Virus record (IMG/VR): IMGVR_UViG_3300036985_005814
Span: 1-64,000 of that record
Reading direction: 5' to 3' (one strand)
DNA: 64,000 nucleotides
DNA from: a virus
In this document: piece by piece, positions 1 through 64,000 of the stretch
Layout of the letters: the number at the start of each line of letters is the position of its first letter
Numbering within the stretch: the first letter of the stretch is position 1
Notes under the pieces: model-generated
The model's input: the letters and a program-made list of their open reading frames with translations, nothing else
Databases searched by the model: none
Told to the model about the DNA's origin: nothing
Position numbers and translations under genes: made by a program

Positions 1-697
1 CCTAATTCTAGCCGCTGGCCGCAGCACACGGTTCGGCCGAAACAAACTTGAGGAGAAGTTCGATGGTATGTCACTTCCCTACCTGGCGGCACTGTTCGCC
101 CTGGATAACGGGGCTGAGAACATTTACTTGACTCTTTCACGGTCTGCAATTAAGACCGATGGTGAGAGAGTTTACCACCCAGTCCTGGACGAAGTCTCAA
201 AGATTTGCAAGCCGATTGTTCGCTTCCAGAGTGAGGACACCTACGGCCCAGGCGCTGCGATTACAACCTGGGCGGGCGTAATTGAAGGCCCATTCACCGT
301 TTTGTTTGGCGATAACTTCTACCAGGGTTTAATCTCGGTGGCTGACCACCTTGGCTCTGAACTCAACGACGAGGTCTGGTTCACGTACCTCAACAAATCG
401 CTCAATCCGCGAAACCTTCAGCTTGCCACAGTGATTGAAGACTACGTGGTGGAAAAGCCGCATGGGCAGCTGGAAGGCAGTTACTTCTGTGGTTTTGCAC
501 GTTTCCCTGCTGGATATCTGGACACGATTGGTGACCTGCGTAAGAGCGACCGTGGGGAGGTTGAGATCACAGATATGATCAACATGGCTGAGAATCGCCG
601 TGCAGTTTCCCTGGATTCCTTGGGTGTGCGGTGGGGCGACCTTACTTACGAGGCGGACTGCGCCCGGATTCGGGAGCTTGTGCGTGAAGGGGAGTAG
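1..697 (+). CDS. Sugar-phosphate nucleotidyltransferase-like protein, 5' end missing
   Basis: The frame is open from base 2, so the true start lies upstream of the window. The first visible residues, LILAAGRSTRFGRNKL, match the nucleotide-binding loop of the MobA/GlmU/RfbA nucleotidyltransferase superfamily, which transfers NMP from an NTP to a phosphorylated sugar or alcohol. A later FGDNFYQG segment resembles the conserved acidic (metal-binding) FGDN/LGDN region of the family. The C-terminal part has no obvious transferase domain, so this is probably a compact single-domain enzyme. It overlaps the next gene, an APH-fold kinase, by 14 bases; together they could phosphorylate and activate a small molecule for surface-glycan modification. 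Substrate is not visible. The family call is good; the biological role is inference. Confidence 0.7.
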   Translation, partial: LILAAGRSTRFGRNKLEEKFDGMSLPYLAALFALDNGAENIYLTLSRSAIKTDGERVYHPVLDEVSKICKPIVRFQSEDTYGPGAAITTWAGVIEGPFTVLFGDNFYQGLISVADHLGSELNDEVWFTYLNKSLNPRNLQLATVIEDYVVEKPHGQLEGSYFCGFARFPAGYLDTIGDLRKSDRGEVEITDMINMAENRRAVSLDSLGVRWGDLTYEADCARIRELVREGE

Positions 698-1430
698 TGG
701 CGCCACCCTGGATTTTTCCGGGGACTTCATCCGAAAAAAGTGTAAAGATGCCGGGGAGCAGTGCGAGTGGTTTCGCATTGCCTCCCGGTACACTTTAGCA
801 CCTGGGCTTCGCCTTCCGCAAACGGTCTGTCTGTCAGCGTCAGAATACGACATCGAGTTTGTTGAGGGTGTGTGCGGAACGCAGATTGAATCCACACGGT
901 TAATCGACGCGCTGGTAGACCAGATTATTCTGTGGTCAAAGGTTCCTGCGGCCCGTGAGGCGGATTGGGATTCGTACAAGGCACGTCTTCACTCAGAGCA
1001 CGTTGCTCTGGCTGACAGTGATATAGTTCGTCGAACTTTCGAATTCCTCGACGAAATTGAGCCACTACCATCCTCCTTCTCACACGGAGATCTGACGCTT
1101 GAAAACATCATTGTAGAAAATAACGGGGGCATCGTTCTGATCGACCCTAACTTCAAGGGAAATTTGTTCCAGTCTTACGTCCTCGACTTGGGCAAACTGC
1201 TTCAATCTGTGCACAGCGATTACCACCGATTGTTTAACTCACACCCAGGAGGCGACCCTGCGGCTCTGTGCGCCCACTTGAGGCAGCGGCTAGGCAAACC
1301 CCTGTGGACCCTGGCCCTGGCAGCTGAGATGTCGCACGTGGTCCGCCTGCGCAAGTACCGGCCCAGCGCCCAACACCCGGAGGTAGACCGCCTGCTGGCC
1401 CGCCTGCTGGCTGAGGCTCAGGGCGGTTAA
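684..1430 (+). CDS. APH/choline-kinase-fold phosphotransferase
   Basis: A 248-residue protein of the aminoglycoside/choline phosphotransferase superfamily. The visible Brenner motif is HGDLTLENI (catalytic Asp and Asn), followed by a metal-binding DPN in place of the usual DFG/DW. I chose the GTG at 684 because GGAG lies at 672-675 with normal spacing and the start overlaps the end of the nucleotidyltransferase; an in-frame ATG at 600 would overlap that gene by about 100 bases. The coupling suggests a two-step salvage or activation route, kinase then nucleotidyltransferase, as in phosphocholine or sugar activation for envelope glycans. Antibiotic resistance is unlikely in this context. Base composition becomes GC-rich toward the 3' end (1230-1430) compared with the rest of the window. 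Confidence 0.7.
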   Translation: MKGSSGATLDFSGDFIRKKCKDAGEQCEWFRIASRYTLAPGLRLPQTVCLSASEYDIEFVEGVCGTQIESTRLIDALVDQIILWSKVPAAREADWDSYKARLHSEHVALADSDIVRRTFEFLDEIEPLPSSFSHGDLTLENIIVENNGGIVLIDPNFKGNLFQSYVLDLGKLLQSVHSDYHRLFNSHPGGDPAALCAHLRQRLGKPLWTLALAAEMSHVVRLRKYRPSAQHPEVDRLLARLLAEAQGG

Positions 1431-1457
1431 CCGTACCTTTCAGGGCGGTCTGCCCCC

Positions 1458-1486
1458 TTTGCTTTTGGCGCAAAAGGCGCTATGCT
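1458..1486 (+). promoter_or_regulatory. Sigma70-like promoter, leaderless arrangement
   Basis: TTTGCT (1458-1463), a 17-base spacer and TATGCT (1481-1486). The expected transcription start, about seven bases after the -10, falls on the ATG at 1493, so the mRNA would be leaderless. Seen in sequence; activity is inferred. Confidence 0.5.
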
Positions 1487-1492
1487 TATAGC

Positions 1493-1696
1493 ATGGAAAT
1501 GAACCGATTCGAACTGATCATGGCCCTGGTCGACGCCTGGGCCAAGGACAACGCCGGCTGGGATTGCCGCGATGAGGCCGAGGGTGAGGTCCGCTGGTGC
1601 CTTGGCATCGACCTGCCGTCCTGGGCTTCGGTTTCTGAAATGACCAACCAGGAGATCGCCGAGTCCGCCATCGCCGCTTGGGAAAATGCCGAGTAG
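1493..1696 (+). CDS. Small acidic hypothetical protein
   Basis: A 67-residue acidic, tryptophan-rich protein that I do not recognise. It has no Shine-Dalgarno sequence; its ATG coincides with the expected +1 of the promoter at 1458-1486, which supports translation of a leaderless transcript. It is the first of a run of short, mostly acidic proteins (1493-2813) typical of early host-takeover gene clusters in large phages. Codon use is like the rest of the early cluster. Function unknown. Confidence 0.6.
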   Translation: MEMNRFELIMALVDAWAKDNAGWDCRDEAEGEVRWCLGIDLPSWASVSEMTNQEIAESAIAAWENAE

Positions 1697-1721
1697 GCCG
1701 GTTCTCAAACCGCCTACCTTT

Positions 1722-1752
1722 CTGACCGCTGACCCCGAAACTGACCTATAAT
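1722..1752 (+). promoter_or_regulatory. Sigma70-like promoter, leaderless arrangement
   Basis: A perfect TATAAT at 1747-1752, with a weak upstream element (CTGACC, 1722-1727, 19-base spacing). The start codon of the next gene lies only six bases after the hexamer, at 1759. Confidence 0.55.
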
Positions 1753-1758
1753 ACACTC

Positions 1759-1974
1759 ATGGAAAAGACCGCTCAACTCGCCTCTACCGTCTACGTCGTC
1801 CTGGCCTGCGGGACCGACTACTACGACCAGTTAGAGTTCCACTCCGTCTACGCAACGCAGGAAGCCGCAGAGGCCAAAGCCGCCGAGCTTCGTGTAGCTG
1901 TTGACGAGTTTGGTCTCTTCGAAGGCGAACTGCAGTACTCTTCCGTGTGCGTACTCCCGTCAGCTCTGAACTAA
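1759..1974 (+). CDS. Small hypothetical protein
   Basis: A 71-residue protein with the pattern 'VYVVLACGTDYYDQLEFHSVYATQEAAEAKAAEL', that is, a short beta strand, a loop and an alanine-rich helix. This shape is common among small phage proteins that format a scalar field or bind a host partner, but no family is recognised. The ATG is six bases from a consensus -10 hexamer, so it is probably translated from a leaderless mRNA. The next gene starts 20 bases downstream. Confidence 0.6.
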   Translation: MEKTAQLASTVYVVLACGTDYYDQLEFHSVYATQEAAEAKAAELRVAVDEFGLFEGELQYSSVCVLPSALN

Positions 1975-1994
1975 ACTTCTCAACCAAAACAACC

Positions 1995-2174
1995 ATGCTT
2001 ACTTACTCCCTCATGTTCTCCAACAACGGTTGCCTCGTTGACGGAGAAGACTACACCAGCCTCGACGATGCACGCGATGTTGCATTTAACATCTCCGAAG
2101 CACTTGGCCTGCCCGTCTCAATCTGCGAAGAGTACGGAATCTCCAATCGAGTCATCGAAACCTACGGGGCCTGA
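1995..2174 (+). CDS. Small hypothetical protein
   Basis: A 59-residue protein starting MLTYSLMFSNNGCLVDGEDY. The in-frame ATG at 1995 is preferred over an upstream ATG at 1947, which would overlap the previous gene. It carries the same arrangement as its neighbours: a short strand, then 'TSLDDARDVAFNISEALG', a helix, then a strand. It may be a distant paralogue of the 1759 and 2178 proteins. No recognised family or motif. Confidence 0.5.
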   Translation: MLTYSLMFSNNGCLVDGEDYTSLDDARDVAFNISEALGLPVSICEEYGISNRVIETYGA

Positions 2175-2177
2175 TTT

Positions 2178-2342
2178 ATGAGCAAGAACTACCGCGTCCG
2201 TGTTGAAACTTACGACGGCTGTGTCACAATCTGGCACGAGAAGTCCAGCGCAAAACGTGCAACCGATCTGATTTCAAATCGGGTGTATAACCAGCTCTGC
2301 GGCCTCAACATCAAAGAAATCGAAGTTTCCCTCTCCGTATAA
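2178..2342 (+). CDS. Small hypothetical protein (54 aa)
   Basis: Begins MSKNYRVRVETYDGCVTIWH and ends EIEVSLSV; 54 residues. It begins three bases after the preceding stop and its own stop is separated by one base from the next ATG at 2344, so it fits the operon's spacing. The sequence alternates hydrophobic and polar residues in two strands flanking a helix (SSAKRATDLISNRVYNQL), similar in shape to the two upstream small proteins. No family recognised. Confidence 0.5.
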   Translation: MSKNYRVRVETYDGCVTIWHEKSSAKRATDLISNRVYNQLCGLNIKEIEVSLSV

Positions 2343-2343
2343 A

Positions 2344-2547
2344 ATGACGCTCACACCCGAAAAACGCAAAGCACTAATTGAGTGGCTTGTTGAACGATAC
2401 CTGGACGGAATGTCCACACGTGACCTGGAACGGTTCTTTGTCGATATTCAACTGGATTACATCGGCAGCTACACCGACGAAGAGCTAATTGGTGAGATCG
2501 AGGACGTTTCAACCACCGAAGAGTACGCGGAGCTGTTTGAAGAATGA
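2344..2547 (+). CDS. Small acidic hypothetical protein
   Basis: A 67-residue acidic protein, mostly helical, with MTLTPEKRKALIEWLVERYL at the N-terminus and a strongly acidic C-terminus (EEYAELFEE). Its 3' end overlaps the next gene by four bases (ATGA), implying translational coupling. A 'YLDGMSTRDLERFFVD' stretch resembles a short helix-turn-helix-like segment but is too short to call DNA binding. Function unknown. Confidence 0.6.
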   Translation: MTLTPEKRKALIEWLVERYLDGMSTRDLERFFVDIQLDYIGSYTDEELIGEIEDVSTTEEYAELFEE

Positions 2548-2813
2548 AACTTGAAGAATTGAAAGTTTTTCCTCATCCAATGGGTTTTCAACACCGAGAG
2601 CTGTTTGAGAACGGTTACGGGATCTCCGTCATTCCTGATAATAGTTTGGGGGAGGATCCGCTTTACGAAGTGGCAGTGCTGACCCATAATGAAGGAAGGC
2701 ACGCCCACCTGACTTACGAGACCGAGATTACTGACGATGTAATTCGTTACTGCACTGTTGATGCCGTAGACACCTTGATCGAGCGTATTCGCTCTCTCCC
2801 GAAAACCGAATGA
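2544..2813 (+). CDS. Hypothetical protein upstream of topoisomerase
   Basis: An 89-residue protein linked to both neighbours by ATGA overlaps (with the 2344 gene and with the topoisomerase gene at 2810). It has a mixed alpha/beta pattern with 'HPMGFQHRELFENGYGISVI' near the N-terminus and a C-terminal helix 'VDALIERIRSLP'-like segment. The tight coupling suggests co-expression with the topoisomerase subunit, but no interaction can be shown from sequence. No family recognised. Confidence 0.6.
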   Translation: MKLEELKVFPHPMGFQHRELFENGYGISVIPDNSLGEDPLYEVAVLTHNEGRHAHLTYETEITDDVIRYCTVDAVDTLIERIRSLPKTE

Positions 2814-4804
2814 CAGAAAACCTAACATCGACCAATCTAACCTCCCAAATGAAGGAGGATTACATGGCTTACTCGATGGCCGTCCTTCTTGGGCGAGCCA
2901 TCCCAGACATGTATGACGGACTGAAACCTGCCCAGCGCCGCGTTCTTCAAACGATGTTTGAGGAAGGGTTGATGCCTGAGAAACGCTACGTGAAGTGCGC
3001 CCGTGTAACTGGCCTTGCGATGGGTTACTACCACCCGCACGGCGATTGCTACGGCACACTGGTCAACATGGCTACAACCTGGAACAACAACGTACCCTGG
3101 GTTGACGGCCATGGCAACTTTGGTAGCACCGTTGATGGCCCAGCAGCCGCTCGCTACACCGAGTGCAAACTGCGTCCGTCCGCTGTTGAATTGCTGCTGC
3201 AAGACAAAGTTACGTGGGAAACCCGTGACAACTACGACGGATCTCGACAAGAAGCTGTAAGATTCAACACTGCGATTCCTTCCGTGCTGCTTAATGGCGA
3301 CACAGGGATTGCGGTGGGTTTTGCAACGAAACTGGCCCCCCATTCTCTGCGAGCGGTTGTGGAAGCAACCAAACTTGCTTGCGAGCTCAAAGCACCCAAA
3401 GAGGCAAAAGCTCGCGAACTCCTGATCCCTGATTTCCCAACTGGATGCGACATTGTCAATGACGACGAACTTAAGAGGTACAAAGAAACGGGCTCTGGCA
3501 ACATTCGCTGCCGCGCTAAGTACGAGTCCGGCATACAGAAACGAAGTGGCAAGGCAAAAGATCGCCTCACACTTACGTTCACAAATCTCCCGCCTGGGGT
3601 CAACCCTGAAAAGCTCGGTGAACAAATTCGTGACGCTCTAGAGAAAGGCAAACTCGATGGAATCGCAGAAGTTATCGACGAATCTGATCTCACCGGAGAC
3701 CGTGTCACAGTTGTTGCGAAGCCCAATGTCGGAACTGAGCAGCTGGTTCAGCAACTCTACGCATACACCGATCTCGACTCTCGCTATTCAGCAAAGACGC
3801 TGGTTATTGACGGTACGCGACCCGTTGAGCTCAGCCCAGTTGAAATTTGTCAGAAATGGTTCTCGTGGCGAATGGCTCGCCTGGAGCGAAAGTTCCACCA
3901 AGAGCTAGACCTTACTGAGCAGCGCCTTGAGATTGTGATGGGCTTCATCAAGGCCATCGACAAGATCGACGCAATCATTAAGAAGATCAAAGAGTCGGCC
4001 TCAAAGAAAGAGGCTCTGGTTGCCCTCGTTGATCGCCCATTCAAGTTCACTCGCGACCAAGCAGAGGCAATCCTTGAGATGCGCCTGCGCCAGCTAACTG
4101 GCCTTGACCAATCTGAACTGGAGGCTGAGAAAGTAACTCTTGAGGATAGGCGGAAAACTCTTGAGGAACTTGCTAAGAACGAGGAGGTGCGTCACAAGTG
4201 GGTCTACACTCAAATCACTGAGCTGGCCAAACGCCACGGGGAGGCCCGCAGGAGCGCCCTGGTGGAGCCCCCCGCAGGCAGCGCGACTATCACCCCCAAG
4301 ACCGGCCAGAAGAGGCCCCCAGCTCCGCCCAAGCCCCGCTTTCTTAAGATTGATCTGAAAAAAGGTCTTGTTGAACAAGCAAAGGGACCACGGGGCGCCA
4401 TGGTCGTAGACGCGAAGGAAAAAGTGGTTTTCATGACCCAAGATGGCTTCTTAAAGAAGGTTGGAGCAACTTTCAAGGGTCCAATCTCCTCGAGCTACGG
4501 ACCGGTGGCTCTCGCGAAGCGCGAAGCTGAGGTTTCCCAGCGGAAGTACCTGTGCGTCTTCAAACTTGAAGGTCAACTGAAAGCAGTTGTGCTCAACGGT
4601 GAGGATCTGTGCAAGGCAACCAGCAAGGGCAAACTCTTCCTCCCCGCTGAAGCCGAGTTTGTCTACCTTGGCGAAGGTTCATACCCCGTGCCATGGGTTT
4701 CTTCACGAAAGAAAAAAGTGGAACTCAACCTTAACACCGTGAAGCAAGGGCGACCCGGAGCGAAGGGGATCAAGGTGGCCAACCTCGATGAGGTCAACCT
4801 GTGA
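2810..4804 (+). CDS. Type II DNA topoisomerase subunit A (GyrA/ParC-like)
   Basis: A 664-residue protein with the conserved breakage-reunion core: 'MAYSMAVLLGRAIPDMYDGL' then KPAQRRVL, a YYHPHGD loop and the catalytic tyrosine in AARYTE (residue 116), which forms the covalent link to DNA. It should relax or decatenate phage DNA together with a GyrB/ParE-type ATPase subunit, which is not in this window. At 664 residues it is shorter than GyrA (about 875) or ParC (about 750), leaving only a reduced C-terminal region; a basic, proline-rich linker near residues 485-510 precedes a small C-terminal beta-rich part. It starts in an ATGA overlap with the upstream gene. T4-like phages also encode their own topoisomerase, so this fits a replication role. 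Confidence 0.9.
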   Translation: MTENLTSTNLTSQMKEDYMAYSMAVLLGRAIPDMYDGLKPAQRRVLQTMFEEGLMPEKRYVKCARVTGLAMGYYHPHGDCYGTLVNMATTWNNNVPWVDGHGNFGSTVDGPAAARYTECKLRPSAVELLLQDKVTWETRDNYDGSRQEAVRFNTAIPSVLLNGDTGIAVGFATKLAPHSLRAVVEATKLACELKAPKEAKARELLIPDFPTGCDIVNDDELKRYKETGSGNIRCRAKYESGIQKRSGKAKDRLTLTFTNLPPGVNPEKLGEQIRDALEKGKLDGIAEVIDESDLTGDRVTVVAKPNVGTEQLVQQLYAYTDLDSRYSAKTLVIDGTRPVELSPVEICQKWFSWRMARLERKFHQELDLTEQRLEIVMGFIKAIDKIDAIIKKIKESASKKEALVALVDRPFKFTRDQAEAILEMRLRQLTGLDQSELEAEKVTLEDRRKTLEELAKNEEVRHKWVYTQITELAKRHGEARRSALVEPPAGSATITPKTGQKRPPAPPKPRFLKIDLKKGLVEQAKGPRGAMVVDAKEKVVFMTQDGFLKKVGATFKGPISSSYGPVALAKREAEVSQRKYLCVFKLEGQLKAVVLNGEDLCKATSKGKLFLPAEAEFVYLGEGSYPVPWVSSRKKKVELNLNTVKQGRPGAKGIKVANLDEVNL

Positions 4805-4808
4805 TCCC

Positions 4809-4816
4809 GGGTAAAA
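4809..4816 (+). promoter_or_regulatory. GGGTAAAA motif
   Basis: Lies four bases after the topoisomerase stop and 66 bases before the ATG at 4875, a longer distance than usual. A TATACT hexamer (4850-4855) sits between it and the gene, so either element could drive 4875. The general case for the motif as a late promoter is given in the findings. Confidence 0.4.
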
Positions 4817-4874
4817 CCATGCTAAACGAATACCAAACGACCCAACCGCTATACTGCTTCGGCGGAGCACTGTG

Positions 4875-5429
4875 ATGGACGAACAACAGCTGATTTACCC
4901 GGTGGCGCGTTTACTCGCCAACCCTCGCATTTTTCACGCCGTCGCCAATTATCTTGGCGGGCCGGACGCTGAAACGATCAAGGACACCTTTTACGAACTT
5001 CTGGAGCACGGTTTCCAGATGCTCGATGACCCGGAGGACTGCGCCTTTGACTCCGAGGAAGTTTGTTTTATCGCTAAAGACGACGGGGCTATCTTTGAGA
5101 TTGTTCTTGACACTGGAATCGCAGCGAACCTGGAAGCAGTCGAAGGTGAACTGAGAGCTCAGTTTTCCAACGACAACGAGATGGCCGCTGCTTCAGCAAT
5201 CTACCAGCGTCTTGTTACCGCGATTGAGGAATCCAACCCGGAGCTAGCTGGTAATATTGCGCTGTGCTCGCCCCCAACCCCAGGTAACTACTACCTGCGC
5301 TCACGAGATGGCGATCGCTTTGAAGGGAGCTTCCATTTACTGAGCGACCCAGAGCGCCTATACTCGTTTAACGTTGAGGTCATCGACGTCAACACCGATC
5401 AACTGAGAGCAACGATTCGCCCGATCTGA
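4875..5429 (+). CDS. Hypothetical protein, 184 aa
   Basis: An acidic 184-residue protein I do not recognise. The frame also has a GTG at 4872, but the ATG at 4875 is a better start, with GGAG at 4864-4867. Predicted alpha-rich N-terminus (about 1-50) and a mixed C-terminal part. Its stop overlaps the ATG of the next gene (TGATG at 5428-5431), so the three genes 4875-6492 form a coupled operon. Confidence 0.6.
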   Translation: MDEQQLIYPVARLLANPRIFHAVANYLGGPDAETIKDTFYELLEHGFQMLDDPEDCAFDSEEVCFIAKDDGAIFEIVLDTGIAANLEAVEGELRAQFSNDNEMAAASAIYQRLVTAIEESNPELAGNIALCSPPTPGNYYLRSRDGDRFEGSFHLLSDPERLYSFNVEVIDVNTDQLRATIRPI

Positions 5430-6235
5430 TGACTGCAGACAACCTACTTTACGCAACCAATTCAATACGATCATCGGTCACATCCCTCAAGAAGAAACTC
5501 TCTAACCTGAAAGTTTCTGTTGAGCACTTTGACGCCGAGCTTGAGAAGCTCGACACCAAGTTTGACGCCCTGATCACACAATCCGAGATCTACAAGAACA
5601 AACTCGAGAGAGAAATGGGTCGAGAAGTTCGACGCCTCGAGCGGGAACTTAGCCTTCTGAAGAAGGGTCTCACCAACGAGAAACCAAAAGCTTCTGCTTC
5701 GGGCGAAGAGCTTCAGATTGCCACTACGATGTCTATTCTCGAGGTTATTCTGCGCTCGGTCAGCGATGGTGCTGAGGATTTCCGACTGATCTCCGAATCA
5801 TTCCTCTTCCCCGCAGTTGTTGAGCGAGTTGTTCGGGGTGACGAGGAAGCTTACTTTCTTGACGAAGTTCCCGCCAGCGCCAAGCTGATTGTTGAGCGTG
5901 GCCGTCAGTATGTGAGCTGGATTCGAGAGACTTGCGAAACCCACCTGACAGATCCTCTCGCTTGGGAAGAATTCAGCCCACAAATCTGCGACTGGTGGCG
6001 GAATGACGCCCTGCCGCTTCTGTACTCTTCGCGAGATGAGCAGTGGGACATTGACATTCCCCTGTCGCTTCAGGAAATGCTGCTTTGGCGGAGCAGCCCA
6101 GCTGACCGCCCGCTGCACTTCTCCTCTGTGTTCGACGCCTACGAGATCTATAAGAAGAACAAAGATACTGTTTACGAAAGCTCGGGTGTTCGCAACTTTG
6201 AGCTCAAAATGTTCTCCTTTAACTCCTCAAACTAA
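5429..6235 (+). CDS. Coiled-coil hypothetical protein, 268 aa
   Basis: Residues about 15-85 form a strong heptad-type coiled coil rich in Leu, Lys and Glu (SLKKKLSNLKVSVEHFDAEL and following). The remainder is globular, tryptophan-rich and alpha-helical. Such proteins occur as structural or scaffolding partners in phages, but there is no recognisable family. It is translationally coupled on both sides (TGATG at 5428, TAATG at 6233). It precedes the DNA polymerase gene, but whether it acts in replication is not visible. Confidence 0.6.
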   Translation: MTADNLLYATNSIRSSVTSLKKKLSNLKVSVEHFDAELEKLDTKFDALITQSEIYKNKLEREMGREVRRLERELSLLKKGLTNEKPKASASGEELQIATTMSILEVILRSVSDGAEDFRLISESFLFPAVVERVVRGDEEAYFLDEVPASAKLIVERGRQYVSWIRETCETHLTDPLAWEEFSPQICDWWRNDALPLLYSSRDEQWDIDIPLSLQEMLLWRSSPADRPLHFSSVFDAYEIYKKNKDTVYESSGVRNFELKMFSFNSSN

Positions 6236-6492
6236 TGGCAAGAGCTCTTCAGAAAGTTGACCACCTTATCGAGAAGGTTGGCATCGGCATTGTTCAAACT
6301 GTTGAGAACAAATACCAGAAGTATCTTGTTGAGCCAACTGAGCGCAATGCGCGCGAGTACACACTCTGGCGCCTCCGACTACACCGACGCCTGAAAAACG
6401 ACGTTGAAATCCTTGAAGCCATCAACGACGCCAGAGGCCTTGGCCTGTACGATGAAAACCCTGGGAAACTTTGCTGGGATTGTGTGTTTTAG
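6235..6492 (+). CDS. Hypothetical protein, 85 aa
   Basis: An 85-residue, mostly helical basic protein ending CWDCVF. It starts in a TAATG overlap with the coiled-coil protein. The terminal C-x2-C pair is too short to call metal binding. No family recognised. Its stop codon is followed immediately by the GGGTAAGAT element. Confidence 0.55.
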   Translation: MARALQKVDHLIEKVGIGIVQTVENKYQKYLVEPTERNAREYTLWRLRLHRRLKNDVEILEAINDARGLGLYDENPGKLCWDCVF

Positions 6493-6499
6493 GGTAAGA
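6492..6499 (+). promoter_or_regulatory. GGGTAAGA variant of the late motif
   Basis: 31 bases before the ATG at 6523, the same distance as for the canonical sites. The same variant (GGGTAAGAT) occurs on the minus strand at 43639-43647, which argues against chance. Confidence 0.5.
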
Positions 6500-6522
6500 T
6501 TAGTTAACTGTGATGAAAGTGT

Positions 6523-6897
6523 ATGAATCCCCGTGCTGTTCAGATGGCAAAAGCCGTCGCCGAGTACGACGCCGGATCTATTGATACCGAGCTCCTAGGT
6601 AATATCCTGGCACCCCAATACAGAGGTTGGACGAACAACAGCGCAAATTACTACACACGTAGTGCCCCGATTCCCCTATGGTATCAAGGTTCACCTTTTA
6701 TGGGGCAACCTTGCGTGTATGGCTATTTAGACGATGGTACACCGTTATACAGATGGTTTCCGGTTAGGCCCTCGAATTATTGGCCCACGGGGTTCGGGAC
6801 CCCTGCTCAAGCTGTGCGCGGTATTGTCCCTAGTCTGCTCTCGGGTTATCCAACACCTCCTCCGATCGATAACCTGAACTCATACACCACCCCCTGA
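6523..6897 (+). CDS. Hypothetical protein, aromatic/proline-rich
   Basis: A 124-residue protein rich in Tyr, Trp, Pro and Gly (for example WFPVRPSNYWPTGFGTP), with a proline-rich C-terminus. The composition is more like a virion or fibre component than a replication protein, and it sits behind a late-type motif even though it lies between replication genes. No Shine-Dalgarno sequence. No family recognised. Confidence 0.55.
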   Translation: MNPRAVQMAKAVAEYDAGSIDTELLGNILAPQYRGWTNNSANYYTRSAPIPLWYQGSPFMGQPCVYGYLDDGTPLYRWFPVRPSNYWPTGFGTPAQAVRGIVPSLLSGYPTPPPIDNLNSYTTP

Positions 6898-6924
6898 TTT
6901 ACAGCGGTTGCGCCCCGCTATACT
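6898..6924 (+). promoter_or_regulatory. Sigma70-like promoter of the DNA polymerase gene
   Basis: TATACT at 6919-6924 with TTTACA at 6898-6903 (15-base spacer, short). The ATG of the polymerase gene follows after only five bases, another leaderless arrangement and a class different from the GGGTAAAA sites. Confidence 0.45.
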
Positions 6925-6929
6925 AAACC

Positions 6930-9725
6930 ATGAAAAATCTAACGTCCGTGAAGAAAACTCAACTTGGATACCCCGTTCTGTCAGACGACCTACATGACAA
7001 AATCTTTGGCACCGAGAAGCCACAGAAAATGTCTCGTCTGTCCATTCAGAAAGCAGAAAACCTGCTGAAAGAGTTTGATATTCCTGTCCCTGTAGATCAC
7101 CCTGCAGGTCTGTATGATGGCCCTCTGCCGCTTCCAGACTTGAAGGGTGATTTTTTGCGCGATCATTTCGAAAAGATCGCTGGCGAGCAAGTTGGCCGCT
7201 ACAAGAAGCTCGGTGATCAATTCTCTCGCTGCAAACTTCCCCCCCTCCCTCCACCGGACCAGTTCGTATTTGAGCCAGGCTGGGTTCGTTACGAGTGGGT
7301 GGAGAATGAGGATGCGGGTGGGTGGTATATTGAACATGTGGATTTTCCCGAGGAGGAAGCATTCACGTTTGATACCGAGACCTATGTGCACGGTGGTGCG
7401 TTCCCGATCATTGGCACCGCTCTCAGTGAGAAAGCGGCGTATGTGTGGATGGCTGCTGAACTAATTGATCCGACTATTCCGGAAAGTCAGTGGGACCAGC
7501 ACGAGCTAATTCCGATTGGAACCAACCGCTTCATTCCCGGTCACAACATTAGCTATGACCGTGTTCGCGCCCGCGAAGGTTACAACCTCGACCAAACCAC
7601 CCCGGAAAACTTCTACTTCGATACTCTGTCCGCTCACATCGGTGTGTCTGGCTTGGCCAGTGGTCAACGCTGGCTGTACGTTCTTGCAGGCAAAGACCCT
7701 GAGAGTCTGACTCCGGACGAGAAGCGGAAATTGCGATATGCGCCCAAGTGGCTTGACAAGGGTGCCACGAATAGCCTTGTGCAGTGTTACAACTTCCACG
7801 TTGCAGCCGTCCGAAAGTATTTCGGAGAAGATGTCAAAGAGCTGGGCGACGTAGATAAAAAGGTTCGTGACATCTTCGTGGATGCTACGCACCTTTCTCA
7901 GATTCGCCAGGTTCTGACTGACGCTCTCGACTACGCTCTGAAAGACGCTTACTACACCGCCGAATTGTTCCAGGCGCTGTGGCCAAAATATCTTGATAGC
8001 ACACCTTCGATGGTGGCCCTCTGCGGTCACTACCATCTGAATGGGTCGATCATTCCTCTTGTGGATAACTGGTCCGAGTGGATTGAAGATGTAGAGAGCG
8101 TCTATAAGGAATACAACGACGAGATGACGCAGATCTGTAAGGATCTGGTGTGGAAAACTTATGAAGACTGGCGCGTCTTGTACCTTAACGATCCTGCCAA
8201 AGCCCAGCAATGGGTTCGGAGAGATCCGTGGGTTTCTCAACTTGACTGGGAGATTAAGTCTACGAAAGGTAAATACGCGCACATCCCAAACTGGGTGCGT
8301 CCGTTCATCAAAGATGAGAATCAGCACATCGGTGTGAAGTCGAACCTGGCTCACCTGATGCTGAAACTCAAGTACGAAAACAGCCCGATGATCTTCACCA
8401 AGAATGATGGCTGGTGTTATCATGACGAGGACGGTAACCTGACGAAGATCCCCCACCCGAAAGGCAATGGAGACAATGTTGGCGGTGTGTTGAGCAAAGA
8501 TTTCGTGGAAGATATGGCGGTCGGGCGCCTCAGCAGCGACCTTCCCGAAGCAAAACGTGCGCTCGAGATTGCCAACTCTGTGTCCTACTGGACGTCCGTG
8601 CGCAAGCGTGTGATGGATCGCATCTTCCTGCGTGCAAACAACCCTTACGGCGAAGACTCCCTGGTAACTCTGCCCGAGATCCTCTGCCACGGCACGGTTA
8701 CTCGCAGAACCGTAGAATCGCTGATGGTTACGATGTGTTCTACCAAGAACTGGCGCATCGGCACAGAGCTGAAAACCCGAGTCAAAGCTCCCGATGGCTG
8801 GAAGATTGTGGGTGCTGACTTTGACGGTCAGGAAATGCAAATCGCTTCAATCTACAGCGACAAGTGGGAAGGTGGCCACATTGGTTGCTCACCTTTCGGT
8901 TACAACGTTCTGAGTGGCTCGAAAGAGGCAGGCACGGACCCACACAGCGCCCTCGCCAAGCTGGCAGGGGTGGACCGGGACACCGCTAAGATCGCCGGCT
9001 TCGCTGTTCTATACGGGGCTGGTGTCCGTGCTGTGCAGACCTACATCCGCCGCAAGTATCCAGAAAAGTCCCCCACAGAAGTGAAAAACTTCGCCTACCG
9101 TATTCTGGAAGGCAAGAAGGGTAAGCAGCGGTCCGGCCTTTACGAAGGAGGTTCTGACTCCGGTTGCTTCAACTATATGGAAGAGATCGCAATGCGAACT
9201 CGCGTGCCTCAACTCCCGTGCCTCGGTACGAAGATCTCGACTGCGATGCGCCCCGCCGCTGTGGGTGACGACTTCAAGACTGGTCGGGTGAACTGGACGA
9301 TTCAATCGTCGGGTGCGGAGATTCTGTCAATCTTCCTCACCTCGATCCACTGGCTTACCAAAGAGTACAAGATTCCAGCCCGGTTTATACTGAGTATCCA
9401 TGACGAGATCTGGTTTATGACACCGGATCGTTACGCAGAGCAATTTGCTGTTCTGTTTCAAATCGCTCACATGTACACCTGGTCTTTGTTTCACTCGGCG
9501 GTGGGAATTCCAGAGCTGCCGCTGTCGCGGGCATACTTCTCGAGCGTAGCGATTGACAACCGCATTCGCAAGTCTCCCAAGGAAAAGACTGTGACGCCCT
9601 CTAACCCTGGCGGTGACAAAGAACCTGCGGGGGTTGAATACTCGATGAGGGAACTGTCCGAAATCGGGGCAATCGACAAACTTAACACTCGCTTCAACGC
9701 AATCAAGAAAGGCCTCATCAAATGA
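6930..9725 (+). CDS. Family A DNA polymerase of the mitochondrial gamma type
   Basis: A 931-residue replicative polymerase with proofreading and polymerase domains. Exo I is FDTETYV (about residue 147-153), Exo II is GHNISYDR (about 204-211) followed by 'FYFDTLSAHIGVSGLASGQR', which resembles the animal POLG region FLDTMSMHM...SGLSSFQR rather than E. coli Pol I. Polymerase motif A is VGADFDGQEMQIA (about 628-640), motif B lies around AKIAGFAVLYGAG (about 680-695) and motif C is SIHDE (about 822-826). The C-terminal TPSNPGG also has a counterpart in POLG. It should replicate the phage genome. Genes of this type are known from a group of marine cyanophages; here it is shorter than human POLG (about 1239), lacking the long accessory spacer. 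The next gene starts in an ATGA overlap. Confidence 0.9.
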   Translation: MKNLTSVKKTQLGYPVLSDDLHDKIFGTEKPQKMSRLSIQKAENLLKEFDIPVPVDHPAGLYDGPLPLPDLKGDFLRDHFEKIAGEQVGRYKKLGDQFSRCKLPPLPPPDQFVFEPGWVRYEWVENEDAGGWYIEHVDFPEEEAFTFDTETYVHGGAFPIIGTALSEKAAYVWMAAELIDPTIPESQWDQHELIPIGTNRFIPGHNISYDRVRAREGYNLDQTTPENFYFDTLSAHIGVSGLASGQRWLYVLAGKDPESLTPDEKRKLRYAPKWLDKGATNSLVQCYNFHVAAVRKYFGEDVKELGDVDKKVRDIFVDATHLSQIRQVLTDALDYALKDAYYTAELFQALWPKYLDSTPSMVALCGHYHLNGSIIPLVDNWSEWIEDVESVYKEYNDEMTQICKDLVWKTYEDWRVLYLNDPAKAQQWVRRDPWVSQLDWEIKSTKGKYAHIPNWVRPFIKDENQHIGVKSNLAHLMLKLKYENSPMIFTKNDGWCYHDEDGNLTKIPHPKGNGDNVGGVLSKDFVEDMAVGRLSSDLPEAKRALEIANSVSYWTSVRKRVMDRIFLRANNPYGEDSLVTLPEILCHGTVTRRTVESLMVTMCSTKNWRIGTELKTRVKAPDGWKIVGADFDGQEMQIASIYSDKWEGGHIGCSPFGYNVLSGSKEAGTDPHSALAKLAGVDRDTAKIAGFAVLYGAGVRAVQTYIRRKYPEKSPTEVKNFAYRILEGKKGKQRSGLYEGGSDSGCFNYMEEIAMRTRVPQLPCLGTKISTAMRPAAVGDDFKTGRVNWTIQSSGAEILSIFLTSIHWLTKEYKIPARFILSIHDEIWFMTPDRYAEQFAVLFQIAHMYTWSLFHSAVGIPELPLSRAYFSSVAIDNRIRKSPKEKTVTPSNPGGDKEPAGVEYSMRELSEIGAIDKLNTRFNAIKKGLIK

Positions 9726-9910
9726 AAAAAACTCGCAAATCTCGCGTCGCGTCGGCTTCACTCGAAACAATGGTTAGCATCGCTGGAGTTTACTATTTGG
9801 TTACTCCCTATGATAAAAAAGGACGAGAAATTCCCTCGTCTGTGCACTGTGCTTACAACTCGGAGTACTTTTCACCTCAGCAGGCTTTTACGATGTCTCG
9901 CGCCCTATGA
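9722..9910 (+). CDS. Small basic hypothetical protein
   Basis: A 62-residue protein with a basic N-terminus (MKKTRKSRVASASLE) and one or two short strands. It overlaps the polymerase gene by four bases at its start and the next gene by four bases at its end (both ATGA), so it is co-translated. Function unknown. Confidence 0.5.
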   Translation: MKKTRKSRVASASLETMVSIAGVYYLVTPYDKKGREIPSSVHCAYNSEYFSPQQAFTMSRAL

Positions 9911-10131
9911 CACCTTTTCCCTTACCGCTTGATCCGTTCTTTCGGAAAGAGATTGTCTTCATGTGGATCTGCGACGTTGGCGACCGGCTAAAAACAGGAG
10001 ATCTAGAGGGAGCAAAACAAAGTTGGAAAACTGCCCAAGATATATACCTTTCTTTGCCACCGGGCAACGGGTCCGAGTCGATTGAGAAGCAACTTGTGGA
10101 GGCGAGGGTAAAACTTGACAGATTCACTTAG
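9907..10131 (+). CDS. Small hypothetical protein
   Basis: A 74-residue helical protein ('FMWICDVGDRLKTGDLEGAK' then 'QSWKTAQDIYLSLP'). The pattern looks like a pair of TPR-like helices but is too short for a confident call. Its last codons contain the GGGTAAAA motif used by the next gene, so coding and regulatory information overlap. No family recognised. Confidence 0.5.
   Translation: MTPFPLPLDPFFRKEIVFMWICDVGDRLKTGDLEGAKQSWKTAQDIYLSLPPGNGSESIEKQLVEARVKLDRFT
10106..10113 (+). promoter_or_regulatory. GGGTAAAA motif inside the 3' end of a gene
   Basis: 34 bases before the tail chaperone ATG (10140). Here the motif is read in frame as part of ARVKLD in the upstream protein. Confidence 0.55.
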
Positions 10132-10139
10132 CAATTACT

Positions 10140-10469
10140 ATGCGAACCATTTCAACAGACGCTGGACAATCCACTCCAGCAGCGGAACCAAAACAAAAGA
10201 AAGTCGAAACATTCTCCACCACGATTTCCGACGGTCGTGAGATTCAAATCCGCGAGATGACTGGCCGCGACCTCCTGTATATGGAGAAAGAACTCGGCAA
10301 GGCTGGCGACGTTGAGCGGGGTATGAAAATCATTGAGCGCCTAATTGTGGGCTCTGACAAGATCTCCTACGAAGAAATCCTCGACCTTGGCGTGAAAGAT
10401 TTCAAGAAGCTGAGCGATCTTGTTGCCAAGGCGAGTGGCTCGGATGAGGAGGACGCCGACCCAAACTGA
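10140..10469 (+). CDS. Tail assembly chaperone, short form
   Basis: A 109-residue acidic, helical protein (MTGRDLLYMEKELGKAGDVE is typical of its middle) ending in an acidic tail (SDEEDADPN). Size, position upstream of the sheath, and the overlapping -1 reading frame fit the G / G-T type (or E / E') tail assembly chaperones found in lambda, Mu and P2-like phages, which assist assembly of the tail tube around the tape measure. The stop TGA (10467) directly follows the slippery heptamer CCCAAAC. No Shine-Dalgarno sequence. The chaperone role is inferred from gene architecture, not from strong sequence identity. Confidence 0.7.
   Translation: MRTISTDAGQSTPAAEPKQKKVETFSTTISDGREIQIREMTGRDLLYMEKELGKAGDVERGMKIIERLIVGSDKISYEEILDLGVKDFKKLSDLVAKASGSDEEDADPN
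10460..10466 (+). other. Programmed -1 ribosomal frameshift site (CCCAAAC)
   Basis: In the reading frame of the short chaperone the bases fall as C CCA AAC followed at once by TGA. This is the canonical X-XXY-YYZ form, and a one-base slip back gives CCC AAA and continues with CTG ATC GTT in the next frame, which is open to 10885. The -1 frame is open only from 10448, so the shift must occur in this short window, and the heptamer lies in it. Confidence 0.75.
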
Positions 10470-10885
10470 TCGTTGAAGACCTTGAGGATTTCACCTACCT
10501 TTTGAGTTTTGGCGAGAACATTTCCATTCATGTTCGAGAACTCTGCCCGAAAGATTTTTACTTCGCGCAGATTCTTCGAAATCAAGAAACCGGAATGCTC
10601 CCTCTGATTGCTCGACTCATTCAAAACCACGACGATCTAGCCTACTTCACCCTCCCTCAAACGGAGAAAATCTTTAAATGGATTGGAGAAGAGGTAATCA
10701 ACGAAAAAGTTTTGACGGTTGAAAACTGGCTCGAAGTTTCTTTCCACCTCTGCAAACAACGCTGGGACAGCACCGTAGACTGGTTAGAGAAGCAACCGAT
10801 GAGCAAAGTCCTCACAATGATCAGCATCGTTGAAGATTTTGCGGAAAAACAAGAGCAAGAGATCAAAAAGAGCGCGAAGCGGTAA
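10466..10885 (+). CDS. Tail assembly chaperone, -1 frameshift extension
   Basis: The -1 frame downstream of the heptamer encodes 139 further residues (LIVEDLEDFTYLLSFGEN onward), giving a 248-residue fusion with the short chaperone. There is no good independent start: the first candidate is a TTG at 10502 without a ribosome-binding site, and the codons between the slip site and that TTG continue a plausible helix. This matches the arrangement of lambda G-T and related chaperones, where the T part binds the tape measure. It ends in an overlap with the next gene's ATG (TAATG at 10883-10887). Expression as an independent protein cannot be excluded. Confidence 0.7.
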   Translation: MIVEDLEDFTYLLSFGENISIHVRELCPKDFYFAQILRNQETGMLPLIARLIQNHDDLAYFTLPQTEKIFKWIGEEVINEKVLTVENWLEVSFHLCKQRWDSTVDWLEKQPMSKVLTMISIVEDFAEKQEQEIKKSAKR

Positions 10886-11298
10886 TGATTACCTTTCAAG
10901 TGAAAAAAGGCGGTTTCACTCAGTTTAACTTAAACTGGTGGAAGCCCACACAGAAAGAGTGGGCTCCCGTTCTCTTGAAAGACCACGCCGTCCCTTGGCG
11001 GCAGGAATCTGACCCGACGACGGGAAGACCGTGGGTTTCCCTAACGCCAAAATACGCGATTGCGAAACTCCGCAGATACCCCGGCCAGCCTATTTTGCGG
11101 GCAACCGGGAAAATGCAAGATCAAGCCGAAATTCTACCGAAAGGGGAAGGCTTCGAGGTGAAAGCCGCTCCCTACGGAGTATATCACCAGTTCGGAACGT
11201 CACGAATGGCTGCGAGGCCATGGGTAGGAATTCCGGATAATTCCCTCAAGCAGATTGTCCCAATCGCTTGGAAAAACATTCTTACACAAAAACGTTAA
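10885..11298 (+). CDS. Mu gpG / phage virion morphogenesis (tail completion) protein
   Basis: A 137-residue protein whose C-terminal half contains YHQFGTSRMAARPWVGIPD, the signature of the phage virion morphogenesis family (P2 gpS, Mu gpG), which finishes the tail or neck before head joining. The N-terminal half is tryptophan-rich. It is coupled to the chaperone frame by a TAATG overlap, so tail genes 10140-12046 form one transcription unit. I see no anomaly in length (family members are about 130-180 residues). Confidence 0.8.
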   Translation: MITFQVKKGGFTQFNLNWWKPTQKEWAPVLLKDHAVPWRQESDPTTGRPWVSLTPKYAIAKLRRYPGQPILRATGKMQDQAEILPKGEGFEVKAAPYGVYHQFGTSRMAARPWVGIPDNSLKQIVPIAWKNILTQKR

Positions 11299-11300
11299 CC

Positions 11301-11675
11301 ATGGCCCGAAAAAGAGCTCACAACGAAGACGGCACTTTCACCGCCGACGACGCCTCAACCGTTGAAGTCAACGAAGCTTTCGAGCAGGTGGAGGAAGCCA
11401 AAGCCGAAGCGCAACCTGAACCGGCAAAGATCGAGGTTCAAACCCCGAGCGAAGAACCGGTGGCTGCTCCCCCTGCCCCTGTGAAAGAGGTGATCGAGAC
11501 CGACGTTCGCAAGAAACTGACGTCTCGCAGTCAAGAAGAAGATATCTTCACTCCTACCAGCCCCGCTGTTCTCGAAGCCGCTGCTAAAAAAGTGGCCGAA
11601 GACGAAGGTTTCGAACTTAACAGGGGTACATCAATCGGCGCTCGCCTTTTAGCTCGCTCACGTAAGATGGTCTGA
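11301..11675 (+). CDS. Low-complexity acidic protein, probable virion component
   Basis: Starts at the ATG at 11301 (MARKRAHNEDGTFTADDAS), two bases after the previous stop. An in-frame ATG at 11268 would overlap the upstream gene. Residues about 25-80 are rich in Glu, Ala and Pro and look disordered; the C-terminus has NRGTSIGARLLARSRK, a basic segment that recurs in cyanophage structural proteins as a short R-rich tail. It lies between tail-completion and LysM-like genes. Function unknown; likely virion or assembly factor. Confidence 0.6.
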   Translation: MARKRAHNEDGTFTADDASTVEVNEAFEQVEEAKAEAQPEPAKIEVQTPSEEPVAAPPAPVKEVIETDVRKKLTSRSQEEDIFTPTSPAVLEAAAKKVAEDEGFELNRGTSIGARLLARSRKMV

Positions 11676-11677
11676 AA

Positions 11678-12046
11678 ATGATCACACTTCCCTTCCAGCC
11701 TCAGTTTACTTGGAGGAAACTCGGGTACCAGTACTACACGAATTCCCTGGAATATCGCTCGGTCCTAGAGTTAAACCCCCAGTGGACAGTTACTGAGTTG
11801 CCTCCCCTGGGTGCGCAACTTCTTCTGCCCAACCCTGAGAGCCCGTCGGGAAGTTTGTCCCAAGCGACTTTCATTTCAGGCAGCGCAGAGGGGGAGCAAG
11901 CAGATGCGATCTTCCCCTTTGATACCGAAAGCGAATATATCGCCTCTTTAAACCGGTACACTCTGCAAGGAGTTGTTCTGCGTGAATCATTAAACGGTTA
12001 CAGCTCAGATAGCCTGCCTGCAATCACTGGAAACCAGCTAGGGTAA
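11678..12046 (+). CDS. LysM-like tail protein (gpX-type)
   Basis: A 122-residue protein with the LysM/gpX pattern: an N-terminal strand, 'YQYYTNSLEYRSVLELNPQW', then PPLGAQLLLP, i.e. a helix-turn region followed by a conserved small-Pro-strand LLP. P2 gpX and similar proteins sit at the tail hub or baseplate. The C-terminal part is serine-rich. Its stop codon TAA is embedded in the GGGTAAAA motif (GGG TAA at 12041-12046). Family call is moderately confident. Confidence 0.6.
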   Translation: MITLPFQPQFTWRKLGYQYYTNSLEYRSVLELNPQWTVTELPPLGAQLLLPNPESPSGSLSQATFISGSAEGEQADAIFPFDTESEYIASLNRYTLQGVVLRESLNGYSSDSLPAITGNQLG

Positions 12047-12048
12047 AA
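12041..12048 (+). promoter_or_regulatory. GGGTAAAA motif before the tail sheath gene
   Basis: 110 bases before the sheath ATG, the longest leader of all sites. The TAA serves as stop codon of the upstream gene. The leader (next entry) may carry regulation for this highly expressed product. Confidence 0.6.
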
Positions 12049-12150
12049 GTAAGCACACATTCGTGTCCCAAGGGTAGCTCTACGGAGACCACGCAGGAGT
12101 CCTCCTTGCCTGCACTACTTTCGGGAAAGAAGGAACACTTACTTGAAATC
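12047..12150 (+). other. Long 5' leader of the sheath gene
   Basis: About 100 untranslated bases with two weak hairpins: AGGA/TCCT around 12090-12110 with a small loop, and CTTT/AAAG around 12117-12130, followed by AGGAAC. No known riboswitch pattern. An in-frame ATG-like start at 12106 (TTG/CTG region) is possible but the protein it adds is not typical of sheaths. Most other late genes have leaders of 20-40 bases, so this one stands out. Confidence 0.35.
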
Positions 12151-15100
12151 ATGGCCACTTTTTCTCTAGGCGGTGGTGTAACCCCTGGCGCACCTGGTGT
12201 ATACATCAATGAGCGCGCCGGTGTTGTTGCAAACGCTGACATTGCCAATTTTAGCACTGTTTACATGCTGGTGGAAACTCCAGAAACAGTGCCCGTTACA
12301 GTATTCCCTTATAACACACCAACTCCGGTCACTTCGCTCAACGACTACTTCGCCCTTGTTGGCGGAAGCGTTCCCGAAAGTCGGATCCCCCTGCTGAGCT
12401 ACAACTGCGTCAACGAATTCTTCCAGAACGCACAGGTTGGCGACCTTCGCGTTGTTCGCGTTGGCACACCTGACCAAATCGTTGAGATTGAGATTCTTCC
12501 CAACGGTACCAAGCAGAGCAATGCTGGTCTTCCCTCGAACTTCGAGGCTGGAGACGTCGTTTACGCTCAACTCGTGATCAACGGGAATCGCCTTGTAGCA
12601 GGTGATGGGTCTACAGGTTACAACGCCGACGGAGAGTGGCTGGGTGTTCCGGTTACAATTCCCGTAGATTATATCGCCGGCGACGAAGTCAACAACCGTC
12701 GAATCTCCTCGGCTATCGCAACTGCAATTGCAGAAGCCATCGAGAGCAACCCGAGCGTTCGTAGCGCAGTCTACGTTCGTGACTTCGGTCTTGTGACAAC
12801 GATTAACCCTCTGTCCAACTCTGAAAATGCTTTCGTAAGCATTGCTGCTTCCACATTCGACGCCAACGTAAGCGTTGTTCCGCTGGTCCTGCCTGTTGGC
12901 GCCCAGTACGTAATGATGCAGAATGTTTACAACATTCAGAACATTGTTGGTCAGCAACAGAATCTGGAGAGAGTTCCTCAGGACTACATTCAGTGCATCA
13001 ACACTGCTTTCGATGGTCAGCAAGATCAGGGCTACCTGATTACTCCTACTGCATACGCTCAGTTTGATGCTGACGGCCGTGCTGCGATTGGAGCTGCTGC
13101 TGCCGAGCATTGCGCTAACAACAACTACAAGTGGATGGCACTTGCCGATCCCGGTCCTTTCCTTGTGACCGATGTCAACAAGTATAGCGTATACACTCCT
13201 CACCAACCCGCTGCTAACCTGGTTACCGGCCTCAAGTATCTGGTTGACAATGCCATGTACGAGTGGACCGGTGCCGATGTCACTTACGACAAGCTCACCT
13301 ACCAAGCTCTGATCGCTTCACCGACTGCAGAAACTGCCGTTACTCAGTCGAAGACTGCGACTCCGGTTGCTGCTGGGGAGAAAGTTGGTCTTCTGGATTC
13401 CGCCTCTTTCGAGGTTGATTCGATCGTTGGCGACACAATGGTTGTCCTCGACGTCCAGAACTACTGGCCGGTTTCCTACCAGATCCAAGAAGTTACTTTC
13501 AGTGGTGCTACGGGAGACATCCTGAGCACAATCGGGGAAGACGGAACAATCTTTGTTGTTGCTCCCCCATACGACCTGACAGCGACAGGCGATTACTCCT
13601 TCAACAACGTTTTCTTCGCTCTTGACGCTTCTAGTGCTGTTGCCGTCCTGAACGAAGTCATTGCTGCTGGTGGTTCGATCAACCTGACAACCCCAGTCAA
13701 TGCTGTGGACTTTGGCGGAAGCGTTGGAACATGTAACCTCACCTACGTTGTTCCCTTCTACAACCTGCCTCAGACAATTAACGGTCAAACTTCAAACCTT
13801 CTGCAGAACATTACTGGAGCTGCCCAGTATGTGAACACACTGCACCTTCCTGCTAGCATTCAGGAAGCCACCGCTAACTACCGTCTGAATTTCGTATCTC
13901 GTACAATCCTGGACCCCGATGCCTCGGTGGCTGGTTCCACCGGACCCTACACAGGTGCGGCTCAGATTACTTGCGTCGGCCACGGTTTAACAAACGGTCA
14001 GAAACTGTACTTCACTCAACCAGTGAAGACAAACCTTGGTGCAAACCTTTTCCGTGCAACAACCAAGATTTCCGAGGTGCTTTACTACGTTAAAGTGATT
14101 GATGCGGACACCTTCAGCCTGGCTGAAAGCCTGACTGCTTACACCAGTGGTGCCTTCGTAACAATCCCGAGCGGAACATCGTCTCTGGTGTCGAGCCCCA
14201 CGATCTTCTACACGAAAGTTCTTGGTGGTGAGGCAACTTCGGCCACCCTGGCGGAACTTTCTGTTGTTCCGTTTATTCGCGGTAGAAAGTACGGCCTGAA
14301 CAGTGGCCAGATTGCATCGGAAGCTTCTGTTGCTGATGCTGCCCCGGCACCTGCAACATCCAACCCTGCCGTTTCAATCTTCTTCAACAACAGTCTGACT
14401 GCTCTTGGAGTTGGTCTTGTTTCCCCGTTCGGTGAAAACCCCACCGCCGGTTGGCTGCCTAAGCTTACTCTCACAGCCCCTGGTTCTTCTTCTACAACTC
14501 TTGAGAACTGGTACTGTACGCCTACTGTTGATCAAAACTTCGCGTCCCAGGCTTTCCTGGTTCCTTCGGTTGAACCCATTCTTGGCGGCTCTTACAACCC
14601 CACGGGAACATCTACCAAAGGTCCAATTTCTACTCTGGGCAGTGTCACTGGCGGAACCGGGTATACTAACGGAACTTACTTAAATGTTGCCCTTACCGGT
14701 GGAACAGGCAGTGGTGCTACAGCTGATATCACCGTTGCTGCTGGTATCGTTACTGTTGTTACCCTCACGAACGGAGGTTTTGGTTACACAGCGGCGGATT
14801 CCCTGTCTGCTCCTACCTCCGTCATCGGTAGTGGAACACTATTCGCAGTTCCCGTTGGCGCCATCACGGCCGGGATTGGTATCCTATCCCTTGCAAAACC
14901 TTATGCTCAGGCCGCTGGTCTGGTTAATGGGTCCGGTAGAGTTGACTTCCAGGGTCAAATTACCAAGTTAACTGGTGTTTACTTCGACGTAATTACAGCT
15001 AGTGGTTTTGCCCCTGACGGCACTACTCCCGTGATCATTGGTGATCGGATTGCTGTTATCTACAACGGAAGCTCCTACTCCTGGGCCGTGGTTCCTGCTG

Positions 15101-16035
15101 ATGGCGATCTTTCCACCGTGGGTCAGCCCTGCTACGGCTCACAAGTGGGTCTCGACTTCACTCCGGAAACGACTCCTCCGTCAATCCTGTGGCGTTTCGA
15201 TCCTATCACTTCCACCGAAATCATCAATGATGCTCTTCGTGGAGTTGGTTTCAACGGTGTTCCCCAAGCTGAGTTCATCGAAGCCGGTGTTGATAACGTG
15301 AACCGTCTGTACACAGATAGTCAGCGTTATTTCCAACCCTTTGGTTTCATCGCGTACTACGGTCCGTATATCGAGAACGCTTCGGGTCAGTGGATTCCTC
15401 CTTCACCTTACGTGACTGGAATCGCCCTGCGTCGTTACCGTGCGGAAGGTTACCAGTTCCCGCCTGCCGGCGTCAAGTATCAACTTGCCGACGCTGTGGC
15501 TGCCCAGATTCCGATCAACTCGGCTCAGCAGAACCTGCTGAATCCGGACGGTTGCAACGCAATTCGTACCCTGCCTGGTTATCCGACGAGCGCAGTGTTC
15601 GTTTGGGGCGGAAGAACTCGTGTGAACTCGGACGACGCTCAGCAGCGCCTGTATCAGTTCGTAAACACTCGCGTCATTCTGAACGTTGTTTACGGCTCGC
15701 TGAGAAACGCTTTCGACAGTCAGATCTTCAATGTGATCGACGGTTTCGGCGTTGCCTTCAACCAGATCATCTCTGTTGGAAACAGCGTTCTAAACCAGCT
15801 GTACTCGCGTGGTGCCCTGTTCGGTGCTCGCCCAAGCGACGCCTTCCAGGTTATCTGCGACTCTCGCATCAACCCTCCAGCGTCACTTGAGAACGGAATC
15901 GTCAACGCTAAAGTGTTTGTAACTCCTGTTCCAACTCTGGAAAGAATCCAAATCGACCTGATTCGGGTTGCCATTGGTCAGATGCAGAACGAGCTGAATG
16001 CTCAAGGACTGGGAACTAACAACACTGGTTTCTAA
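12151..16035 (+). CDS. Tail sheath protein, oversized
   Basis: A 1294-residue contractile tail sheath. The N-terminus has TPGAPGVYINERAG, the standard sheath opening, and the C-terminal 250 residues hold the conserved sheath core (DALRGVGFNGVPQAEFIEAG onward: 'NPDGCNAIRTLPGYPTSAVF' then WGGRTR, 'YSRGALFGARPSDAFQVICD'). T4 gp18 has 659 residues and Mu-type sheaths about 490, so roughly 600 residues here are insertions. One insertion (about residues 825-905) is the 'GGTGYTNGTY...GGTGSGATADITV' beta module that also occurs in the baseplate J-like protein and fibre proteins of this window. The start at 12151 (ATGGCCACTTTT) is preferred over a longer frame from 12106. Insertions may decorate the tail exterior. 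Confidence 0.9.
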   Translation: MATFSLGGGVTPGAPGVYINERAGVVANADIANFSTVYMLVETPETVPVTVFPYNTPTPVTSLNDYFALVGGSVPESRIPLLSYNCVNEFFQNAQVGDLRVVRVGTPDQIVEIEILPNGTKQSNAGLPSNFEAGDVVYAQLVINGNRLVAGDGSTGYNADGEWLGVPVTIPVDYIAGDEVNNRRISSAIATAIAEAIESNPSVRSAVYVRDFGLVTTINPLSNSENAFVSIAASTFDANVSVVPLVLPVGAQYVMMQNVYNIQNIVGQQQNLERVPQDYIQCINTAFDGQQDQGYLITPTAYAQFDADGRAAIGAAAAEHCANNNYKWMALADPGPFLVTDVNKYSVYTPHQPAANLVTGLKYLVDNAMYEWTGADVTYDKLTYQALIASPTAETAVTQSKTATPVAAGEKVGLLDSASFEVDSIVGDTMVVLDVQNYWPVSYQIQEVTFSGATGDILSTIGEDGTIFVVAPPYDLTATGDYSFNNVFFALDASSAVAVLNEVIAAGGSINLTTPVNAVDFGGSVGTCNLTYVVPFYNLPQTINGQTSNLLQNITGAAQYVNTLHLPASIQEATANYRLNFVSRTILDPDASVAGSTGPYTGAAQITCVGHGLTNGQKLYFTQPVKTNLGANLFRATTKISEVLYYVKVIDADTFSLAESLTAYTSGAFVTIPSGTSSLVSSPTIFYTKVLGGEATSATLAELSVVPFIRGRKYGLNSGQIASEASVADAAPAPATSNPAVSIFFNNSLTALGVGLVSPFGENPTAGWLPKLTLTAPGSSSTTLENWYCTPTVDQNFASQAFLVPSVEPILGGSYNPTGTSTKGPISTLGSVTGGTGYTNGTYLNVALTGGTGSGATADITVAAGIVTVVTLTNGGFGYTAADSLSAPTSVIGSGTLFAVPVGAITAGIGILSLAKPYAQAAGLVNGSGRVDFQGQITKLTGVYFDVITASGFAPDGTTPVIIGDRIAVIYNGSSYSWAVVPADGDLSTVGQPCYGSQVGLDFTPETTPPSILWRFDPITSTEIINDALRGVGFNGVPQAEFIEAGVDNVNRLYTDSQRYFQPFGFIAYYGPYIENASGQWIPPSPYVTGIALRRYRAEGYQFPPAGVKYQLADAVAAQIPINSAQQNLLNPDGCNAIRTLPGYPTSAVFVWGGRTRVNSDDAQQRLYQFVNTRVILNVVYGSLRNAFDSQIFNVIDGFGVAFNQIISVGNSVLNQLYSRGALFGARPSDAFQVICDSRINPPASLENGIVNAKVFVTPVPTLERIQIDLIRVAIGQMQNELNAQGLGTNNTGF

Positions 16036-16040
16036 CCTAA

Positions 16041-16331
16041 ATGAGAGTCAAAATGAACAAGGAATTAACGCTACTGATTCCTGACTCTCTTCTACTACAG
16101 CTTGAACTTAGGGCGAGAGAGCAGGGGGTTTCTACGGAAACCCTTTGCCTCTCCCTTCTTTCCAGCGTAAAACAAGAAGAGGATCTGGTGGATCCCTTAT
16201 ACTATCAATCCCTCAGTCACAGTAGCATGCGGCTAGAGGTTAACAAAGTAATTCAAAGCCCTCTTTCTCCAGAGGAAGTTCGCAAAAGGCTAAACAGGCT
16301 TGAGTTTGAAATTTCCCGTAGATATCGATGA
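16041..16331 (+). CDS. Small protein with ribbon-helix-helix-like N-terminus
   Basis: A 96-residue protein; an alternative ATG at 16053 would shorten it by four residues. The start MNKELTLLIPDSLLLQLELR followed by AREQGVSTETL resembles a CopG/Arc ribbon-helix-helix pattern (short strand, two helices), which would bind DNA as a dimer. The C-terminus is charged and helical. It lies between the sheath and baseplate wedge genes, an odd place for a repressor, so a structural or assembly role is possible. It overlaps the next gene (ATGA at 16328). Confidence 0.45.
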   Translation: MRVKMNKELTLLIPDSLLLQLELRAREQGVSTETLCLSLLSSVKQEEDLVDPLYYQSLSHSSMRLEVNKVIQSPLSPEEVRKRLNRLEFEISRRYR

Positions 16332-16705
16332 GCATAACCGAACCCCTTTCACCAAGTATCCGCGGACTTGCATATCCTTTGCGGATTGAAAATGGAAATT
16401 TGGCAACAAGTACCGACTATGCGCTGATCACGCAACAGATTCGCAGCGTTGTGGAAACACGGTACTACGAGCGTGTAATGCGCGCAAACTACGGTGTTGC
16501 AGACAATATCCTAAATGTGATGGATCCGGGTCAAATTAACTCCGAGTTCCAAGCTTCTATCTCAGCCAATGTTTCTGGTCTGTCCGCCCTGAACGTGAAC
16601 GGTGACTGGATCACTCAAGGCGACGATGGAGTATACCGTGTGTATATTGTCTACGCGGTGAACGGTGTTCCACAACCTCCAATGCAGTTTACTCTGGCAA
16701 ACTGA
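16328..16705 (+). CDS. Baseplate wedge protein (T4 gp25 / Mu W type)
   Basis: A 125-residue member of the gp25-like lysozyme-fold baseplate family: RGLAYPLRIENGNLA, then 'ALITQQIRSVVETRYYERVM' and RANYGVAD. The family carries the conserved (R)GL..P..V/I..G start and an ERV.R motif. It forms part of the inner baseplate that triggers sheath contraction. Coupled to the RHH-like gene (ATGA) and to the next small gene (TGATG at 16703-16707). Confidence 0.8.
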   Translation: MSITEPLSPSIRGLAYPLRIENGNLATSTDYALITQQIRSVVETRYYERVMRANYGVADNILNVMDPGQINSEFQASISANVSGLSALNVNGDWITQGDDGVYRVYIVYAVNGVPQPPMQFTLAN

Positions 16706-16866
16706 TGTACTCTTTACAAGAAAAAGACGTCCACCGGTTGATCTCGGCTTGCCGGTACTATATGAGCCAAACGTCAAGCGAAAAACTTTATGAAGAGTAC
16801 TCGCGAATTCTAGACAAGCTAGAAAATTACATCTCACAGAATTTTCCTGAAACGCCCCGAGGGTAA
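16705..16866 (+). CDS. Small helical protein (53 aa)
   Basis: Begins MYSLQEKDVHRLISACRYYM and ends NFPETPRG. It is almost entirely helical with a 'SSEKLYEEYSRILDKLENYI' helix. Starts in a TGATG overlap with gp25 and its stop TAA lies inside the GGGTAAAA motif (16864-16866). Short helical proteins next to gp25-like genes may act as assembly factors, but nothing specific can be said. Confidence 0.5.
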   Translation: MYSLQEKDVHRLISACRYYMSQTSSEKLYEEYSRILDKLENYISQNFPETPRG

Positions 16867-16868
16867 AA
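16861..16868 (+). promoter_or_regulatory. GGGTAAAA motif before the HNH/portal unit
   Basis: 31 bases before the GTG of the HNH gene at 16892. The HNH gene separates this site from the portal gene (17568), so the endonuclease appears to have inserted between a late promoter and its original target. Confidence 0.55.
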
Positions 16869-16891
16869 TAAACCATAAACGCTGTTGCCGT

Positions 16892-17566
16892 GTGAGTTAC
16901 CTCAAACACTATATCAAACTAATGCGGAAGGCGGAGTACCGTGGGTGGACGAAAAAGTCTGCCCCGTGCTATGTTGAAGAGCACCACATTTTAATCAAGG
17001 CAATTTTTGGGGAGAATGACCGGGTGGTTTATTTGACGGCGAGGGAGCACTTTATTGCGCATCTGTTGCTGTGGAAGGCATGCCGAAAGCGGTATGGAGT
17101 TCAACACTGGAAAACGGCGAAAACTGGTAAAGCGCTCCAGTCTATGAGCATGAAGTCTAAGTTTACTGTAAACCGTTACGTTCTGAGCTCTCGGGAGTTT
17201 GAAATAGCAAGAGTGGCGAATATCGAAAGTATGCTTGGTGATAATCACTGGAGTAGGCAAGAAGGTGCTGTAAACCCTTTGATTGCCCTGAACAAAGATC
17301 CGGTTAGGGCACAGTACATCGGAGAAATCAATGGAAAGCGGGAGAAAGAGAAGTGGGATAAAGGGGAGCATCAGTGGCAAGACCCCGAGTTCATCGAAAG
17401 CAAGAGGCAACGCATGGTTAATGGGCAAGCAGCGCTGATGGGGTCAAAAGTAAAAGGAAAACTCTGGTGGAATAACGGAGTGAAACAAACTCGTGCCCTT
17501 GAGTGCCCTGGCGAAGGGTGGGTCAGAGGCAGATTGCCTTTCCCAAAAATGTTCGGAGGTAAGTAA
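16892..17566 (+). CDS. Free-standing HNH homing endonuclease
   Basis: A 224-residue HNH nuclease: EEHHI (His 31-32), an Asn at 42 in GENDRVV and REHFIAH (His 53 and 57) give the beta-beta-alpha metal motif. The N-terminus (SYLKHYIKLMRKAEYRGW) is typical of phage HNH family members with a leading helix. The C-terminal WWNNGVKQTR ... PGEGWVRGR segment (WxNxG then GWxRGR) is a DNA-binding tail also seen in the intron-encoded HNH at 22918. It starts with GTG at 16892, has no Shine-Dalgarno sequence and ends one base before the portal start. Homing endonucleases often reside next to conserved genes such as portal. Confidence 0.85.
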   Translation: MSYLKHYIKLMRKAEYRGWTKKSAPCYVEEHHILIKAIFGENDRVVYLTAREHFIAHLLLWKACRKRYGVQHWKTAKTGKALQSMSMKSKFTVNRYVLSSREFEIARVANIESMLGDNHWSRQEGAVNPLIALNKDPVRAQYIGEINGKREKEKWDKGEHQWQDPEFIESKRQRMVNGQAALMGSKVKGKLWWNNGVKQTRALECPGEGWVRGRLPFPKMFGGK

Positions 17567-17567
17567 A

Positions 17568-19007
17568 GTGGCGCAAAGATTCAAAACTGCTCCGGTCCCT
17601 AGCGGGGAAGTTGCTCGCTACGTTTCTGACCCGTATAATTTGTCAAGCATTTACATGTTTGGCAGTTCAAGTCCATTTTCTGGAACGGGCAACACAATCG
17701 TCAGACCAAACGACGATCTCCTCATTCAGAAAGGCGGAAACCGTGCCTTAGCTGTATATCAGCGCCTCCTATATGACGAGCAAGTTCAAGGCTGTTTTGC
17801 CAAACTTGTTCAAGAAATTACCTCTCGCCCCTGGTACATCGAGCAATACAGCGATAAACCGGGCGACGTTGCCGTAAGAGATTTCGTAAGCGAAGTGCTC
17901 GAAGAAATTCCGCTGGATGATATTTATAAAGGTTTAGCTGAAGCAATCATCTCAGGTTTCTCCGTAGGAGAGGTGATGTGGAAAAAGACGAAGAGAGGCG
18001 TAGTCCCGTTCGACGTTCGCATGCGTGACCAGCGTCGGTTCGTGTTTCAGGAGAAAGAAGAGGCTCAAACGGGTTTCACAATGCGCTGCCTGACATTCAA
18101 CCGAATGTTCGAGGGTGTTGAGCTCCCCAACCGCAAGTTCATCGTTAACCGTTACTGGGTTTCACACAACGGAGACCCCTATGGTGCTGCATTGGGCCGC
18201 ATCTTGTACCCCCTTGTTAAATTCCGTCGCAGGGCGATTGAATCTTACGTTCTTTACGGCGACCGGTACGCCACACCGACTGCAGTTGCCAAAGCACCCC
18301 TGAGTGCAAGTACGAAAGAAATCGACACCTTGTACGATCATCTTTCCAACCTGAGCCAAGAAACGGCAATGATCCTTCCGGAAGGTTACGAGCTGGAATT
18401 CGTAACACCCAGCGGAAGCCCCGATGTATTTAAGAACCTGATTGACTATATCGACAAAGAAATCAGCGTTCTGATTTGCGGGGAAAATGAAGCGGGCCAA
18501 GCTGAAGCTGGCTCTCGGGCCTCTTCTCAAGTTGCCAATACTGTTCGAGTCGTAAAGGCTTCCGAACTTTCCGAGATTATCTCGCAGACCCTTACGCAAA
18601 CTCTGGTTCGATGGATTGTAGACCTTAACTTCGGAACCGATGTTGCTGCACCCGTTCTCACAAGAGAGTTCCGCATTGAGGAGTCAACTCTGACGATGCC
18701 GGACGTTTCTCTGCTCATTCAATCTGGATTCACCCCTAAGAAAGAATGGCTGGAACGGCACTTCCGTGTTGAACTGGACGACAAGAAAGAAAGTGGTGGT
18801 CCTGCCGATACTTCTTCGGCAACGACTTACAATCCTGACGAAGATCAGAACCTGTTTGGTTCAATTTTCGGCGACGAAAGTGCAGCACCTTCTGAGGAAA
18901 CTGCCCTTCCTGCGGAAGAACCGGAAGATCCACAAGAAGCCCTCGCTGCTGAGAAAGAAGCTCTGCTTGCTGAGCAAGAAGCTCTCTCTGCTGAAGAAGA
19001 AGGGTAA
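17568..19007 (+). CDS. Portal protein, Mu gp29 type (DUF935)
   Basis: A 479-residue portal. The start is GTG at 17568 with GGAGG at 17553-17558; a longer frame from 17493 overlaps the HNH gene. Features seen: 'QGCFAKLVQEITSRPWYIEQ', 'GLAEAIISGFSVGEVMWKK', YGAALGRILYPLVKFRRRA, and a long helical crown with 'GQAEAGSRASSQVANTVRVV'. These match the DUF935 portal family of Mu-like phages. The C-terminus is acidic with repeated EALLAEQEALSAEEE units. The portal forms the head vertex for DNA packaging by the terminase at 40444. Its stop codon TAA is part of the GGGTAAAA motif (19005-19007). Confidence 0.85.
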   Translation: MAQRFKTAPVPSGEVARYVSDPYNLSSIYMFGSSSPFSGTGNTIVRPNDDLLIQKGGNRALAVYQRLLYDEQVQGCFAKLVQEITSRPWYIEQYSDKPGDVAVRDFVSEVLEEIPLDDIYKGLAEAIISGFSVGEVMWKKTKRGVVPFDVRMRDQRRFVFQEKEEAQTGFTMRCLTFNRMFEGVELPNRKFIVNRYWVSHNGDPYGAALGRILYPLVKFRRRAIESYVLYGDRYATPTAVAKAPLSASTKEIDTLYDHLSNLSQETAMILPEGYELEFVTPSGSPDVFKNLIDYIDKEISVLICGENEAGQAEAGSRASSQVANTVRVVKASELSEIISQTLTQTLVRWIVDLNFGTDVAAPVLTREFRIEESTLTMPDVSLLIQSGFTPKKEWLERHFRVELDDKKESGGPADTSSATTYNPDEDQNLFGSIFGDESAAPSEETALPAEEPEDPQEALAAEKEALLAEQEALSAEEEG

Positions 19008-19009
19008 AA
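19002..19009 (+). promoter_or_regulatory. GGGTAAAA motif before the protease/scaffold gene
   Basis: 34 bases before the GTG at 19036. The TAA doubles as portal stop codon. Confidence 0.6.
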
Positions 19010-19035
19010 AATGTTATCAGATCCCCTTATAGACT

Positions 19036-21435
19036 GTGTTCACTAAAAGAATTCACGTATTTCGTGCGGGTGATCAGACCTCTGCTCAAGGAATTAAGCG
19101 GACATTCTCTCCGGAAGATCTTCAGCAAGTTGTCGACACATACGACCCCTCGGTCCATGAAGCCCCTATAGTTCTTGGCCACCAAGGGGACAACGACAGC
19201 TTGCCTTCTTTCGGGTGGATCCAAGGATTTTCAAGAGAAGGGCAAAATCTTTACGCTGATGTCTCTTTTACTGACACGGCGAAAGATCTGGTCAAAGACG
19301 GTCACTACCGTAAAGTTTCAATCTCTTTCTATTCCCCTGATAGTCAAATCAACCCGCACGGGGGGAAATGGAGCGCCAGACATCTAGCATTGCTGGGGGC
19401 CTCTCCCCCGGCGGTGAAAGGTCTTGAGCCTTTCTCTTTTGTCGAGAAAGAGGGATGTTTTGACTTTGCTGTTACCCTCACCCCTGACCAAATTTTCGAC
19501 GACGAACTTGGCCCCACCTTGATCGTTGAGAAAAGCCCGTTAGAGGTTCTTCGCGAGAAACTTGAAGAAGTACGACAGGATGTTTCATCCGCCGTTAAAG
19601 ATCTTCAAGAATCGAACGACGAGCAGAAAGAAACGGGTGTGGACCAAGCGGCTGGAGCCGAAGTCCAGGCCGAAACTGCTAGCCCCGACGAAAACCAACA
19701 GTTTGCGGAGGGTTCGAAACAATCCAAACGAAACATCAAAACCAACGAAATCACTCAGCAAACGGCTGAACTTGAAGACCAATTCCCAGAGGAACAATTT
19801 ATGGAAGACGGAAAAATCAGCCGTAAGCACGCCAAAGGTGCCCACGGCCAAGTAATGCAAGTCGTAGAAAACGTTTACGACGAGCAACACAAAGAGCTGC
19901 CTCCAGCTCTGAAAGCTAAAGCGGAAGAAATGAAGGCCAAAGCCAAGGCTCACCCTGGCGAAAAAGTCGAGATGGAAGAAGGCGACGAAATGGATTATGA
20001 CGAGACCGGTCGTTATGACACCGCTCGTTCTTCCGACAACGGTTACGCTGACCGCATGAAAACCGGTAAGGAAGGCAAGGGTGGCGTTGGCGATGATCGC
20101 ATGCACACTGCTAAAAGCGGTGAGCAGGAAGCCGATCGCGTTAGCGTTGCCAAAAACTCCGAGCAAGACTCTGATCGCAAGAAGACTGCTAAGGACGGCT
20201 CCGATAATGCCACTGGCGAATCTCGCTGGGCTGGTCAAGCTGATGCCGAAGACCGCACCATGAACGGTGACCAATACGACACAGACGCTGATAGCTACCC
20301 TGAACCGAACCAGCCTAAGACTGCCTCCGGCGCTAATCCCGCTGGTCGTGAAGACTCTGATACCAAGATTCCTACCGAAACTGAGGAATCCCCCGACAAT
20401 GAAGTATTCGCAGTCAGCACCATCAACGTAATGTCTGATGGCAGCATGCGCGTAATGCGTCAAAAGAGCAGCGACGGTCGTCAAGCTACCAAGGGTGGCA
20501 AGATTGACCACGCCGAGCCCGAAGCAGACGAAGTAACTTCTGAGCTGGGCGTAACTGCCATGGGCGAAGTTGACGATCTGACTCAAGGCAAAGCCAAGAT
20601 CAAGAAGGGTCAACTGGAGCCTGGTCAGTTTGAAGGCGGAGTTGCCGAAGTAACTGGCCCCGATGGTGTGTTCGCCGAGGGTTACAAGGGAGAGAAGAAA
20701 GCTTCTAAGAAGCAACTTACTCCTGGTGCGATGGATGAGATTGACGAGGCCGCCCAAGTTGTTGGTCCCGAAGGCGCATTCGCCGAGGACAATCTGAGCG
20801 GTGAGTTTGAAGGTGGTCCGAACCAGAAGACTAAGCGTTCCGGCGGTGTGTTCGCTGAAGAGCACGGTGAGAAGAAGAACCCTTACACCAAGACTGGGTT
20901 CGGTTCCACCTACGACGAAGATGGCGACGACGCCGACGAAGAAGATTACAACGAGCTTTCCGCTGACCATTGCGGAATGGATTACGGCATGGGTTCAATG
21001 GCCCAAGCTAAGCCAGATGGTTTCCCCTCCGCCATCTTCGAGGAGCTGGATCGCCTGAAGAAAGAGCACTCTGAACTGCAGCGTCGTTACGCTGAAGAGA
21101 AGATGAACGCCCGCAAGGCCAAGATTGCCTCATTCGTTGAGTCGCTCTACGAAGAAGGTCGTCTGACCGACGGTATCATGTCTCAGTCTGAGCTGCAAAG
21201 CTACTGCGAAGGTCTTGACTTCGGTACTCTGGAGTTCTCTGAAGGTGAAACTGCTGCCACCAAACTGCTTGGTCTGCTGAGCAAACTTCCTCCGATGGTT
21301 TCCTACAGCGAAATCGCTGGTGGAACTTTCCAATACGCCGAGGAAGATCTGGATCCCCACGCAAAAGCTCTGAAACTGGTTGAATCCGAAGGAATCGACT
21401 ACGTTGAAGCGATCAAGCGTACGATGTACAGCTGA
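19036..21435 (+). CDS. Prohead protease-scaffold fusion, Mu gpI type
   Basis: A 799-residue protein with GTG start. The N-terminal 135 residues carry the Mu gpI protease pattern: 'HEAPIVLGHQGDNDSLPSFG' (about 41-60), NLYADVSFT, YRKVSISFYS (91-100; Ser 96/98 candidates) and LALLGASPPAVKGLEPF. A central region of roughly 500 residues is very acidic, probably disordered, with repeated short units such as (D)RxxTAK and GVFAE(G/D/E). The C-terminal about 130 residues, starting ELDRLKKEHSELQRRYAEEK, form a coiled coil plus an 'EGRLTDG' scaffold-type domain. It would process and scaffold the capsid made from the gene at 22756. Family N-terminus is clear, central region unusual in length. Confidence 0.8.
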   Translation: MFTKRIHVFRAGDQTSAQGIKRTFSPEDLQQVVDTYDPSVHEAPIVLGHQGDNDSLPSFGWIQGFSREGQNLYADVSFTDTAKDLVKDGHYRKVSISFYSPDSQINPHGGKWSARHLALLGASPPAVKGLEPFSFVEKEGCFDFAVTLTPDQIFDDELGPTLIVEKSPLEVLREKLEEVRQDVSSAVKDLQESNDEQKETGVDQAAGAEVQAETASPDENQQFAEGSKQSKRNIKTNEITQQTAELEDQFPEEQFMEDGKISRKHAKGAHGQVMQVVENVYDEQHKELPPALKAKAEEMKAKAKAHPGEKVEMEEGDEMDYDETGRYDTARSSDNGYADRMKTGKEGKGGVGDDRMHTAKSGEQEADRVSVAKNSEQDSDRKKTAKDGSDNATGESRWAGQADAEDRTMNGDQYDTDADSYPEPNQPKTASGANPAGREDSDTKIPTETEESPDNEVFAVSTINVMSDGSMRVMRQKSSDGRQATKGGKIDHAEPEADEVTSELGVTAMGEVDDLTQGKAKIKKGQLEPGQFEGGVAEVTGPDGVFAEGYKGEKKASKKQLTPGAMDEIDEAAQVVGPEGAFAEDNLSGEFEGGPNQKTKRSGGVFAEEHGEKKNPYTKTGFGSTYDEDGDDADEEDYNELSADHCGMDYGMGSMAQAKPDGFPSAIFEELDRLKKEHSELQRRYAEEKMNARKAKIASFVESLYEEGRLTDGIMSQSELQSYCEGLDFGTLEFSEGETAATKLLGLLSKLPPMVSYSEIAGGTFQYAEEDLDPHAKALKLVESEGIDYVEAIKRTMYS

Positions 21436-21443
21436 GGATTGAA

Positions 21444-22097
21444 ATGGATCTCCTCTCTTTGATTGGCATGGCCACGAAACGGAGGGGAGATTATTTCACC
21501 CAAGCCGAGGCTCTTCGAAAGAAAGTGAACTCTCAAGTCGAGCTTGAAGAGCGCATGACCGAGGAATCAAAAGTTTTGGTGAAAGGTCTTCGCGACAAGC
21601 AAATGAGGTGGGAGGAGTACGAAAGATCTTTACTAGATAAAACTCTCACCTCTGCTCTCGCCGCTGTCAACCTCGGCGCCGAGGACATCAACCCTCGCGG
21701 TAAAATGGAACGAGCGTGGCCCACAATCGTTGGCGAAATGCTTCCTCCCCTTTATGAATTTTTGGTTGAAACAAAAGACGCACTCGACAACGGGAGAATT
21801 CTGTTGGGCGACAAAACACAAGATTTCGGCGAAGTCACGAGTTGGCCTGGGTTGCTGATTCGCGTCATTCGCTATGTAGCGAATCCTTCCTACTCTTTCT
21901 TCAACCTCGGTCAATACTACGTTCGACAAGATCAAGGATACCGAGAAATGCGGAGAGTTCCAAAACTTGATTCAAGAACTTGCTCCGATTGCGTTATGTT
22001 TGGTCGCCTTGGCTGGCAACCTCTGGGAACCCTTCCGATGCCAGGCAAAGAATGTCAATGCTACGACCGTTGCCGCTGTAGTATTGAATACCGTTAA
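21444..22097 (+). CDS. Head morphogenesis protein, Mu gpF / SPP1 gp7 type
   Basis: A 217-residue protein. Its C-terminus has the typical cysteine-rich end of the head morphogenesis family: RTCSDCVMFGRLGW ... PLGTLPMPGKECQCYDRCRC (C-x2-C, GW and the final C-x-C/C-x-C group). N-terminal half helical. Located between the protease/scaffold and decoration/capsid genes as in Mu-like maps. Start at 21444 shows TGAGGATTGAAATG, with AGG upstream. It probably joins the portal or ejection complex; role inferred from family. Confidence 0.75.
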   Translation: MDLLSLIGMATKRRGDYFTQAEALRKKVNSQVELEERMTEESKVLVKGLRDKQMRWEEYERSLLDKTLTSALAAVNLGAEDINPRGKMERAWPTIVGEMLPPLYEFLVETKDALDNGRILLGDKTQDFGEVTSWPGLLIRVIRYVANPSYSFFNLGQYYVRQDQGYREMRRVPKLDSRTCSDCVMFGRLGWQPLGTLPMPGKECQCYDRCRCSIEYR

Positions 22098-22105
22098 GGG
22101 TAAAA
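22098..22105 (+). promoter_or_regulatory. GGGTAAAA motif before the decoration/capsid unit
   Basis: Begins immediately after the head morphogenesis stop codon, 86 bases before the ATG at 22184. An AT-rich leader lies between; no strong Shine-Dalgarno sequence (AGGATAAAAACATGG near the start). Confidence 0.6.
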
Positions 22106-22183
22106 CTATTGAGTTTAACTGGGTTAAAAACAAGCCCCAGAGCAAACAAAAAACATTGAAGTCCACTCTCTTAGGATAAAAAC

Positions 22184-22663
22184 ATGGCTACAAACGCAGG
22201 TCCCGTATACGGCCGCCAGTACATCCGTTACGCAGAAACTTTCGAAGCTCCTGCTGACAATCAAGATGGCGATCCCGGTGTTGTTGAAATCGGCGAGTTC
22301 CGCGCCGTTTCTTACGCAACTTGGGCTGGCCCTAACTTCGCTGCTGCCCCCGATGCTTTCACTACCCCCGGTAGTGTAACAACCATCGTTGGTATCAACC
22401 AGGCTTACATGCCTACCGCTCTGGCTCAGCCTTACACCGCTCGTCAGCTGACCGTTGCTACTTCCGGTCTTCTGCTGGTTGAAGTTGCCCCTGCTGCAAC
22501 TCTGACCGCTCTGACCCTCAATACTCAGCTCGAGATCAACTCCCTTGGTCAAGCTGTTGCCGCCGCCGACGGAACCCCCGTCACCCTGGACGGCACCACA
22601 CCTCTGATTCGCGAGCAAATCGGAATCGGCGGTCGCAAGTTCGTTCTCGTTTCTTTCGCTTGA
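22184..22663 (+). CDS. Putative capsid decoration protein
   Basis: A 159-residue protein rich in Ala, Thr and Val with no Cys, and a beta-rich pattern (for example IVGINQAYMPTALAQPYTAR). It lies directly upstream of the major capsid gene, where Mu-like and lambda-like phages have their head decoration gene. The composition and length (family about 110-160) fit a capsid-surface trimer. The family is not firmly recognised from sequence alone, so the function is inferred from position. Confidence 0.5.
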   Translation: MATNAGPVYGRQYIRYAETFEAPADNQDGDPGVVEIGEFRAVSYATWAGPNFAAAPDAFTTPGSVTTIVGINQAYMPTALAQPYTARQLTVATSGLLLVEVAPAATLTALTLNTQLEINSLGQAVAAADGTPVTLDGTTPLIREQIGIGGRKFVLVSFA

Positions 22664-22673
22664 TAACTAACTT

Positions 22674-22707
22674 CAGTTGGGCATCCTCCGGGTGTAAGTC
22701 CCAACTG
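22674..22707 (+). other. 8-bp perfect stem-loop before the capsid gene
   Basis: CAGTTGGG (22674-22681) pairs perfectly with CCCAACTG (22700-22707) around an 18-base loop. No T-tract follows, so it is not a classical terminator. It may act as a processing or attenuator structure, or be part of the fold 5' of the intron; its position between decoration and capsid genes is notable. Confidence 0.4.
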
Positions 22708-22755
22708 TGGTTTAACCATTTGAAGTCGTTTAATCCCCATTAGGAGAATACTCCC

Positions 22756-24698
22756 ATGATGAATCGAGTTGGTTCCCACCGGAAGTGATTCCGGATGGAA
22801 AATCGGGTGAATTGCTGGGACCCCCTAACGTTTAGTCGAGGGAAATCAGCAGCCAAGTTTACTTCGGGTAACCTATTGTATAATAGGTTTGAAGTAAAAA
22901 GGTTCAACGACTAGAAAGTGACTTACCCAAGAATAAACTTTCCACGAGTGCCCGACGCTCGGATCGATCACTACTTCAATCGTTATCTTCGTATCTGTTG
23001 CTCTCTTCTTGACATTGGTCGAAAGAAGCGAAAAGGTGATTTCCTTGAGAAACACCGAATCTTTCCGGGGTCCCTCGGTGGAGACTATGGTGAGGAGAAT
23101 GTTGTGATAGTTACACGAAGAGAGCATGCTCTTCTTCATTTGTTACTTCACAAATCTTTCCCAGAACACAGGAAAATAGCGCAATGTGCCGCTATCATGT
23201 GTGGTTCAAAAGGCTCAAAAACCTACAAATCGCTTGCTTACATCCAGGGCTGTGAGGAAAAATCTAAACTCATAGCCGAGTCGAACAAAAGAAGGAAAGT
23301 CACCTGGGGTGACAAGATCTCTCAATCTTTGAAAGGTCAAGAGAAAACAGAAACTCATCGAGACAAGATCGGTAGATCTATGCGTAAGGTTTGGGAAACC
23401 GACCCTTCAATGAGAGACCGGTGTTCTCGAAAAGGTTCCAAACACACTGACGAGTCAAAACAAAAAACAAGTGAAAAAATCTCTCGTCAAAAATGGTACT
23501 GGAAGATAGAAGATGAAGTCGTGATTAGAACTCGGTCGGAAAAACACCCTGGGGATGGGTGGAGCCGAGGAAAAAATCCGAGATGATGATATAGTCTGAC
23601 CTCACGCGAAATCGTGAGAAGTGGTGAATAAAGAGTCATCACGATAACAAAGTGCTCCAGCAAACCTATGCTGGCGTAGATCCGATTCTGACTACGCTCG
23701 CACAAGGTTTCATGCTTCCGGCGACTAATATCGCCAACTTTATTGCCCCTGTTGTTGACACCCCGACTCGTGCTGGCCGCATTCTGCGCTTCGGCAAAGA
23801 GCAATTCGCCATCAACGATTTCCGTCGTGCGTACGGAACCAACATTCCGTTCGTTCAAAGCCGTTACGATGCTGAGCCTTACGCGCTCGAGCAAGAAGTC
23901 GTGGCTTGGGAACTGCCCGAAGAAGTCATCGAGAACGCTGGCGAAGGTCCTGCTCAGGTTGATCTGCGTGCGATCGAAACTCGCAACGCTATGAGCCGCC
24001 TGATGAATGCTTACGAGTACACTGTAAGCCAGGCTGTAACCGTAACCGCTGGTTACAACCCTTACGAGCCTTCTGCTGGTGCTGGCACTCAAACAGGTCT
24101 GGGTTTCACAACCTGGGCTAACTTCAACACCGCCTACGGTTCTGCTACTGGCCCTTCGGCTTGGTCTTCACTGACTTCCAACCCGATCGAGGACATCCTG
24201 ACCCTGAAGCGTTCGGTTGCCAACCAGATTGGTATTCGCCCGAACTCGATGGTTCTGGGAACCGCTGTGTTTGACCAACTGCTGACCAACCAAGCGATCC
24301 TTGAGCGCATCAAGTACACGACTGCCGATTCAATCGACACAGATCTTCTGGCTCGTTACTTCGGTCTTGAGCGTGGTCTGCGCGTTGCTGAAGGTCGTTA
24401 TCTTGCCACCGATGGCACCCTGCAGCCTGTGTTCCCTTCAAACGGAATCCTGCTGTTCTACAGCCCCAATGGTCCTTCAGACAGCGTAATGCCTGCTGGT
24501 GGCGCTAACGCTGCTACCCCTGCTTTCGCCTACACCTATCAGCTGACCGGCACCCCTGCTGTGCGCCCCGAGTACTACATTCGTGAGCGTCGCGTGGTTC
24601 GTGCTGAAATCACTGTTGAGCGTGTTGTTAACCTGGTTGGCCTTGGCGCTACGGGTCTTATCGGTTCTGGTGCGATGATCTCCAACATTCTTGGTTGA
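22756..24698 (+). CDS. Major capsid protein, interrupted by a group I intron
   Basis: Proposed structure: exon 1 22756-22770 (ATGATGAATCGAGTT, five residues MMNRV), intron 22771-23654, exon 2 23655-24698 (LQQTYAGVDPILTTLAQGFM onward); total 352 residues. The AGGAGA (22743-22748) gives exon 1 a strong ribosome-binding site, which the downstream frame lacks. Unspliced mRNA would stop at TGA 22786 after ten codons. Exon 2 encodes an alanine-rich, beta-rich protein with FGKEQFAINDFRRAYGTNIP and EYYIRERRVVRAEITVERVV, fitting a HK97-type or Mu gpT-like coat. Position next to portal, protease and decoration supports major capsid. Exact splice sites are inferred; the alternative GTG at 23652 lacks a Shine-Dalgarno sequence. 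Confidence 0.75.
22771..23654 (+). ncRNA. Group I intron with internal HNH ORF
   Basis: All four core elements are visible in order: P at GTGAATTGCTGGGACC (about 22816-22831), Q at AAATCAGCAGCCAAG (about 22843-22857), R at GGTTCAACGACTAGA (22901-22915) and S at GATATAGTC (23588-23596), with the GACTA/TAGTC P7 pairing. A P9-like hairpin CTCACG/CGTGAG (23601-23616) and a GTGGTGA/TCATCAC stem follow. A P1 stem TTGGT/ACCGG across 22769-22782 places a T.G pair at 22770, which fits the predicted 5' splice site. The 3' end is set by G at 23654 (GTG just before CTCCAG); G at 23652 is an alternative. The HNH ORF occupies the interval between R and S (P8 region). Length about 884 bases. Confidence 0.8.
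22918..23586 (+). CDS. Intron-encoded HNH homing endonuclease
   Basis: A 222-residue HNH nuclease with EKHRIFPGSLGG (His 46), ENVVIVTRREHALLHLLLHK (Asn 61, His 70, His 74). Starts with GTG at 22918, only three bases beyond the intron R element, so the reading frame begins within the folded core. The C-terminus has WYWKIEDEVVIRTR ... PGDGWSRGK, the same GWxRG(R/K) tail as the free-standing HNH at 16892. It should cut intronless alleles of the capsid gene and mobilise the intron. It ends one base before the S element, so the ORF is an insert in the P8 loop. Confidence 0.85.
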   Translation: MTYPRINFPRVPDARIDHYFNRYLRICCSLLDIGRKKRKGDFLEKHRIFPGSLGGDYGEENVVIVTRREHALLHLLLHKSFPEHRKIAQCAAIMCGSKGSKTYKSLAYIQGCEEKSKLIAESNKRRKVTWGDKISQSLKGQEKTETHRDKIGRSMRKVWETDPSMRDRCSRKGSKHTDESKQKTSEKISRQKWYWKIEDEVVIRTRSEKHPGDGWSRGKNPR

Positions 24699-24726
24699 TC
24701 CAAGAAATACTTAAGGAGGTATCATC

Positions 24727-25170
24727 ATGGCTATTTTAAGACCGATTACCAAATCGCAGTACGAGGTTTCTTTCTCCGCCCTTGGGGGACCCACTTTTAC
24801 AGCGGTGTTCACCAAGTTCAGCGGCGTGAAAGATTCTGCCGAAGACAGCCGGTACGCGAACGGATCTGGCAACAGACTGTACCACGTTATTGGCCCACGC
24901 ACTGCGGATGACGTGACTTTGGAAGCCCCGTACGATCCCGCCATCTTCAAACAACTGGAACAGTTCTGGCTTTCCTACAACTGCGAAGACATTACGGTTA
25001 CCGTAACCCCTAAAGACTGCACCGGTGCCGGTGGAGCAGTGGGTGGTGGCCAATACGTTCTTTACGGTTGCCAGTACAAGTCAATCACAACCGCTGATGT
25101 AGATCGCGAAAGCGGAAACGTACAGACGATCGAGTGTGCGTTCACGGTGAACTACTGGGAGCGTGTTTGA
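24727..25170 (+). CDS. Probable tail tube protein
   Basis: A 147-residue beta-rich protein with a strong ribosome-binding site (AAGGAGGT, 24712-24719). Features: SQYEVSFSALGGPTFTAVFTKFSGVKDS, then an R-Y-N-S-G-N-R-L region followed by 'DDVTLEAPYDPAIFKQLEQF' and a C-terminal 'ECAFTVNYWERV' strand. This pattern (strand, loop, a middle 'LP...VTLx', a final strand) fits the T4 gp19-like tail tube family. The strong SD suggests high expression, as expected of a tube. Position downstream of the capsid gene is unusual, because sheath (12151) and tube are far apart. Confidence 0.6.
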   Translation: MAILRPITKSQYEVSFSALGGPTFTAVFTKFSGVKDSAEDSRYANGSGNRLYHVIGPRTADDVTLEAPYDPAIFKQLEQFWLSYNCEDITVTVTPKDCTGAGGAVGGGQYVLYGCQYKSITTADVDRESGNVQTIECAFTVNYWERV

Positions 25171-25179
25171 ACTACTGGG

Positions 25180-25207
25180 TTTACCTTTTAGTTTACTTTC
25201 CTATAAT
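25180..25207 (+). promoter_or_regulatory. Sigma70-like promoter fused to a hairpin
   Basis: TTTACC (25180-25185), 16-base spacer and perfect TATAAT (25202-25207), followed at once by the hairpin at 25208. Expected start at about 25213-25215, inside the hairpin. It would serve the zinc-finger gene at 25240. Confidence 0.5.
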
Positions 25208-25239
25208 GCCTTCAAGAGTTACCTCTTGGAGGCTTTTTT
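25208..25239 (+). terminator. Rho-independent terminator after the tail tube gene
   Basis: GCCTTCAAGAG (25208-25218) pairs with CTCTTGGAGGC (25223-25233) over 11 bp (one T.G pair) with loop TTAC, followed by TTTTTT. This is the best terminator seen in the window. It ends immediately before the ATG at 25240, so it also forms the leader of that gene. Confidence 0.7.
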
Positions 25240-25761
25240 ATGTTTACCGTTGAGCACATTGACCCTCAAAAGGGAGTTTTGGTTTCGGGTCTCGACATTG
25301 AGCTCAATGTCATTATCGCAGACGAAAGTTACAACAAACGTAAAACAAATAGGTTTGTCCCCTATCGAATAAAAGACCATCCCGCCCCTGTGAACTTTGG
25401 TGAGATGGGCGAGTTTTTGATAGGGGGTGAATGGGTGGTTTGCGAGTTTGGTGGGACAGAGTGGTGGGACGAGAGTACAAAAATAGGGTGCTCTCAAACC
25501 TCCTCTCGCCGAAACTTTGCAGCCACTCGGGTGTTTTTTGACGGTGAGCGTTGGGACAAACAAACACGTCAAAAAATGAGTGAGAGTGCCAAAAAACCCG
25601 GAGCCCAACCGCCACACAAAAAAGCCGCTCAGTCTCAGGCCGTATCCGCAACCAACGCCAAAAAACAACCATGCCCCCATTGTGGCATGCTCATGAATGT
25701 TGGCAACCTTACAAAACATCTTAAAGGTACTCGCTGCAAAGGTACACCGCAAGTAGGGTAA
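25240..25761 (+). CDS. Zinc-finger protein related to homing endonucleases
   Basis: A 173-residue protein. Its C-terminus has CPHCGMLMNVGNLTKHLKGTRC, a C-x2-C ... H-x(4)-C finger which is very like the one at the end of the HNH at 50945 (CPHCGKTGGHTNMKRYHFDNC). The N-terminal MFTVEHIDPQKGVLVSG could be a worn HNH start, but a complete catalytic triad is not visible. It may be a decayed or highly diverged homing endonuclease left beside the tube gene, or a DNA-binding accessory. It has its own promoter and terminator-like leader, unlike the surrounding late genes. Stop TAA lies in the GGGTAAAA motif. Confidence 0.6.
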   Translation: MFTVEHIDPQKGVLVSGLDIELNVIIADESYNKRKTNRFVPYRIKDHPAPVNFGEMGEFLIGGEWVVCEFGGTEWWDESTKIGCSQTSSRRNFAATRVFFDGERWDKQTRQKMSESAKKPGAQPPHKKAAQSQAVSATNAKKQPCPHCGMLMNVGNLTKHLKGTRCKGTPQVG

Positions 25762-25763
25762 AA
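25756..25763 (+). promoter_or_regulatory. GGGTAAAA motif before the tail/baseplate operon
   Basis: 38 bases before the ATG at 25794, with AAGAAGGT at 25770-25777 as a partial Shine-Dalgarno sequence. The TAA is the stop codon of the zinc-finger gene. Confidence 0.6.
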
Positions 25764-25793
25764 CCAATGCAAGAAGGTAATCCGTAGGGATTC

Positions 25794-26366
25794 ATGAAGA
25801 CAACTTTTTCTAGTGGTGTCATCGTTACAAGCCAGTGGCTGAATGGTGCTAAGCAAATTTCGTTTGACGGTCAAGACCTTGACTGGCATTACCCTCCGCT
25901 TGGCCTAAATTCTTTCATCACTGCAGGCCCGAATGGCCTTGACTCCAGATATGTCACACTGGCGACCCCGCAGCCTAACTTAGAGGGTGACGTTTTTCAG
26001 GGCGGTTACGCCATCTCCGGAACAAAAGTAGTTTCCGGTGTGTGGAACTTTGGTTACAGCTCAGCCACGGGAAACCCCGAAAACGTTCGAGACAACGCTC
26101 CCAAAAGTTATACGACGAACGACAAATACCTTTACGCGGCAGGCATTTCTCCTGCTACAATCCCTCAGAAATTTGACGCGCTGCAAAGCGAAGATCTGAT
26201 TACGAAACTCGTTCTGAAAGATCAGATTGAATATCTTCTGGATAGCCTAGTAATTGACAACGGCTGGTACTATCTTGAGGACTCCAACGGACAATCTTGC
26301 GAGTGCAACAACTACTCCCTGGGACCTGTACCCCCTAGAAGCACAACGATTTGCAATCCCTGCTGA
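25794..26366 (+). CDS. Tail/baseplate structural protein
   Basis: A 190-residue protein opening MKTTFSSGVIVTSQWLNGAK and continuing QISFDGQDLDWHYPPLG, a start seen repeatedly in cyanophage tail or fibre proteins. The C-terminus is Cys-rich (SCECNNYSLGPVPP ... ICNPC). It begins the large operon 25794-36180 that builds the baseplate and distal tail. Exact role is not recognised; a fibre-attachment component is possible. Good coding quality, length normal for small tail proteins. Confidence 0.6.
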   Translation: MKTTFSSGVIVTSQWLNGAKQISFDGQDLDWHYPPLGLNSFITAGPNGLDSRYVTLATPQPNLEGDVFQGGYAISGTKVVSGVWNFGYSSATGNPENVRDNAPKSYTTNDKYLYAAGISPATIPQKFDALQSEDLITKLVLKDQIEYLLDSLVIDNGWYYLEDSNGQSCECNNYSLGPVPPRSTTICNPC

Positions 26367-26375
26367 GGTTAACTG

Positions 26376-29300
26376 ATGCCTAGATATGCTCCGCTACCCT
26401 CTGTTTCCATTGATCCCCGGAATGAGGCGCAGCTTGTTCAAGAGGCTTCGCAGAGGGTCTATCAAGCGTCTAATCAAACCCTTAACGATTTTAGCTCTGG
26501 AAACCCCCTGGCAGCTTTGCTTGAGGGGCAGGTCTTCGCACAAGGCGAATTTCTCTTCTGGCTGAATCAACTACCCGAAAAGATCCTGCTTGAATGGATT
26601 GGCCCTTTCCTGGGTGCCATGAGGCGTCTGGGTACGGCGTCGATTGCGCGTTTGGCGTTAACCATACCCCCATCAAGTTCTGCCGTCACAGTTCCGTCTG
26701 GTTCGTCTTTTACTACCGACCCGAACATTACCGGTGGCGAAGTTTTCAGCTTCGTAACGCTTGAGAACCACACATTTCCGCCGGGTGAAACTGTTCTCTA
26801 TGTTCCTGTTTACTCGGAGTTTGTAGGTTCTCAGTATAACGTCCCTGCAAACGCAATCGTAGGATCCTCTGCTGTAAACGTTGCTGGGTTAAGCGCGATT
26901 AACCCTCAGCCAGCTACTGGTGGATCCGACGTTGAAACTTACCAAGAGGTTCAGGAACGTTTCTTCACGCTGATTCGCCGGAAGAACCCTGTCAGCTCAC
27001 AGGATTGGCAAGATTTCTTCATCGACTTTTTCGGTGTTGGCACACAAACTTCAGTGCAACCCAACAGAGGGTCCGAGTACTCTTACAACTATCTGACGGA
27101 CTACATCCTACCTAGCGGACAAGTTTCTTTCTTCGTTCTTGGACCAGGCGGAGTGGAGTTAACGCAAGAACAGCTGAGCAGAGGCCAAAACGTTGTTAAC
27201 TTTTCAGTGCCGATTGGCACAACGGGGCATCTGTACCCTCTCACACTAAGCCAGGTTCAGTACGATATCACGCTAGAAGTTGACGCAAACAGCTCCTACG
27301 GAGTTAACCTGCGAAATGCTTCTCTGGACTTTAGAAACCGGCTGTTTCAGATTCTGCAGCCAGGCAACGTCTTTCCTGCGTACACTGACCCAAGCGTCAG
27401 CGATGTTGATTCAGCCTTCAACTTAACTTTCGATACCCCGTCGCGATACGTGAACCCGCGCATCGTCACAGCCAAAGCATTCAATACTCCGCCTCAACTC
27501 GGACCCACCGCAGCCCTTTATACACAGGTTTACGCTTTCGAACCAACCGAGTATCTTGTGAACCAAGACGATTTGGTTCTGGAAACGATTCCTTCCCAGA
27601 AATACTATCCTGCAACGACTTCTTTCACCCCGTACTCGGACAGCAAAAAAGACCAGACAATTTACAACAACCTTCAGATGAAACAAATCCAGCGTCTGCA
27701 AGCTGGAAGTTTTCTGCAGAGCGACGTAGTTTGGTGGAGCCCCGCCGATGGGGGCGACGGGTCACTTCGGGTAATTCTGGATAATGTTAACATCGGATCG
27801 AAGACTGAAATTCCGGTCTTGATCGCACAAGGCAAGATTTCGGGTCAGAAAACCTACTCCCCGTGGGTTGTTGGGAATAGCTACGCAAGCACCGTAAGCG
27901 GTGCGTACAACCCTGAGATTATTGAGTACGACTACGTTCCGGGAGACGGGCAATTCATTCCGGAAACTCCGCAAGAGCTCCTGGTTGGCCCCATTTCCTC
28001 GTTCGGACCAATCACCCCCGGTCTAAGTTACACTGATGGCACATACACCGGGGTCCCATTACTCAATCTGTCAGGTCCCGGAGAAAACGCTGAGGCAACC
28101 ATCACAGTTACCGGCGGCTCCGTGACAGCCGTCAACCTAGGGTTCGCGGGAACGGGGTATACCCCCGATTCTGTTTTAACAGCGTCTGATTCTAGTTTGG
28201 GGAACAGCGGTTCTGGTGATGGTTTTAGCATCCCGGTTGCTACAGTTACCGTTCCACGGTTAGGAAGCCTGGTTTGGGTTGTTGAGCAAAACTTCACACT
28301 AAATCCCCCTTCAAACAGCACTACGAGCGCTCTTGCTGAGGGTCTTCTCGGGTCTCCGGTTACACCAAACGTTCTTTCTTCCGGTGAATCCTACTTTGCA
28401 GGTACATGGGTAACCACTCCCCAAATCGGATCGGGGCCTAACGCCATCGCCGACCCTTACTACAACTATGTAGATCCGTTAAAGGGAGGCGTGAACAAAT
28501 TCGCCTACGTTCTGCAAGGGTTTGTCTACGAGCCTAGCACTCTGTCGACGAAAGAATACTTCGACCTTCTTGTTGAACTTGGGATTATCAAAGAGATCAT
28601 TGTACGGAATGCGGATCTCGGTCTGCCTGTGTACAAGTACAAACCTCGCTTCCCGGTAGGAACGTACCTTGAGTACAGGGAGTCGAGTGTTTCTGAACCG
28701 CAGTATTTTGTTGCGACCGAGTACTTCACCCCGAACAGCACTCTCATCAACGACCTGATTCAAGAAAACCTCGTTATTCCCCTTGCCTACACTCCTTCTC
28801 AACGGGTCAGTCTTGCAAACGCCATAAGCAACGGGGATATCACGACTCCAACAAGAATGTTTAGGTTCTTCAGAGGTGACACCACGTTTTTCCGGCAAGG
28901 TAGCACTGTTCTGTCGTACACTGCTACAACGAACGTAACTCCCCTGTTTGACTTCTCGGTTTACCTCGAGAACGGTATTTTTGTCCCCTCCCGCGATTTC
29001 GCTGGGGAAGGTTTCTTCACGCTTCCTTACGTCCCGTACTTCAACCCTGCTTACGCTCTGTACTCTGAGGATACGATCACGTCGGAAGATGGCAGGAACC
29101 TTTACCGAGTCATGCGTGCTTTCACGCCGCAGCCTACCGTGACGGACTGGACAAACACAGTGGTAACGAACACTGCCAGAATTCAAGAATACGCCGGCAA
29201 TCTTCTGCGGTACGTGAACGTTTACACCTGCGATGAGCAGATCAGGTCTCAGTTCGGCCGAGATATCTCCGCGATCAAGTTAGGCATCGCAGACATCACA

Positions 29301-29465
29301 CTGATTCCAAAGAACGAAGAGCGATTTAGCAATGCCTCGACTTCTTTCTCCTACGTTTGGGAGAACACTGCGACTGCGACGGAAACCCCGCAGCTTTCGT
29401 GGTTCACAGGTACAACCTATCTTTACTCGCCTCCAAACTATAGAAACGGGACGATGAGTCTATGA
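26376..29465 (+). CDS. Baseplate J-like protein, enlarged
   Basis: A 1029-residue baseplate protein. The N-terminal 300 residues fit the baseplate J / T4 gp6 family: 'NEAQLVQEASQRVYQASNQT', a long helical N-terminus, RLALTIPPSSSAVTVPSGSSF, GGSDVETYQEVQERFFTLI and DWQDFFIDFFGV. The middle (about 541-630) contains a copy of the GYT beta module (YTDGTYTGVPLLNLSG ... 'ATITVTGGSVTAVNLGFAG') also in the sheath and fibre proteins. T4 gp6 has about 660 residues, so the C-terminal half is an extension. It would form the baseplate inner ring. Ends in an ATGA overlap with the next gene. Confidence 0.8.
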   Translation: MPRYAPLPSVSIDPRNEAQLVQEASQRVYQASNQTLNDFSSGNPLAALLEGQVFAQGEFLFWLNQLPEKILLEWIGPFLGAMRRLGTASIARLALTIPPSSSAVTVPSGSSFTTDPNITGGEVFSFVTLENHTFPPGETVLYVPVYSEFVGSQYNVPANAIVGSSAVNVAGLSAINPQPATGGSDVETYQEVQERFFTLIRRKNPVSSQDWQDFFIDFFGVGTQTSVQPNRGSEYSYNYLTDYILPSGQVSFFVLGPGGVELTQEQLSRGQNVVNFSVPIGTTGHLYPLTLSQVQYDITLEVDANSSYGVNLRNASLDFRNRLFQILQPGNVFPAYTDPSVSDVDSAFNLTFDTPSRYVNPRIVTAKAFNTPPQLGPTAALYTQVYAFEPTEYLVNQDDLVLETIPSQKYYPATTSFTPYSDSKKDQTIYNNLQMKQIQRLQAGSFLQSDVVWWSPADGGDGSLRVILDNVNIGSKTEIPVLIAQGKISGQKTYSPWVVGNSYASTVSGAYNPEIIEYDYVPGDGQFIPETPQELLVGPISSFGPITPGLSYTDGTYTGVPLLNLSGPGENAEATITVTGGSVTAVNLGFAGTGYTPDSVLTASDSSLGNSGSGDGFSIPVATVTVPRLGSLVWVVEQNFTLNPPSNSTTSALAEGLLGSPVTPNVLSSGESYFAGTWVTTPQIGSGPNAIADPYYNYVDPLKGGVNKFAYVLQGFVYEPSTLSTKEYFDLLVELGIIKEIIVRNADLGLPVYKYKPRFPVGTYLEYRESSVSEPQYFVATEYFTPNSTLINDLIQENLVIPLAYTPSQRVSLANAISNGDITTPTRMFRFFRGDTTFFRQGSTVLSYTATTNVTPLFDFSVYLENGIFVPSRDFAGEGFFTLPYVPYFNPAYALYSEDTITSEDGRNLYRVMRAFTPQPTVTDWTNTVVTNTARIQEYAGNLLRYVNVYTCDEQIRSQFGRDISAIKLGIADITLIPKNEERFSNASTSFSYVWENTATATETPQLSWFTGTTYLYSPPNYRNGTMSL

Positions 29466-30778
29466 GTCAACAACTTGTCCCTATAAACGGCGGAGTTCAA
29501 ACTCTTCAGACGACCTCTCAACGGCGAAGTGTTAATACTCTGTCCGTTCAGTCTATCGAGGTCAAGAACTTAAAAAGTCGGCCAACCGAGTGGATTCCCG
29601 GCGGAAGGCCAATCTACCGAAGATTGCCAGCGGCTAGCGAGACTTACCAGGTAAATTTCTTTGACATTCTGCCAGCGTCGAACACCGCTGTTAGTCTGAA
29701 CGGAATTCAAGACGTTGGTTACGTTTACATTCCGTGGGGAGAAGGCATTTTCGGACCAAACTCTCTGGAAGTTGTGGCTTCGCCAACGTTTGAGGACTTG
29801 ATTGTAAAGTCTGGTCAAGTTGTGTGGAAATACGGAACGATTGTTGTTCCGCCTGCAATCATCAACTTGAAAGAGTTGGACTTTGATAGCGGACGCTATC
29901 TGGTAGCGTATCAGCTTAGCTACGATGATGCGCCTCTCGAACATCTGTACCAAGTTGAAGATTACCTTTTGACTGGAACTAAACTGCTAATCACCTCAAG
30001 CAGTGACTCGGTTGTTGGTTGGCGATACCCTGCCTTGAATGCGTTTCTAAATTCAACAACCTACTGGTCGAACTCCGACAGTTTCTTCCCCCCTCTCCAG
30101 CAACCTTCTGAGGCTTTCATCCAGTGGGTTAGCAACGAAACTTTCCAGAGTTCGTCGACTTCTCCGGAAAAAGTCCTTGCGTCAGCATACTCGAAGATTG
30201 TCCTCCGTTGCCCCAAGGGAATGATCTTCTCAGGAAACGCCACACTTAGCTATCTAGATGAATCGGGTTTGAATTTAGTTTCAACCGTGTCCGTGTCAAA
30301 AGACGACACAAGTCAGTACTTCGAGTTCACTATTACTTCGCCCAGTTTTCAAACCGGGTGGAGGGTTGATTTTACCGATTTTAACGTCAAGCTTCAAACC
30401 ATCACGGTCTCAGGAATTGTTACGAAGGTAACTCAACAAGTAGAGCCTTCGTCGCGATGCGTTCTTGCGATATACCCGGCAGGAACCGAGCCGAGCAAAG
30501 TCCTTAGCCCGGAAGGGGACGAGATTACCGTAACATACTGCAATCTTGCGTATATCGATGTTGACTCAAATTTCTTCCTCACCGACATACAAGATGTTCG
30601 ACCTGTCATTCACCGCGATTACAAACCTATCGCCGATTGGTTGACTCGCCCTTTCGACGAGGACTTGATCAACTTTTACGAGCAAATTTCAGGTTATTCT
30701 GTGCTGTGGATGAGCCCGGATGTTTGCCTAAGTCAGGAGTATTTGACCCTGGAAAATTACGGAGTGGAGTTAACTTAA
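29462..30778 (+). CDS. Tail/baseplate structural protein, unknown family
   Basis: A 438-residue, beta-rich protein of unknown family with no cysteine-rich or catalytic motif. It starts in an ATGA overlap with the J-like gene and stops directly before the next ATG (30779), so the three baseplate genes are coupled. Sequence around 'PIYRRLPAASETYQVNFFDI' and WGEGIFGPNSLEV suggests a Trp/Gly-rich structural fold. Baseplate or proximal fibre part by location. Confidence 0.6.
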   Translation: MSQQLVPINGGVQTLQTTSQRRSVNTLSVQSIEVKNLKSRPTEWIPGGRPIYRRLPAASETYQVNFFDILPASNTAVSLNGIQDVGYVYIPWGEGIFGPNSLEVVASPTFEDLIVKSGQVVWKYGTIVVPPAIINLKELDFDSGRYLVAYQLSYDDAPLEHLYQVEDYLLTGTKLLITSSSDSVVGWRYPALNAFLNSTTYWSNSDSFFPPLQQPSEAFIQWVSNETFQSSSTSPEKVLASAYSKIVLRCPKGMIFSGNATLSYLDESGLNLVSTVSVSKDDTSQYFEFTITSPSFQTGWRVDFTDFNVKLQTITVSGIVTKVTQQVEPSSRCVLAIYPAGTEPSKVLSPEGDEITVTYCNLAYIDVDSNFFLTDIQDVRPVIHRDYKPIADWLTRPFDEDLINFYEQISGYSVLWMSPDVCLSQEYLTLENYGVELT

Positions 30779-33700
30779 ATGACAACAGCAAACCCTAGTT
30801 TTAGTCCGAGTGAGTTCGAGCTTCGTAATTTTACGAACAAATATCTTTCTCCTGATCAAGCGTCTCAAGTTGACCTTGTTAAGTCTCGCGTAAACGGCCA
30901 ACTGGACTTCCTGGCACAAATGCTAGGGTGGAGCGGGGCTAACTATTGGACAAATCTCCCCCGAACAGTTTCTCAGAAGAGGCAATTACTAGGAGGGACA
31001 TTTGGCGTCTACGAAAGTTATGTAATCCCTCGCATTCTGTCTGTCAAAACGTGGGAAAATATCGACGATTTCTCCTCCCCCCGCGTGGCGGTCATTGAGA
31101 TTGAGAAAGACGAAAGAATTCAGGCATCTCAAACGGCGTACCTCGGCACTAACTCGTACACGATTCTGTCGTTGTCGCAAAATGCCGGCGGCATGACCTT
31201 AAACTTCGGCGAAGTTGATGATACTTTCTTCACCGAAATTAACAACAACACACAACTTCGAATCGATGTTGTTGAAGCACGACCGGCGCCGTTCTACCGC
31301 CCAACCGTGGGTGTTGCGGGGGATAATGCGTTTCATTGCAAGAATGAGAACGGTATCCTAACCCTTTACCCGAGTTACGACACTACTGAGCTCTTCCCTT
31401 ACATCTTCCCCATCATCTTTGCGGGATCGGTGTATACTTTCGACCAGCCAGTATTTCTTTCTTACGACACTTCCTATAACGTAGACATTGCCTCGGTGTA
31501 CGATCAAGACACCGAAAGGTGGGTTCTTAGCCTTCCTGCGGACTTAGGGCAAAACTCCCTTGGGGTGATAGCATTCTTGTCGCTATCAATGGTTGTGTCC
31601 CACTTGCAGGTCAAAGTTCAAAATTGGGTTGACCCTTCGGACTGGAACATCAACTGTGTTCTAGATAACTTCCTCGGCGCCTGGGGGAACAAAGGCGGTC
31701 CGCTCCCCTTCAATTTAGCTTTCGACAGCCTTTCGATTCATGGTTTTGATGAGAACAATTCGCTGTTTTTGCCGGAGATCGTTCGCGAGCTGGAGTTTAA
31801 CGATATTGTAGACCTGGTTTACGCTCAAAGGGCGGTTATTGATTCGGGGATTCCAGGGCAACTTCCGCCCGGAAAACTGTGGTGGAACAGCACCTCTGGA
31901 AAACTTGCTATTCAGATTGAACAAGAGGAGGAATGTCCTTTCTGGGTTGAGATCGTATATCGCGAGGCTCCGGACCAAGAAATCGTTCCCGATTACGTTT
32001 ATCCAGATGTTGCTACTTTCGTGGCTGAGTCCGCAGGAGTGCCCGAGAATACACTCTGCGTAGCCATTGCGAACATCACAGGGTTGTCTAGCTCAGATAA
32101 CGTACTCAACATTGAAGGTCAGTTTGGGGGACCGGGTGTTGTTTACCTATACCCTCAACCGGGCACTCAATACTGGGTCCCGATTCGGTTCCAGTTTGCA
32201 AATGTTGCTAATTTTGAAGTCGCGAGTGAGCATATTCCCCTGAACGTGCCTGCCTATATACTGAACTCTCTTGGTCTTGCCCCTTTTGGGTCAACCTACT
32301 CGATCGACAATCTGAAGATCAACATTAGTGGTGCCTATGAGACGGTCCTGGTCAAGGAAAACAACATGTTTGACTGGACGTTGTTCCCAGATTCGATCCT
32401 AAAGTTCATTGCTAACAGCTCACTTTACTACGATTTTGCTCTCACGACGCTCGACGTGTCGGTGGCGGACGTTCCTATTTCCTCCTTACAACAGGGTGAA
32501 CTCTGGTGGGACTACGCGAACCCCGATGTTCCTAATCGAAACGCAAAGATTTTCTACGGGTCGGATTGGATTTCATTAAACGAGAACGTAGCATTGTCCG
32601 CTCCGCCGGATGGGTACGACCCCACCGTGGTGCGGTTCTACTGTAACGGTAATCTTCTACAGTTCGGGCAAAGTTACGTCACAAACGATTTTGAATTTTG
32701 TGTGTTTGCTAGTTTTAAGTTTGGTTTCTACGGTATTCTGTACCGGGCTTTCAGCCTTTCAGGTAGAACACAATTCCCGGTTATTGAAATATCTGACTCT
32801 CTTACGTCGTCGTATCGCCTAGACATCTCTTCTTTGGTGTTTAGCGGTATAACCTACAAGATGTCACCGAACGTTTACGACGCCGAGGCTCCATTGAGGT
32901 TGTGGAAAACACAGCAGCTTCAGGCAGCCGACACCACCGAACTCGTCAACAGAGACATTTACCCAAACCCGTTAGTTGCGGACCTTAATAACGGCCCAGC
33001 TCTCGACAATTGGCAGCGTTTCTTTGTTCGCATGCCGCTGGATTACGGTCGAAACCAGGCTGTTTGGCAGAAGACCGCACTGATCTGTGAAAACTTTGCA
33101 TACTTCGGCAGCAATGTTGAGCCGGAAAAGATGGATTGCCCACCTCCGGCAAGTCTTCCGCAAATTTATGAGGAAATCTGCCTAAGGGGCGATCGTACAG
33201 ATTACACCTATGTGTACTCCGAGCCGTACTTCTATTCCACGGTGGTCTACGACGACTTTGCATCTGTCGACGCATCTTACACAAATGCTTCGGTTCGCCC
33301 GACTGTTGATGTAGACTACGATGAGTTTGCCGAGGCGCAATTCATTGAGTACGACCCCCTACACAACCGTTTGGTTGATTTTTCGACGGAAAACTTTGGC
33401 AACTGGCAAGGCGTGTACATGAACGTGAATGCCTGTGGTTTCTTGACAGGGTATTACGTTAACGATGTTCTAGACGCAACACTTGAGTTGATTGAACCGC
33501 CAGTGTGGGACGCAAGCATCTACAAGTTTCCGCCAACGTGCGACAACCCGTCGGGAACTTACAGTGTTGACGCGAACAACTACAAGATTTGCTACGCCTA
33601 CTTCGTGGCAGATGCTTCGGCTGCTGAGGACGGTTTCTTTGACCCGCAACAAGAAGCTTCCTGGAGGGTTCCTGAAACTCAACCTAAAACTCTCTACATC

Positions 33701-33853
33701 GTCCCGGAATGCCCGACTGAGCCTTCTGGACCCGAGGAGCCAATCACCGTGACAATCTTGCCGACGCCTCCTCCTATAGACTCGCCCACCTTTCTAGCCA
33801 CATGGTTAAACTGCAGCAGTCTAACGTCCTTCCCCGTAGCTAACCCGGAATAG
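30779..33853 (+). CDS. Large tail structural protein with C-terminal LRR unit
   Basis: A 1024-residue protein that I do not recognise. It has repeats of 'LWW(D/N)' units (GKLWWNSTSGKLA, GELWWDYANPDVP), typical of fibre/adhesin-type modules. The last 20 residues, SPTFLATWLNCSSLTSFPVANPE, are one unit of the BspA/DUF285 leucine-rich repeat that fills the N-terminal part of the next gene. The TAG stop at 33851 ends the frame; the next ATG is two bases on in another frame. It follows the preceding gene without a gap. Likely distal tail or fibre component. Confidence 0.65.
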   Translation: MTTANPSFSPSEFELRNFTNKYLSPDQASQVDLVKSRVNGQLDFLAQMLGWSGANYWTNLPRTVSQKRQLLGGTFGVYESYVIPRILSVKTWENIDDFSSPRVAVIEIEKDERIQASQTAYLGTNSYTILSLSQNAGGMTLNFGEVDDTFFTEINNNTQLRIDVVEARPAPFYRPTVGVAGDNAFHCKNENGILTLYPSYDTTELFPYIFPIIFAGSVYTFDQPVFLSYDTSYNVDIASVYDQDTERWVLSLPADLGQNSLGVIAFLSLSMVVSHLQVKVQNWVDPSDWNINCVLDNFLGAWGNKGGPLPFNLAFDSLSIHGFDENNSLFLPEIVRELEFNDIVDLVYAQRAVIDSGIPGQLPPGKLWWNSTSGKLAIQIEQEEECPFWVEIVYREAPDQEIVPDYVYPDVATFVAESAGVPENTLCVAIANITGLSSSDNVLNIEGQFGGPGVVYLYPQPGTQYWVPIRFQFANVANFEVASEHIPLNVPAYILNSLGLAPFGSTYSIDNLKINISGAYETVLVKENNMFDWTLFPDSILKFIANSSLYYDFALTTLDVSVADVPISSLQQGELWWDYANPDVPNRNAKIFYGSDWISLNENVALSAPPDGYDPTVVRFYCNGNLLQFGQSYVTNDFEFCVFASFKFGFYGILYRAFSLSGRTQFPVIEISDSLTSSYRLDISSLVFSGITYKMSPNVYDAEAPLRLWKTQQLQAADTTELVNRDIYPNPLVADLNNGPALDNWQRFFVRMPLDYGRNQAVWQKTALICENFAYFGSNVEPEKMDCPPPASLPQIYEEICLRGDRTDYTYVYSEPYFYSTVVYDDFASVDASYTNASVRPTVDVDYDEFAEAQFIEYDPLHNRLVDFSTENFGNWQGVYMNVNACGFLTGYYVNDVLDATLELIEPPVWDASIYKFPPTCDNPSGTYSVDANNYKICYAYFVADASAAEDGFFDPQQEASWRVPETQPKTLYIVPECPTEPSGPEEPITVTILPTPPPIDSPTFLATWLNCSSLTSFPVANPE

Positions 33854-33855
33854 TC

Positions 33856-36180
33856 ATGCCAAATTTCAACTGTGACCCTAATGTAGACACTGCCGGATTG
33901 GTGGATTTATCATACGGTTGGGAAGGCTGCACCTCTATAGAGAGTTTCCCGCCCAAAGATTTCAGCTCAGGGCTTAATTTCAATTATACTTGGGCTAATT
34001 GCTCTTCAATGGCAACTATCTCCACGCTTTACCTATACAACCAGTTGCGAGACGCAACCGAGTTCGTACAGACTTGGGAGGGTTGTTCGAGTCTTACGAG
34101 TTTTGGAGCTTTGGATCTGAGCTCGGCTACTCTGTTCGACCGAACTTGGAAAAACTGCAGCAGTTTGACAAGTTTTCCGTTCATTTTTGTTGATTCGGGT
34201 ACCACTTTTACTAGCACCTGGGAAGGTTGCTCCAGTCTAACCTCCTTCCCTCTACTTGACGTTAGCAGCGGAACTAATTTCGTCGCTGCTTGGAAAAATT
34301 GCGAAAGTCTCAGCACATTCCCTGCTGGAATGTTCGACACTTGCACAGCAACCAACTTCAACCTTGCTTGGCAAAATTGTGCGCTTACCTTTCAAAGCAT
34401 CGAAAACATTCTCGTTTCTTTGGACACTAGCGGGGTAACTGGGGGAACTTTGAGTATTGACGGGGGAACTAACGCCTGCTTCGGGGATTGGACTGTACTT
34501 GCCACTGCCGCTTACGATGATCTAATTGGTAAATCCTGGACGATTGCTTACAACGACTGCCTTCCCGGTTATCCGCCGATCACTATTGATTTAATTCCTG
34601 AGGCTCCCTCCCCTTATGCCTTACCTTTGACTGATTACACTACTATAGATATTGTTATGCCTGCGGGTAGCGACCCTTTGATCGCAGGCCAATACAATCT
34701 TTTCACTCTCACTTTAACCCCACTTGCCGGAACCCCTGACCTCGACTACTTTTTCCCCATAACGGGGACAGGGTACGACTTCCTGGACGTGAATTACACC
34801 GGTAGTGTGTTAGGGGCCTGGGTTGGCTCACCCTGGGGACCGAATGGCCCTTATTTCTCCCCCGTGAGGATCGGAAACGGCCCCGACTACGTATTCGTGT
34901 GTACGGCTTTAAACACTTCTTTGAACACGATTCCTGCTGGCTCGCTTCTAGGGAAGCTATATTTACACACTCCCCCAGTTTGTACGTTGGGTGTCTCAAC
35001 TGGCGCGAGTTGGGAAATCTCTATCTCGCAGACAACACAACAAGAACTTGATGCCTCCTACGCGATCGGCCAAACTCTGTCGCCTGGGTACCCCCCCTTC
35101 GAACTTCGCCCCGCAGTCGTTCCAGACCCAGCTCCGTTAGAATCCGGGTATACAGTTGACGGAGAACGTTTAACGTTCCCTCCTAGCGAACCCGCATACA
35201 GCGTGCCCGCGTGCTTACCGCCAAGTTCTGCTGCCGTATTAAATTGGGGGTCAGTTTATGGACCCGGCGGCGTCTTCTACAGGACCAGGATATACATTGA
35301 GGACTCAAGTTACTATAACGACGTCCCTTACCTGGATTTAGACTACTCAGGACCTGAACCAGTTTCCGTACAACCTTACCTTGACCCCCCGTTCGAGAAT
35401 AACGGTTGGTCCATTCTTAGCGCTCCTGTTGCTACCTACGGTTCAGTCATATACGCAACGGTCGTAGGCGTTCAACTTATAAGAGTTTGGGCTGGTGCTA
35501 ACCCAGCGGGCGTTCTTGTGTGGTCTGATACCCCGCAACCACCCTCGCCCCCTGTTGCAATACAACAGACTATTTATATTCGAAGCATTCTTGAAACCAT
35601 CGGTGGAAACCTGCTGACCGGGGAAGTTAACACCCCTGGACCCAACCCCACCCTTCCGGTAGTTTCCGTGTCGCCTGTTGTTGGTGTTGGGGGACCGGAC
35701 TACCAAATTTTTGAGCTTATCAGTGATTCTATTGGGTCCTACGGTGTATTCACCTTGAGTTCAAACGGAGATTTCGAATACACTGTTGATTTAACCAACG
35801 CGATAGTTGGCGACCTTAGCCCTTACACACCCCCTTACTACACCCAGGTGAGTGAACCTTTTCAGTTCCGTGTTACAGACCTCGTCGGAAACACTAGCGA
35901 AGGTGTTGTAAACGTTACTATCCAAGCAAGCTACACAAGGGTCGCTGCTGCTTTCACTTTTGATCCCATTCCGCCCGTTCCCCCAAACCAAGGAAAGAAA
36001 AAGTGGTGGCTGAACGAACCTCTTATATCCACCTTAGCCAACCCGAACTACACATTCTTCGGTTTAAACTACCCCTGGACCGGGCCAGTTGGTGATCCTG
36101 CTCCGTACATTGCAGGCTATACGGATCAACCCGGAAACTGGCTCATAGGCGAACCGCCGCCTGCAGGCTTCTTTGACTGA
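33856..36180 (+). CDS. Tail fibre/adhesin with BspA-type leucine-rich repeats
   Basis: A 774-residue protein. Residues about 15-190 contain 22-25 residue repeats of the form W-x2-CSSLTSFP-x(2)-DxSSGTxF (BspA/DUF285), found widely in surface adhesins and viral fibres. The middle is proline/glycine-rich and Ig- or cadherin-like (residues about 590-700: 'GVFTLSSNGDFEYTVDLTNA' then FQFRVTDLVGNTSEG, a VCBS-type unit). Role: receptor binding or fibre shaft, by family. It begins in a different frame from the preceding gene, although the repeat family continues across the junction. It closes the operon; the next motif is 19 bases later. Confidence 0.75.
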   Translation: MPNFNCDPNVDTAGLVDLSYGWEGCTSIESFPPKDFSSGLNFNYTWANCSSMATISTLYLYNQLRDATEFVQTWEGCSSLTSFGALDLSSATLFDRTWKNCSSLTSFPFIFVDSGTTFTSTWEGCSSLTSFPLLDVSSGTNFVAAWKNCESLSTFPAGMFDTCTATNFNLAWQNCALTFQSIENILVSLDTSGVTGGTLSIDGGTNACFGDWTVLATAAYDDLIGKSWTIAYNDCLPGYPPITIDLIPEAPSPYALPLTDYTTIDIVMPAGSDPLIAGQYNLFTLTLTPLAGTPDLDYFFPITGTGYDFLDVNYTGSVLGAWVGSPWGPNGPYFSPVRIGNGPDYVFVCTALNTSLNTIPAGSLLGKLYLHTPPVCTLGVSTGASWEISISQTTQQELDASYAIGQTLSPGYPPFELRPAVVPDPAPLESGYTVDGERLTFPPSEPAYSVPACLPPSSAAVLNWGSVYGPGGVFYRTRIYIEDSSYYNDVPYLDLDYSGPEPVSVQPYLDPPFENNGWSILSAPVATYGSVIYATVVGVQLIRVWAGANPAGVLVWSDTPQPPSPPVAIQQTIYIRSILETIGGNLLTGEVNTPGPNPTLPVVSVSPVVGVGGPDYQIFELISDSIGSYGVFTLSSNGDFEYTVDLTNAIVGDLSPYTPPYYTQVSEPFQFRVTDLVGNTSEGVVNVTIQASYTRVAAAFTFDPIPPVPPNQGKKKWWLNEPLISTLANPNYTFFGLNYPWTGPVGDPAPYIAGYTDQPGNWLIGEPPPAGFFD

Positions 36181-36198
36181 ATCTGAAAAGTCGTAAAC

Positions 36199-36206
36199 GG
36201 GTAAAA
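36199..36206 (+). promoter_or_regulatory. GGGTAAAA motif before the spike/connector operon
   Basis: 30 bases before the ATG at 36229; leader AACCAGTCTCTAACCAACAC has no Shine-Dalgarno sequence. Confidence 0.65.
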
Positions 36207-36228
36207 TTAACCAGTCTCTAACCAACAC

Positions 36229-36471
36229 ATGGCTTCCAGACGACGTAGACCAGTAAACACCCCTGAAGAGAACTCATTCGAAACCATGGAAGAAGAACTT
36301 CAACCAACAGCGGAGGAAAAAACAGAAAACCCGGTAGAAGTCGTCCCCGCCGAGAGTGTAATTCCTACGAGCAACGAAGAAAAACGAGAACGAACCCCGC
36401 TGACCCCAAAACCAGTTAGACTTCACCCTCGAAACATCCCCAAATTCTCAAAGTCTCGTAAAGGTATTTGA
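36229..36471 (+). CDS. Small disordered hypothetical protein
   Basis: An 80-residue protein, very rich in Glu, Pro, Arg and Lys (MASRRRRPVNTPEENSFETM, ending IPKFSKSRKGI); probably disordered with a basic N- and C-terminus and acidic middle. Its stop overlaps the start region of the next gene. It resembles the kind of small assembly protein that binds a partner, but there is no family evidence. Confidence 0.55.
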   Translation: MASRRRRPVNTPEENSFETMEEELQPTAEEKTENPVEVVPAESVIPTSNEEKRERTPLTPKPVRLHPRNIPKFSKSRKGI

Positions 36472-36473
36472 GC

Positions 36474-37271
36474 ATGATCAAACTCAGAGCCTCTCCTTTT
36501 GTGCAGGACTTTGTTGCGATGCTCAATGCAACCGAAGCAAACATGAAGTTTGCCGGGTTGCCACGGGGGACTCTTCGTGGCACGATCGTTGACATCAACG
36601 ACCCGCTCAACCGGGGAAGAGTGAAGGTTATCTTCGACGACCACAATATCGAAATCCCCCAAATCTCTGGTGCCACTGGAGAATTTTCCGCTGAACGGGA
36701 AGGGGAGCAGTCGAAACCATCGCACTGGATTGACACATCTCCTGCGTTCAAAGGGAAACAACCGAAAGGTTTAGTTGGAAAACGGGTTAACATCGTTCCG
36801 TCAAGTGGTGAATACCAGTATTCTATCCTGCAAGACGTTCTGTACGATCCTCAACTTCTGGCTTCAACCGCTGAGAAAAAACTGAAGATGCCGGACAACA
36901 GCACGATGGTCCGGCTTCCGATCTACCCTGCAGGAAGTCTTCCACCGGCATCAAAGGAAAACCATGGCTGCACCGTTATTGAAGAAGGCGGACCTATGAG
37001 TTCAGACTGGATGTGCGTCTGTCTGAAACGGCAAGGGAAATACATCTGGGTCCGTCACGTTGACCTCGCCCACGGTCACGCAGGTGAGAATGACGGCAAA
37101 CAACCCCCCGACTCCCGTGGAGACGCGGAACAGCCGGTCAATGAGCAGTCAATCTGGGATTTTGTTTTCCCAACTTCTGCCAAAGCGATGGCGAAGAGTT
37201 CCCGATATGGCACTTCTCCTCGGCCAAACCCTTACGGCGGAAAAGCCACTTGGTACGAGCCACCTTCTTGA
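36474..37271 (+). CDS. Baseplate hub/spike protein with OB-fold (gp5/gpV type)
   Basis: A 265-residue protein. Residues about 28-60, RGTLRGTIVDINDPLNRGRV then KVIFDD, form the OB-fold (gp5N/VgrG-like) that caps central spikes: the V-D-x-x-D-P-x-x-x-GRVKV pattern is characteristic. Later parts contain WVRHVDLAHGHAGEND and a C-terminal SRYGTSPRPNPYGG tail. I chose ATG 36474; a TTG at 36468 is also in frame. No lysozyme domain is visible. It should form the membrane-puncturing tip or its platform. Confidence 0.7.
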   Translation: MIKLRASPFVQDFVAMLNATEANMKFAGLPRGTLRGTIVDINDPLNRGRVKVIFDDHNIEIPQISGATGEFSAEREGEQSKPSHWIDTSPAFKGKQPKGLVGKRVNIVPSSGEYQYSILQDVLYDPQLLASTAEKKLKMPDNSTMVRLPIYPAGSLPPASKENHGCTVIEEGGPMSSDWMCVCLKRQGKYIWVRHVDLAHGHAGENDGKQPPDSRGDAEQPVNEQSIWDFVFPTSAKAMAKSSRYGTSPRPNPYGGKATWYEPPS

Positions 37272-37274
37272 ACT

Positions 37275-37697
37275 ATGGCAATTCGTCGCCCCAGTATCTA
37301 TTCGCCAACTTGGCTTTTTCAGGATTTTCTGTATCATGAAGATCCGCCGGAAGAACTTCGCTATCTTTTGGTGAAGTGGGACGGAGAGCCATTCGAAAGA
37401 GTCTCAGAAACTTTCGACTATAGTAATCCCCCTTACCCAAACGATGAGCAAAGGGGAGGTTCGATTGTTGCCCGAATCGACTATACTATCGAAGGTTTTC
37501 TGATAACAATCGACTCCTGGGAAACAAACTGGAAAGACGAGTGGCCTTTGCGTTTGGCGTCAAACTACCTCCAACACTGCAAATACCGGTCCGTCAAAGG
37601 TTACGTTATCCAGGTTCCGAAAGACGCATATTCATTCTGGGTCAGCGAGCGTTACCTTCCGTTCTCTAACGACCCTAACACCAATCTTTACACCTGA
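37275..37697 (+). CDS. Hypothetical protein next to spike gene
   Basis: A 140-residue protein rich in aromatic residues (MAIRRPSIYSPTWLFQDFLY) with alternating strand and loop. No family recognised. Starts three bases after the spike gene and lies before the connector genes, so a baseplate or neck role is likely. No catalytic motif seen. Confidence 0.6.
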   Translation: MAIRRPSIYSPTWLFQDFLYHEDPPEELRYLLVKWDGEPFERVSETFDYSNPPYPNDEQRGGSIVARIDYTIEGFLITIDSWETNWKDEWPLRLASNYLQHCKYRSVKGYVIQVPKDAYSFWVSERYLPFSNDPNTNLYT

Positions 37698-37705
37698 GGA
37701 AGCTG

Positions 37706-38785
37706 ATGGCCGCGCCCAAGATTAAAGAAATTCTGGTTTCGACTCCGACAACAGTCGTTCTGTATTTTGACGCGCCACTGGACACAAATGTGCCGGTCCC
37801 GCTAACCTCGTTCACCGTAAATTACGGGCAGTACGGGGTGGAAACTCTGATCTATTCATCGGACACAATGGTGTCGATTGGGTTAGACAGCACTCTGACA
37901 CCGTGGGACCAAGCGTTCGTATCCTACGAGCCGCCTCTTGATCTTAACTTGTGCCTACGTGGCCCAATTCCTCCCTCTGCAAATGACGTTGTCAAGAAGC
38001 GCAATGCCGTTCGCGCCTTTTACCGTGTTGCAGCGCGAAACACGCTCGCACCGGATGAGTCAACCGACGGCTCTCGAATTCAGGCCAACCTGGGTCAAAC
38101 AATCGGCGGTTACGGTTTCCCGTATCAGAATCGCTCGGGGGTTTTAACCAGTCACAAGTCCGATCCCCGAAGTGCTTCTCCAGACGACTTTATTGTCGCA
38201 TACGGCTTGAAAGAAGCCATTCAACTCACCAACATTGATGATGCGGCAGCCACCTCGGTAAACGTGGCAAAGCTTCAGATGGCGATTCAAGACGCCAACT
38301 CCTTGATTGACTCTTACATTGAGCAGTCTGGGAAAGCTGGGATGGTGTTAATCACCAGCAACCGCCGCCGCACAGCTCTGGTTATCGCTCGCTATTACCT
38401 GGATACGGTTCGCCGCAGAGAAGACGTCTACAAAGATTATGACGCTGCTCTGAAGCAGATGCAGGCCGAGATGGCAATGACTGCGATCCGCGCAGGTAAT
38501 GGGGACTCGGCGATTGACACTCCGCGAGGAATTATGCGGTCGTGGCGTGTGCCGCAACGTTACAACGCAGTTTCTGGAAAAGGTTTCTCAGGGTGGACAA
38601 CGGACACGGCAGGGGATCAAGCGCCGGATTACCGTCTCGGTTGGGGTGCAATCGGGCAGAACAACGATTTCCCAAACTGGATCTCGTCGGCCAACTATCT
38701 TGAACTCGGCGGCTCGCTTCTGACAGCCCAACCGAACGACGCCGGTGGTTGGTACATCGACGGTTCAAACACAAATTTCCCGTAA
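37706..38785 (+). CDS. Head-tail connector, Mu gp36 type (DUF1320), with N-terminal extension
   Basis: A 359-residue protein. The C-terminal 180 residues match the DUF1320 / Mu gp36 connector: 'ITSNRRRTALVIARYYLDTV', then DANSLIDSYIEQSGKAG and RREDVYKDYDAALKQM. These are the alpha-helical neck proteins that sit below the portal. The N-terminal 110 residues (ILVSTPTTVVLYFDAPLDTN) form a beta-rich Ig-like or SwmA-type domain not present in Mu gp36 (about 140 residues). A fusion of decorating domain and connector. Next gene starts three bases after the stop. Confidence 0.7.
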   Translation: MAAPKIKEILVSTPTTVVLYFDAPLDTNVPVPLTSFTVNYGQYGVETLIYSSDTMVSIGLDSTLTPWDQAFVSYEPPLDLNLCLRGPIPPSANDVVKKRNAVRAFYRVAARNTLAPDESTDGSRIQANLGQTIGGYGFPYQNRSGVLTSHKSDPRSASPDDFIVAYGLKEAIQLTNIDDAAATSVNVAKLQMAIQDANSLIDSYIEQSGKAGMVLITSNRRRTALVIARYYLDTVRRREDVYKDYDAALKQMQAEMAMTAIRAGNGDSAIDTPRGIMRSWRVPQRYNAVSGKGFSGWTTDTAGDQAPDYRLGWGAIGQNNDFPNWISSANYLELGGSLLTAQPNDAGGWYIDGSNTNFP

Positions 38786-38788
38786 GCC

Positions 38789-40006
38789 ATGGAATTGAAT
38801 ACTATATCCCGTATCGAACAATACATTGTTGATGCCCTGATCGCATCACCGTTGATTCCGATTAGCGTCAACGTTCTCCGCCTTGCGGATGCGGTTGACA
38901 ACGAAGGTGTTGTTCAACAAACAAATAACATCGTTGTTCGTTACGTTGGCTCTTCAAACACGGTCAAGAATCGCATTCCGATGGTGTTTGAGCGAAACAT
39001 GAGTTTCGAGTTGAATTTCTCGTGTCAGAACTATCTGACGTCGTCCGGTCACGACTTTGCGACCCAACTGATCACGGGTGCTTTCATTACTCTTAACGGC
39101 GGCGTTCCGTCTGGTGCCTCGATTCAAGTGATCGAGCCATTCACTTGCCAAAACGAGAATTTCACAGGTTTGAGTCAAGAATCCCAGTACACCTACACTC
39201 AAACATACGTACTAACGGCTGAGGAAACCCTTCCCTTCGTTGCTCTTGACCCTTGCGTACAGCGTGGAGATTGCAGCAAAATCTTCCCCGGTCAAAACGT
39301 GGAAACACGCCTTCCGTTGGCCGGTGTTGTTGACTCGGCGAGCGGAGAGATTTACGTTCCATGGTACACAGGCAACAAGACTCCGCTGGAAGATTACTCG
39401 GCACCCTACGGGGTTCGCTGGAGCAACCCTGCCACTCAGTCGGGAGATTGGGTGTTCATTTGTGATCCCGACACGGTCTTTCTTCCAGATCCGTTGAATC
39501 AACCGATATACTTGTTGAGCAACAATAACTATACTGAGGATGGCAGACTTGTTGTAACCGTGTGGGATGCAGAAACTTCGGAACCGATTGAAGAAGTATT
39601 CTACTCACCTACGGGTAAGTTTTTAGCAAGGTATGCCGTGGAACTCTGGAACGACGTTGCAGGGAAAGCCGACCCGATTTCCTCTCGTGCGTCGAAGTAC
39701 GCTGAGTGGTTTACGGGATTCAACGAAGGTGAATTCGCCGTTGTGACTGGCGGGTATGCCTTCTTGAACATCGACCCGTTGAACCCAGAAGCGAAGCAAC
39801 TTTACCTCGACGGCGGTGCTCTTATCGGCATCAGCCCGGAGACTTTCATTCAGACGCCCAAAGGACGGTTCTACTTCGTAGCGAAATCGCCACAGGGTAG
39901 AGGGTGGATCCACGAAGATTCCTTCGAGTTGGCAACTATCAACTCTCTGTGGAAACTTGGTTGCCTGCCTTGCGACGGAAATCCTGGTCCCATTGCTCCT
40001 TGTTAA
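38789..40006 (+). CDS. Mu gp37-like tail terminator with long C-terminus
   Basis: A 405-residue protein; the N-terminal about 150 residues (RIEQYIVDALIAS, VNVLRLADAVDNEG, IVVRYVGSSNTVKNRIP) fit the Mu gp37 (DUF1834) tail terminator family, which closes the tail tube and contacts the connector. The remaining 250 residues are a beta-rich extension not found in Mu gp37. The stop overlaps the next ATG (TAATG at 40004-40008). Family confident for the N-terminus only. Confidence 0.6.
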   Translation: MELNTISRIEQYIVDALIASPLIPISVNVLRLADAVDNEGVVQQTNNIVVRYVGSSNTVKNRIPMVFERNMSFELNFSCQNYLTSSGHDFATQLITGAFITLNGGVPSGASIQVIEPFTCQNENFTGLSQESQYTYTQTYVLTAEETLPFVALDPCVQRGDCSKIFPGQNVETRLPLAGVVDSASGEIYVPWYTGNKTPLEDYSAPYGVRWSNPATQSGDWVFICDPDTVFLPDPLNQPIYLLSNNNYTEDGRLVVTVWDAETSEPIEEVFYSPTGKFLARYAVELWNDVAGKADPISSRASKYAEWFTGFNEGEFAVVTGGYAFLNIDPLNPEAKQLYLDGGALIGISPETFIQTPKGRFYFVAKSPQGRGWIHEDSFELATINSLWKLGCLPCDGNPGPIAPC

Positions 40007-40164
40007 TGACCTCATCCCAAGAACTTTGGCACAATTATCATCTCGCTGTTCAACGAGGTGACATGGAAGCCGCCAAGAAAATCCTGAAGCAAATCACGAG
40101 CTACAGGGGTAATCCGCCTCCGCCATCTGGCGGGTGCGCAAAATGTAAACGGAGATTCCACTAA
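40006..40164 (+). CDS. Small protein with C-terminal CxxC (52 aa)
   Basis: Starts MTSSQELWHNYHLAVQRGDM and ends with GGCAKCKRRFH. The helix N-terminus resembles a TPR-like turn (LAVQRGDMEAAKKIL) and the end a C-x2-C pair with basic residues. It overlaps the previous gene (TAATG) and, by one base, the next ATG. A DNA- or protein-binding accessory to terminase is possible. Confidence 0.5.
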   Translation: MTSSQELWHNYHLAVQRGDMEAAKKILKQITSYRGNPPPPSGGCAKCKRRFH

Positions 40165-40442
40165 TGGCAAAATCACGCGAAGACATTATCAAACAGAAAG
40201 AGCTTCTGGCTCAAGACACACTTCTTGTAGCCAAAGATGCTCTCGACCAGCTTGCCAATCAGATGGAAGAGTGCTCCACTCGTGACCTCGTATCCATCTT
40301 CAATAGTGCGATCAAGGCACACAGAGAAATCACTTCGGACATCGTTGCTCTAACCCAAGTTGATTCAAAGAGCGAGCAGGAATTAGCAGTCGCGTTCGAC
40401 GGGAAAGTCGGAGAGCTCTTGAAGAAACTGACAGGAGATTGA
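40164..40442 (+). CDS. Putative small terminase subunit
   Basis: A 92-residue, all-helical charged protein (MAKSREDIIKQKELLAQDTL) located directly before the large terminase, one base apart. Size, charge and position match small terminase subunits, which recognise DNA and regulate packaging. No HTH motif is clearly visible, so the call rests on context. It forms a coupled group with 40006 and 40444. Confidence 0.5.
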   Translation: MAKSREDIIKQKELLAQDTLLVAKDALDQLANQMEECSTRDLVSIFNSAIKAHREITSDIVALTQVDSKSEQELAVAFDGKVGELLKKLTGD

Positions 40443-40443
40443 T

Positions 40444-42177
40444 ATGCGTCCGGTAATCACAAAAGCAAGCCAACTCGAAGAGCACAGCTCTTGGAGAAAA
40501 TACCAGCGAGGCATTCGTGAGTTGACTCTCATGGAAGCACCACGCATGGTTATACAGGATTTTAAGTACAAAGCGGCTCGAGATTGTTTTCTTGCTTTTT
40601 GTGATATCATGAAGCACGGCGACCTCCAGGTTGCCCCGTTTCACGAACTAATCGGCTCGGCATTTGAGGATCTTGCAACAAGACGATATAAGCGGTTGAT
40701 TGTTTCCTGCCCGCCTCGTTCTGGAAAGTCAATGCTTGCAACCATGTTCCTCGCCTGGTTGCTCGGGCGAGACCAGAAAACTCAGCACGTTATTGCCTCT
40801 TACGGTGCGTCCCTCTCCTTCAAGTTTCACCGTGAAGTAGTTCACATGATGAAGTCGAAGGAGTTCAAGAGGGTGTTCCCCGAGTGGCTTGGATTCTCTC
40901 CCGATTCCAAGTATGACATGGTTGGTGGAGGTTACATTCTCGCGACGTCTGTTGGCGGGGTGTTAACCGGTTTCACCGCAGGAACCACGGATATGGACAG
41001 CCCTGGCGTTGGCGCCATGGTGATTGACGACCCTTTGAAATCTTCGGACTCAAAGCAAGCCCTGGACAACTTGGAATCCTGGTGGCAGGAGCAAGCATCC
41101 ACTCGTCGAACAAACCATTACTGCCAGATGGTTATCGCAACTCGCTTTCACGAGAAAGATCTACACGGCGTTCTGATGGACGGCGACGGTCTTTATGATG
41201 AGGTTCACAATCCCTTTGGATGGCGTTGGATCAACATCGCAGGACTTTGCGAAGATCCTTCGTTAGACCCGCTTCAACGGGAGATTGGGGAGTCGCACTG
41301 GTCGGACAACCCGACATTCTCGGTGCCGATGCTTGAGTCCCAGAAGAAGATCATGGGCAGCTTTAAGTTTGCCGCGCTTTACCAAGGTGTTCCGGTTGCC
41401 GCAGAGGGACAGATTGTCAAAAACAGTTGGATCGAAGTCGTAGACGAGGAGGATTGCCCGCCGCTGGATGTTGTGTGGCTTGCTGCTGACTGTGCGTTCT
41501 CCGAGAAACAAATGGCGGATGAGACGGCCATTTGCGTGGCGGGTATTAGCATGCGTGATCCGACTGTGATTTACATTCGCGAGATTGTCAAAGGCCGATG
41601 GGGATTTCCAGATCTCGTTGAAGCTGTGAAGCAAAACTACACATACTACCAGGCGAAAGTTCTCTGTATCGAGAAAGCCGCGTCGGGGCACTCCTTGATT
41701 CAAGTTCTTCGAAAGGAAGCCAAAGTCCCCATCGAAGAGATGCGACCGCTGAAGTCGAAGACGACGCGATTGCAGGCAATCTGTCCTTTACTCGAGAACA
41801 GTCGGGTTAAACTGGTTCAGGGGCATTGGACCGACGCCTTCATTAAAGAACTGACCGCATTCCCATTCGTTCGTCATGACGATAGCACGGATGCTTTTAC
41901 TTGGGCGCTCACTTACTATGCGATGAAGATGGACGTTACTGATCGTGGCCTACAGGAAACGATTATTCAGAACAAACGATTCAAAGGGGAGCTTCTTCGT
42001 GAGGGGCTCAGTGATAAGTCGGTCTTCGGGGAGATTCGCACAGGTCGGCAGAAATTATTCTCGGGTGACACCGCGATTAACGACCCGGATTACGACGCCT
42101 CAACGATGGGAATCGACTCCCGTTCGCCGTTCGCCAGCGGAAGACGGGGTGGCAGAGGAAGGCTCGGGTACGAGTGA
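40444..42177 (+). CDS. Terminase large subunit
   Basis: A 577-residue packaging motor. Walker A: CPPRSGKS (89-96). Walker B: MVIDDP (192-197), followed by the motor region LDNLESWWQEQASTR. The C-terminal nuclease has WLAADCAFSEKQMADETAICV (catalytic Asp near residue 349) and a further acidic DDSTDAFTWAL (about 480). This is the ATPase-nuclease that packages DNA through the gp29-type portal. Length is typical of phage terminases (500-650). The C-terminal glycine/arginine tail is disordered. Downstream stop TGA at 42175. Confidence 0.9.
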   Translation: MRPVITKASQLEEHSSWRKYQRGIRELTLMEAPRMVIQDFKYKAARDCFLAFCDIMKHGDLQVAPFHELIGSAFEDLATRRYKRLIVSCPPRSGKSMLATMFLAWLLGRDQKTQHVIASYGASLSFKFHREVVHMMKSKEFKRVFPEWLGFSPDSKYDMVGGGYILATSVGGVLTGFTAGTTDMDSPGVGAMVIDDPLKSSDSKQALDNLESWWQEQASTRRTNHYCQMVIATRFHEKDLHGVLMDGDGLYDEVHNPFGWRWINIAGLCEDPSLDPLQREIGESHWSDNPTFSVPMLESQKKIMGSFKFAALYQGVPVAAEGQIVKNSWIEVVDEEDCPPLDVVWLAADCAFSEKQMADETAICVAGISMRDPTVIYIREIVKGRWGFPDLVEAVKQNYTYYQAKVLCIEKAASGHSLIQVLRKEAKVPIEEMRPLKSKTTRLQAICPLLENSRVKLVQGHWTDAFIKELTAFPFVRHDDSTDAFTWALTYYAMKMDVTDRGLQETIIQNKRFKGELLREGLSDKSVFGEIRTGRQKLFSGDTAINDPDYDASTMGIDSRSPFASGRRGGRGRLGYE

Positions 42178-42206
42178 TTGGCGATTGGTAACCGCCTAAA
42201 AAGTTG

Positions 42207-42222
42207 CTGTTGTTTACAACAG
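42207..42222 (+). other. 6-bp hairpin in the leader of the next gene
   Basis: CTGTTG (42207-42212) and CAACAG (42217-42222) form a perfect 6-bp stem with loop TTTA, seven bases before the ATG at 42229. Possible small regulatory hairpin; no T-tract. Confidence 0.35.
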
Positions 42223-42228
42223 ATTACC

Positions 42229-42426
42229 ATGGCTATTCATCCGACTGACTTTAACAGTGAGATTATGCGTGCCGAACACGGCACCGTAGTATTGGCAACT
42301 TCGCCAATAGCTGACCAGTATTTGCAGAAAGCAAGAGCGAGACAATACAACGTACCGAACGACCGGTACTCACGATGGTGTGGCGGGCAAAACGGGTTTG
42401 ACGACTTCGCCGAGCGGCTTCATTAA
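42229..42426 (+). CDS. Small hypothetical protein downstream of terminase
   Basis: A 65-residue protein, MAIHPTDFNSEIMRAEHGTV..., chosen over a TTG at 42178 that lacks support. It has no recognised domain; ends CGGQNGFDDFAERLH. It is the last gene of the + strand unit; the minus-strand desaturase ends only four bases away, so the two transcripts converge. I see no clear terminator between them. Confidence 0.5.
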   Translation: MAIHPTDFNSEIMRAEHGTVVLATSPIADQYLQKARARQYNVPNDRYSRWCGGQNGFDDFAERLH

Positions 42427-42430
42427 GGGG

Positions 42431-43120
42431 TTAAACCTTTTCCAGAGAGGAAGCTATTAGGAAGATAAGGTCTAGCTTGTGCATCTTTCTTCTTTCGGGA
42501 TGGGTGTGGTGATCAGAATGAAATTCTTCGCCCCACATCAGTGGGTAGAGGAAGGGAACATTCAGAGAGCTATCACCCTCCCCCTCACCTGAATGATTCA
42601 CAATAAAGATTAGGTTCAGCATCCAAAAAGACACCACCGGTATAAAGGGGAACACAAGGGACGAAAAGAGAAAGAATTTTGCGTTGTTCTGATGCTGCAA
42701 AAGAATCTCGTCGTCTCTCAAGTATCTCGCGTAGGACTTAACAGGTGGATAGAATTTTTCGTCCCATTGTTTGAAGATTGTCTTTACCAAACCTATCCGA
42801 CGAAAGTCGTGCGGGTCGAGCCGAGTGTCGCTATACTTGTGGTGTTGAGTGTGAACTGCGCAATTGACGGCAAGGCTACCGAACCCGCACATTGAAAAGA
42901 GGTTGCACAGAAACCTCTTAACTCGGAGAGAAAAGTGAAATTGATTGTGTGCAACTGCCCTATGCATAAACGCATAAGTTGCGGTATTGAAAATGAGCAG
43001 TCCCAAGAATAAAGCGGTTACTGCATAGATTTGACCGAAAACGTAAAGATACACCGCCAGGACGACATGGCTTAACGTGTAAAGAGTTGCGTATAGTCTT
43101 GCGTTCCTTTGCAGTTTCAT
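42431..43120 (-). CDS. Fatty acid (acyl) desaturase
   Basis: A 229-residue membrane desaturase. The three histidine boxes of the integral-membrane di-iron family are visible: HRAVAH (residues 53-58), HTQHH (90-94) followed by a conserved DPH, and HSDHH (201-205); an additional NHSG lies between them. Hydrophobic spans sit near 14-50 and 145-178. It fits the delta-9-type acyl-lipid/acyl-CoA desaturases that insert a double bond using O2 and an electron donor, although 229 residues is short (usual 270-320). In a cyanophage it could adjust host membrane fluidity or light stress response. It lies one base after the upstream minus-strand gene and is transcribed against the rest of the genome. Confidence 0.85.
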   Translation of the reverse strand: MKLQRNARLYATLYTLSHVVLAVYLYVFGQIYAVTALFLGLLIFNTATYAFMHRAVAHNQFHFSLRVKRFLCNLFSMCGFGSLAVNCAVHTQHHKYSDTRLDPHDFRRIGLVKTIFKQWDEKFYPPVKSYARYLRDDEILLQHQNNAKFFLFSSLVFPFIPVVSFWMLNLIFIVNHSGEGEGDSSLNVPFLYPLMWGEEFHSDHHTHPERRKMHKLDLIFLIASSLEKV

Positions 43121-43121
43121 T

Positions 43122-43586
43122 TCAACCCGCTGCCCTGAAGTCTTTGAAGTAAAGATCCACCTTAACGGAAGGCTCGAATTGGTACCTTCTTAAGAGGTTA
43201 TCCGAGATTTTACTGTTTTTCCGAAGAATGGCAACCCCTTTCACGTTGGGTTGCTGAAAGTTGCGCAAGAGGTTGTACGTTTTGTTCAGAATCTTCGGTC
43301 TGTCACAGTGACCTGGTAAAATAAAGACCCCGAGGTAGTAGTATTTGCCTTGCAGGTGGGACGAATACTGCTGAATTCCCGTTACGGTTCCCACGATCGC
43401 GTTCGTTGGTTTGTGCCAAATTGCTATTACAAGCTTATCAAGCCTGCTCTTCGCAAGATTAAGGCTGTAGATTTTGTTGTTTACCCATAGATCTACAACT
43501 TGAGTTTGAACCACCGTCGTTTTTAAGTCTTCGCCAAAAAGTACACTGTACTCCCTATTTTGATCTTCAGTCACAACTCTGACCAA
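43122..43586 (-). CDS. Unknown protein coupled to the desaturase, GNAT-like at best
   Basis: A 154-residue protein on the minus strand, ending one base before the desaturase start, so the two are coupled. The likely start is TTG (43586), with only a weak ribosome site. The pattern 'VDLWVNNKIYSLNLAKSRLD', IAIWHKPTNAIVGTVTG, 'YYLGVFILPGHCDRPKILNK' resembles an acetyltransferase (GNAT) core (a strand, then a GVFI strand and helix), but key acetyl-CoA residues are not clear. It may modify a lipid or help the desaturase. Confidence 0.5.
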   Translation of the reverse strand: MVRVVTEDQNREYSVLFGEDLKTTVVQTQVVDLWVNNKIYSLNLAKSRLDKLVIAIWHKPTNAIVGTVTGIQQYSSHLQGKYYYLGVFILPGHCDRPKILNKTYNLLRNFQQPNVKGVAILRKNSKISDNLLRRYQFEPSVKVDLYFKDFRAAG

Positions 43587-43638
43587 GGCAGTTGATTGTT
43601 GTCATTTTGTTTGGACTTGCGTTCACTAAGCTATTTCA

Positions 43639-43647
43639 ATCTTACCC
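43639..43647 (-). promoter_or_regulatory. GGGTAAGAT motif on the minus strand
   Basis: Plus-strand ATCTTACCC, read on the minus strand as GGGTAAGAT; 53 bases upstream of the TTG at 43586. It is the same variant as at 6492. It faces away from the plus-strand GGGTAAAA at 43674, 26 bases away, giving a divergent pair. Confidence 0.5.
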
Positions 43648-43673
43648 GCCACCCGGTGTTCGTCGGGGAGGTA

Positions 43674-43681
43674 GGGTAAAA
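43674..43681 (+). promoter_or_regulatory. GGGTAAAA motif before phoH
   Basis: 35 bases before the ATG at 43709; no Shine-Dalgarno sequence in the leader. Confidence 0.6.
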
Positions 43682-43708
43682 TTCACTGTACGAGTTGCCC
43701 TTCCAACC

Positions 43709-44530
43709 ATGACTCGTCCCATTAGTTCTGAAGGGGGTGATAAGGATGTAATCCTGTTAAGCAGCAAAGTGTATGACCTACCCACCGACTGTCCCACCCC
43801 TTTAGACATGTTAGATTCAAAGACAAAGCGCAAAGCTCGCCGTGCTGAAAGTGCCCAGATGTTAGAGCATTCCTACTCGAAAGGAATGGATGTTATGCCC
43901 CCCAAGTTTCTAACTTGGCGGCAAGAAGATCTGTGGAACACCCTTAAGAAGAACACCGTCACAGTCGCCCACGGTTGCGCCGGTACTGGGAAAACGCTGA
44001 TAGCGTTGCACTACGGGTTGTTTGGTGTTGCCTCTGGCGACTTCGACAAGATTTACTACGTCCGGAGTGACGTAGGTGTCGAATTCCAACGCGGACGCGG
44101 AGCACTCCCTGGAGACCTTTCCGAAAAGATCGCACCCCTGATTGCGCCTGTTCTTGACAACTTGCCCTGCATCATGAAGTCGCATGGCGCAAGTGAGTAT
44201 CTGCTGAACAAGAAAATTATCGAGCCGGTTCTGCTGGAAGACATCCGCGGACGGTCGCTCAACGAGTCGTTCATTATTGTTGATGAAGCTCAAAATTTCC
44301 TCCCCTCGCAAATCAAAACGGTTCTGACTCGTGTCGGAAAGGATTCGAAGATCCTCCTGATCGGTGACACGAAACAGACTGATATGGAAGTTTTCCGGAG
44401 GGAAAATGGCCTGGTTGATGCTATTCATCGCCTGCGCCACCTGTCGGAAGTTGGTATCGTAGAGTTCTCGAAAGAGGACATCGTTCGCAACTCCGTCATC
44501 GCTCACATCTTGGACCGTTACGAAGACTGA
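43709..44530 (+). CDS. phoH: PhoH-like ATPase
   Basis: A 273-residue P-loop ATPase. Walker A is GCAGTGKT (89-96) and Walker B FIIVDEAQN; 'RGRGALPGDLSEKIAPLIAP' is the PhoH family signature, and LLIGDTKQ is a motif III-like segment. PhoH is common in marine phages and is sometimes linked to phosphate or RNA metabolism; its role is not settled. The frame extends upstream to 43592 (MIVVILFGLAF), but the leaderless ATG at 43709 with motif spacing is preferred. Terminates near the next gene (44536). Confidence 0.9.
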   Translation: MTRPISSEGGDKDVILLSSKVYDLPTDCPTPLDMLDSKTKRKARRAESAQMLEHSYSKGMDVMPPKFLTWRQEDLWNTLKKNTVTVAHGCAGTGKTLIALHYGLFGVASGDFDKIYYVRSDVGVEFQRGRGALPGDLSEKIAPLIAPVLDNLPCIMKSHGASEYLLNKKIIEPVLLEDIRGRSLNESFIIVDEAQNFLPSQIKTVLTRVGKDSKILLIGDTKQTDMEVFRRENGLVDAIHRLRHLSEVGIVEFSKEDIVRNSVIAHILDRYED

Positions 44531-44535
44531 TTGCA

Positions 44536-46362
44536 ATGGGAAGTAAGTACCGCTGGTTTGATTTTGCAGACTCCCGCAATCTGCAAGGGGATGATGCAAA
44601 AGTAGAGCGTCTTGGGCAAAGACAAGGGCTTACAGGCGCATCCTCGCCTTTGCCGGGCAAACCAGCGACTTCTCCCAGATCAAGTAAATCTAACACAGTT
44701 CAAGGAGAGAACAGAACTCACACCTCTGGAGAGATTTTAAGAGCGAAAGAAAATCTTTCTGGTTCTGGTACAAAAAAGTGTGAAAAAGGCAAATCTTGCA
44801 ACGCCACTTGCATATTTAGGGGTGACGATTGTATTTCTCTACTAAGCCCAGATTTGCAGGGGGCTCTAGCGGATGTAAGGGATATGCTCATGGAGCGTGT
44901 CGCTTCTGGAAAAATGACGCAAGAAGAAGCAGAAGGTTACTTCAAAAGGTTGGCTCAAGATAAATCCAAGAAGAAAGAAGGTGAGGATGAGGAGGATGAA
45001 GATGAAGACACAGGTGACAAGGAAGCTGGATTCCCTAAAGCTAGAATTAAAGAGTTTCGTAATGCGGTGGAGTCTTTACGAGCCAAAAACACCAAAAATG
45101 GAGTTTTAGACAATGAAACTTACCAAAAACAACTCGACAATGTTGTTGAGCTAGCAGTTGCCGCCTCTTTTACAGACAGAGAGAAGAAAATTCCCATCTC
45201 TCCGGATGAAGCTGAAGCTATTCAAAAACGGTACAAACAGCTTGAAGCTTACGACAAACTCTCGAAAGAGGTTGAAAGTCGCAAAAAGGAGGGCAATCCA
45301 ATGTCTCCCGAAGAACTCGGAGAGAAACTGCGTCCTCTAGCAGAAGCGCGAAGAAAACCAGTGAGCGAAGAAGAAGTGGCTTTGTTTATAGCTATGCTAC
45401 CTGAGTCTGAAAGAAAATACCTTCAAAAAGCTGGGGCCTTAGACAAGAAGGAAACGGCAGGTCGTTTCTCAGAGGACTCCAAGTCAGATTCCTTACCGGA
45501 AAATTATGGTCCCTTGAAAGACCAAGGTTCAACCTACGGTAATAATCGCTTGAAAATGTTGGCTCGAATTTACCTGGAAGAGGATGGCAGAGACTTTGCT
45601 TCTGGCCTAAGAGTACCAATTACACACTGCGACTTGGAGCACACTGTTGCTGAAGAAACGGCAGGAAAAGCCGCTGAGCAAGGCTTGAACTACTCCTTCA
45701 TGAAAACCGGACTCAACGTTGGTAGAGGCAACACTCCTCACTTGGCCTGGTGGGCAGCCCGTTCCAGAGAGCATGGTTACAAATTTGATGAAAACGGCAA
45801 TTTGCTGCCAGAAAGCAGAGCAAAAGTGCAAGCCAATTTTGACAAAGTGATGCGTCAGATTGAATTTAAGAACCGGGTCGAAATGGAAGCTGCAAGAGCC
45901 AAAAATGCTGACATGCTTAGAGAGCTTTATAAACAGGCGCAAGCAGAAGAAGATACAGACTTGAAGAAGAAACTGTTCACCAAAATCATCGCTTATAACC
46001 TGGGAACCTCTGAGACCGTTGGCGGGGGCATTCAAAGTCACGGGCGAGGAGACAAGAGGTGGTACTGGCTGGGCAAGGACACCAATCAAGGGGATAAAGT
46101 TAGCAGCCGTATGATAGAAAAACTGATTTCTCTGTACGAGGCGGGTGACACAGAAGGCATTGCCAAATTCCGGTCTATTTTAGGCCAAGCTTCTGAGAGA
46201 GTTAAAGCAGAAGTAAAACAAAGAGTTACACCCGATGCGGCGGATATAGATCCTTCAACAGGCGAACTGTTCGTTCGTGTCAAAGGAGATCGAGGGAAGC
46301 AAGTTCGAGACATCGTTACCGAAGTCCGAGACCAAGTTCTTGATGAAATTCTCTCAATTTGA
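44536..46362 (+). CDS. Large protein with four-Cys module and HNH-like motif
   Basis: A 608-residue protein. Residues 82-99 hold C-x5-C-x3-C-x6-C (GKSCNATC within it), the same spacing as at the N-terminus of the kinase at 52600. Residues about 118-160 are helical and charged (KKKEGEDEEDEDEDTGD). Around 358-395, ITHCDLEHTVAEE ... GLNYSFMKTGLNVGRGN resembles an HNH nuclease core (LEH, then Asn and GLNxxRGN). C-terminal 200 residues helical. It could be a nuclease that acts after injection, or a head-internal protein. Start ATG 44536, seven bases after phoH. Confidence 0.6.
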   Translation: MGSKYRWFDFADSRNLQGDDAKVERLGQRQGLTGASSPLPGKPATSPRSSKSNTVQGENRTHTSGEILRAKENLSGSGTKKCEKGKSCNATCIFRGDDCISLLSPDLQGALADVRDMLMERVASGKMTQEEAEGYFKRLAQDKSKKKEGEDEEDEDEDTGDKEAGFPKARIKEFRNAVESLRAKNTKNGVLDNETYQKQLDNVVELAVAASFTDREKKIPISPDEAEAIQKRYKQLEAYDKLSKEVESRKKEGNPMSPEELGEKLRPLAEARRKPVSEEEVALFIAMLPESERKYLQKAGALDKKETAGRFSEDSKSDSLPENYGPLKDQGSTYGNNRLKMLARIYLEEDGRDFASGLRVPITHCDLEHTVAEETAGKAAEQGLNYSFMKTGLNVGRGNTPHLAWWAARSREHGYKFDENGNLLPESRAKVQANFDKVMRQIEFKNRVEMEAARAKNADMLRELYKQAQAEEDTDLKKKLFTKIIAYNLGTSETVGGGIQSHGRGDKRWYWLGKDTNQGDKVSSRMIEKLISLYEAGDTEGIAKFRSILGQASERVKAEVKQRVTPDAADIDPSTGELFVRVKGDRGKQVRDIVTEVRDQVLDEILSI

Positions 46363-46375
46363 ATACCCTGTGTTG

Positions 46376-46383
46376 GGGTAAAA
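46376..46383 (+). promoter_or_regulatory. GGGTAAAA motif
   Basis: 30 bases before the ATG at 46406; leader ends CATTTAGCA, without Shine-Dalgarno. Confidence 0.6.
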
Positions 46384-46405
46384 TAAGTCAAAGCGTCATT
46401 TAGCA

Positions 46406-47548
46406 ATGAACGGCCATTTTTCCGAAAAAGCTCTTCAACAATTTGCCGAAATGGCGGCTCAGAGTCAATACGTGGAGTTCTCAGAGGAGGGAACTTACGA
46501 TTTCACTCGTTGTGTGAGACCTAACGGCACTGCGTATGGTACTGGCGGTAAATGCCGGAAAGGGACTGAAGCAGCAGGGGTTGAAAAAACACCCTCAACC
46601 CGTTCCTCGGGTTCTACAACATTCCCTGAATCGAAAGCTCGGGAAATTGCTTCCGCTCTTGCGGAAAAACACAAAGATAACAACTATCACGTTGTTAAAT
46701 CGGGAGACGGTCACAAGGTAGCCCACACATACTACAGTAACAGTCAAGTTAATAATCAGGTTAAAAACCATCTGCAAGAAAAATCAACCGGCGGTCAGAC
46801 GAAGGCTCAATCCTCAGGAATGACTGAAGAAAAAGCCAAACAGATTGCTGCGGAGCTGGCAAAAGAAAAGCGGGACAATAACTATCAAGTTGTTAAATCA
46901 GGGGCTGGATACAAGGTTATTCACGCGTATGAAGACGACGCCGTTGTTGAAAAACAAGTTAAGAGTCGTCTAAAAGGAACTGAGCAGGCGGCAAGACTTG
47001 AAAAGGAAATTCCCGGAATTGGAGGTAATTTTCACGTTCCCGGAAGGGCAAAATCAGAAAGCCCGGTGGAGGAAAAGGCAAGGATCGCTGAAGTTGCAAA
47101 ACGCCAAAGCTCCGCGAAAGCTAGAAAAGAAAGTCTTCGGAAATTTGACGAAAGTGTTGAGACGATGGCAGGGCAGCATTCAAAGATGACTAACCGTAAT
47201 GCCGATGACACAAAAGACGACCTGAGGACAGCTCACTCTGCCGGCAGAGGTTCAAAAACTTCGAAGTTAATCGAGAGTGGTAACCTAAGTGCTGTTGTTC
47301 AACATGCACAAGAAGTAACCAAAGGCGGAATAGAAGCACACATCAAATCTAGAGTGCAAGAACAAAGGGAAAGGCAAAAAACCGAAGACAAGCAAAGAAT
47401 TCAGGCGTTGAAAGAAAGCGGGGCAACTCCTGAGGAAATGGCAAGGTCTAAGTCAGACGCTCAGTTCTATAACAAGAGAGAACTGAAGAGAACAAAAGTC
47501 CAAGCAGAGTCTGAATTTAACGCCCTACTAAGATTAGCTCGTCCTTGA
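46406..47548 (+). CDS. Island protein with N-terminal FSEKALQQF helix and internal repeat
   Basis: A 380-residue, basic, helical protein. The N-terminus GHFSEKALQQFAEMA fits the shared motif of the island (see findings). Next comes RCVRPNGTAYGTGGKCRKG, a cysteine pair (about residues 36-50) that recurs in cyanophage proteins. Two tandem copies of about 50 residues follow (AREIASALAEKHKDNNYHVV and AKQIAAELAKEKRDNNYQVV, each then KSG-G-KV). The C-terminal half is a long basic helical region (EARIAEVAKRQSSAKARKE). Likely DNA- or nucleoprotein-associated virion cargo. Confidence 0.6.
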   Translation: MNGHFSEKALQQFAEMAAQSQYVEFSEEGTYDFTRCVRPNGTAYGTGGKCRKGTEAAGVEKTPSTRSSGSTTFPESKAREIASALAEKHKDNNYHVVKSGDGHKVAHTYYSNSQVNNQVKNHLQEKSTGGQTKAQSSGMTEEKAKQIAAELAKEKRDNNYQVVKSGAGYKVIHAYEDDAVVEKQVKSRLKGTEQAARLEKEIPGIGGNFHVPGRAKSESPVEEKARIAEVAKRQSSAKARKESLRKFDESVETMAGQHSKMTNRNADDTKDDLRTAHSAGRGSKTSKLIESGNLSAVVQHAQEVTKGGIEAHIKSRVQEQRERQKTEDKQRIQALKESGATPEEMARSKSDAQFYNKRELKRTKVQAESEFNALLRLARP

Positions 47549-47567
47549 GCGAGAGTGATAACTAACA

Positions 47568-47900
47568 ATGCGCAAAGACACACGATTCAATCGCCCCGAG
47601 CGGCACGAAATTGAAGCCAAACTCAAACCTGGAACTTTGGCCGACGCTCAAGCACTCGGGGTGTGGAATATGATGCTGCAGGCAGACGACCCGTCGGAAG
47701 TTTGCCGCTGGTATCGTTCCTACCGTGATAGCGATCATTGCACTCTGCCGCGTCAGCAGCTTCGCGATATGCGTGACACAATGATTCAGTCGATGCGCGA
47801 AACAAATCGCCAAGATTCAAACCCCCGCAAAGAAAAGCGAAAGGGAGTACACTACGACGAGCACAACGACGGTCGCATTCGCCCACGATCTGGAGCCTGA
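47568..47900 (+). CDS. Basic hypothetical protein, 110 aa
   Basis: A 110-residue basic protein: MRKDTRFNRPERHEIEAKLK at the N-terminus, an SYRDSDHC segment, and a disordered Lys/Arg/His-rich C-terminus (RKEKRKGVHYDEHNDGRIRP). No family recognised. It shares no clear N-terminal helix with the island group. One base separates it from the next gene's start region (47902). Confidence 0.55.
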   Translation: MRKDTRFNRPERHEIEAKLKPGTLADAQALGVWNMMLQADDPSEVCRWYRSYRDSDHCTLPRQQLRDMRDTMIQSMRETNRQDSNPRKEKRKGVHYDEHNDGRIRPRSGA

Positions 47901-47901
47901 C

Positions 47902-48348
47902 ATGAACGCACTCGAAGAAATTTCGCAACACAGGATCCCCTGCGGACCGATGACTGTGGCGGCCACTGGCGTTTGCAGACGGCGCCTAAAGGACAGCTAC
48001 GACCAGCTTCTTGATCGTCTGACAAAAGAAATTCACCAGGAATACACTCCACCCGAGCTTCCGAAAGATCACGAGTTTGACAAAGACGGGACTCTCATTC
48101 ACAAGGATGAACTTGCCAAGCGGGAGAAGACGGTCAAGTCAATGCAGAAGGGCAAGGAAAAGGCGAAGAAAGAGCGCGAGAAGAATGCCCCCCACTCCCC
48201 TGAAATTCTTGAGTCCAAGAAAGAGAAGCTTCTGCAGGAAGGTATGATGAAGGCAGACGTGAAGAAACAAGTGAAAGAATACGAGGAGAAACTCATGGGA
48301 AATAGCAAGATGCTGCAAGACACCTCCGGGAAGATTAAGAAGCGTTGA
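47902..48348 (+). CDS. Lysine-rich coiled-coil protein
   Basis: A 148-residue, lysine/glutamate-rich protein, nearly all helical from residue 50 onward (KSMQKGKEKAKKEREKNAP, KKEKLLQEGMMKADVKKQVK). Two Cys residues near the N-terminus (RIPCGPMTVAATGVCRRR). It would bind nucleic acid or act as internal head protein. No enzymatic motif. Ends 2 bases before the next GGGTAAAA. Confidence 0.6.
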   Translation: MNALEEISQHRIPCGPMTVAATGVCRRRLKDSYDQLLDRLTKEIHQEYTPPELPKDHEFDKDGTLIHKDELAKREKTVKSMQKGKEKAKKEREKNAPHSPEILESKKEKLLQEGMMKADVKKQVKEYEEKLMGNSKMLQDTSGKIKKR

Positions 48349-48350
48349 GC

Positions 48351-48358
48351 GGGTAAAA
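48351..48358 (+). promoter_or_regulatory. GGGTAAAA motif
   Basis: 35 bases before the ATG at 48386; leader has no Shine-Dalgarno. Confidence 0.6.
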
Positions 48359-48385
48359 TAATCAAAGTTCCAGTACAACTAACAA

Positions 48386-48745
48386 ATGACCAACAGAATT
48401 GGTGGCGATTTCGACATGGACGCCGTTGAAGCATTTCGCGCCGCGTATGCCGCTCAACTGATGACCCCGGAAGACCAGGATATGGACGCCCGCACCGGTC
48501 TCCCCACTGGCGAAATCTCAAACACTTCCCCTTGGATTGAACACACTGGCCTTTGGCGCTATCCCAGCGGAAAAGGTCCGGACGACGACCTCAAGCAACC
48601 TTTCGTACCTGAGCAGTACTACGAGGAAGATGAGGAAGAGGATGAAAATCCAAGCGACGATGAGATCGACACTCTTATTGACGAAATTCTTGACGAAATT
48701 AGAGCAGAGGACGACAATGGGTTTGATAACGAAGACGACGAGTAA
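48386..48745 (+). CDS. Acidic island protein with N-terminal motif
   Basis: A 119-residue protein. The N-terminus FDMDAVEAFRAAYAAQL matches the island's shared helix pattern; residues 70-119 are very acidic (EEDEEEDENPSDDEIDTLID). Middle part contains GDFDMD and a WRYPSGKGPDDD segment. The acidic tail is like that of scaffold or DNA-mimic proteins. Its 3' end overlaps the next gene (48717) by 29 bases. Confidence 0.55.
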   Translation: MTNRIGGDFDMDAVEAFRAAYAAQLMTPEDQDMDARTGLPTGEISNTSPWIEHTGLWRYPSGKGPDDDLKQPFVPEQYYEEDEEEDENPSDDEIDTLIDEILDEIRAEDDNGFDNEDDE

Positions 48746-49037
48746 TTTCAACGAGCGGCGTTTCCTGATTCGCAGCCTGGTTGCCATCTTTGTCATTCAA
48801 TTCCTTTCAACAGGAGCTCAATTTGCGAATTGTTTCCGCCTTACACACGGGTCTGGTGACGCAGAAAAAGCAGCTCTTATCTGCGGTCAAGCCAACGCAA
48901 GTTTTTCCGAGACAGGAAAGCTCGCTCTGACAACTTTACTGGCGCTCTTAGTACCTGCTGCGTCAGCTGGTGCTATGATCCCGGTTGAAACACCAGTCAG
49001 AAAACGGAAGAGCACAGACGACCCTGAAGTTCCGTGA
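48717..49037 (+). CDS. Small membrane protein, holin candidate
   Basis: A 106-residue protein with two hydrophobic segments (LVAIFVIQFLSTGAQFA, about 21-37; LALTTLLALLVPAASAGAM, about 69-87) and a charged C-terminus (PVRKRKSTDDPEVP). The start ATG 48717 has GAGG at 48707-48710 and overlaps the previous gene; a longer frame from 48537 is an out-of-frame shadow of the upstream gene. Two TM helices and small size are holin-like, but no lysozyme gene is beside it, so it may be a membrane component of another complex. Confidence 0.5.
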   Translation: MGLITKTTSNFNERRFLIRSLVAIFVIQFLSTGAQFANCFRLTHGSGDAEKAALICGQANASFSETGKLALTTLLALLVPAASAGAMIPVETPVRKRKSTDDPEVP

Positions 49038-49042
49038 CTCAA

Positions 49043-49050
49043 GGGTAAAA
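49043..49050 (+). promoter_or_regulatory. GGGTAAAA motif
   Basis: 32 bases before the ATG at 49075. Confidence 0.6.
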
Positions 49051-49074
49051 AGTAGGTATTGCCACTACCCCTCT

Positions 49075-49782
49075 ATGTACGGATCTCGTCTCGACTTCTC
49101 CGACGTTTCGCTTCCTGGCGTGGGCGGTAACATTAACGCCTCGAATGCGATTAGCGTGGACAGGTTGAAAGAAATGAACGCCTCGGGCAAGAAGTGGGCC
49201 CCGGACATCACTGGTGGGATGTCTCACCACAACGAAAACGTTCTGAAAATGAACGCTGCCAATCGCGAAAAGCGTGCCAGTCTCGTCAATCGGGACTACA
49301 ACGAAAACTGCGATGGCAACAAAGCCATGAAAGAGATTTTCGACCGCAAAAAATCTCGGATGGCTTCCTTTAAGGAAATGAAGAAGGCTGAGTATGGCTT
49401 CGCCGAGGGCGATTCTCAGGACACCGAACTTCTCTCGATGCCGCTACCTTTCGCAATGGCCGAGTGCGAATGCGGCGGATCTTGCCCCACTTGCCGTGAG
49501 AAAAAGCGCAAAGAAACTGAGTATCGCGAGTGGAGCACCGAGAAGCGCAAAGAGCTGAAAGCCGGTTCGGTCAAAGGTGAGTTTGCCGGCCCTGACATGT
49601 CGTTCCCAATCTCGAGCCCGGAAGACGTTGCTGCTGCCTGGTCTTCTGTGGGCAGAGGGCAAAATCCTCGCAAAATCATGGCTAACATCATTCGTATCGC
49701 GAAGAAACACGGCTGGGAGTCGGGTTTACCGCAATCCGTGAAAGACCGGTTAGCTTCAGGTCAATCAGGTCTGCCGGAGTAG
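49075..49782 (+). CDS. DUF6582-like virion protein with Cys cluster
   Basis: A 235-residue protein; ATG at 49075 is chosen over an earlier in-frame ATG at 48985 because it follows the motif at the normal distance. Residues about 138-150 hold CECGGSCPTC (C-x-C-x3-C-x2-C), a possible zinc knuckle. The C-terminal segment FAGPDMSFPISSPEDVAAAW followed by NPRKIMANIIRIAKKHGW is the DUF6582-type module, common in phage structural and protease-linked proteins. Function not established. Located in the island and ends one base before the next gene. Confidence 0.6.
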   Translation: MYGSRLDFSDVSLPGVGGNINASNAISVDRLKEMNASGKKWAPDITGGMSHHNENVLKMNAANREKRASLVNRDYNENCDGNKAMKEIFDRKKSRMASFKEMKKAEYGFAEGDSQDTELLSMPLPFAMAECECGGSCPTCREKKRKETEYREWSTEKRKELKAGSVKGEFAGPDMSFPISSPEDVAAAWSSVGRGQNPRKIMANIIRIAKKHGWESGLPQSVKDRLASGQSGLPE

Positions 49783-49783
49783 T

Positions 49784-50050
49784 ATGGAACCCATAGCTAT
49801 TGTAAGTTTTCTAGCGTCTGTTGTCACGACTGTTACCGGAATTGGGTGGGTTCTCGAACGAAACGGGAAGCGAATCGACGACCGGTTCGGAACGATTATC
49901 CGTCATATGGAAAAGATGGAAATGGTTCTTGACAACTTACGGACGGACCTGCCGATCAAGTACACTCTTCGAGAGGACCACCTCCGGTTATCCGAAAAAG
50001 TCGAGGATATCCAGAAAGAACTCATCATCTGGAAGAGCACGGAGGGGTGA
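49784..50050 (+). CDS. Membrane-anchored coiled-coil protein
   Basis: An 88-residue protein with an N-terminal hydrophobic segment (IAIVSFLASVVTTVTGIGWVL, about 4-24) followed by a long amphipathic coiled coil (HMEKMEMVLDNLRTDLPIKY). The architecture is like i-spanin/Rz-type or hemolysin XhlA-like lysis accessories. It lies one base after the DUF6582 gene and one base before the next ATG (TGAAATG). Together with 48717 it may form a lysis unit; a role is inferred from topology only. Confidence 0.5.
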   Translation: MEPIAIVSFLASVVTTVTGIGWVLERNGKRIDDRFGTIIRHMEKMEMVLDNLRTDLPIKYTLREDHLRLSEKVEDIQKELIIWKSTEG

Positions 50051-50051
50051 A

Positions 50052-50603
50052 ATGAACTTTAAAGATTTTGACTGGAGCCGCCTAGACGGGCTAGGTTTCA
50101 AAGAAAGCACAAAAGACGACCTCAAGGACGCTTGCTGGAAAGGCTACAAAGCGTACGGGCTCAAACCAAAAGGCGGGAGAATGGTCCCGAACTGCGTCAA
50201 GATCGACAGCAAACACAGCGAAGGCGACATCGCCACCGCTGAAATGACTCCCAACTACCTACCCAAAGAACCCGGTGAAGGCGACGAGAAGAACCCCCAG
50301 ATGACAGAGGGAATTCGCATGCCTCGCATGGAAGAAATCAAGAAAGCAGCAAACAAAAACGGTCAACTCGCAATGCACGCTTCTGTGAACAACTCATCTT
50401 ACTCCGAAATTCTCCAGTCCACTGAAAATAATGGCGGGATGATTATCACGCAACTTCGTGTCGCTCAAGAGAAGATCGAAATAATGCTCGATATGCTCGA
50501 CGAAGAAGACAACCTTCCGCCTTGGGCAGCAACTAAGATCGCAAACGCTGGCGTTGCCCTGGCAAGCGTCGGTGACTACATTCGCTTCGGTGAGGAAGGC
50601 TAA
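50052..50603 (+). CDS. Virion/scaffold-like hypothetical protein
   Basis: A 183-residue protein; ATG at 50052 with GGAGGGG upstream. Contains KGYKAYGLKPKGGRMVPNCV, a KG-K-KGG-R-VPNC element which I remember from cyanophage structural proteins, and a C-terminal helix block (LRVAQEKIEIMLDMLDEEDN then LPPWAATKIANAGVALASVG) reminiscent of small virion proteins. The exact family name is not recalled. Translationally coupled with the next gene (TAATG at 50601). Confidence 0.55.
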   Translation: MNFKDFDWSRLDGLGFKESTKDDLKDACWKGYKAYGLKPKGGRMVPNCVKIDSKHSEGDIATAEMTPNYLPKEPGEGDEKNPQMTEGIRMPRMEEIKKAANKNGQLAMHASVNNSSYSEILQSTENNGGMIITQLRVAQEKIEIMLDMLDEEDNLPPWAATKIANAGVALASVGDYIRFGEEG

Positions 50604-50929
50604 TGTGGGGCTCTTTCTCTGACGAAATTCTCGAGCAGTTTTACAGGGATTACGCTGAGAAAGCAAATTTAGCCTGCAACAAACCGCAGGCGGACACTCA
50701 AGGCGGACACAGCCACGTTGTGAAAGCGTGCTACGGCGGTCAAGAAAAGTTGATTCGTTTTGGTCAAGCTGGCGTCAAAGGGTCCCCCAAGAAAGAAGGC
50801 GAGTCGGAGTCCTACAGAAAACGCCGCGAAGCCTTCAAAGCCCGGCACGCAAAAAACATCGCGAAGGGTCCTTCCTCGGCCGCATATTGGGCAGACAAGT
50901 GGAAATGGGCTGAGCAAAATCAATGTTAA
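50603..50929 (+). CDS. Island protein with MWGSFSDE N-terminus
   Basis: A 108-residue protein. Begins MWGSFSDEILEQFYRDYAEK, almost the same as the protein at 51591 (MWGSFSEELLNQFKHDYTER). The rest, HVVKACYGGQEKLIRFGQAG followed by KKEGESESYRKRREAFKARH and SAAYWADKWKW, is a module recurring in phage proteins of unknown function (basic, RFG-x-x-G-x-G then RRExFKARHxxNI). It could bind DNA or nucleotide. The shared N-terminus suggests a common targeting signal. Confidence 0.65.
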   Translation: MWGSFSDEILEQFYRDYAEKANLACNKPQADTQGGHSHVVKACYGGQEKLIRFGQAGVKGSPKKEGESESYRKRREAFKARHAKNIAKGPSSAAYWADKWKWAEQNQC

Positions 50930-50944
50930 ATATCCCCTAGAACC

Positions 50945-51610
50945 ATGAAACATCGGCACCATTTAATTCCAAAACACAGAGGGGGGAACAATGACGAGTC
51001 AAATTTAACACAACCTATACACCCTACAAAGTGTTTAGACGGGTGGTCCTCCCACGCTTTGTTTCATTACTGCGAGTGGAAGTTATGGGGGAAAAATCAA
51101 GATTACCTTGCCTGGAAGGGTCTATCAGGATTTCTGGGGAAAGAGGATATTATTGACACACTTATGGAAGAAGGAAGGAAAAAGGGGAGGGAAACAAACA
51201 AAAAGACAACTAGAAAAATGATCTTGGAAGGGAGTTTTATCCTCCTTCAGCCGGATGTGAGAAATAAAGCGATAGCGGCATCACAGAAGTCTCAAAGAAA
51301 ACTGATAGATCAAGGTTTACACGCTCTTCAGAATCCCGAGATGAGGGCACGTAAAGCAGCGGAAGACAGTAAAAGGAGGAAAGAAGAGTTTGAGCTAGGA
51401 ATAGCCTCTCTTCAACGACCTGAAGTTGTAGCCAGACAAAAAGAAAAAAGTTCTCGATCTAGATCTTGTCAAAACTCCACAAAAATAACTTGCCCCCACT
51501 GCGGAAAAACCGGGGGTCACACAAATATGAAAAGATATCACTTCGACAACTGTAAATTCAAGGGTAAAACCACGGAAACGGGAGTTTTGAATGTGGGGAT
51601 CGTTCTCTGA
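50945..51610 (+). CDS. HNH homing endonuclease with C-terminal zinc finger
   Basis: A 221-residue HNH nuclease: RHHLIPKHRGG (His 5-6), ESNLTQPIHP (Asn 20) and SSHALFHYC (His 37, 41) complete the fold. Residues about 80-165 are a long basic helical linker with repeated (K/R)-rich units. The C-terminus is CPHCGKTGGHTNMKRYHFDNC, a finger like that at 25670. The 3' end of the gene includes the GGGTAAAA of the next gene and overlaps it by 20 bases, so the endonuclease sits in a region where upstream and downstream genes are near paralogues at their N-termini. Confidence 0.85.
   Translation: MKHRHHLIPKHRGGNNDESNLTQPIHPTKCLDGWSSHALFHYCEWKLWGKNQDYLAWKGLSGFLGKEDIIDTLMEEGRKKGRETNKKTTRKMILEGSFILLQPDVRNKAIAASQKSQRKLIDQGLHALQNPEMRARKAAEDSKRRKEEFELGIASLQRPEVVARQKEKSSRSRSCQNSTKITCPHCGKTGGHTNMKRYHFDNCKFKGKTTETGVLNVGIVL
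51562..51569 (+). promoter_or_regulatory. GGGTAAAA motif inside the HNH gene
   Basis: 29 bases before the ATG at 51591; read in frame in the HNH protein as (K)GK(T). Confidence 0.55.
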
Positions 51611-52055
51611 AGAGCTGCTCAACCAATTTAAGCACGATTACACTGAGCGTAACCAGACACAAAAGGATTGTGAGCCGGGGGAGAGGGTTGTATTTGGCAG
51701 ATGTGCGAAAGGGGATAATATAGGCGATAAAAAAATTGATGAGATTCAGAAAAAGGCTAGAGAGCCTGGGGCCGAGGGAGTAAGTAACGACAAAGGCCCC
51801 CTCATAGTGAAAGGCCGGAAAATGGGGTGGGCTATCAAAGATGGTAAACCCGTTTTAGTTGACTATGGCTCAGTCGCAGGTGAGAAGAAAGTGGGGCCGA
51901 AACCCCCGAAACCAAGTCAATCACCCCGCCCAAAAAACGTTCAACCCCCGGCTCCCGCTCAATCAGCGGCAGCTTTAGCGAATCCCAACGCCAGCGGTTC
52001 GGCTCGGCAACAGGCCATCAACCAAATTGGCCGTAAAACCCTTGAAAACACTTGA
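51591..52055 (+). CDS. Island protein with MWGSFSEE N-terminus
   Basis: A 154-residue protein. The N-terminal 20 residues, MWGSFSEELLNQFKHDYTER, parallel those at 50603. The next part has GERVVFGRCAKGDN and VKGRKMGWAIKDGKPVLVDY, a small beta fold, followed by a Pro/Ala-rich tail (PKPPKPSQSPRPKNVQPPAP). No family is recognised. The repeated N-terminus with otherwise different bodies suggests a shared signal. Confidence 0.6.
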   Translation: MWGSFSEELLNQFKHDYTERNQTQKDCEPGERVVFGRCAKGDNIGDKKIDEIQKKAREPGAEGVSNDKGPLIVKGRKMGWAIKDGKPVLVDYGSVAGEKKVGPKPPKPSQSPRPKNVQPPAPAQSAAALANPNASGSARQQAINQIGRKTLENT

Positions 52056-52057
52056 TA

Positions 52058-52065
52058 GGGTAAAA
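52058..52065 (+). promoter_or_regulatory. GGGTAAAA motif
   Basis: 33 bases before the ATG at 52091. Confidence 0.6.
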
Positions 52066-52090
52066 GTATCTATAAAGTCTCCGTCCCGAC

Positions 52091-52603
52091 ATGCGGAAAG
52101 ATTCAATTTCTGACAAGGCTATTGAACAAGCCTACTTGATTTACTCAGAGCGGGGACATCAGATCCTCGATTACTCTCACACACCCACAGATTACGCTCG
52201 CGGCACAGTGATGGAGCCCGAGAACACGTCTGTGATCAACTCCCGTTTCGGTGAGCTTCTGCCGGAAAGCATTCGTGACGGCGGGGAGTACGACAGCATT
52301 TCTGAACAAGAAAATTCCCTTAATCTGCGCATCGACTCTCTGCAAAACGAGATGCGTACTTCACGCATGCGTGGCAATTTCAAAGGGCTGCAAGCTCAGA
52401 TGAAAGAAATGCACAACCTGATCAAAGCGAAAGAAGCTCTCGATGCGAAACTCGCAACTCTTGATCTTGGCCGCAAACAAATGGACGATTACGATCGAAC
52501 AATGAATCAGGACGACTCCTACTCCGAACAGATTCAGTCCGTCGGTTCTCGCATCGCTGAACTCGAAGCCAAACTGCAAGAGTACCGGGAGAGCACAAAG
52601 TGA
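52091..52603 (+). CDS. Island protein with N-terminal motif and coiled coil
   Basis: A 170-residue protein. N-terminus DSISDKAIEQAYLIYSERGH matches the island's helix pattern. Residues about 75-170 are a coiled coil (NSLNLRIDSLQNEMRTSRMR and SRIAELEAKLQEYRE). Ends in an overlap with the kinase gene: the GTG at 52600 lies over this gene's TGA. This arrangement ties its expression to the kinase. Confidence 0.6.
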   Translation: MRKDSISDKAIEQAYLIYSERGHQILDYSHTPTDYARGTVMEPENTSVINSRFGELLPESIRDGGEYDSISEQENSLNLRIDSLQNEMRTSRMRGNFKGLQAQMKEMHNLIKAKEALDAKLATLDLGRKQMDDYDRTMNQDDSYSEQIQSVGSRIAELEAKLQEYRESTK

Positions 52604-54528
52604 GAAAAAGGTGCAGCCGTAGTAAATCCTGTGGAGCGGGTTGCATCAGCAATGCAAAATCTTGCAGACTCAATTTCCCCACAGCCGTCAATGGCATCTT
52701 AAACAAGGCGTCGGACCAGGTCGGAGTTGTTGAACTTTACCGTGCCGCTGCTGCGGGTGGTAAGCGTGGTAACGCTGCTCAGTTTAACCGAATCAGAAAA
52801 GAACTGCGTCAAGAACTTGGTAGAAATATCCGCGCAGGTGAGGACGCTCGCGAGCTAAAACGGCGCCTTGTTGCAGCCGGGGTGATCCCTGCTCGCGGAG
52901 CAAAACCGAAATCCGAGGAAGATGCCGGACAGATTTTCCAAAACGCCGTTCAAAAACCGGTTTCAGTTCCTTCCGCTCTTCGTAAAGAGTTGCAGCAGCT
53001 GGCTGCGAAAGACCAACAAGAGAAGATTGCCTCAAAACCTGACGAGCTGTACGGAGCATGGGATACGAACGCTCTCGTCAAGTTTCGTAAAGGTTTTTCA
53101 AATCTGGGGGCGGACTATCAAGGGGCCAAAGATAGAATTGACCGTGAGTTAGCTCGCCGGAAAGCGCAAGAGCCTGAAAAACCAGTAGTTCTCGAACCTC
53201 GTCAACTGGACAAATCGCCAGGTGCTCGCACGAGAACGGTTCTCCCGCCAAAGAGGACGGTAGCCACCGAAGAGGTGATGGATGATATTTCACGCCTCAT
53301 GAAAGGTGAGTCGCCACAGAACATCTCGATGGTGGGCGACAACAGCGCACGAGTTAAAATCAAGTCACAAATTGGTCAGCTTCAATCCGTTCTCGGACTT
53401 GGCGCCCAAACCCGTAAAGAAGTTGGCCGTGACCTAGAGGGACTTATCGATGAAGCTTGGAATTTGCGAAATAACTTAAAATCGCAACTTTTGCGGGTAA
53501 AGCCGGGTCCGCTTCGCGACAAGCTGGTTGATCGGCTCGTTGTTGTGGAAGAGGCGATTAAAGGTCCACAAACAAAAGCAACCGGAAACGTTCGCTACGC
53601 TCGTGAAGATGCGAGAGATCACGACGGCGATATGCTGAGCAAGGGAATTTCCCGTGAACTTGGCAACAAGTCTTACCGCTGGGAAGATTCTTACGGCTCA
53701 GGCTCTACTCTGCTCGGCAGGGGGTCATACGGCACCGTTCTTCGCGAGCCGAACAAAGGGAACGCCATCAAGAGAGGAGAAGTTGGTAAAATTGAAGCCG
53801 ATTTGATTGATCGCCTTGGAAAAGTTGACCTTGGACCGAAACTCCTTGCCGCTCAACTTGACGGAGATTCTCAATACAACCCCGGTACAAAGATCGGTCG
53901 CGTTGCCATGGGCGTTGTTGCCGGAAGCCCGATCGGTTCAAAAGCGCCTGACAAGGAAATCGGCGGCGTCAAAGTTGCTGACGCATACTGGGTTGCTCGC
54001 GCGAAACTCCACAGAATGGGAATCGCCCACAACGATATGCACATTGACAACGTTCTTGTGGACCGCAAAGGTCAAGCTCGTTTCGTTGACATGGGTCTTG
54101 CTCAAGATTCACCGAAAGCGGCGTTAGCGGAGGCCATGGGGGCATTCTCTCCACCATCAAGAGCTGTGGCAGACCGGGGCAGAGGCGCCGCAGGGCAAGG
54201 AGATTGGCAAGTCCGCAGATGGGAAGGAACGGGTGGACAGCTGCTTAATCGCTATGAGCTGGAGCTGAACTATGGTGGGGGAAGGGGGGACGCCAATAGT
54301 GCGCAAAAGGAGCTTGAAGCAAAAGCACCAGTTCTTGCCCGTATACATGACAACAAAGGCGCTGTTCAATACGAGATGAAGAGAGACGGTTTCACCCTCG
54401 ATGATATTGCCACGGTGATCGACCACGGGATTCGCTCCCCGATGGAGACTTACGAGCAGGGTGTTTGGGCTAAAATGACGAATGAACAGGCGCAAAAATA
54501 CATCTCGATTCTTTACGAGGGGGTTTGA
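52600..54528 (+). CDS. Protein kinase-fold protein with N-terminal four-Cys module
   Basis: A 642-residue protein, GTG start in a GTGA overlap. N-terminus: C5, C11, C15, C22, i.e. C-x5-C-x3-C-x6-C, as in the 44536 protein. About residues 30-360 are helical and charged. From about 369 comes a complete kinase-like core: LGRGSYGTV (glycine loop), AIKRG (ATP lysine), KIEADLI (helix C Glu), HNDMHIDN (catalytic Asp, Asn; about 478-485) and VDMG (metal Asp, in place of DFG). So all key residues are present and it should be active. The HxDxHxDN form resembles RIO/APH-like kinases. It may be a virion-delivered or late regulator; cellular target is unknown. Confidence 0.75.
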   Translation: MRKRCSRSKSCGAGCISNAKSCRLNFPTAVNGILNKASDQVGVVELYRAAAAGGKRGNAAQFNRIRKELRQELGRNIRAGEDARELKRRLVAAGVIPARGAKPKSEEDAGQIFQNAVQKPVSVPSALRKELQQLAAKDQQEKIASKPDELYGAWDTNALVKFRKGFSNLGADYQGAKDRIDRELARRKAQEPEKPVVLEPRQLDKSPGARTRTVLPPKRTVATEEVMDDISRLMKGESPQNISMVGDNSARVKIKSQIGQLQSVLGLGAQTRKEVGRDLEGLIDEAWNLRNNLKSQLLRVKPGPLRDKLVDRLVVVEEAIKGPQTKATGNVRYAREDARDHDGDMLSKGISRELGNKSYRWEDSYGSGSTLLGRGSYGTVLREPNKGNAIKRGEVGKIEADLIDRLGKVDLGPKLLAAQLDGDSQYNPGTKIGRVAMGVVAGSPIGSKAPDKEIGGVKVADAYWVARAKLHRMGIAHNDMHIDNVLVDRKGQARFVDMGLAQDSPKAALAEAMGAFSPPSRAVADRGRGAAGQGDWQVRRWEGTGGQLLNRYELELNYGGGRGDANSAQKELEAKAPVLARIHDNKGAVQYEMKRDGFTLDDIATVIDHGIRSPMETYEQGVWAKMTNEQAQKYISILYEGV

Positions 54529-54689
54529 TGGGTAAGCACGACGAACAGTATATCGCTCTGATGTCACGTTACAAGGAGCGCAGACAGGAACTGGGCGAAA
54601 AAGCAGACCTATATCTTGAAGCGGCGATGAAACTTCGCGAAAAGGGCGAAGTGAGTGAAGATGCGATTATTGGTGGGGCGTACCTCTAG
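54528..54689 (+). CDS. Small helical protein coupled to kinase gene (53 aa)
   Basis: Starts MGKHDEQYIALMSRYKERRQ in a TGATG overlap with the kinase gene, ends VSEDAIIGGAYL. All-helical, charged. The TAG stop overlaps the first G of the next motif. Possibly a partner of the kinase; no family recognised. Confidence 0.5.
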   Translation: MGKHDEQYIALMSRYKERRQELGEKADLYLEAAMKLREKGEVSEDAIIGGAYL

Positions 54690-54696
54690 GGTAAAA
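54689..54696 (+). promoter_or_regulatory. GGGTAAAA motif before the first tail fibre gene
   Basis: 49 bases before the ATG at 54738; leader ends CTCTTTAGCAA, no Shine-Dalgarno. Confidence 0.6.
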
Positions 54697-54737
54697 AGTT
54701 GAAGCGTCGTTACGCGTCACAACTCGCTCTTTAGCAA

Positions 54738-57700
54738 ATGTCTGCTGTAAAAGTTATCTTCAAGCGTTCGAGCATTCCGGGAAAGCGCCCGACGAGCTCA
54801 AACCTTGAGGTCGGTGAGATTGGCCTGAATACAAACTCGAACGATCCAGGTCTTTTCTTCGAAGTGAATGACGACAGTGTCGTCAAAGTCGGCCCAACAT
54901 CAGTTCTTCCGGAAGCTCCAACAAATTCGCCGTCCAAGGGCGAACTTTGGTTGAACACGCAGGATGGAACTCTTAATGCCGGTGTCTTCAAGGATTCCGC
55001 CGCGCAGTGGCAGACGATTGCGGCGCCCTACTTAGGTGGGGGAGGTTACGTTGTATTCGTCGCACCTGAATTTCCAGGCTCTACAGACTCAGTGTTGAAC
55101 GACGGACAGGCTCTGCCTTTCCAAACTCTGACTCGAGCCATTCTTGAGTTGAGCAAGATTACAATCAATGCGATCTTGGCGGGTTCAACCCCCGCAAGCG
55201 AGAACAGCAAATATACGATCTATGTCGCACCGTCCCGTGTCACAGCTAACAACGGGCCTGGCGCCAGCTTAGCAGAATTTAACGTAAACTTCTCTGCCGA
55301 CCCTTTCGCGAAAGTTACAACAACGCAGTTAACACAATTCAACAGTTCGACGGGGGGAGTGATTGTTCCCCGAGGTATTTCGATTGTAGGTCTTGACCTG
55401 AAGAAGTGCATTATCAGCCCTACATACGTACCGAAATACAGAAATCCTGCTTTCTCGTCAGGTGTAAATGGCAACTTCAATCAGCCGATTACCTCCGTCT
55501 TTAAGTGGACTGGTAACGCCTATCTTAACAATTTCTCGATACTCGACAAAGTAAAGGCAAGAGATGTCTATAAAATTGAGTCGTCATCAAACGGAGAAGC
55601 GATTTTTTACTCAACAAGGCCTCACGGTCTAGAAGTGAACGATATTGTGAATGTAGAGTTCGCAGCGAGTGTGAATCAAATTACCGGGTCTTTCCGAGAC
55701 GGTGAGTACTACGCGTATCCTATCGACACTTTCTCTTTCTACCTGCGCACCGCCCCGGACTCACTATACGTAAAGTATTCCGAACTTCCAACGATTTCGA
55801 CGTCTTCATCGGTGATTCTGTACGTTACAAACACACTGAAGTCGGCTCACCGTCTTCGTGGAACTCTGAACACGACTCTTGAAGAATTAGCAGACTACTA
55901 TACGAAAGTTCAAAGAGCTTTCCCCGACTTCTTTGGTGGCCAGGTTACCAACGGTGCCTTCCTTGTGAGCCAAGCGGAGTACACTATAGTTGCGCCAACT
56001 GATTCCACGTATCCCAACAACCGTGAGGTTAACACCACTGGCAACTCGTCGGCTTACGCGAACAGTGTGAATGTTCGGTCCGATTACGGAATGTGCTGGG
56101 GCGAGATTATCGGTAGCCAAATTAAAGGGTTCCGATCCCTAATCGCCAACGAATGCACTTGCGTTTCATTACAGAACGATCCTGCAGCGTACGAGATTTA
56201 TACGACTCTGCCCAACCCAACCACAAACGTTTTAGAGCAAAAGTGGTGGTCTTTAGCGAGAGCGACGTACCTGTCGTACCCTCTTGATGAGCGTCCTAGT
56301 TCAATCGACGCGGTTTCTACTGCCGATCAACTAAGCCTTCTCAACAGAACTCAGATTAAAAACATTCGTTATTACTACCAGAACCAAGTTATCTCTGGGA
56401 TCGACAAAAGTATTGGCATCGTGGATGTAGAGGAGGATTTTCGCCACTTTGGCTTCCGGGTTCGTGATAACGCTTACGCACAACTCCAGTCCATCTATAC
56501 CATCGGTTGCGCGACTGGCGTTTGGGCTTTGAATGGTGGATACATCTCGCTTACAAACAGCACCAGCAATTTTGGCTCCGTCGCAATGAAGTCGGAAGGG
56601 TTCTTTGGGATCAACACCGTTGGCGGGGCTGAAGACAACCAGACTGGTTTCCTGTTTGAGGGAATTCAGAGGCCGCTGGCTTTAACTGAATCTCAGGCGT
56701 GCTCGAACCTTAACAAACAGATACTTTCCCTCGGTGCACAGATTGTGTCAGTAACCGAAGATGAGCTTGACCCTGAGATCCAGCTAATCCAGCTAAGTGC
56801 AGAGTTCTCCCCGTGCTATATCCTTCCTTACGCGCTCAATCCAGGAAGCGCAGTGTGGATTAAAAACTTTGCAACGGACGAGACTTACAGGGGTTTCTTT
56901 GCAACAGATGGTGGACCGACCGTCATTTCCACGCCCGGCTCATGCGGGTCAACAACAACCCTTCGAATTCGGGCTTCCGACAGCACGATTCCAATGGCTT
57001 CGGTAATAAACAACTTGGAAGTTCCGTACATTCGCAGGTTCCTTGACCCTCGGTCGGAATTTGATCGTGCGTATAGTTTCAAGGTTTCTAACACGTATCC
57101 TACGGTAATTCCCCCACAAGTCGGTGCGGTTCTACGTCTCAACCAACTCAACCAGGCTATTAACCCTGGCACACTTCGCCCGAACGTTCAGTTTGACCCC
57201 GGAATTACTGGTGGATGGGGAAGAATTTTCACCGTTGACCACGTATTCACCGCAGCTTTGGCTGAGTCACCGCAGTTTAACTACGTAATCGGGGACAGCA
57301 ACGAGAACGTTAACTACTACTTTACGGCCACTGTTTCCGACTACGCTCGGCCGTGGAAACAAGAGTTTAACAACGCGACAGGTTCTATAGTCACGTATCA
57401 GCAAAGAAATTGGTACGCTGCGGAGAATAATCTGTGGCAAACCCTGTACTACGGGGGTGCCGCTTCTTTCAGACCAAATGCTGGACCCTTCAAACTTGCC
57501 CCAACAGAAGCATGCTCGCCTTTCGTTGATACTAGCGTTCTTGACCGGCAGGACTTTGTTTTTGACCAACAAGGTGGAATTCCGGGTACTTACCAAGGAA
57601 CTTACGCTCAAGACCCCTACGCTGTGGGCGACCTGTACTCCGAAACGGATACGTATTTCCGTGGTTCCACCTACCCGTACCCCTCCTACACGATTCAATC

Positions 57701-58586
57701 GTACTACGATGGGGATGATGGTTCAATTAGCATGGGACTTTGTTTAACGGATGTTTCAACAACTTCGGTAACGCAGACAGTTGGTGGTGTCTCAGTGGTT
57801 CAGACGGAAGTTATCCCGGAGATGACCCCCGGTAACGCTCAAACAAGGTATAGACCGGAGATCGTTCAATTCACGGTCGCCAATGTGTCGGTAATAAATA
57901 ACCCTTCGGAAGAAGTTTCGATCGTGAAGTTCAAGAACGTAACAGATTCCGAATATTTACAAGTTATCGACATCACGGGCTCGGTAGTGAAAGCCATTCG
58001 GTTAAACAGAACCAATAGCTACTACCCGAACCCCACCACTGAGGGCAAAAATTGGCCTACGGCGACTACAGTTACTGTCTGCGAAACCAACAATACTCCG
58101 AACACCGAAGCTTATGACCCGATCTGGGGTAATACGAAGCAAGCAGTTCTTCGGTTTTTCCAAATTATGGGTTATAGTGACACCGAGGTTCTTCCGACCC
58201 TTGAGCCACGCTACTGGGGTGACAGGTTCCTGGCGATAACTTCTCTGTCCCTAGCTCCCACTCAAGGTTATGCTCTAGTTACTGAGCGCTGGCCCTTGGA
58301 GTTTAATAGTCCTTCAACGATTATCGCTAACACGCACACTTGGGCCTTTTCTGGCTACCTAGATTACTCCCGTGGTTTGCCAAAATATCAGAACAACGAT
58401 TTGTCTCGCAAACTTACCGCTGATTATCAATCCACCGTCCTTTGGGGTGGCAGAGTCACAGTGACCGGTGTGAGTAATCGCGGAGAGATCGTTCTGTTTG
58501 GTCCGCAACGTCAGGCTTTGACGGGACGATTCTACGAGGATGTTAACCCCCTAATCAACTTTGCAAACCAACAACTTTCTCAATGA
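54738..58586 (+). CDS. Large tail fibre/adhesin with beta-helix region
   Basis: A 1282-residue fibre protein. N-terminus VKVIFKRSSIPGKRPTSSNL then EVGEIGLNTNSNDPGLFFE is the attachment module typical of cyanophage fibres and is paralogous to that of the 59080 protein. Then an 'LNDGQALPFQTLTRAILELS' segment and GVIVPRGISIVGLDLKKCII, which looks like a right-handed beta-helix of the pectate-lyase kind. The C-terminal 600 residues are beta-rich with no recognised enzyme motif. It probably binds the host surface. Next motif is 11 bases after its stop. Confidence 0.8.
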   Translation: MSAVKVIFKRSSIPGKRPTSSNLEVGEIGLNTNSNDPGLFFEVNDDSVVKVGPTSVLPEAPTNSPSKGELWLNTQDGTLNAGVFKDSAAQWQTIAAPYLGGGGYVVFVAPEFPGSTDSVLNDGQALPFQTLTRAILELSKITINAILAGSTPASENSKYTIYVAPSRVTANNGPGASLAEFNVNFSADPFAKVTTTQLTQFNSSTGGVIVPRGISIVGLDLKKCIISPTYVPKYRNPAFSSGVNGNFNQPITSVFKWTGNAYLNNFSILDKVKARDVYKIESSSNGEAIFYSTRPHGLEVNDIVNVEFAASVNQITGSFRDGEYYAYPIDTFSFYLRTAPDSLYVKYSELPTISTSSSVILYVTNTLKSAHRLRGTLNTTLEELADYYTKVQRAFPDFFGGQVTNGAFLVSQAEYTIVAPTDSTYPNNREVNTTGNSSAYANSVNVRSDYGMCWGEIIGSQIKGFRSLIANECTCVSLQNDPAAYEIYTTLPNPTTNVLEQKWWSLARATYLSYPLDERPSSIDAVSTADQLSLLNRTQIKNIRYYYQNQVISGIDKSIGIVDVEEDFRHFGFRVRDNAYAQLQSIYTIGCATGVWALNGGYISLTNSTSNFGSVAMKSEGFFGINTVGGAEDNQTGFLFEGIQRPLALTESQACSNLNKQILSLGAQIVSVTEDELDPEIQLIQLSAEFSPCYILPYALNPGSAVWIKNFATDETYRGFFATDGGPTVISTPGSCGSTTTLRIRASDSTIPMASVINNLEVPYIRRFLDPRSEFDRAYSFKVSNTYPTVIPPQVGAVLRLNQLNQAINPGTLRPNVQFDPGITGGWGRIFTVDHVFTAALAESPQFNYVIGDSNENVNYYFTATVSDYARPWKQEFNNATGSIVTYQQRNWYAAENNLWQTLYYGGAASFRPNAGPFKLAPTEACSPFVDTSVLDRQDFVFDQQGGIPGTYQGTYAQDPYAVGDLYSETDTYFRGSTYPYPSYTIQSYYDGDDGSISMGLCLTDVSTTSVTQTVGGVSVVQTEVIPEMTPGNAQTRYRPEIVQFTVANVSVINNPSEEVSIVKFKNVTDSEYLQVIDITGSVVKAIRLNRTNSYYPNPTTEGKNWPTATTVTVCETNNTPNTEAYDPIWGNTKQAVLRFFQIMGYSDTEVLPTLEPRYWGDRFLAITSLSLAPTQGYALVTERWPLEFNSPSTIIANTHTWAFSGYLDYSRGLPKYQNNDLSRKLTADYQSTVLWGGRVTVTGVSNRGEIVLFGPQRQALTGRFYEDVNPLINFANQQLSQ

Positions 58587-58596
58587 AGAAGTTAAA

Positions 58597-58604
58597 GGGT
58601 AAAA
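58597..58604 (+). promoter_or_regulatory. GGGTAAAA motif
   Basis: 35 bases before the ATG at 58632. Confidence 0.6.
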
Positions 58605-58631
58605 CCTTGCATAGGCCGTTTTGAGACCCAA

Positions 58632-59018
58632 ATGTCTTTACCAACTCCCCCTCCTTTCTCAGATCCTATCCCTAATCCTTCTCCGACCGTTCCCAACGTT
58701 CCGGAAGAGTACATCGTGAAAGGCCCTTACTGGGACATGAAAGTCGTGACTGCGAGCGGGTTGTCAGTGACTTCAGACGGAAAACTGCAGGTAACCGGTT
58801 CTTCTACAGTATATCCTTCCGCAGAAACTTCCAACCTTGCTAGCTATTCCGGAAATCTAAACATCGGTAACGGAATTGGTGTTGTGGGTGGCAACAACCT
58901 GCAAACTGGAACGGGGAGTAACACGATCCCTTACTACGTGAAAGTGGCTCAAGGTCTTCTGATCCTTGGGAATGGATTTGATGTGAACAGTGCGACAGGC
59001 ACTCTGAGCCTAGACTGA
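58632..59018 (+). CDS. Small fibre-associated protein
   Basis: A 128-residue protein with a proline-rich N-terminus (MSLPTPPPFSDPIPNPSPTV) and a beta-rich glycine-containing body (SASGNLNIGNGIGVVGGNNL-like segment). Looks like a fibre tip or shaft protein, since it lies between two fibre genes. No family recognised. Confidence 0.55.
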   Translation: MSLPTPPPFSDPIPNPSPTVPNVPEEYIVKGPYWDMKVVTASGLSVTSDGKLQVTGSSTVYPSAETSNLASYSGNLNIGNGIGVVGGNNLQTGTGSNTIPYYVKVAQGLLILGNGFDVNSATGTLSLD

Positions 59019-59020
59019 CA

Positions 59021-59028
59021 GGGTAAAA
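59021..59028 (+). promoter_or_regulatory. GGGTAAAA motif before the second fibre gene
   Basis: 59 bases before the ATG at 59080; a longer leader than usual. Confidence 0.55.
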
Positions 59029-59079
59029 GTTACCATATCTCCAAACAACTCCCCTTTCGAAAATTAGTCAGCATACGTA

Positions 59080-61299
59080 ATGGCCAATTCGACCCCAATT
59101 CAATTACTACGTTCCAAGGCTTTCCGGCAACGACCAGACCCTCAATATTTACTAGAAGGTCAACCTGCAGTAAATATCAACGAGTTTGAACCCGGACTTT
59201 TCTTTGCGGACGCGGCTGCCCAACTTTTCAAGGTTGGGCCTACTGCCGTTGGACCGACAGCACCGAACTCAGGCATTTCCGGCTCGGGAGCAGAGTTTCT
59301 TCTGACGGGAGCTGTTACTGCAGCATCGGTTAATGCTGGCGGCACCGCTTACGCGGTAAATAACCTGTTGACTGTCCTTGGTGGTACCGGGACGCCGGCA
59401 GTTCTAAAAGTTACTGCTGTTTCCCTGACAGGTGCAATCACCTCGGTCAGTGTTCAAAGTGCTGGTAGTTATACCACTTTCCCCGTCTCTCCTGTCATCG
59501 TAACAGGGGGAGCGGGTTCCGCAGCGTCTTTTAACTTGAGTGGCGGAGTTACATCCGCAAACATTTCTTTCGGCGGCACTGGATACCTTGTAAACGACAT
59601 TCTAAACTTGGCCGGAGGCACCGGGCTTTCAGCAGCTCTGCAGGTTTCTTCTGTTTCTGGTGGGTCGGTAACGGGAGTCACTGTTTTAGCGTCTGGAAGT
59701 TACTCTGTGTTTCCGGTTGCACCCGTAAGCGTAAGGGAGAGCTCTGGGCCTGGCGGGAACAGTATCGGAGAACAGTGGTTAGACACCTCCAACCCAAATG
59801 CGCCTGGACTCAAAGTTTTCGACGGTGCTCGTTGGAGAGGTATCACCCCGATCTCGAACACTCTTTGGGTAGACGTGAATGGGGACGACATCAACGATGG
59901 AACAAGTCCGCAGACTGCGAAAAGAACGATCAAGAGCGCCCTCGCTCTTGCGACAGCTGGAACTCAAATTCGAGTTGCTTCCGGTAACTACGAAGAAGCG
60001 AACCCTTTAATTTTTCCTTTCCCCGATATTTCGATTGTCGGAGCCGATCTTAGGTCCACAATCATTGAACTCTTGAACCCGGACGGCGATTTATTCCAGG
60101 TTCTTAATGGGTGTTATGTTCAGAATTTTTCCTTTGTAGGCTCAGTCAACCTTATACCGAACCCCCTAAACCCTTTGGAGCAAATCCAAGGTTACGGCAT
60201 TATGTCGTTCAAGGAAACTGGGTCAGGTGTCATCACGCAAAGCCCTTACGTTCAAAACTGCACAAACTTTGTGGAGAACAGCATCGGCTTAAATGTCAAT
60301 GGCAACAAGGCAGGTGGCTTGAAGAGCATGGTTCTCGATAGCTTTACGCAATACAACCCTAACGGGCTGGGCGTCAAAGTTTACAATCTAGGTTACTGTC
60401 AAGTTGTGAGTATGTTCACAATCTGCTGTGACAAATCCGTTCTGGCGGAAACTGGAGGCTTAGTTAGTGTTACCAATAGTAACTCCGACTTTGGAAATTA
60501 CGGGATGTATGCCGACGGCACTGGCCCTCTAGAGCAATCTGGAGAGCTTGTTAGTTCAACTATCAACAACAGCGTCTTCAGTCTGGATAATCTAACTACA
60601 GGTCAAGTGCCCTATGTGGGGCAAGTGATTACGGTTGGGGAATTGTACTATAATGTTGGCTCATTTGAAATTACCAACCCCGGAAGCGGATATACAAGCA
60701 ATCCTACTGTAACGGTTTCGATTGGAACAGGGCCGAATGCCATTGCGGCACAAGGAATTGCGATTATCGACAACAATCAGCTGATTGGGATCGAAGTTGC
60801 GTCTTCTGGACAAAACTACACCGCTTCGGACACGATCACGGTCACGATCACAGGGGGAGGAGGAGCAAGTGCGGCAGCAACCGCAGTCAAGAACCCTGTG
60901 TATTACACAGTCGCTGGCGTTACCGAACCCTTCACAGGAGTCGGAGGCACAGTAACGGTTGCCATTCAGGAAAACCTGCCTTACACACCGTCTACGGGTG
61001 ATACCGTTAACTTCTGGCGCGTAAGTCGAATCATTGCCAACTCTCACTGTATGGAATACGTGGGAAGTGGAATTGACATCAACACTGCTGTTCCCTTCAC
61101 AGGCGGAACTGCCATCCAAGCTAACGAAGTCATTCAGATCAACGGCGGTCGCGTGGCGATTACAAGCACGGACCAACTTGGTGACTTCCGCGTTGGCGAA
61201 GACCTCGTGATTAATCAAAACACTGGAACAATCTCTGGCCAAGCGTTTAGAAAGTCGATCCTGGCCATCGTAATTCCTTACATCCTCGCCCTCTCTTGA
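59080..61299 (+). CDS. Tail fibre protein with GYT modules and beta-helix
   Basis: A 739-residue fibre. N-terminus LLRSKAFRQRPDPQYLLEGQ then PAVNINEFEPGLFFADAAAQ-like segment is a diverged copy of the attachment module at 54738. Residues about 70-220 hold two copies of the GGT(A/G)Y module and residues 525-605 another (GSGYTSNPTVTVSIGTG). The middle (270-400) has 'VDVNGDDINDGTSPQTAKRT' followed by beta-helix strands (DISIVGADLRSTIIELL). This fits a receptor-binding fibre of T4-like cyanophages. Ends 4 bases before the next ATG. Confidence 0.8.
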   Translation: MANSTPIQLLRSKAFRQRPDPQYLLEGQPAVNINEFEPGLFFADAAAQLFKVGPTAVGPTAPNSGISGSGAEFLLTGAVTAASVNAGGTAYAVNNLLTVLGGTGTPAVLKVTAVSLTGAITSVSVQSAGSYTTFPVSPVIVTGGAGSAASFNLSGGVTSANISFGGTGYLVNDILNLAGGTGLSAALQVSSVSGGSVTGVTVLASGSYSVFPVAPVSVRESSGPGGNSIGEQWLDTSNPNAPGLKVFDGARWRGITPISNTLWVDVNGDDINDGTSPQTAKRTIKSALALATAGTQIRVASGNYEEANPLIFPFPDISIVGADLRSTIIELLNPDGDLFQVLNGCYVQNFSFVGSVNLIPNPLNPLEQIQGYGIMSFKETGSGVITQSPYVQNCTNFVENSIGLNVNGNKAGGLKSMVLDSFTQYNPNGLGVKVYNLGYCQVVSMFTICCDKSVLAETGGLVSVTNSNSDFGNYGMYADGTGPLEQSGELVSSTINNSVFSLDNLTTGQVPYVGQVITVGELYYNVGSFEITNPGSGYTSNPTVTVSIGTGPNAIAAQGIAIIDNNQLIGIEVASSGQNYTASDTITVTITGGGGASAAATAVKNPVYYTVAGVTEPFTGVGGTVTVAIQENLPYTPSTGDTVNFWRVSRIIANSHCMEYVGSGIDINTAVPFTGGTAIQANEVIQINGGRVAITSTDQLGDFRVGEDLVINQNTGTISGQAFRKSILAIVIPYILALS

Positions 61300-61303
61300 T
61301 AAC

Positions 61304-61639
61304 ATGGCACTTCCATTAACAGTCTTTCAGACCATCCCAGTCGATGTCCCAGCCTCGGCAACCATTGTTTATACCGCTCCTGTTGGTTACAACTCTATTG
61401 TCCTCACAGCGCAAGTGGTTAACACCGCTGCCAACTCTCTAACTTTCTCGATGTCATTGAGACGAGGATCTACAGACTATCCTGTTGTGTACGATTACCC
61501 AATTCCCGCGAATGAAGTTCTTATTGCCTCCGGAGGAACTGCTGGTAAACTAGTTCTTCAAACTGGGGACTCGCTTAGAATCTCGGGGGCCGGTACCGAC
61601 CTAAAATTCACTTTAAGCGTTCTTGAAACTCTGGTGTAA
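61304..61639 (+). CDS. Small beta-rich fibre protein
   Basis: A 111-residue protein, almost all beta strands and loops (FQTIPVDVPASATIVYTAPV, LTFSMSLRRGSTDYPVVYDY). It resembles the small beta-sandwich tip proteins found after cyanophage fibre genes. It starts 4 bases after the fibre gene and three bases before the collagen-like gene. Likely a fibre cap. Confidence 0.6.
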   Translation: MALPLTVFQTIPVDVPASATIVYTAPVGYNSIVLTAQVVNTAANSLTFSMSLRRGSTDYPVVYDYPIPANEVLIASGGTAGKLVLQTGDSLRISGAGTDLKFTLSVLETLV

Positions 61640-61642
61640 ATT

Positions 61643-62596
61643 ATGGCAGGATTTTTTGACGGAAAAGTAATTCCTACCCCTCCTCTTGACGCTGACCCGC
61701 GCCGTTATATTGTCTTTGGACTCAAGGACGCTGAGCCGAATTTAGGGGTTCCTCTAGTAGATGGTTACTCGCTGGTTAGCACAGCGGACGGCGATAGAAG
61801 CTGGGCACCTGTACCCCCCGCTGGACCTCCTGGTCCAACTGGACCGATTGGACCGACTGGGAATACAGGCCCAACTGGGCCGGTGGGTCCCACTGGAACA
61901 GGGGCGCCGGGCCCTACTGGACCCACAGGAGACGTGGGACCTACGGGTCCAATCGGCCCTACGGGACCGGCTGGTGGTGGGATCTATGCCCTGTATCTTG
62001 ATGACATCAGCTCATCTTTCAACGGAACAGCGACTGTTTTCACACTTCAAGTCGGAGCTGTTAACCTCCCGGCGACAGTCGTTCAAACGGACTTACTCCT
62101 TTTTGTCGGGGGTTCTGTTCAACTTGCGGGGGACGGTTTTACTTGGAATGCGGCTACCAGCCAGGTAACATTTACGAGTGCCCCGGAAACTGGGTATACT
62201 TTTGTGGGCTGGGTGGTCAACAAAGACGCAAACCCTGGGCCAACAGGGGCACCGGGAACGCCGGGGTCAGCTGGTGGTCCTGGAAGCCCTGGCTCCCCTG
62301 GAGGACCTGGTCCAGCCGGTGCTCCTGGTCCGCCGGGGCCGTCGGGGTCAAATACACTTCCGCAGCAGGCTGTAGGAACCACAGTATATGGTCAACCTTT
62401 CACCGGCTTCGGCGCCGCCAACAATATACCGGGAGGGTCGGTTGTCAGCCCATGGTATGGGTCGGCAGGCACCGGGTTCCAGGGATTTGGGGGAACTTGG
62501 ATCACACATGGTCAAACGGAATGGCGTCAGGTGACCAACCCGCAATCAGGGAGCACCAACATCTACCGACCCGCCTCCGCGCAACGTATAGCCTGA
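61643..62596 (+). CDS. Collagen-like tail fibre protein
   Basis: A 317-residue protein with two collagen-like (Gly-X-Y) blocks: residues about 61-112 ([20 protein letters not shown] and on; Y mostly Thr) and about 199-236 ([12 protein letters not shown] then [21 protein letters not shown] often Pro). Between them is a beta-rich domain ([20 protein letters not shown]). C-terminal 80 residues form a Gly/Asn-rich knob ([27 protein letters not shown]). The triple helix would shape a thin trimeric fibre. It is directly upstream of a prolyl-4-hydroxylase-like gene, which makes modification of its prolines plausible. Confidence 0.85.
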
Positions 62597-62642
62597 TAAT
62601 TACTTTCAACTCTTGTCAAGAACAACAACAACTCTCATCACA

Positions 62643-63242
62643 ATGTCAAACCCACTGATTCAAATCGTTCCTACTCTTTCTTCGGAAGAAGTTCAAAGAG
62701 TTAACGAGTTTTGCGAGTCATACAAACAACGCTCAAAGAACACGGTTTTTTCTGGCAAAAGTCTCAAAGTGGATACCTCCATTCGATCGAGTGAAGGTTT
62801 CTCCCTAACGGAAGGACAGGAGATCACAAACCTATTGGCAAATTCGATTAACTCCGCACTGCTCGCATATCGAGACAAACTTGCGGAGGTTCACCCTTCC
62901 TTGACACACTACTCTTTGGCTCCCGGTGCAACCGGAACTCATTCTCACCGGGAAGGCATTCAAGTTCTGGAATACCGGCCAAACCAACAATATCATTTCC
63001 ACTACGACCAGAATTGGGACCGCAATCAACAAACTTTTTACAGAACAATTTCTGTTGTCTTGTACCTGACGTCCGACTTTGAAGGTGGTGGAACCGAGTT
63101 CGTGGATAAAGTTTACAAGCCACAACCGGGTGAAGCTCTGATCTTCCCTTCAAATTGGTGTTTCCCCCATTCGGGTCAACTGGTTACCTCCGGGATGAAG
63201 AGAGTTGCGGTTACGTGGTACTACGTGTACCCGGCAAAGTAA
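62643..63242 (+). CDS. 2OG-Fe(II) dioxygenase, prolyl 4-hydroxylase-like
   Basis: A 199-residue enzyme of the 2-oxoglutarate/Fe(II) superfamily. Iron ligands: H120 and D122 in YHFHYD and H176 in CFPHSG; the 2OG-binding Lys is K186, ten residues after the distal His. The pattern 'FEGGGTEFVDKVYKPQPGEA' then LIFPSNW is typical of prolyl 4-hydroxylases. ATG at 62643 is preferred; the frame extends back to 62613. It should hydroxylate a prolyl or other side chain using O2 and 2-oxoglutarate. Such genes are common in cyanophages, but its position next to a collagen-like protein suggests that substrate. Signal peptide absent. Confidence 0.8.
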   Translation: MSNPLIQIVPTLSSEEVQRVNEFCESYKQRSKNTVFSGKSLKVDTSIRSSEGFSLTEGQEITNLLANSINSALLAYRDKLAEVHPSLTHYSLAPGATGTHSHREGIQVLEYRPNQQYHFHYDQNWDRNQQTFYRTISVVLYLTSDFEGGGTEFVDKVYKPQPGEALIFPSNWCFPHSGQLVTSGMKRVAVTWYYVYPAK

Positions 63243-63248
63243 ATTTTC

Positions 63249-63256
63249 GGGTAAAA
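63249..63256 (+). promoter_or_regulatory. GGGTAAAA motif
   Basis: 29 bases before the ATG at 63278; located 7 bases after the dioxygenase stop. Confidence 0.6.
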
Positions 63257-63277
63257 CTTAACAATCTTGCACAAACT

Positions 63278-63595
63278 ATGGCTTACTCTTGTTCTCAACC
63301 TTTTGATTTCAGCGAAACCGCAACAGGAATCTCTCTGATCTGGGATCACCCAACTTTCGGCCCCATTCCTTTCCTGGCGATGCCCAACGACGTGGAACCA
63401 CACGGAGTTGAAATTTACTACGAAGCTTTAGCCGGTGAATACGGACCTGTGGTTTCCTACGCAGATTCCCACTGGTATTCCACAGTGGACGGAAATGTGT
63501 GGCAAGGTCAAACTTACGGTGTGGGCGGTTTGATGATTTCCCCGACCGGAGTGCAACCTCCCAACTCAACTCAAACACCTCCCCCACAATCTTGA
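63278..63595 (+). CDS. Hypothetical protein, fibre region
   Basis: A 105-residue protein, MAYSCSQPFDFSETATGISL..., beta-rich with a Pro/Thr-rich tail. ATG 63278 is preferred over an upstream in-frame ATG at 63155 inside the dioxygenase gene. No family recognised. Likely a small fibre or assembly component. Confidence 0.55.
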   Translation: MAYSCSQPFDFSETATGISLIWDHPTFGPIPFLAMPNDVEPHGVEIYYEALAGEYGPVVSYADSHWYSTVDGNVWQGQTYGVGGLMISPTGVQPPNSTQTPPPQS

Positions 63596-63601
63596 TTCAA
63601 A

Positions 63602-63940
63602 ATGTTACAACCTCAAGAACTATTCGTCAGCTGGGACGGCAATGGCTGGCGTCAATCCCCCTTTAAGTGGGACGAGTCCCTCGAGAATTCACAGGCATAC
63701 ATGAACTCTCAGATGGACTCTTTTGCCTACACAATCCTCTCTCCAACCGACTGGTATGTCACCCGCCAGGTTGAAGCGGGCGTTCCTGTTCCCGCAGAAA
63801 TGGGGGCGTGGCGGCAGGAGATTCGAGACGCGGCCAGAATCAAGAGGCAAAGTGTCATGGAATGCGATACGAAAGAAGAGCTGAATACCTACACCACGAG
63901 CGAAGAATACCTGTTCTGGCCGGATCAACCTCAAGTCTGA
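63602..63940 (+). CDS. Tail fibre assembly chaperone-like protein
   Basis: A 112-residue protein. DWYVTRQVEAGVPVPAEMGA followed by WRQEIRDAARIKRQ resembles the conserved core of the tail fibre assembly family (DW.V.R..E.G.P.P.E...R...R), which acts as chaperone for trimerisation of fibres. The length is at the lower end of this family. It lies six bases after 63278-63595 and follows all fibre genes, as expected. Confidence 0.6.
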   Translation: MLQPQELFVSWDGNGWRQSPFKWDESLENSQAYMNSQMDSFAYTILSPTDWYVTRQVEAGVPVPAEMGAWRQEIRDAARIKRQSVMECDTKEELNTYTTSEEYLFWPDQPQV

Positions 63941-63949
63941 GCGAACTGA

Positions 63950-63957
63950 GGGTAAAA
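63950..63957 (+). promoter_or_regulatory. GGGTAAAA motif, last in the window
   Basis: 45 bases before an ATG at 63995, predicting that a new gene group begins at the window edge. Confidence 0.5.
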
Positions 63958-63994
63958 GTAGGAATCAAAGTAGACAGACCGAACGGGTGCCGTA

Positions 63995-64000
63995 ATGCCT
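63995..64000 (+). CDS. Start of a gene cut by the window end
   Basis: Only ATG CCT is visible. It is placed behind the GGGTAAAA at 63950, so it is a likely start, but nothing else can be said. Confidence 0.3.

Follow-up and report, generated by a model that had tools for sequence, protein, structure and literature searches.

The locus considered here raises the question of whether an uncultured virus copies its genome with a DNA polymerase of the mitochondrial gamma type (POLG), and of how such an enzyme would bear on the origin of the mitochondrial replicase. The DNA studied, hereafter the window, comprises positions 1-64,000 of IMG/VR virus record IMGVR_UViG_3300036985_005814, a 70,327-base fragment from an uncultured virus. 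A preliminary description of this DNA had singled out an open reading frame at 6930-9725 (plus strand) as closer to animal POLG than to bacterial Pol I, quoting four short peptide strings. All four (GHNISYDR, FDTLSAHIGVSGLASGQR, SIHDE and TPSNPGG) are present in the frame, and alignment with the human and yeast enzymes identifies them as exo motif II, a POLG block, polymerase motif C and the C-terminal block, respectively. With a probability of about 0.93, we consider the gene to encode the single-subunit, proofreading, POLG-type replicative polymerase of a myovirus whose host is very probably a cyanobacterium.

Architecture, fold and family placement

The reading frame is uninterrupted, with 931 codons from an ATG at 6930 and zero internal stops, and it is under strong purifying selection (dN/dS = 0.02 in a pairwise comparison with a 97% identical relative). 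The start more likely lies at codon 7, a GTG at 6948, giving a gene of 6948-9725 and 925 residues, because several relatives, which lack any start codon where the window has its ATG at 6930, begin with an ATG that aligns to this one. Directly upstream is a promoter-like TTTAC...TATACT element (6898-6924, plus strand), whose position is kept in close relatives. The more general pattern TTTAC...TATAMT has four copies in the window, where shuffling predicts 0.18; the other three are at 5336-5364, 22858-22884 and 25180-25207, and the pattern is likely to be a recurring promoter type of this phage; the 6898-6924 element is missing from the output of a sigma-70 consensus scan. Further upstream is a gene for a DNA gyrase/topoisomerase IV subunit A-like protein (2810-4804, plus strand), a conserved neighbour that is found in the same place in Synechococcus phage S-CBWM1.

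Residues 67-354 (7128-7991) of the protein match the mitochondrial polymerase exonuclease family PF18136 with an E-value of 3.9e-60 and 203.9 bits, compared with a cut-off of 26.7, and contain exo I (FDTET), exo II (GHNISYDR) and exo III (YALKD). A short spacer (residues 355-504; 7992-8441) leads into the polymerase domain (residues 505-891; 8442-9602), over which the generic DNA_pol_A family gives a weaker match (E 8.6e-11). Motif A (ADFDGQE, residues 629-635; 8814-8834), which is the site at which Mic1-type relatives carry a group I intron, is followed by motif B (RDTAKIAGFAVLYGAG, residues 683-698; 8976-9023) and motif C (HDE, residues 824-826; 9399-9407), all on the plus strand, and the alignments show each of the three exonuclease and three polymerase motifs to be intact. 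The closest solved structures are those of yeast Mip1 (9c51; E 2.6e-115) and human POLG (E ~1e-109). An AlphaFold2 model built with 17 sequences (mean pLDDT 87) superposes on human POLG along the whole chain, with a TM-score of 0.82 and Z-scores of up to 38, compared with a TM-score of ~0.35 to T7 and Pol I-type enzymes and a Z-score of ~17 to the latter. Human POLG and yeast Mip1 therefore have their exonuclease family and overall fold in common with the window protein, at 26-32% identity in structural alignments.

The resemblance does not extend to every part of the animal enzyme. The preliminary description had proposed a search for regions that interact with the accessory subunit, and none was found: in the alignment with human POLG there is no equivalent of residues ~501-567, within which we take the accessory-subunit-interacting (AID) segment to lie. 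The human insert of ~119 residues ahead of the polymerase domain, forming its long spacer, is reduced to ~9 residues in the window protein, and motif B carries a Phe in place of human Tyr951. Of the features that mark the animal POLG holoenzyme, the AID segment and the motif B Tyr951 are thus lacking.

Phylogeny, which had also been suggested as a check, bore the family assignment out. In a tree rooted with T7 gp5, E. coli Pol I and five phage family A polymerases, the phage sequences, including that of the window, form a single clade with human and yeast POLG (100/100), apart from T7, Pol I and the other phage enzymes, and a 100/100 branch stands between E. coli Pol I and every POLG sequence. 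A common polymerase of T7 or bacterial Pol I type, with a likeness to POLG confined to short motifs, would, like the window protein, belong to family A and match DNA_pol_A over its polymerase domain, but it would be expected neither to contain the PF18136 exonuclease nor to match POLG over its full length in both sequence and fold. The AU test also rejects a tree constrained to join the window clade to the T7-type enzymes (p 2e-10). We give that explanation next to no chance. Sequence and model together support the classification of the window enzyme as a POLG-type family A polymerase, neither Pol I nor T7-type.

Phage relatives and their interrupted genes

The preliminary description had stated that cyanophages with this polymerase type are known, and passages of the Mic1 paper (PMC7156551) indeed report it, with citations of Chan et al. 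2011, Sabehi et al. 2012 and Xu et al. 2018. The window polymerase adds another member to this already known phage group of S-CBWM1, S-TIM5, A-HIS1/A-HIS2 and Mic1. A DNA-level search of window positions 1-25,000 against a phage collection gave zero matches, and a viral scan based solely on the A-HIS pair found no relatives; IMG/VR was scanned with short peptide patterns, and at least 127 distinct near-full-length phage sequences were gathered. S-CBWM1 ranks first among the matches to phage isolates, followed by S-TIM5, A-HIS2, Mic1 and A-HIS1. The DNA polymerase gamma of S-CBWM1 (ATW62761.1) is 56.5% identical across the whole protein; both phages have gyrA upstream and structural genes downstream of the polymerase and a Phe in motif B, whereas the S-CBWM1 enzyme is 22 residues longer, mainly because it has an additional loop, missing from the window protein, between motifs A and B. 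The POLG-type polymerase of cyanophage S-TIM5 (AEZ65654.1; 38% identity) has the same motif order but belongs to a separate clade, with Tyr in motif B and HDS in motif C where the window protein has Phe and HDE. Those of Acaryochloris phages A-HIS1 and A-HIS2 (28-32% identity, A-HIS2 32%) have the motif B Phe but form a distant clade and, unlike the window protein, carry an insert of ~40-50 residues ahead of the polymerase domain. The Microcystis phage Mic1 enzyme (31% identity) has Tyr in motif B and a motif A cut by a group I intron, and groups with human and yeast POLG. POLG-type polymerases were also seen in records of jumbo-phage size (L129, 279,339 bases; L135, 277,244; L136, 201,260; L130, 189,900), and the L135 record contains psbA as well.

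At the motif B position of Tyr951, 84 of the 124 distinct phage sequences scored among the matches listed have Phe and 40 have Tyr, the latter including S-TIM5-type and Mic1-type enzymes and L064. E. coli Pol I F762 and T7 Y526 are the analogous positions that govern ddNTP selectivity. Because Phe replaces Tyr951, the window polymerase is predicted by this analogy to discriminate against ddNTPs, unlike POLG and T7 polymerase. Two variations in the motifs were noted in passing. A divergent POLG on a very long branch (L187, 6624-9125) has Phe at both aromatic positions of motif B (AKTLNFLMLF), and the S-TIM5 lineage (L067, 9983-12664, and other S-TIM5-type loci) has HDS rather than HDE in motif C, with VHDS in at least 35 distinct sequences of that lineage among the matches listed.

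The window polymerase gene is itself unsplit, and pattern-based scans revealed a few relatives, among the matches listed, in which it is divided. In L050 (5733-9240) residues 1-501 and 506-931 are separated by an ORF of HNH type, which matches Pfam HNH (E 1.3e-4) and the homing endonuclease family phrog_655 (E 1.8e-6). In L042 (10001-13696) the gene is parted in the motif A-B loop by an ORF that matches no family, and the same arrangement precedes the C-terminal POLG part of L062 (694-1440). The 693-base region concerned is identical at 688 positions between L042 and L062, while 42% of the synonymous sites differ in the polymerase parts next to it, a disparity which fits a recently mobile element. 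Three POLG pieces with other small ORFs between them are found in both L064 (2392-7704) and L065 (8450-13762), where the breaks fall in the linker between spacer and polymerase domain and in the motif A-B loop, as they do in L050 and L042.

Each half of the L050 and L042 polymerases has a dN/dS of 0.03-0.06 relative to the window polymerase, and an ATG or GTG lies in frame in the downstream pieces, close to the point at which homology resumes. The third piece of L064 is preceded by AGGAGA ahead of its ATG, with a TTGTCA...TATAAT-like stretch upstream. Rfam searches at lax thresholds found no group I or group II introns at the breaks of L042, L050 and L064. On these sequence features, separate translation of the pieces is favoured. 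The L050 break may nevertheless be an undetected intron, as a T is possible as the last base before the break and a G before the resumption, matching the requirement for group I splicing. Split inteins were also considered and set aside, because the N-terminal pieces stop within a few residues of the homologous sequence. Split phage family A polymerases of a different type have been described (PMC10580990).

Interruption takes another form in Mic1 and its relatives (L182, L183, L237 and others), where motif A is broken after GADVDS. The 5' exon ends in T, the interruption ends in G, and the exons fuse in frame as DVDSQE. Rfam group I intron models match in the correct place and on the correct strand, at scores (Mic1 45.5, L237 35 and L183 19 bits) that lie below the gathering score of 50, the L183 score proving little by itself. 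Judged by these features the interruption is a group I intron; it is located at 9807-10104 in L069 and is also found in L182, L183, L184, L237, L241 and L256, the copies in L183 and L237 enclosing HNH-like ORFs, and it is absent from L185. In the passages of the Mic1 paper concerned with this gene a 298 bp intron is named and given no class (PMC7156551). Taken as a set, the split and intron-bearing relatives mark natural break points of a POLG-type enzyme.

The window has an intron and homing endonuclease ORFs of its own outside the polymerase gene. A group I intron at 22702-23618 (Rfam, 61 bits) encloses a phrog_655 homing endonuclease ORF (22918-23586) and is adjoined on its downstream side by the major capsid protein ORF (23652-24698). 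Further phrog_655 homing endonuclease ORFs lie at 16892-17566, overlapping the start of the portal ORF (17493), and at 50945-51610. A tRNA-Leu (caa) called at 55092-55189 on the minus strand lies within a plus-strand tail fibre ORF and is possibly a false call.

Proposed role and host

The architecture suggests how the enzyme would work as a member of the S-CBWM1-like branch of the family that includes mitochondrial POLG. Its N-terminal DEDD exonuclease would trim mismatched ends, and the palm, fingers and thumb of the C-terminal part would elongate primers made by the phage's own primase, with two-metal catalysis through carboxylates of motifs A and C. Like yeast Mip1, the polymerase would function on its own, with no POLG2-like accessory subunit. 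A cyanobacterial host is likely because psbA is present in the records of close relatives (L003, L007 and L011, with polymerases 97, 94 and 95% identical to that of the window) and in S-CBWM1. There is no psbA match in the window's own 70,327-base record, and neither a helicase nor a primase was found in the part of it that was examined, so that the proposals for host and replisome draw on these relatives.

The enzyme might instead serve repair or some other minor task, with the genome copied by host Pol III or by a phage enzyme beyond the sequence in hand; the window comes from an incomplete record, and its role is read here from sequence and model. The complete genome of S-CBWM1, in which a primase, a 5'-3' exonuclease, ribonucleotide reductase and psbA are annotated, has no second annotated DNA polymerase catalytic subunit beside POLG, a Pol III epsilon-like exonuclease aside. 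This, together with the strong purifying selection on the window gene, argues against a minor task, which we regard as very unlikely, and favours the main-replicase role. The similarity to mitochondria does not extend to the whole system, since sigma factors are annotated in S-CBWM1 and a single-subunit RNA polymerase is not.

Relation to mitochondrial POLG

The relevance of such phage enzymes to a phage origin of the mitochondrial replication enzyme, which the preliminary description had also claimed, holds with a qualification: the POLG family is common to phages and eukaryotes, but the lineage nearest to the eukaryotes is Mic1-type and not the S-CBWM1-like lineage of the window. In rooted trees of the polymerase domain, Mic1-type siphophages are sister to human and yeast POLG (93/87 and 91/84), and unrooted full-length trees group them at 100/100 and 100/99; the S-CBWM1-like branch lies farther from the eukaryotes in these trees. 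Eukaryotes are represented by two sequences, human and yeast, assembled from alignments of solved structures and placed on long branches, for which reason we hold a phage origin of mitochondrial POLG to be plausible and put it no higher. The more specific arrangement, in which mitochondrial POLG falls inside the phage radiation as sister to Mic1-type siphophages, the replicase is phage-derived and the window enzyme is a more distant cousin, is offered tentatively, at somewhat less than even odds.

The reverse direction, in which a phage captured its gene from a eukaryotic nuclear POLG, would produce the same family membership, as similarity alone does not give the direction, and the AU test does not reject a single clade of all phages (p 0.098 and 0.12). 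It fits poorly with the presence of several deep phage clades, beside one of which the eukaryotic pair is placed in the rooted trees, and with a window protein that has no trace of the human AID or long spacer insert, and we consider it highly improbable compared with an older phage ancestry. A scan of bacterial and archaeal genome contigs with short peptide patterns did not find the family, which the relevant passages of the Mic1 paper report, outside eukaryotes, from cyanophages only; a common ancestor had already been proposed there from an unrooted neighbour-joining tree (PMC7156551). The wider phage POLG family is thus relevant to the origin of the mitochondrial replicase, and the environmental relatives gathered here are diverse enough for a tree to be rooted by an outgroup and mark the Mic1-type phages as the lineage to sample.

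Follow-up and report, generated by a model that had tools for sequence, protein, structure and literature searches.

The locus studied here raises the question of whether a tailed phage can modify its own collagen-like fibres with an enzyme that it encodes. The window, that is, the whole stretch of DNA analysed, covers positions 1 to 64,000 of a viral record 70,327 bases long (IMG/VR IMGVR_UViG_3300036985_005814), with tail, terminase, and fibre genes. Between positions 61643 and 63242, a gene for a collagen-like fibre is followed by a gene for a prolyl 4-hydroxylase (P4H)-like enzyme. The initial annotation proposed from this arrangement that the phage hydroxylates its own fibre and would thus carry a new type of virion modification. 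After the analyses described below, we consider it probable that a phage P4H, made with the fibre genes, hydroxylates prolines of the phage's own collagen-like tail fibres and stabilises them. The nearest relatives of the window enzyme among named phages are those of cyanophages, and a near-DNA search of phage records with the window gave no match.

The collagen-like tail-fibre protein is a 317-aa ORF (61643..62596, on the + strand, as are all the features of the fibre gene run given here). It consists of an N-terminal domain, a first collagen run, a middle beta-rich domain, a second collagen run, and a C-terminal domain. It scored 31.0 bits against the Pfam Collagen family PF01391 (cut-off 27.2) and matched PHROG tail-fibre families (E 5e-16 and 1e-10), and its neighbours match fibre PHROGs as well. 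Run 1a has nine Gly-X-Y triplets (61823..61903), with Y mostly Thr and X mostly Pro, run 1b has eight (61910..61981), and run 2 has 13 (62237..62353). When the protein was shuffled 20,000 times, the longest Gly-X-Y run was 8 triplets and the mean 3.1. The composition described in the initial annotation was confirmed by counting: Pro is at Y in most triplets of run 2 (8/13), which are the proposed hydroxylation sites, and Thr is at Y in 9/17 triplets over runs 1a and 1b, where Pro is mostly at X. The fibre chains would trimerise as triple helices.

The adjacent genes set the context. Upstream are a 739-aa tail fibre protein (59080..61299; PHROG_17885 tail fibre, E 2e-128) and a small 111-aa protein (61304..61639; PHROG_1276, of unknown function, E 2e-8) that belongs to the same run of fibre genes. 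Downstream of the enzyme are a 105-aa protein (63278..63595) with a PHROG_1795 tail-fibre match (E 1e-6) and a 112-aa protein (63602..63940) with a weak tail-fibre-assembly match (PHROG_4912, E 2e-4). Beyond the window end, the same record holds three more collagen-like ORFs (63995-64672, 68262-69059, and 69116-69667). The second of them contains a long array of mostly GTP, GTD, and GGP triplets, with Pro at most Y positions, and also contains the middle domain found in the window collagen protein. Altogether, at least four collagen-like ORFs and the P4H-like gene lie within one 70 kb record.

Two other ORFs of the window drew our attention. A 642-aa ORF inside the tail and fibre run (52600-54528) weakly resembles protein kinases (Pfam Pkinase 3e-5, which is below the cut-off). 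In a 1309-aa ORF (12106-16035), a fibre-like region is joined to a tail-sheath domain at the C-terminus (PHROG_17610); for a sheath protein, this ORF is unusually long.

The second gene of the pair encodes a P4H-like 2OG-Fe(II) dioxygenase of 199 aa (62643..63242), recognised by Pfam, PDB profile search, and AlphaFold. It starts with an ATG located 47 bp downstream of the collagen ORF, within the run of fibre genes; a TTG at 62613 is merely an alternative start. Its score against Pfam 2OG-FeII_Oxy_3 was 57 bits (cut-off 27). The Fe(II)-binding HxD motif H120-Y-D122 (63000..63008), the distal Fe(II)-binding H176 within FPSNWCFPH (63168..63170), and K186, the 2-oxoglutarate-binding Lys as in P4Hs (63198..63200), are all in place. 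H120, D122, H176, and K186 are invariant in an alignment of 56 family members, and their numbering is right for the ATG start. The initial annotation was also correct in reading the enzyme as complete.

Several comparisons assign this enzyme to the P4Hs. The eight best sequences in a PDB profile search were all P4Hs (E 1e-14 to 5e-6), among them those of Bacillus (1e-14), Chlamydomonas (1e-10), PBCV-1 (4e-8), and human C-P4H-II (5e-6). The AlphaFold model, computed from an alignment of the window sequence with its IMG/VR relatives, reached a pLDDT of 93 and has a predicted double-stranded beta-helix fold like that of P4Hs and PHDs; a single-sequence model with a pLDDT of 39 was discarded. The top Foldseek matches to the accepted model were P4Hs and PHDs, with TM of about 0.6-0.7, and the best were an algal P4H with a (Ser-Pro)5 peptide, the P. 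putida P4H, the PBCV-1 viral collagen P4H, and PHD2. Thus, every testable feature of the sequence and the model supports membership of the P4H family. The enzyme is probably active, and its product would be 4-hydroxyproline.

Two other identities were considered and set aside. The PiuC/PKHD identity, a name given in P-SSM2, was rejected with 24.8 bits against the NCBIfam PKHD equivalog (cut-off 143). A cellular origin of the enzyme was rejected too, as the GTDB scan gave only three loci, on phage-looking contigs from MAGs or single-cell data.

To see how regularly the two genes go together, IMG/VR and GTDB contigs and reference phages were scanned and reduced to one locus per contig. The first set comprised 68 enzyme loci preceded by 4 kb or more of sequence. 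Under a strict criterion of at least eight uninterrupted Gly-X-Y triplets, 62/68 loci were apparently positive; five of these were Gly-rich GGX runs, and their removal left 57/68. Loci that seemed collagen-free under this criterion (L073, L077, L095, L110-L112, and L050/L067/L068) carry short interrupted GPPGPPG tracts. A relaxed criterion also counted such tracts and defined as Pro-bearing those with GXP-GXP or GPX-GPX tandems. It gave collagen-like tracts in 68/68 enzyme loci, Pro-bearing tandems in 62/68, and GXP-GXP in 48/68. Since the relaxed criterion was set after the exceptions had been seen, we ran two further scans with other seeds on unused contigs: 21 contigs that had played no part in the criterion displayed collagen-like tracts in 21/21 and Pro-bearing tandems in 17/21. 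Pooling both sets, the tracts were present at 89/89 enzyme loci and Pro-bearing at 79/89.

The interrupted tracts have a structure of their own. In L050, L067, L068, and L077, GPPGPPG(P/S/D) motifs recur upstream of the enzyme at a regular period of 11, 13, or 19 aa. They lie in large fibre ORFs in which short collagen segments alternate with another spacer.

The ten enzyme loci without Pro tandems (10/89, about 11%) have collagen of the Gln/Thr or Lys type (L025, L035, L076, L098, L103, L118, L359, L364, L366, and L378). Either a second collagen gene lies off-contig, or the enzyme takes other residues, or the enzyme has changed.

For matched controls, we used a marker independent of the enzyme, the conserved fibre gene that P-SSM2 carries downstream of its enzyme gene (T4-GC 30). 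The control set contained 121 distinct marker loci, each preceded by 4.5 kb or more of sequence; 46 of them have the enzyme and 75 lack it. Pro-bearing collagen was found at 42/46 loci with the enzyme vs. 2/75 without it (Fisher p=2e-25), and at the level of lineage clusters in 22/25 vs. 2/59 (p=6e-15). Any collagen under the strict criterion was present in 38/46 vs. 16/75 (p=3e-11). The Pro content of the collagens was also lower without the enzyme (median about 2% and maximum 14% of X+Y) than with it (up to 60%; p=3e-6). In the window's own clade, Pro-tracts occur in 8/8 enzyme-bearing contigs; at related fibre loci where no enzyme was detected, the collagen is Pro-poor and of the GIQ type, and some of these contigs break off shortly beyond it. 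The co-occurrence of enzyme and collagen genes in related phages, which the initial annotation had left to be seen, is thus strongly positive from both sides. In more than 100 related phages, proline is found in the fibres almost only together with the enzyme gene, and therefore these fibres are probably hardened as animal collagen is.

One part of the initial annotation did not withstand the comparison, namely the emphasis on Y as the special position for proline. Tandems of the GPX-GPX type accompany the enzyme no less closely: at the enzyme-bearing marker loci, two or more of them occur in 41/46, vs. at least one GXP-GXP in 38/46, and GXP-GXP is missing from 24 of the 89 pooled enzyme loci. 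With proline at X as good an indicator of the enzyme as proline at Y, a preference for Y is at most tentative. This opens the door to another kind of collagen modification, in which the enzyme would act on Pro at X, form 3-hydroxyproline, or modify Lys at Y in Lys-type fibres. Prolyl 3-hydroxylase is among the weaker profile matches of the enzyme and the lysyl hydroxylase LH3 among the weaker single-sequence ones, and at several loci with the enzyme (L006, L053, L098, and L103), Y is most often Lys. However, both sequence and structure place the enzyme closest to prolyl 4-hydroxylases and PHDs, K186 is the 2OG lysine of the P4H type, and Lys-type collagens occur in only a minority of loci. We regard a fibre modification that is not mainly 4-hydroxylation of Pro at Y as unlikely. 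As an observation on the Lys-type fibres themselves, Lys is the commonest or leading residue at Y, in repeats of the GQKGEK type, in the enzyme-bearing loci L006, L053-L056, L098, L103, L366, and L378.

The proposed hydroxylation of fibre proline by the phage P4H also has to be weighed against the history of the region. Fibre clusters are generally known to recombine. The enzyme and the Pro-rich fibre gene adjoin in a high-turnover region, and the tree of the marker has 19 switches between presence and absence of the enzyme, as would suit two genes without functional link that travel as one recombining fibre cassette. Such linked transfer could inflate the association between the enzyme and Pro-collagen. 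Among 12 supported independent pairs, Pro-collagen changed in the same direction as the enzyme in about 11 and never in the opposite one (p about 0.001). Collagen of any composition changed with the enzyme in only about 5/12. The candidate reading that collagen itself rather than proline tracks the enzyme was rejected on this test: proline, more than collagen itself, follows the enzyme. Moreover, the Pro-bearing fibre ORFs near the enzyme fall into at least seven groups without detectable flanking homology, by a single-linkage grouping that merges generously. Their repeats vary (GPT, GTP, and GPPGPPGPS with a period of 11 or 13 aa), and so do their distances from the enzyme (about 0.05-5 kb). 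One hitchhiking gene would not give at least seven such groups with differing repeats and distances, which argues against the cassette, and we hold this explanation to be very improbable.

A host target deserves even less credence. Among the structural matches, the P. putida P4H in complex with EF-Tu ranks second, and the Bacillus P4H that modifies EF-Tu is found as well. It is thus conceivable that the enzyme acts on a host protein such as EF-Tu, tuning translation, with an incidental fibre neighbourhood. This leaves unexplained why the enzyme and Pro-collagen track each other over 12 independent contrasts and why the enzyme gene is kept within the fibre cluster in many contigs.

Since enzyme-negative contigs can be truncated, complete isolate genomes were examined too. 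The three with the enzyme subfamily (P-SSM2, S-CAM7, and ACG-2014f) have 68-242 Gly-X-Y matches each (3/3). Among the 18 without it, 17 have no Gly-X-Y match and P-TIM68 has three; 16/18 carry only distant 2OG-Fe paralogues and are nearly all collagen-free. The initial annotation had named homologous dioxygenases that always occur where no collagen-like fibre exists as the pattern that would speak against it. In the isolates and the contigs, this pattern is not that of the window enzyme's subfamily; the distant cyanophage paralogues, found in collagen-free genomes, do conform to it. These generic cyanophage oxygenases (PHROG_61, PHROG_81; T4-GC 104, and others) share the superfamily of the window enzyme and differ in their profile scores, below 65 bits vs. 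241-331 for subfamily members scored in the same search. The aligned paralogues L038 and L039 have Arg in the column of K186. Many 2OG-Fe(II) oxygenases are known in cyanophages, where they have been interpreted as nitrogen-metabolism or DNA-repair genes (PMC3037559, PMC9602691), and yet we see next to no chance that the window enzyme is such a generic auxiliary or repair enzyme (through 2OG drawdown, NtcA, or DNA repair), since these roles suit the paralogues, its subfamily is tied to collagen fibres, and the relatives of known structure that come nearest to it have peptidyl proline as their substrate.

Hydroxylation of the phage's own fibres by its P4H can be pictured as follows. The enzyme would be made together with the fibre proteins during infection and would take O2, Fe(II), and 2-oxoglutarate from the host. 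Pro in the Gly-X-Y segments of the tail fibres would be hydroxylated before or during the winding of three chains, which would then form a triple-helical rod linking the globular fibre domains. The expected benefit is a stiffer and more heat-stable rod. Computation establishes the fold, the active-site residues, the family, the gene adjacency, and the association of the enzyme with Pro-collagen across independent lineages. From these, we infer that collagen proline is the enzyme's substrate and fibre stability the benefit.

The closest known systems are viral. The orthologues at 40-46% identity (T4-GC 28) are PiuC of P-SSM2, a 2OG-Fe(II) oxygenase of ACG-2014f, and a "putative prolyl 4-hydroxylase" of S-CAM7. 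Like the window enzyme, they belong to a fibre cluster and are preceded by collagen-like ORFs; their annotations name no substrate. In ACG-2014f (gp018-gp019; L005 6914-8591), the hydroxylase orthologue and a glycosyltransferase gene, which lie downstream of a collagen ORF, have an overlap of 8 bp, and fibre hydroxylation followed by glycosylation is conceivable there. Among the cyanophage records, we also observed an odd annotation in S-PM2 (AJ630128; L207 9001-20340), where many annotated tRNA genes overlap with the 11 kb fibre ORF of the deposited record.

Acanthamoeba polyphaga mimivirus encodes collagens together with prolyl and lysyl hydroxylases (PMC9546862), so a virus with both is already known among giant viruses. 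The likeness lies in collagen-like proteins accompanied by 2OG-Fe(II) collagen hydroxylases (a collagen prolyl hydroxylase and L230). Mimivirus differs in being a giant eukaryotic virus whose L230 is a lysyl hydroxylase/glucosyltransferase that hydroxylates and glycosylates Lys (PMC9546862), whereas the window phage is tailed, its collagen is in tail-fibre ORFs, and the enzyme is inside the fibre cluster. No glycosyltransferase was seen beside the enzyme in the window, and no lysyl hydroxylase with a glycosyltransferase was found among the scanned ORFs neighbouring the window enzyme in this partial record. The link between a phage hydroxylase and its own fibre is strongly backed by comparative genomics, family, and gene context; the claim to a new type is not, as far as viruses in general are concerned. 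The novelty would lie in tailed phage virions, not in viral collagen plus hydroxylase as such.

PBCV-1 teaches caution. Its vCPH (PDB 5c5t), the third-best structural match, is a small single-domain viral P4H like the window enzyme, with about 20% identity to it, and acts on Pro-containing peptides. This P4H hydroxylates peptides in vitro, and yet hydroxyproline was sought in the virions without success (PMC7019647); hence, a P4H gene alone is no proof of a modified virion. In phages, collagen-like fibres by themselves are nothing new. E. coli prophage EPcl proteins have phage-borne Gly-X-Y triple-helix segments too and differ in coming without a hydroxylase (PMC3368898). The use of viral P4Hs has been called cryptic, with tail-fibre collagen named as a possible target (PMC9301287). 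In the literature searched, with few subscription journals and no bioRxiv preprints, we found no published link between a phage P4H and its own collagen fibre.

At the level of the group, the balance of the evidence tilts towards a large set of T4-like phages, cyanophages included, that makes hydroxyproline-stabilised collagen tail fibres. Prokaryotic viruses would repeatedly have acquired and lost a collagen maturation of the animal type together with fibre proline, whose use in phage collagen would depend on the hydroxylase.

If our reading is true, one clade among the numerous cyanophage 2OG-Fe(II) oxygenases that still lack an explanation would gain a substrate, and tailed phages would have a new kind of virion protein modification. 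This would contrast with the published view that bacteria and viruses lack prolyl hydroxylases, that their collagens are unhydroxylated, and that non-animal collagens have no preference for proline at Y (PMC3368898). Existing isolates such as P-SSM2 and S-CAM7 make the idea testable. Moreover, these phages may be a source of small P4Hs, each together with a short collagen of its own. Finally, fibres that bear proline with the enzyme and fibres that are poor in it without the enzyme would provide a natural comparison for understanding why collagen needs hydroxyproline.
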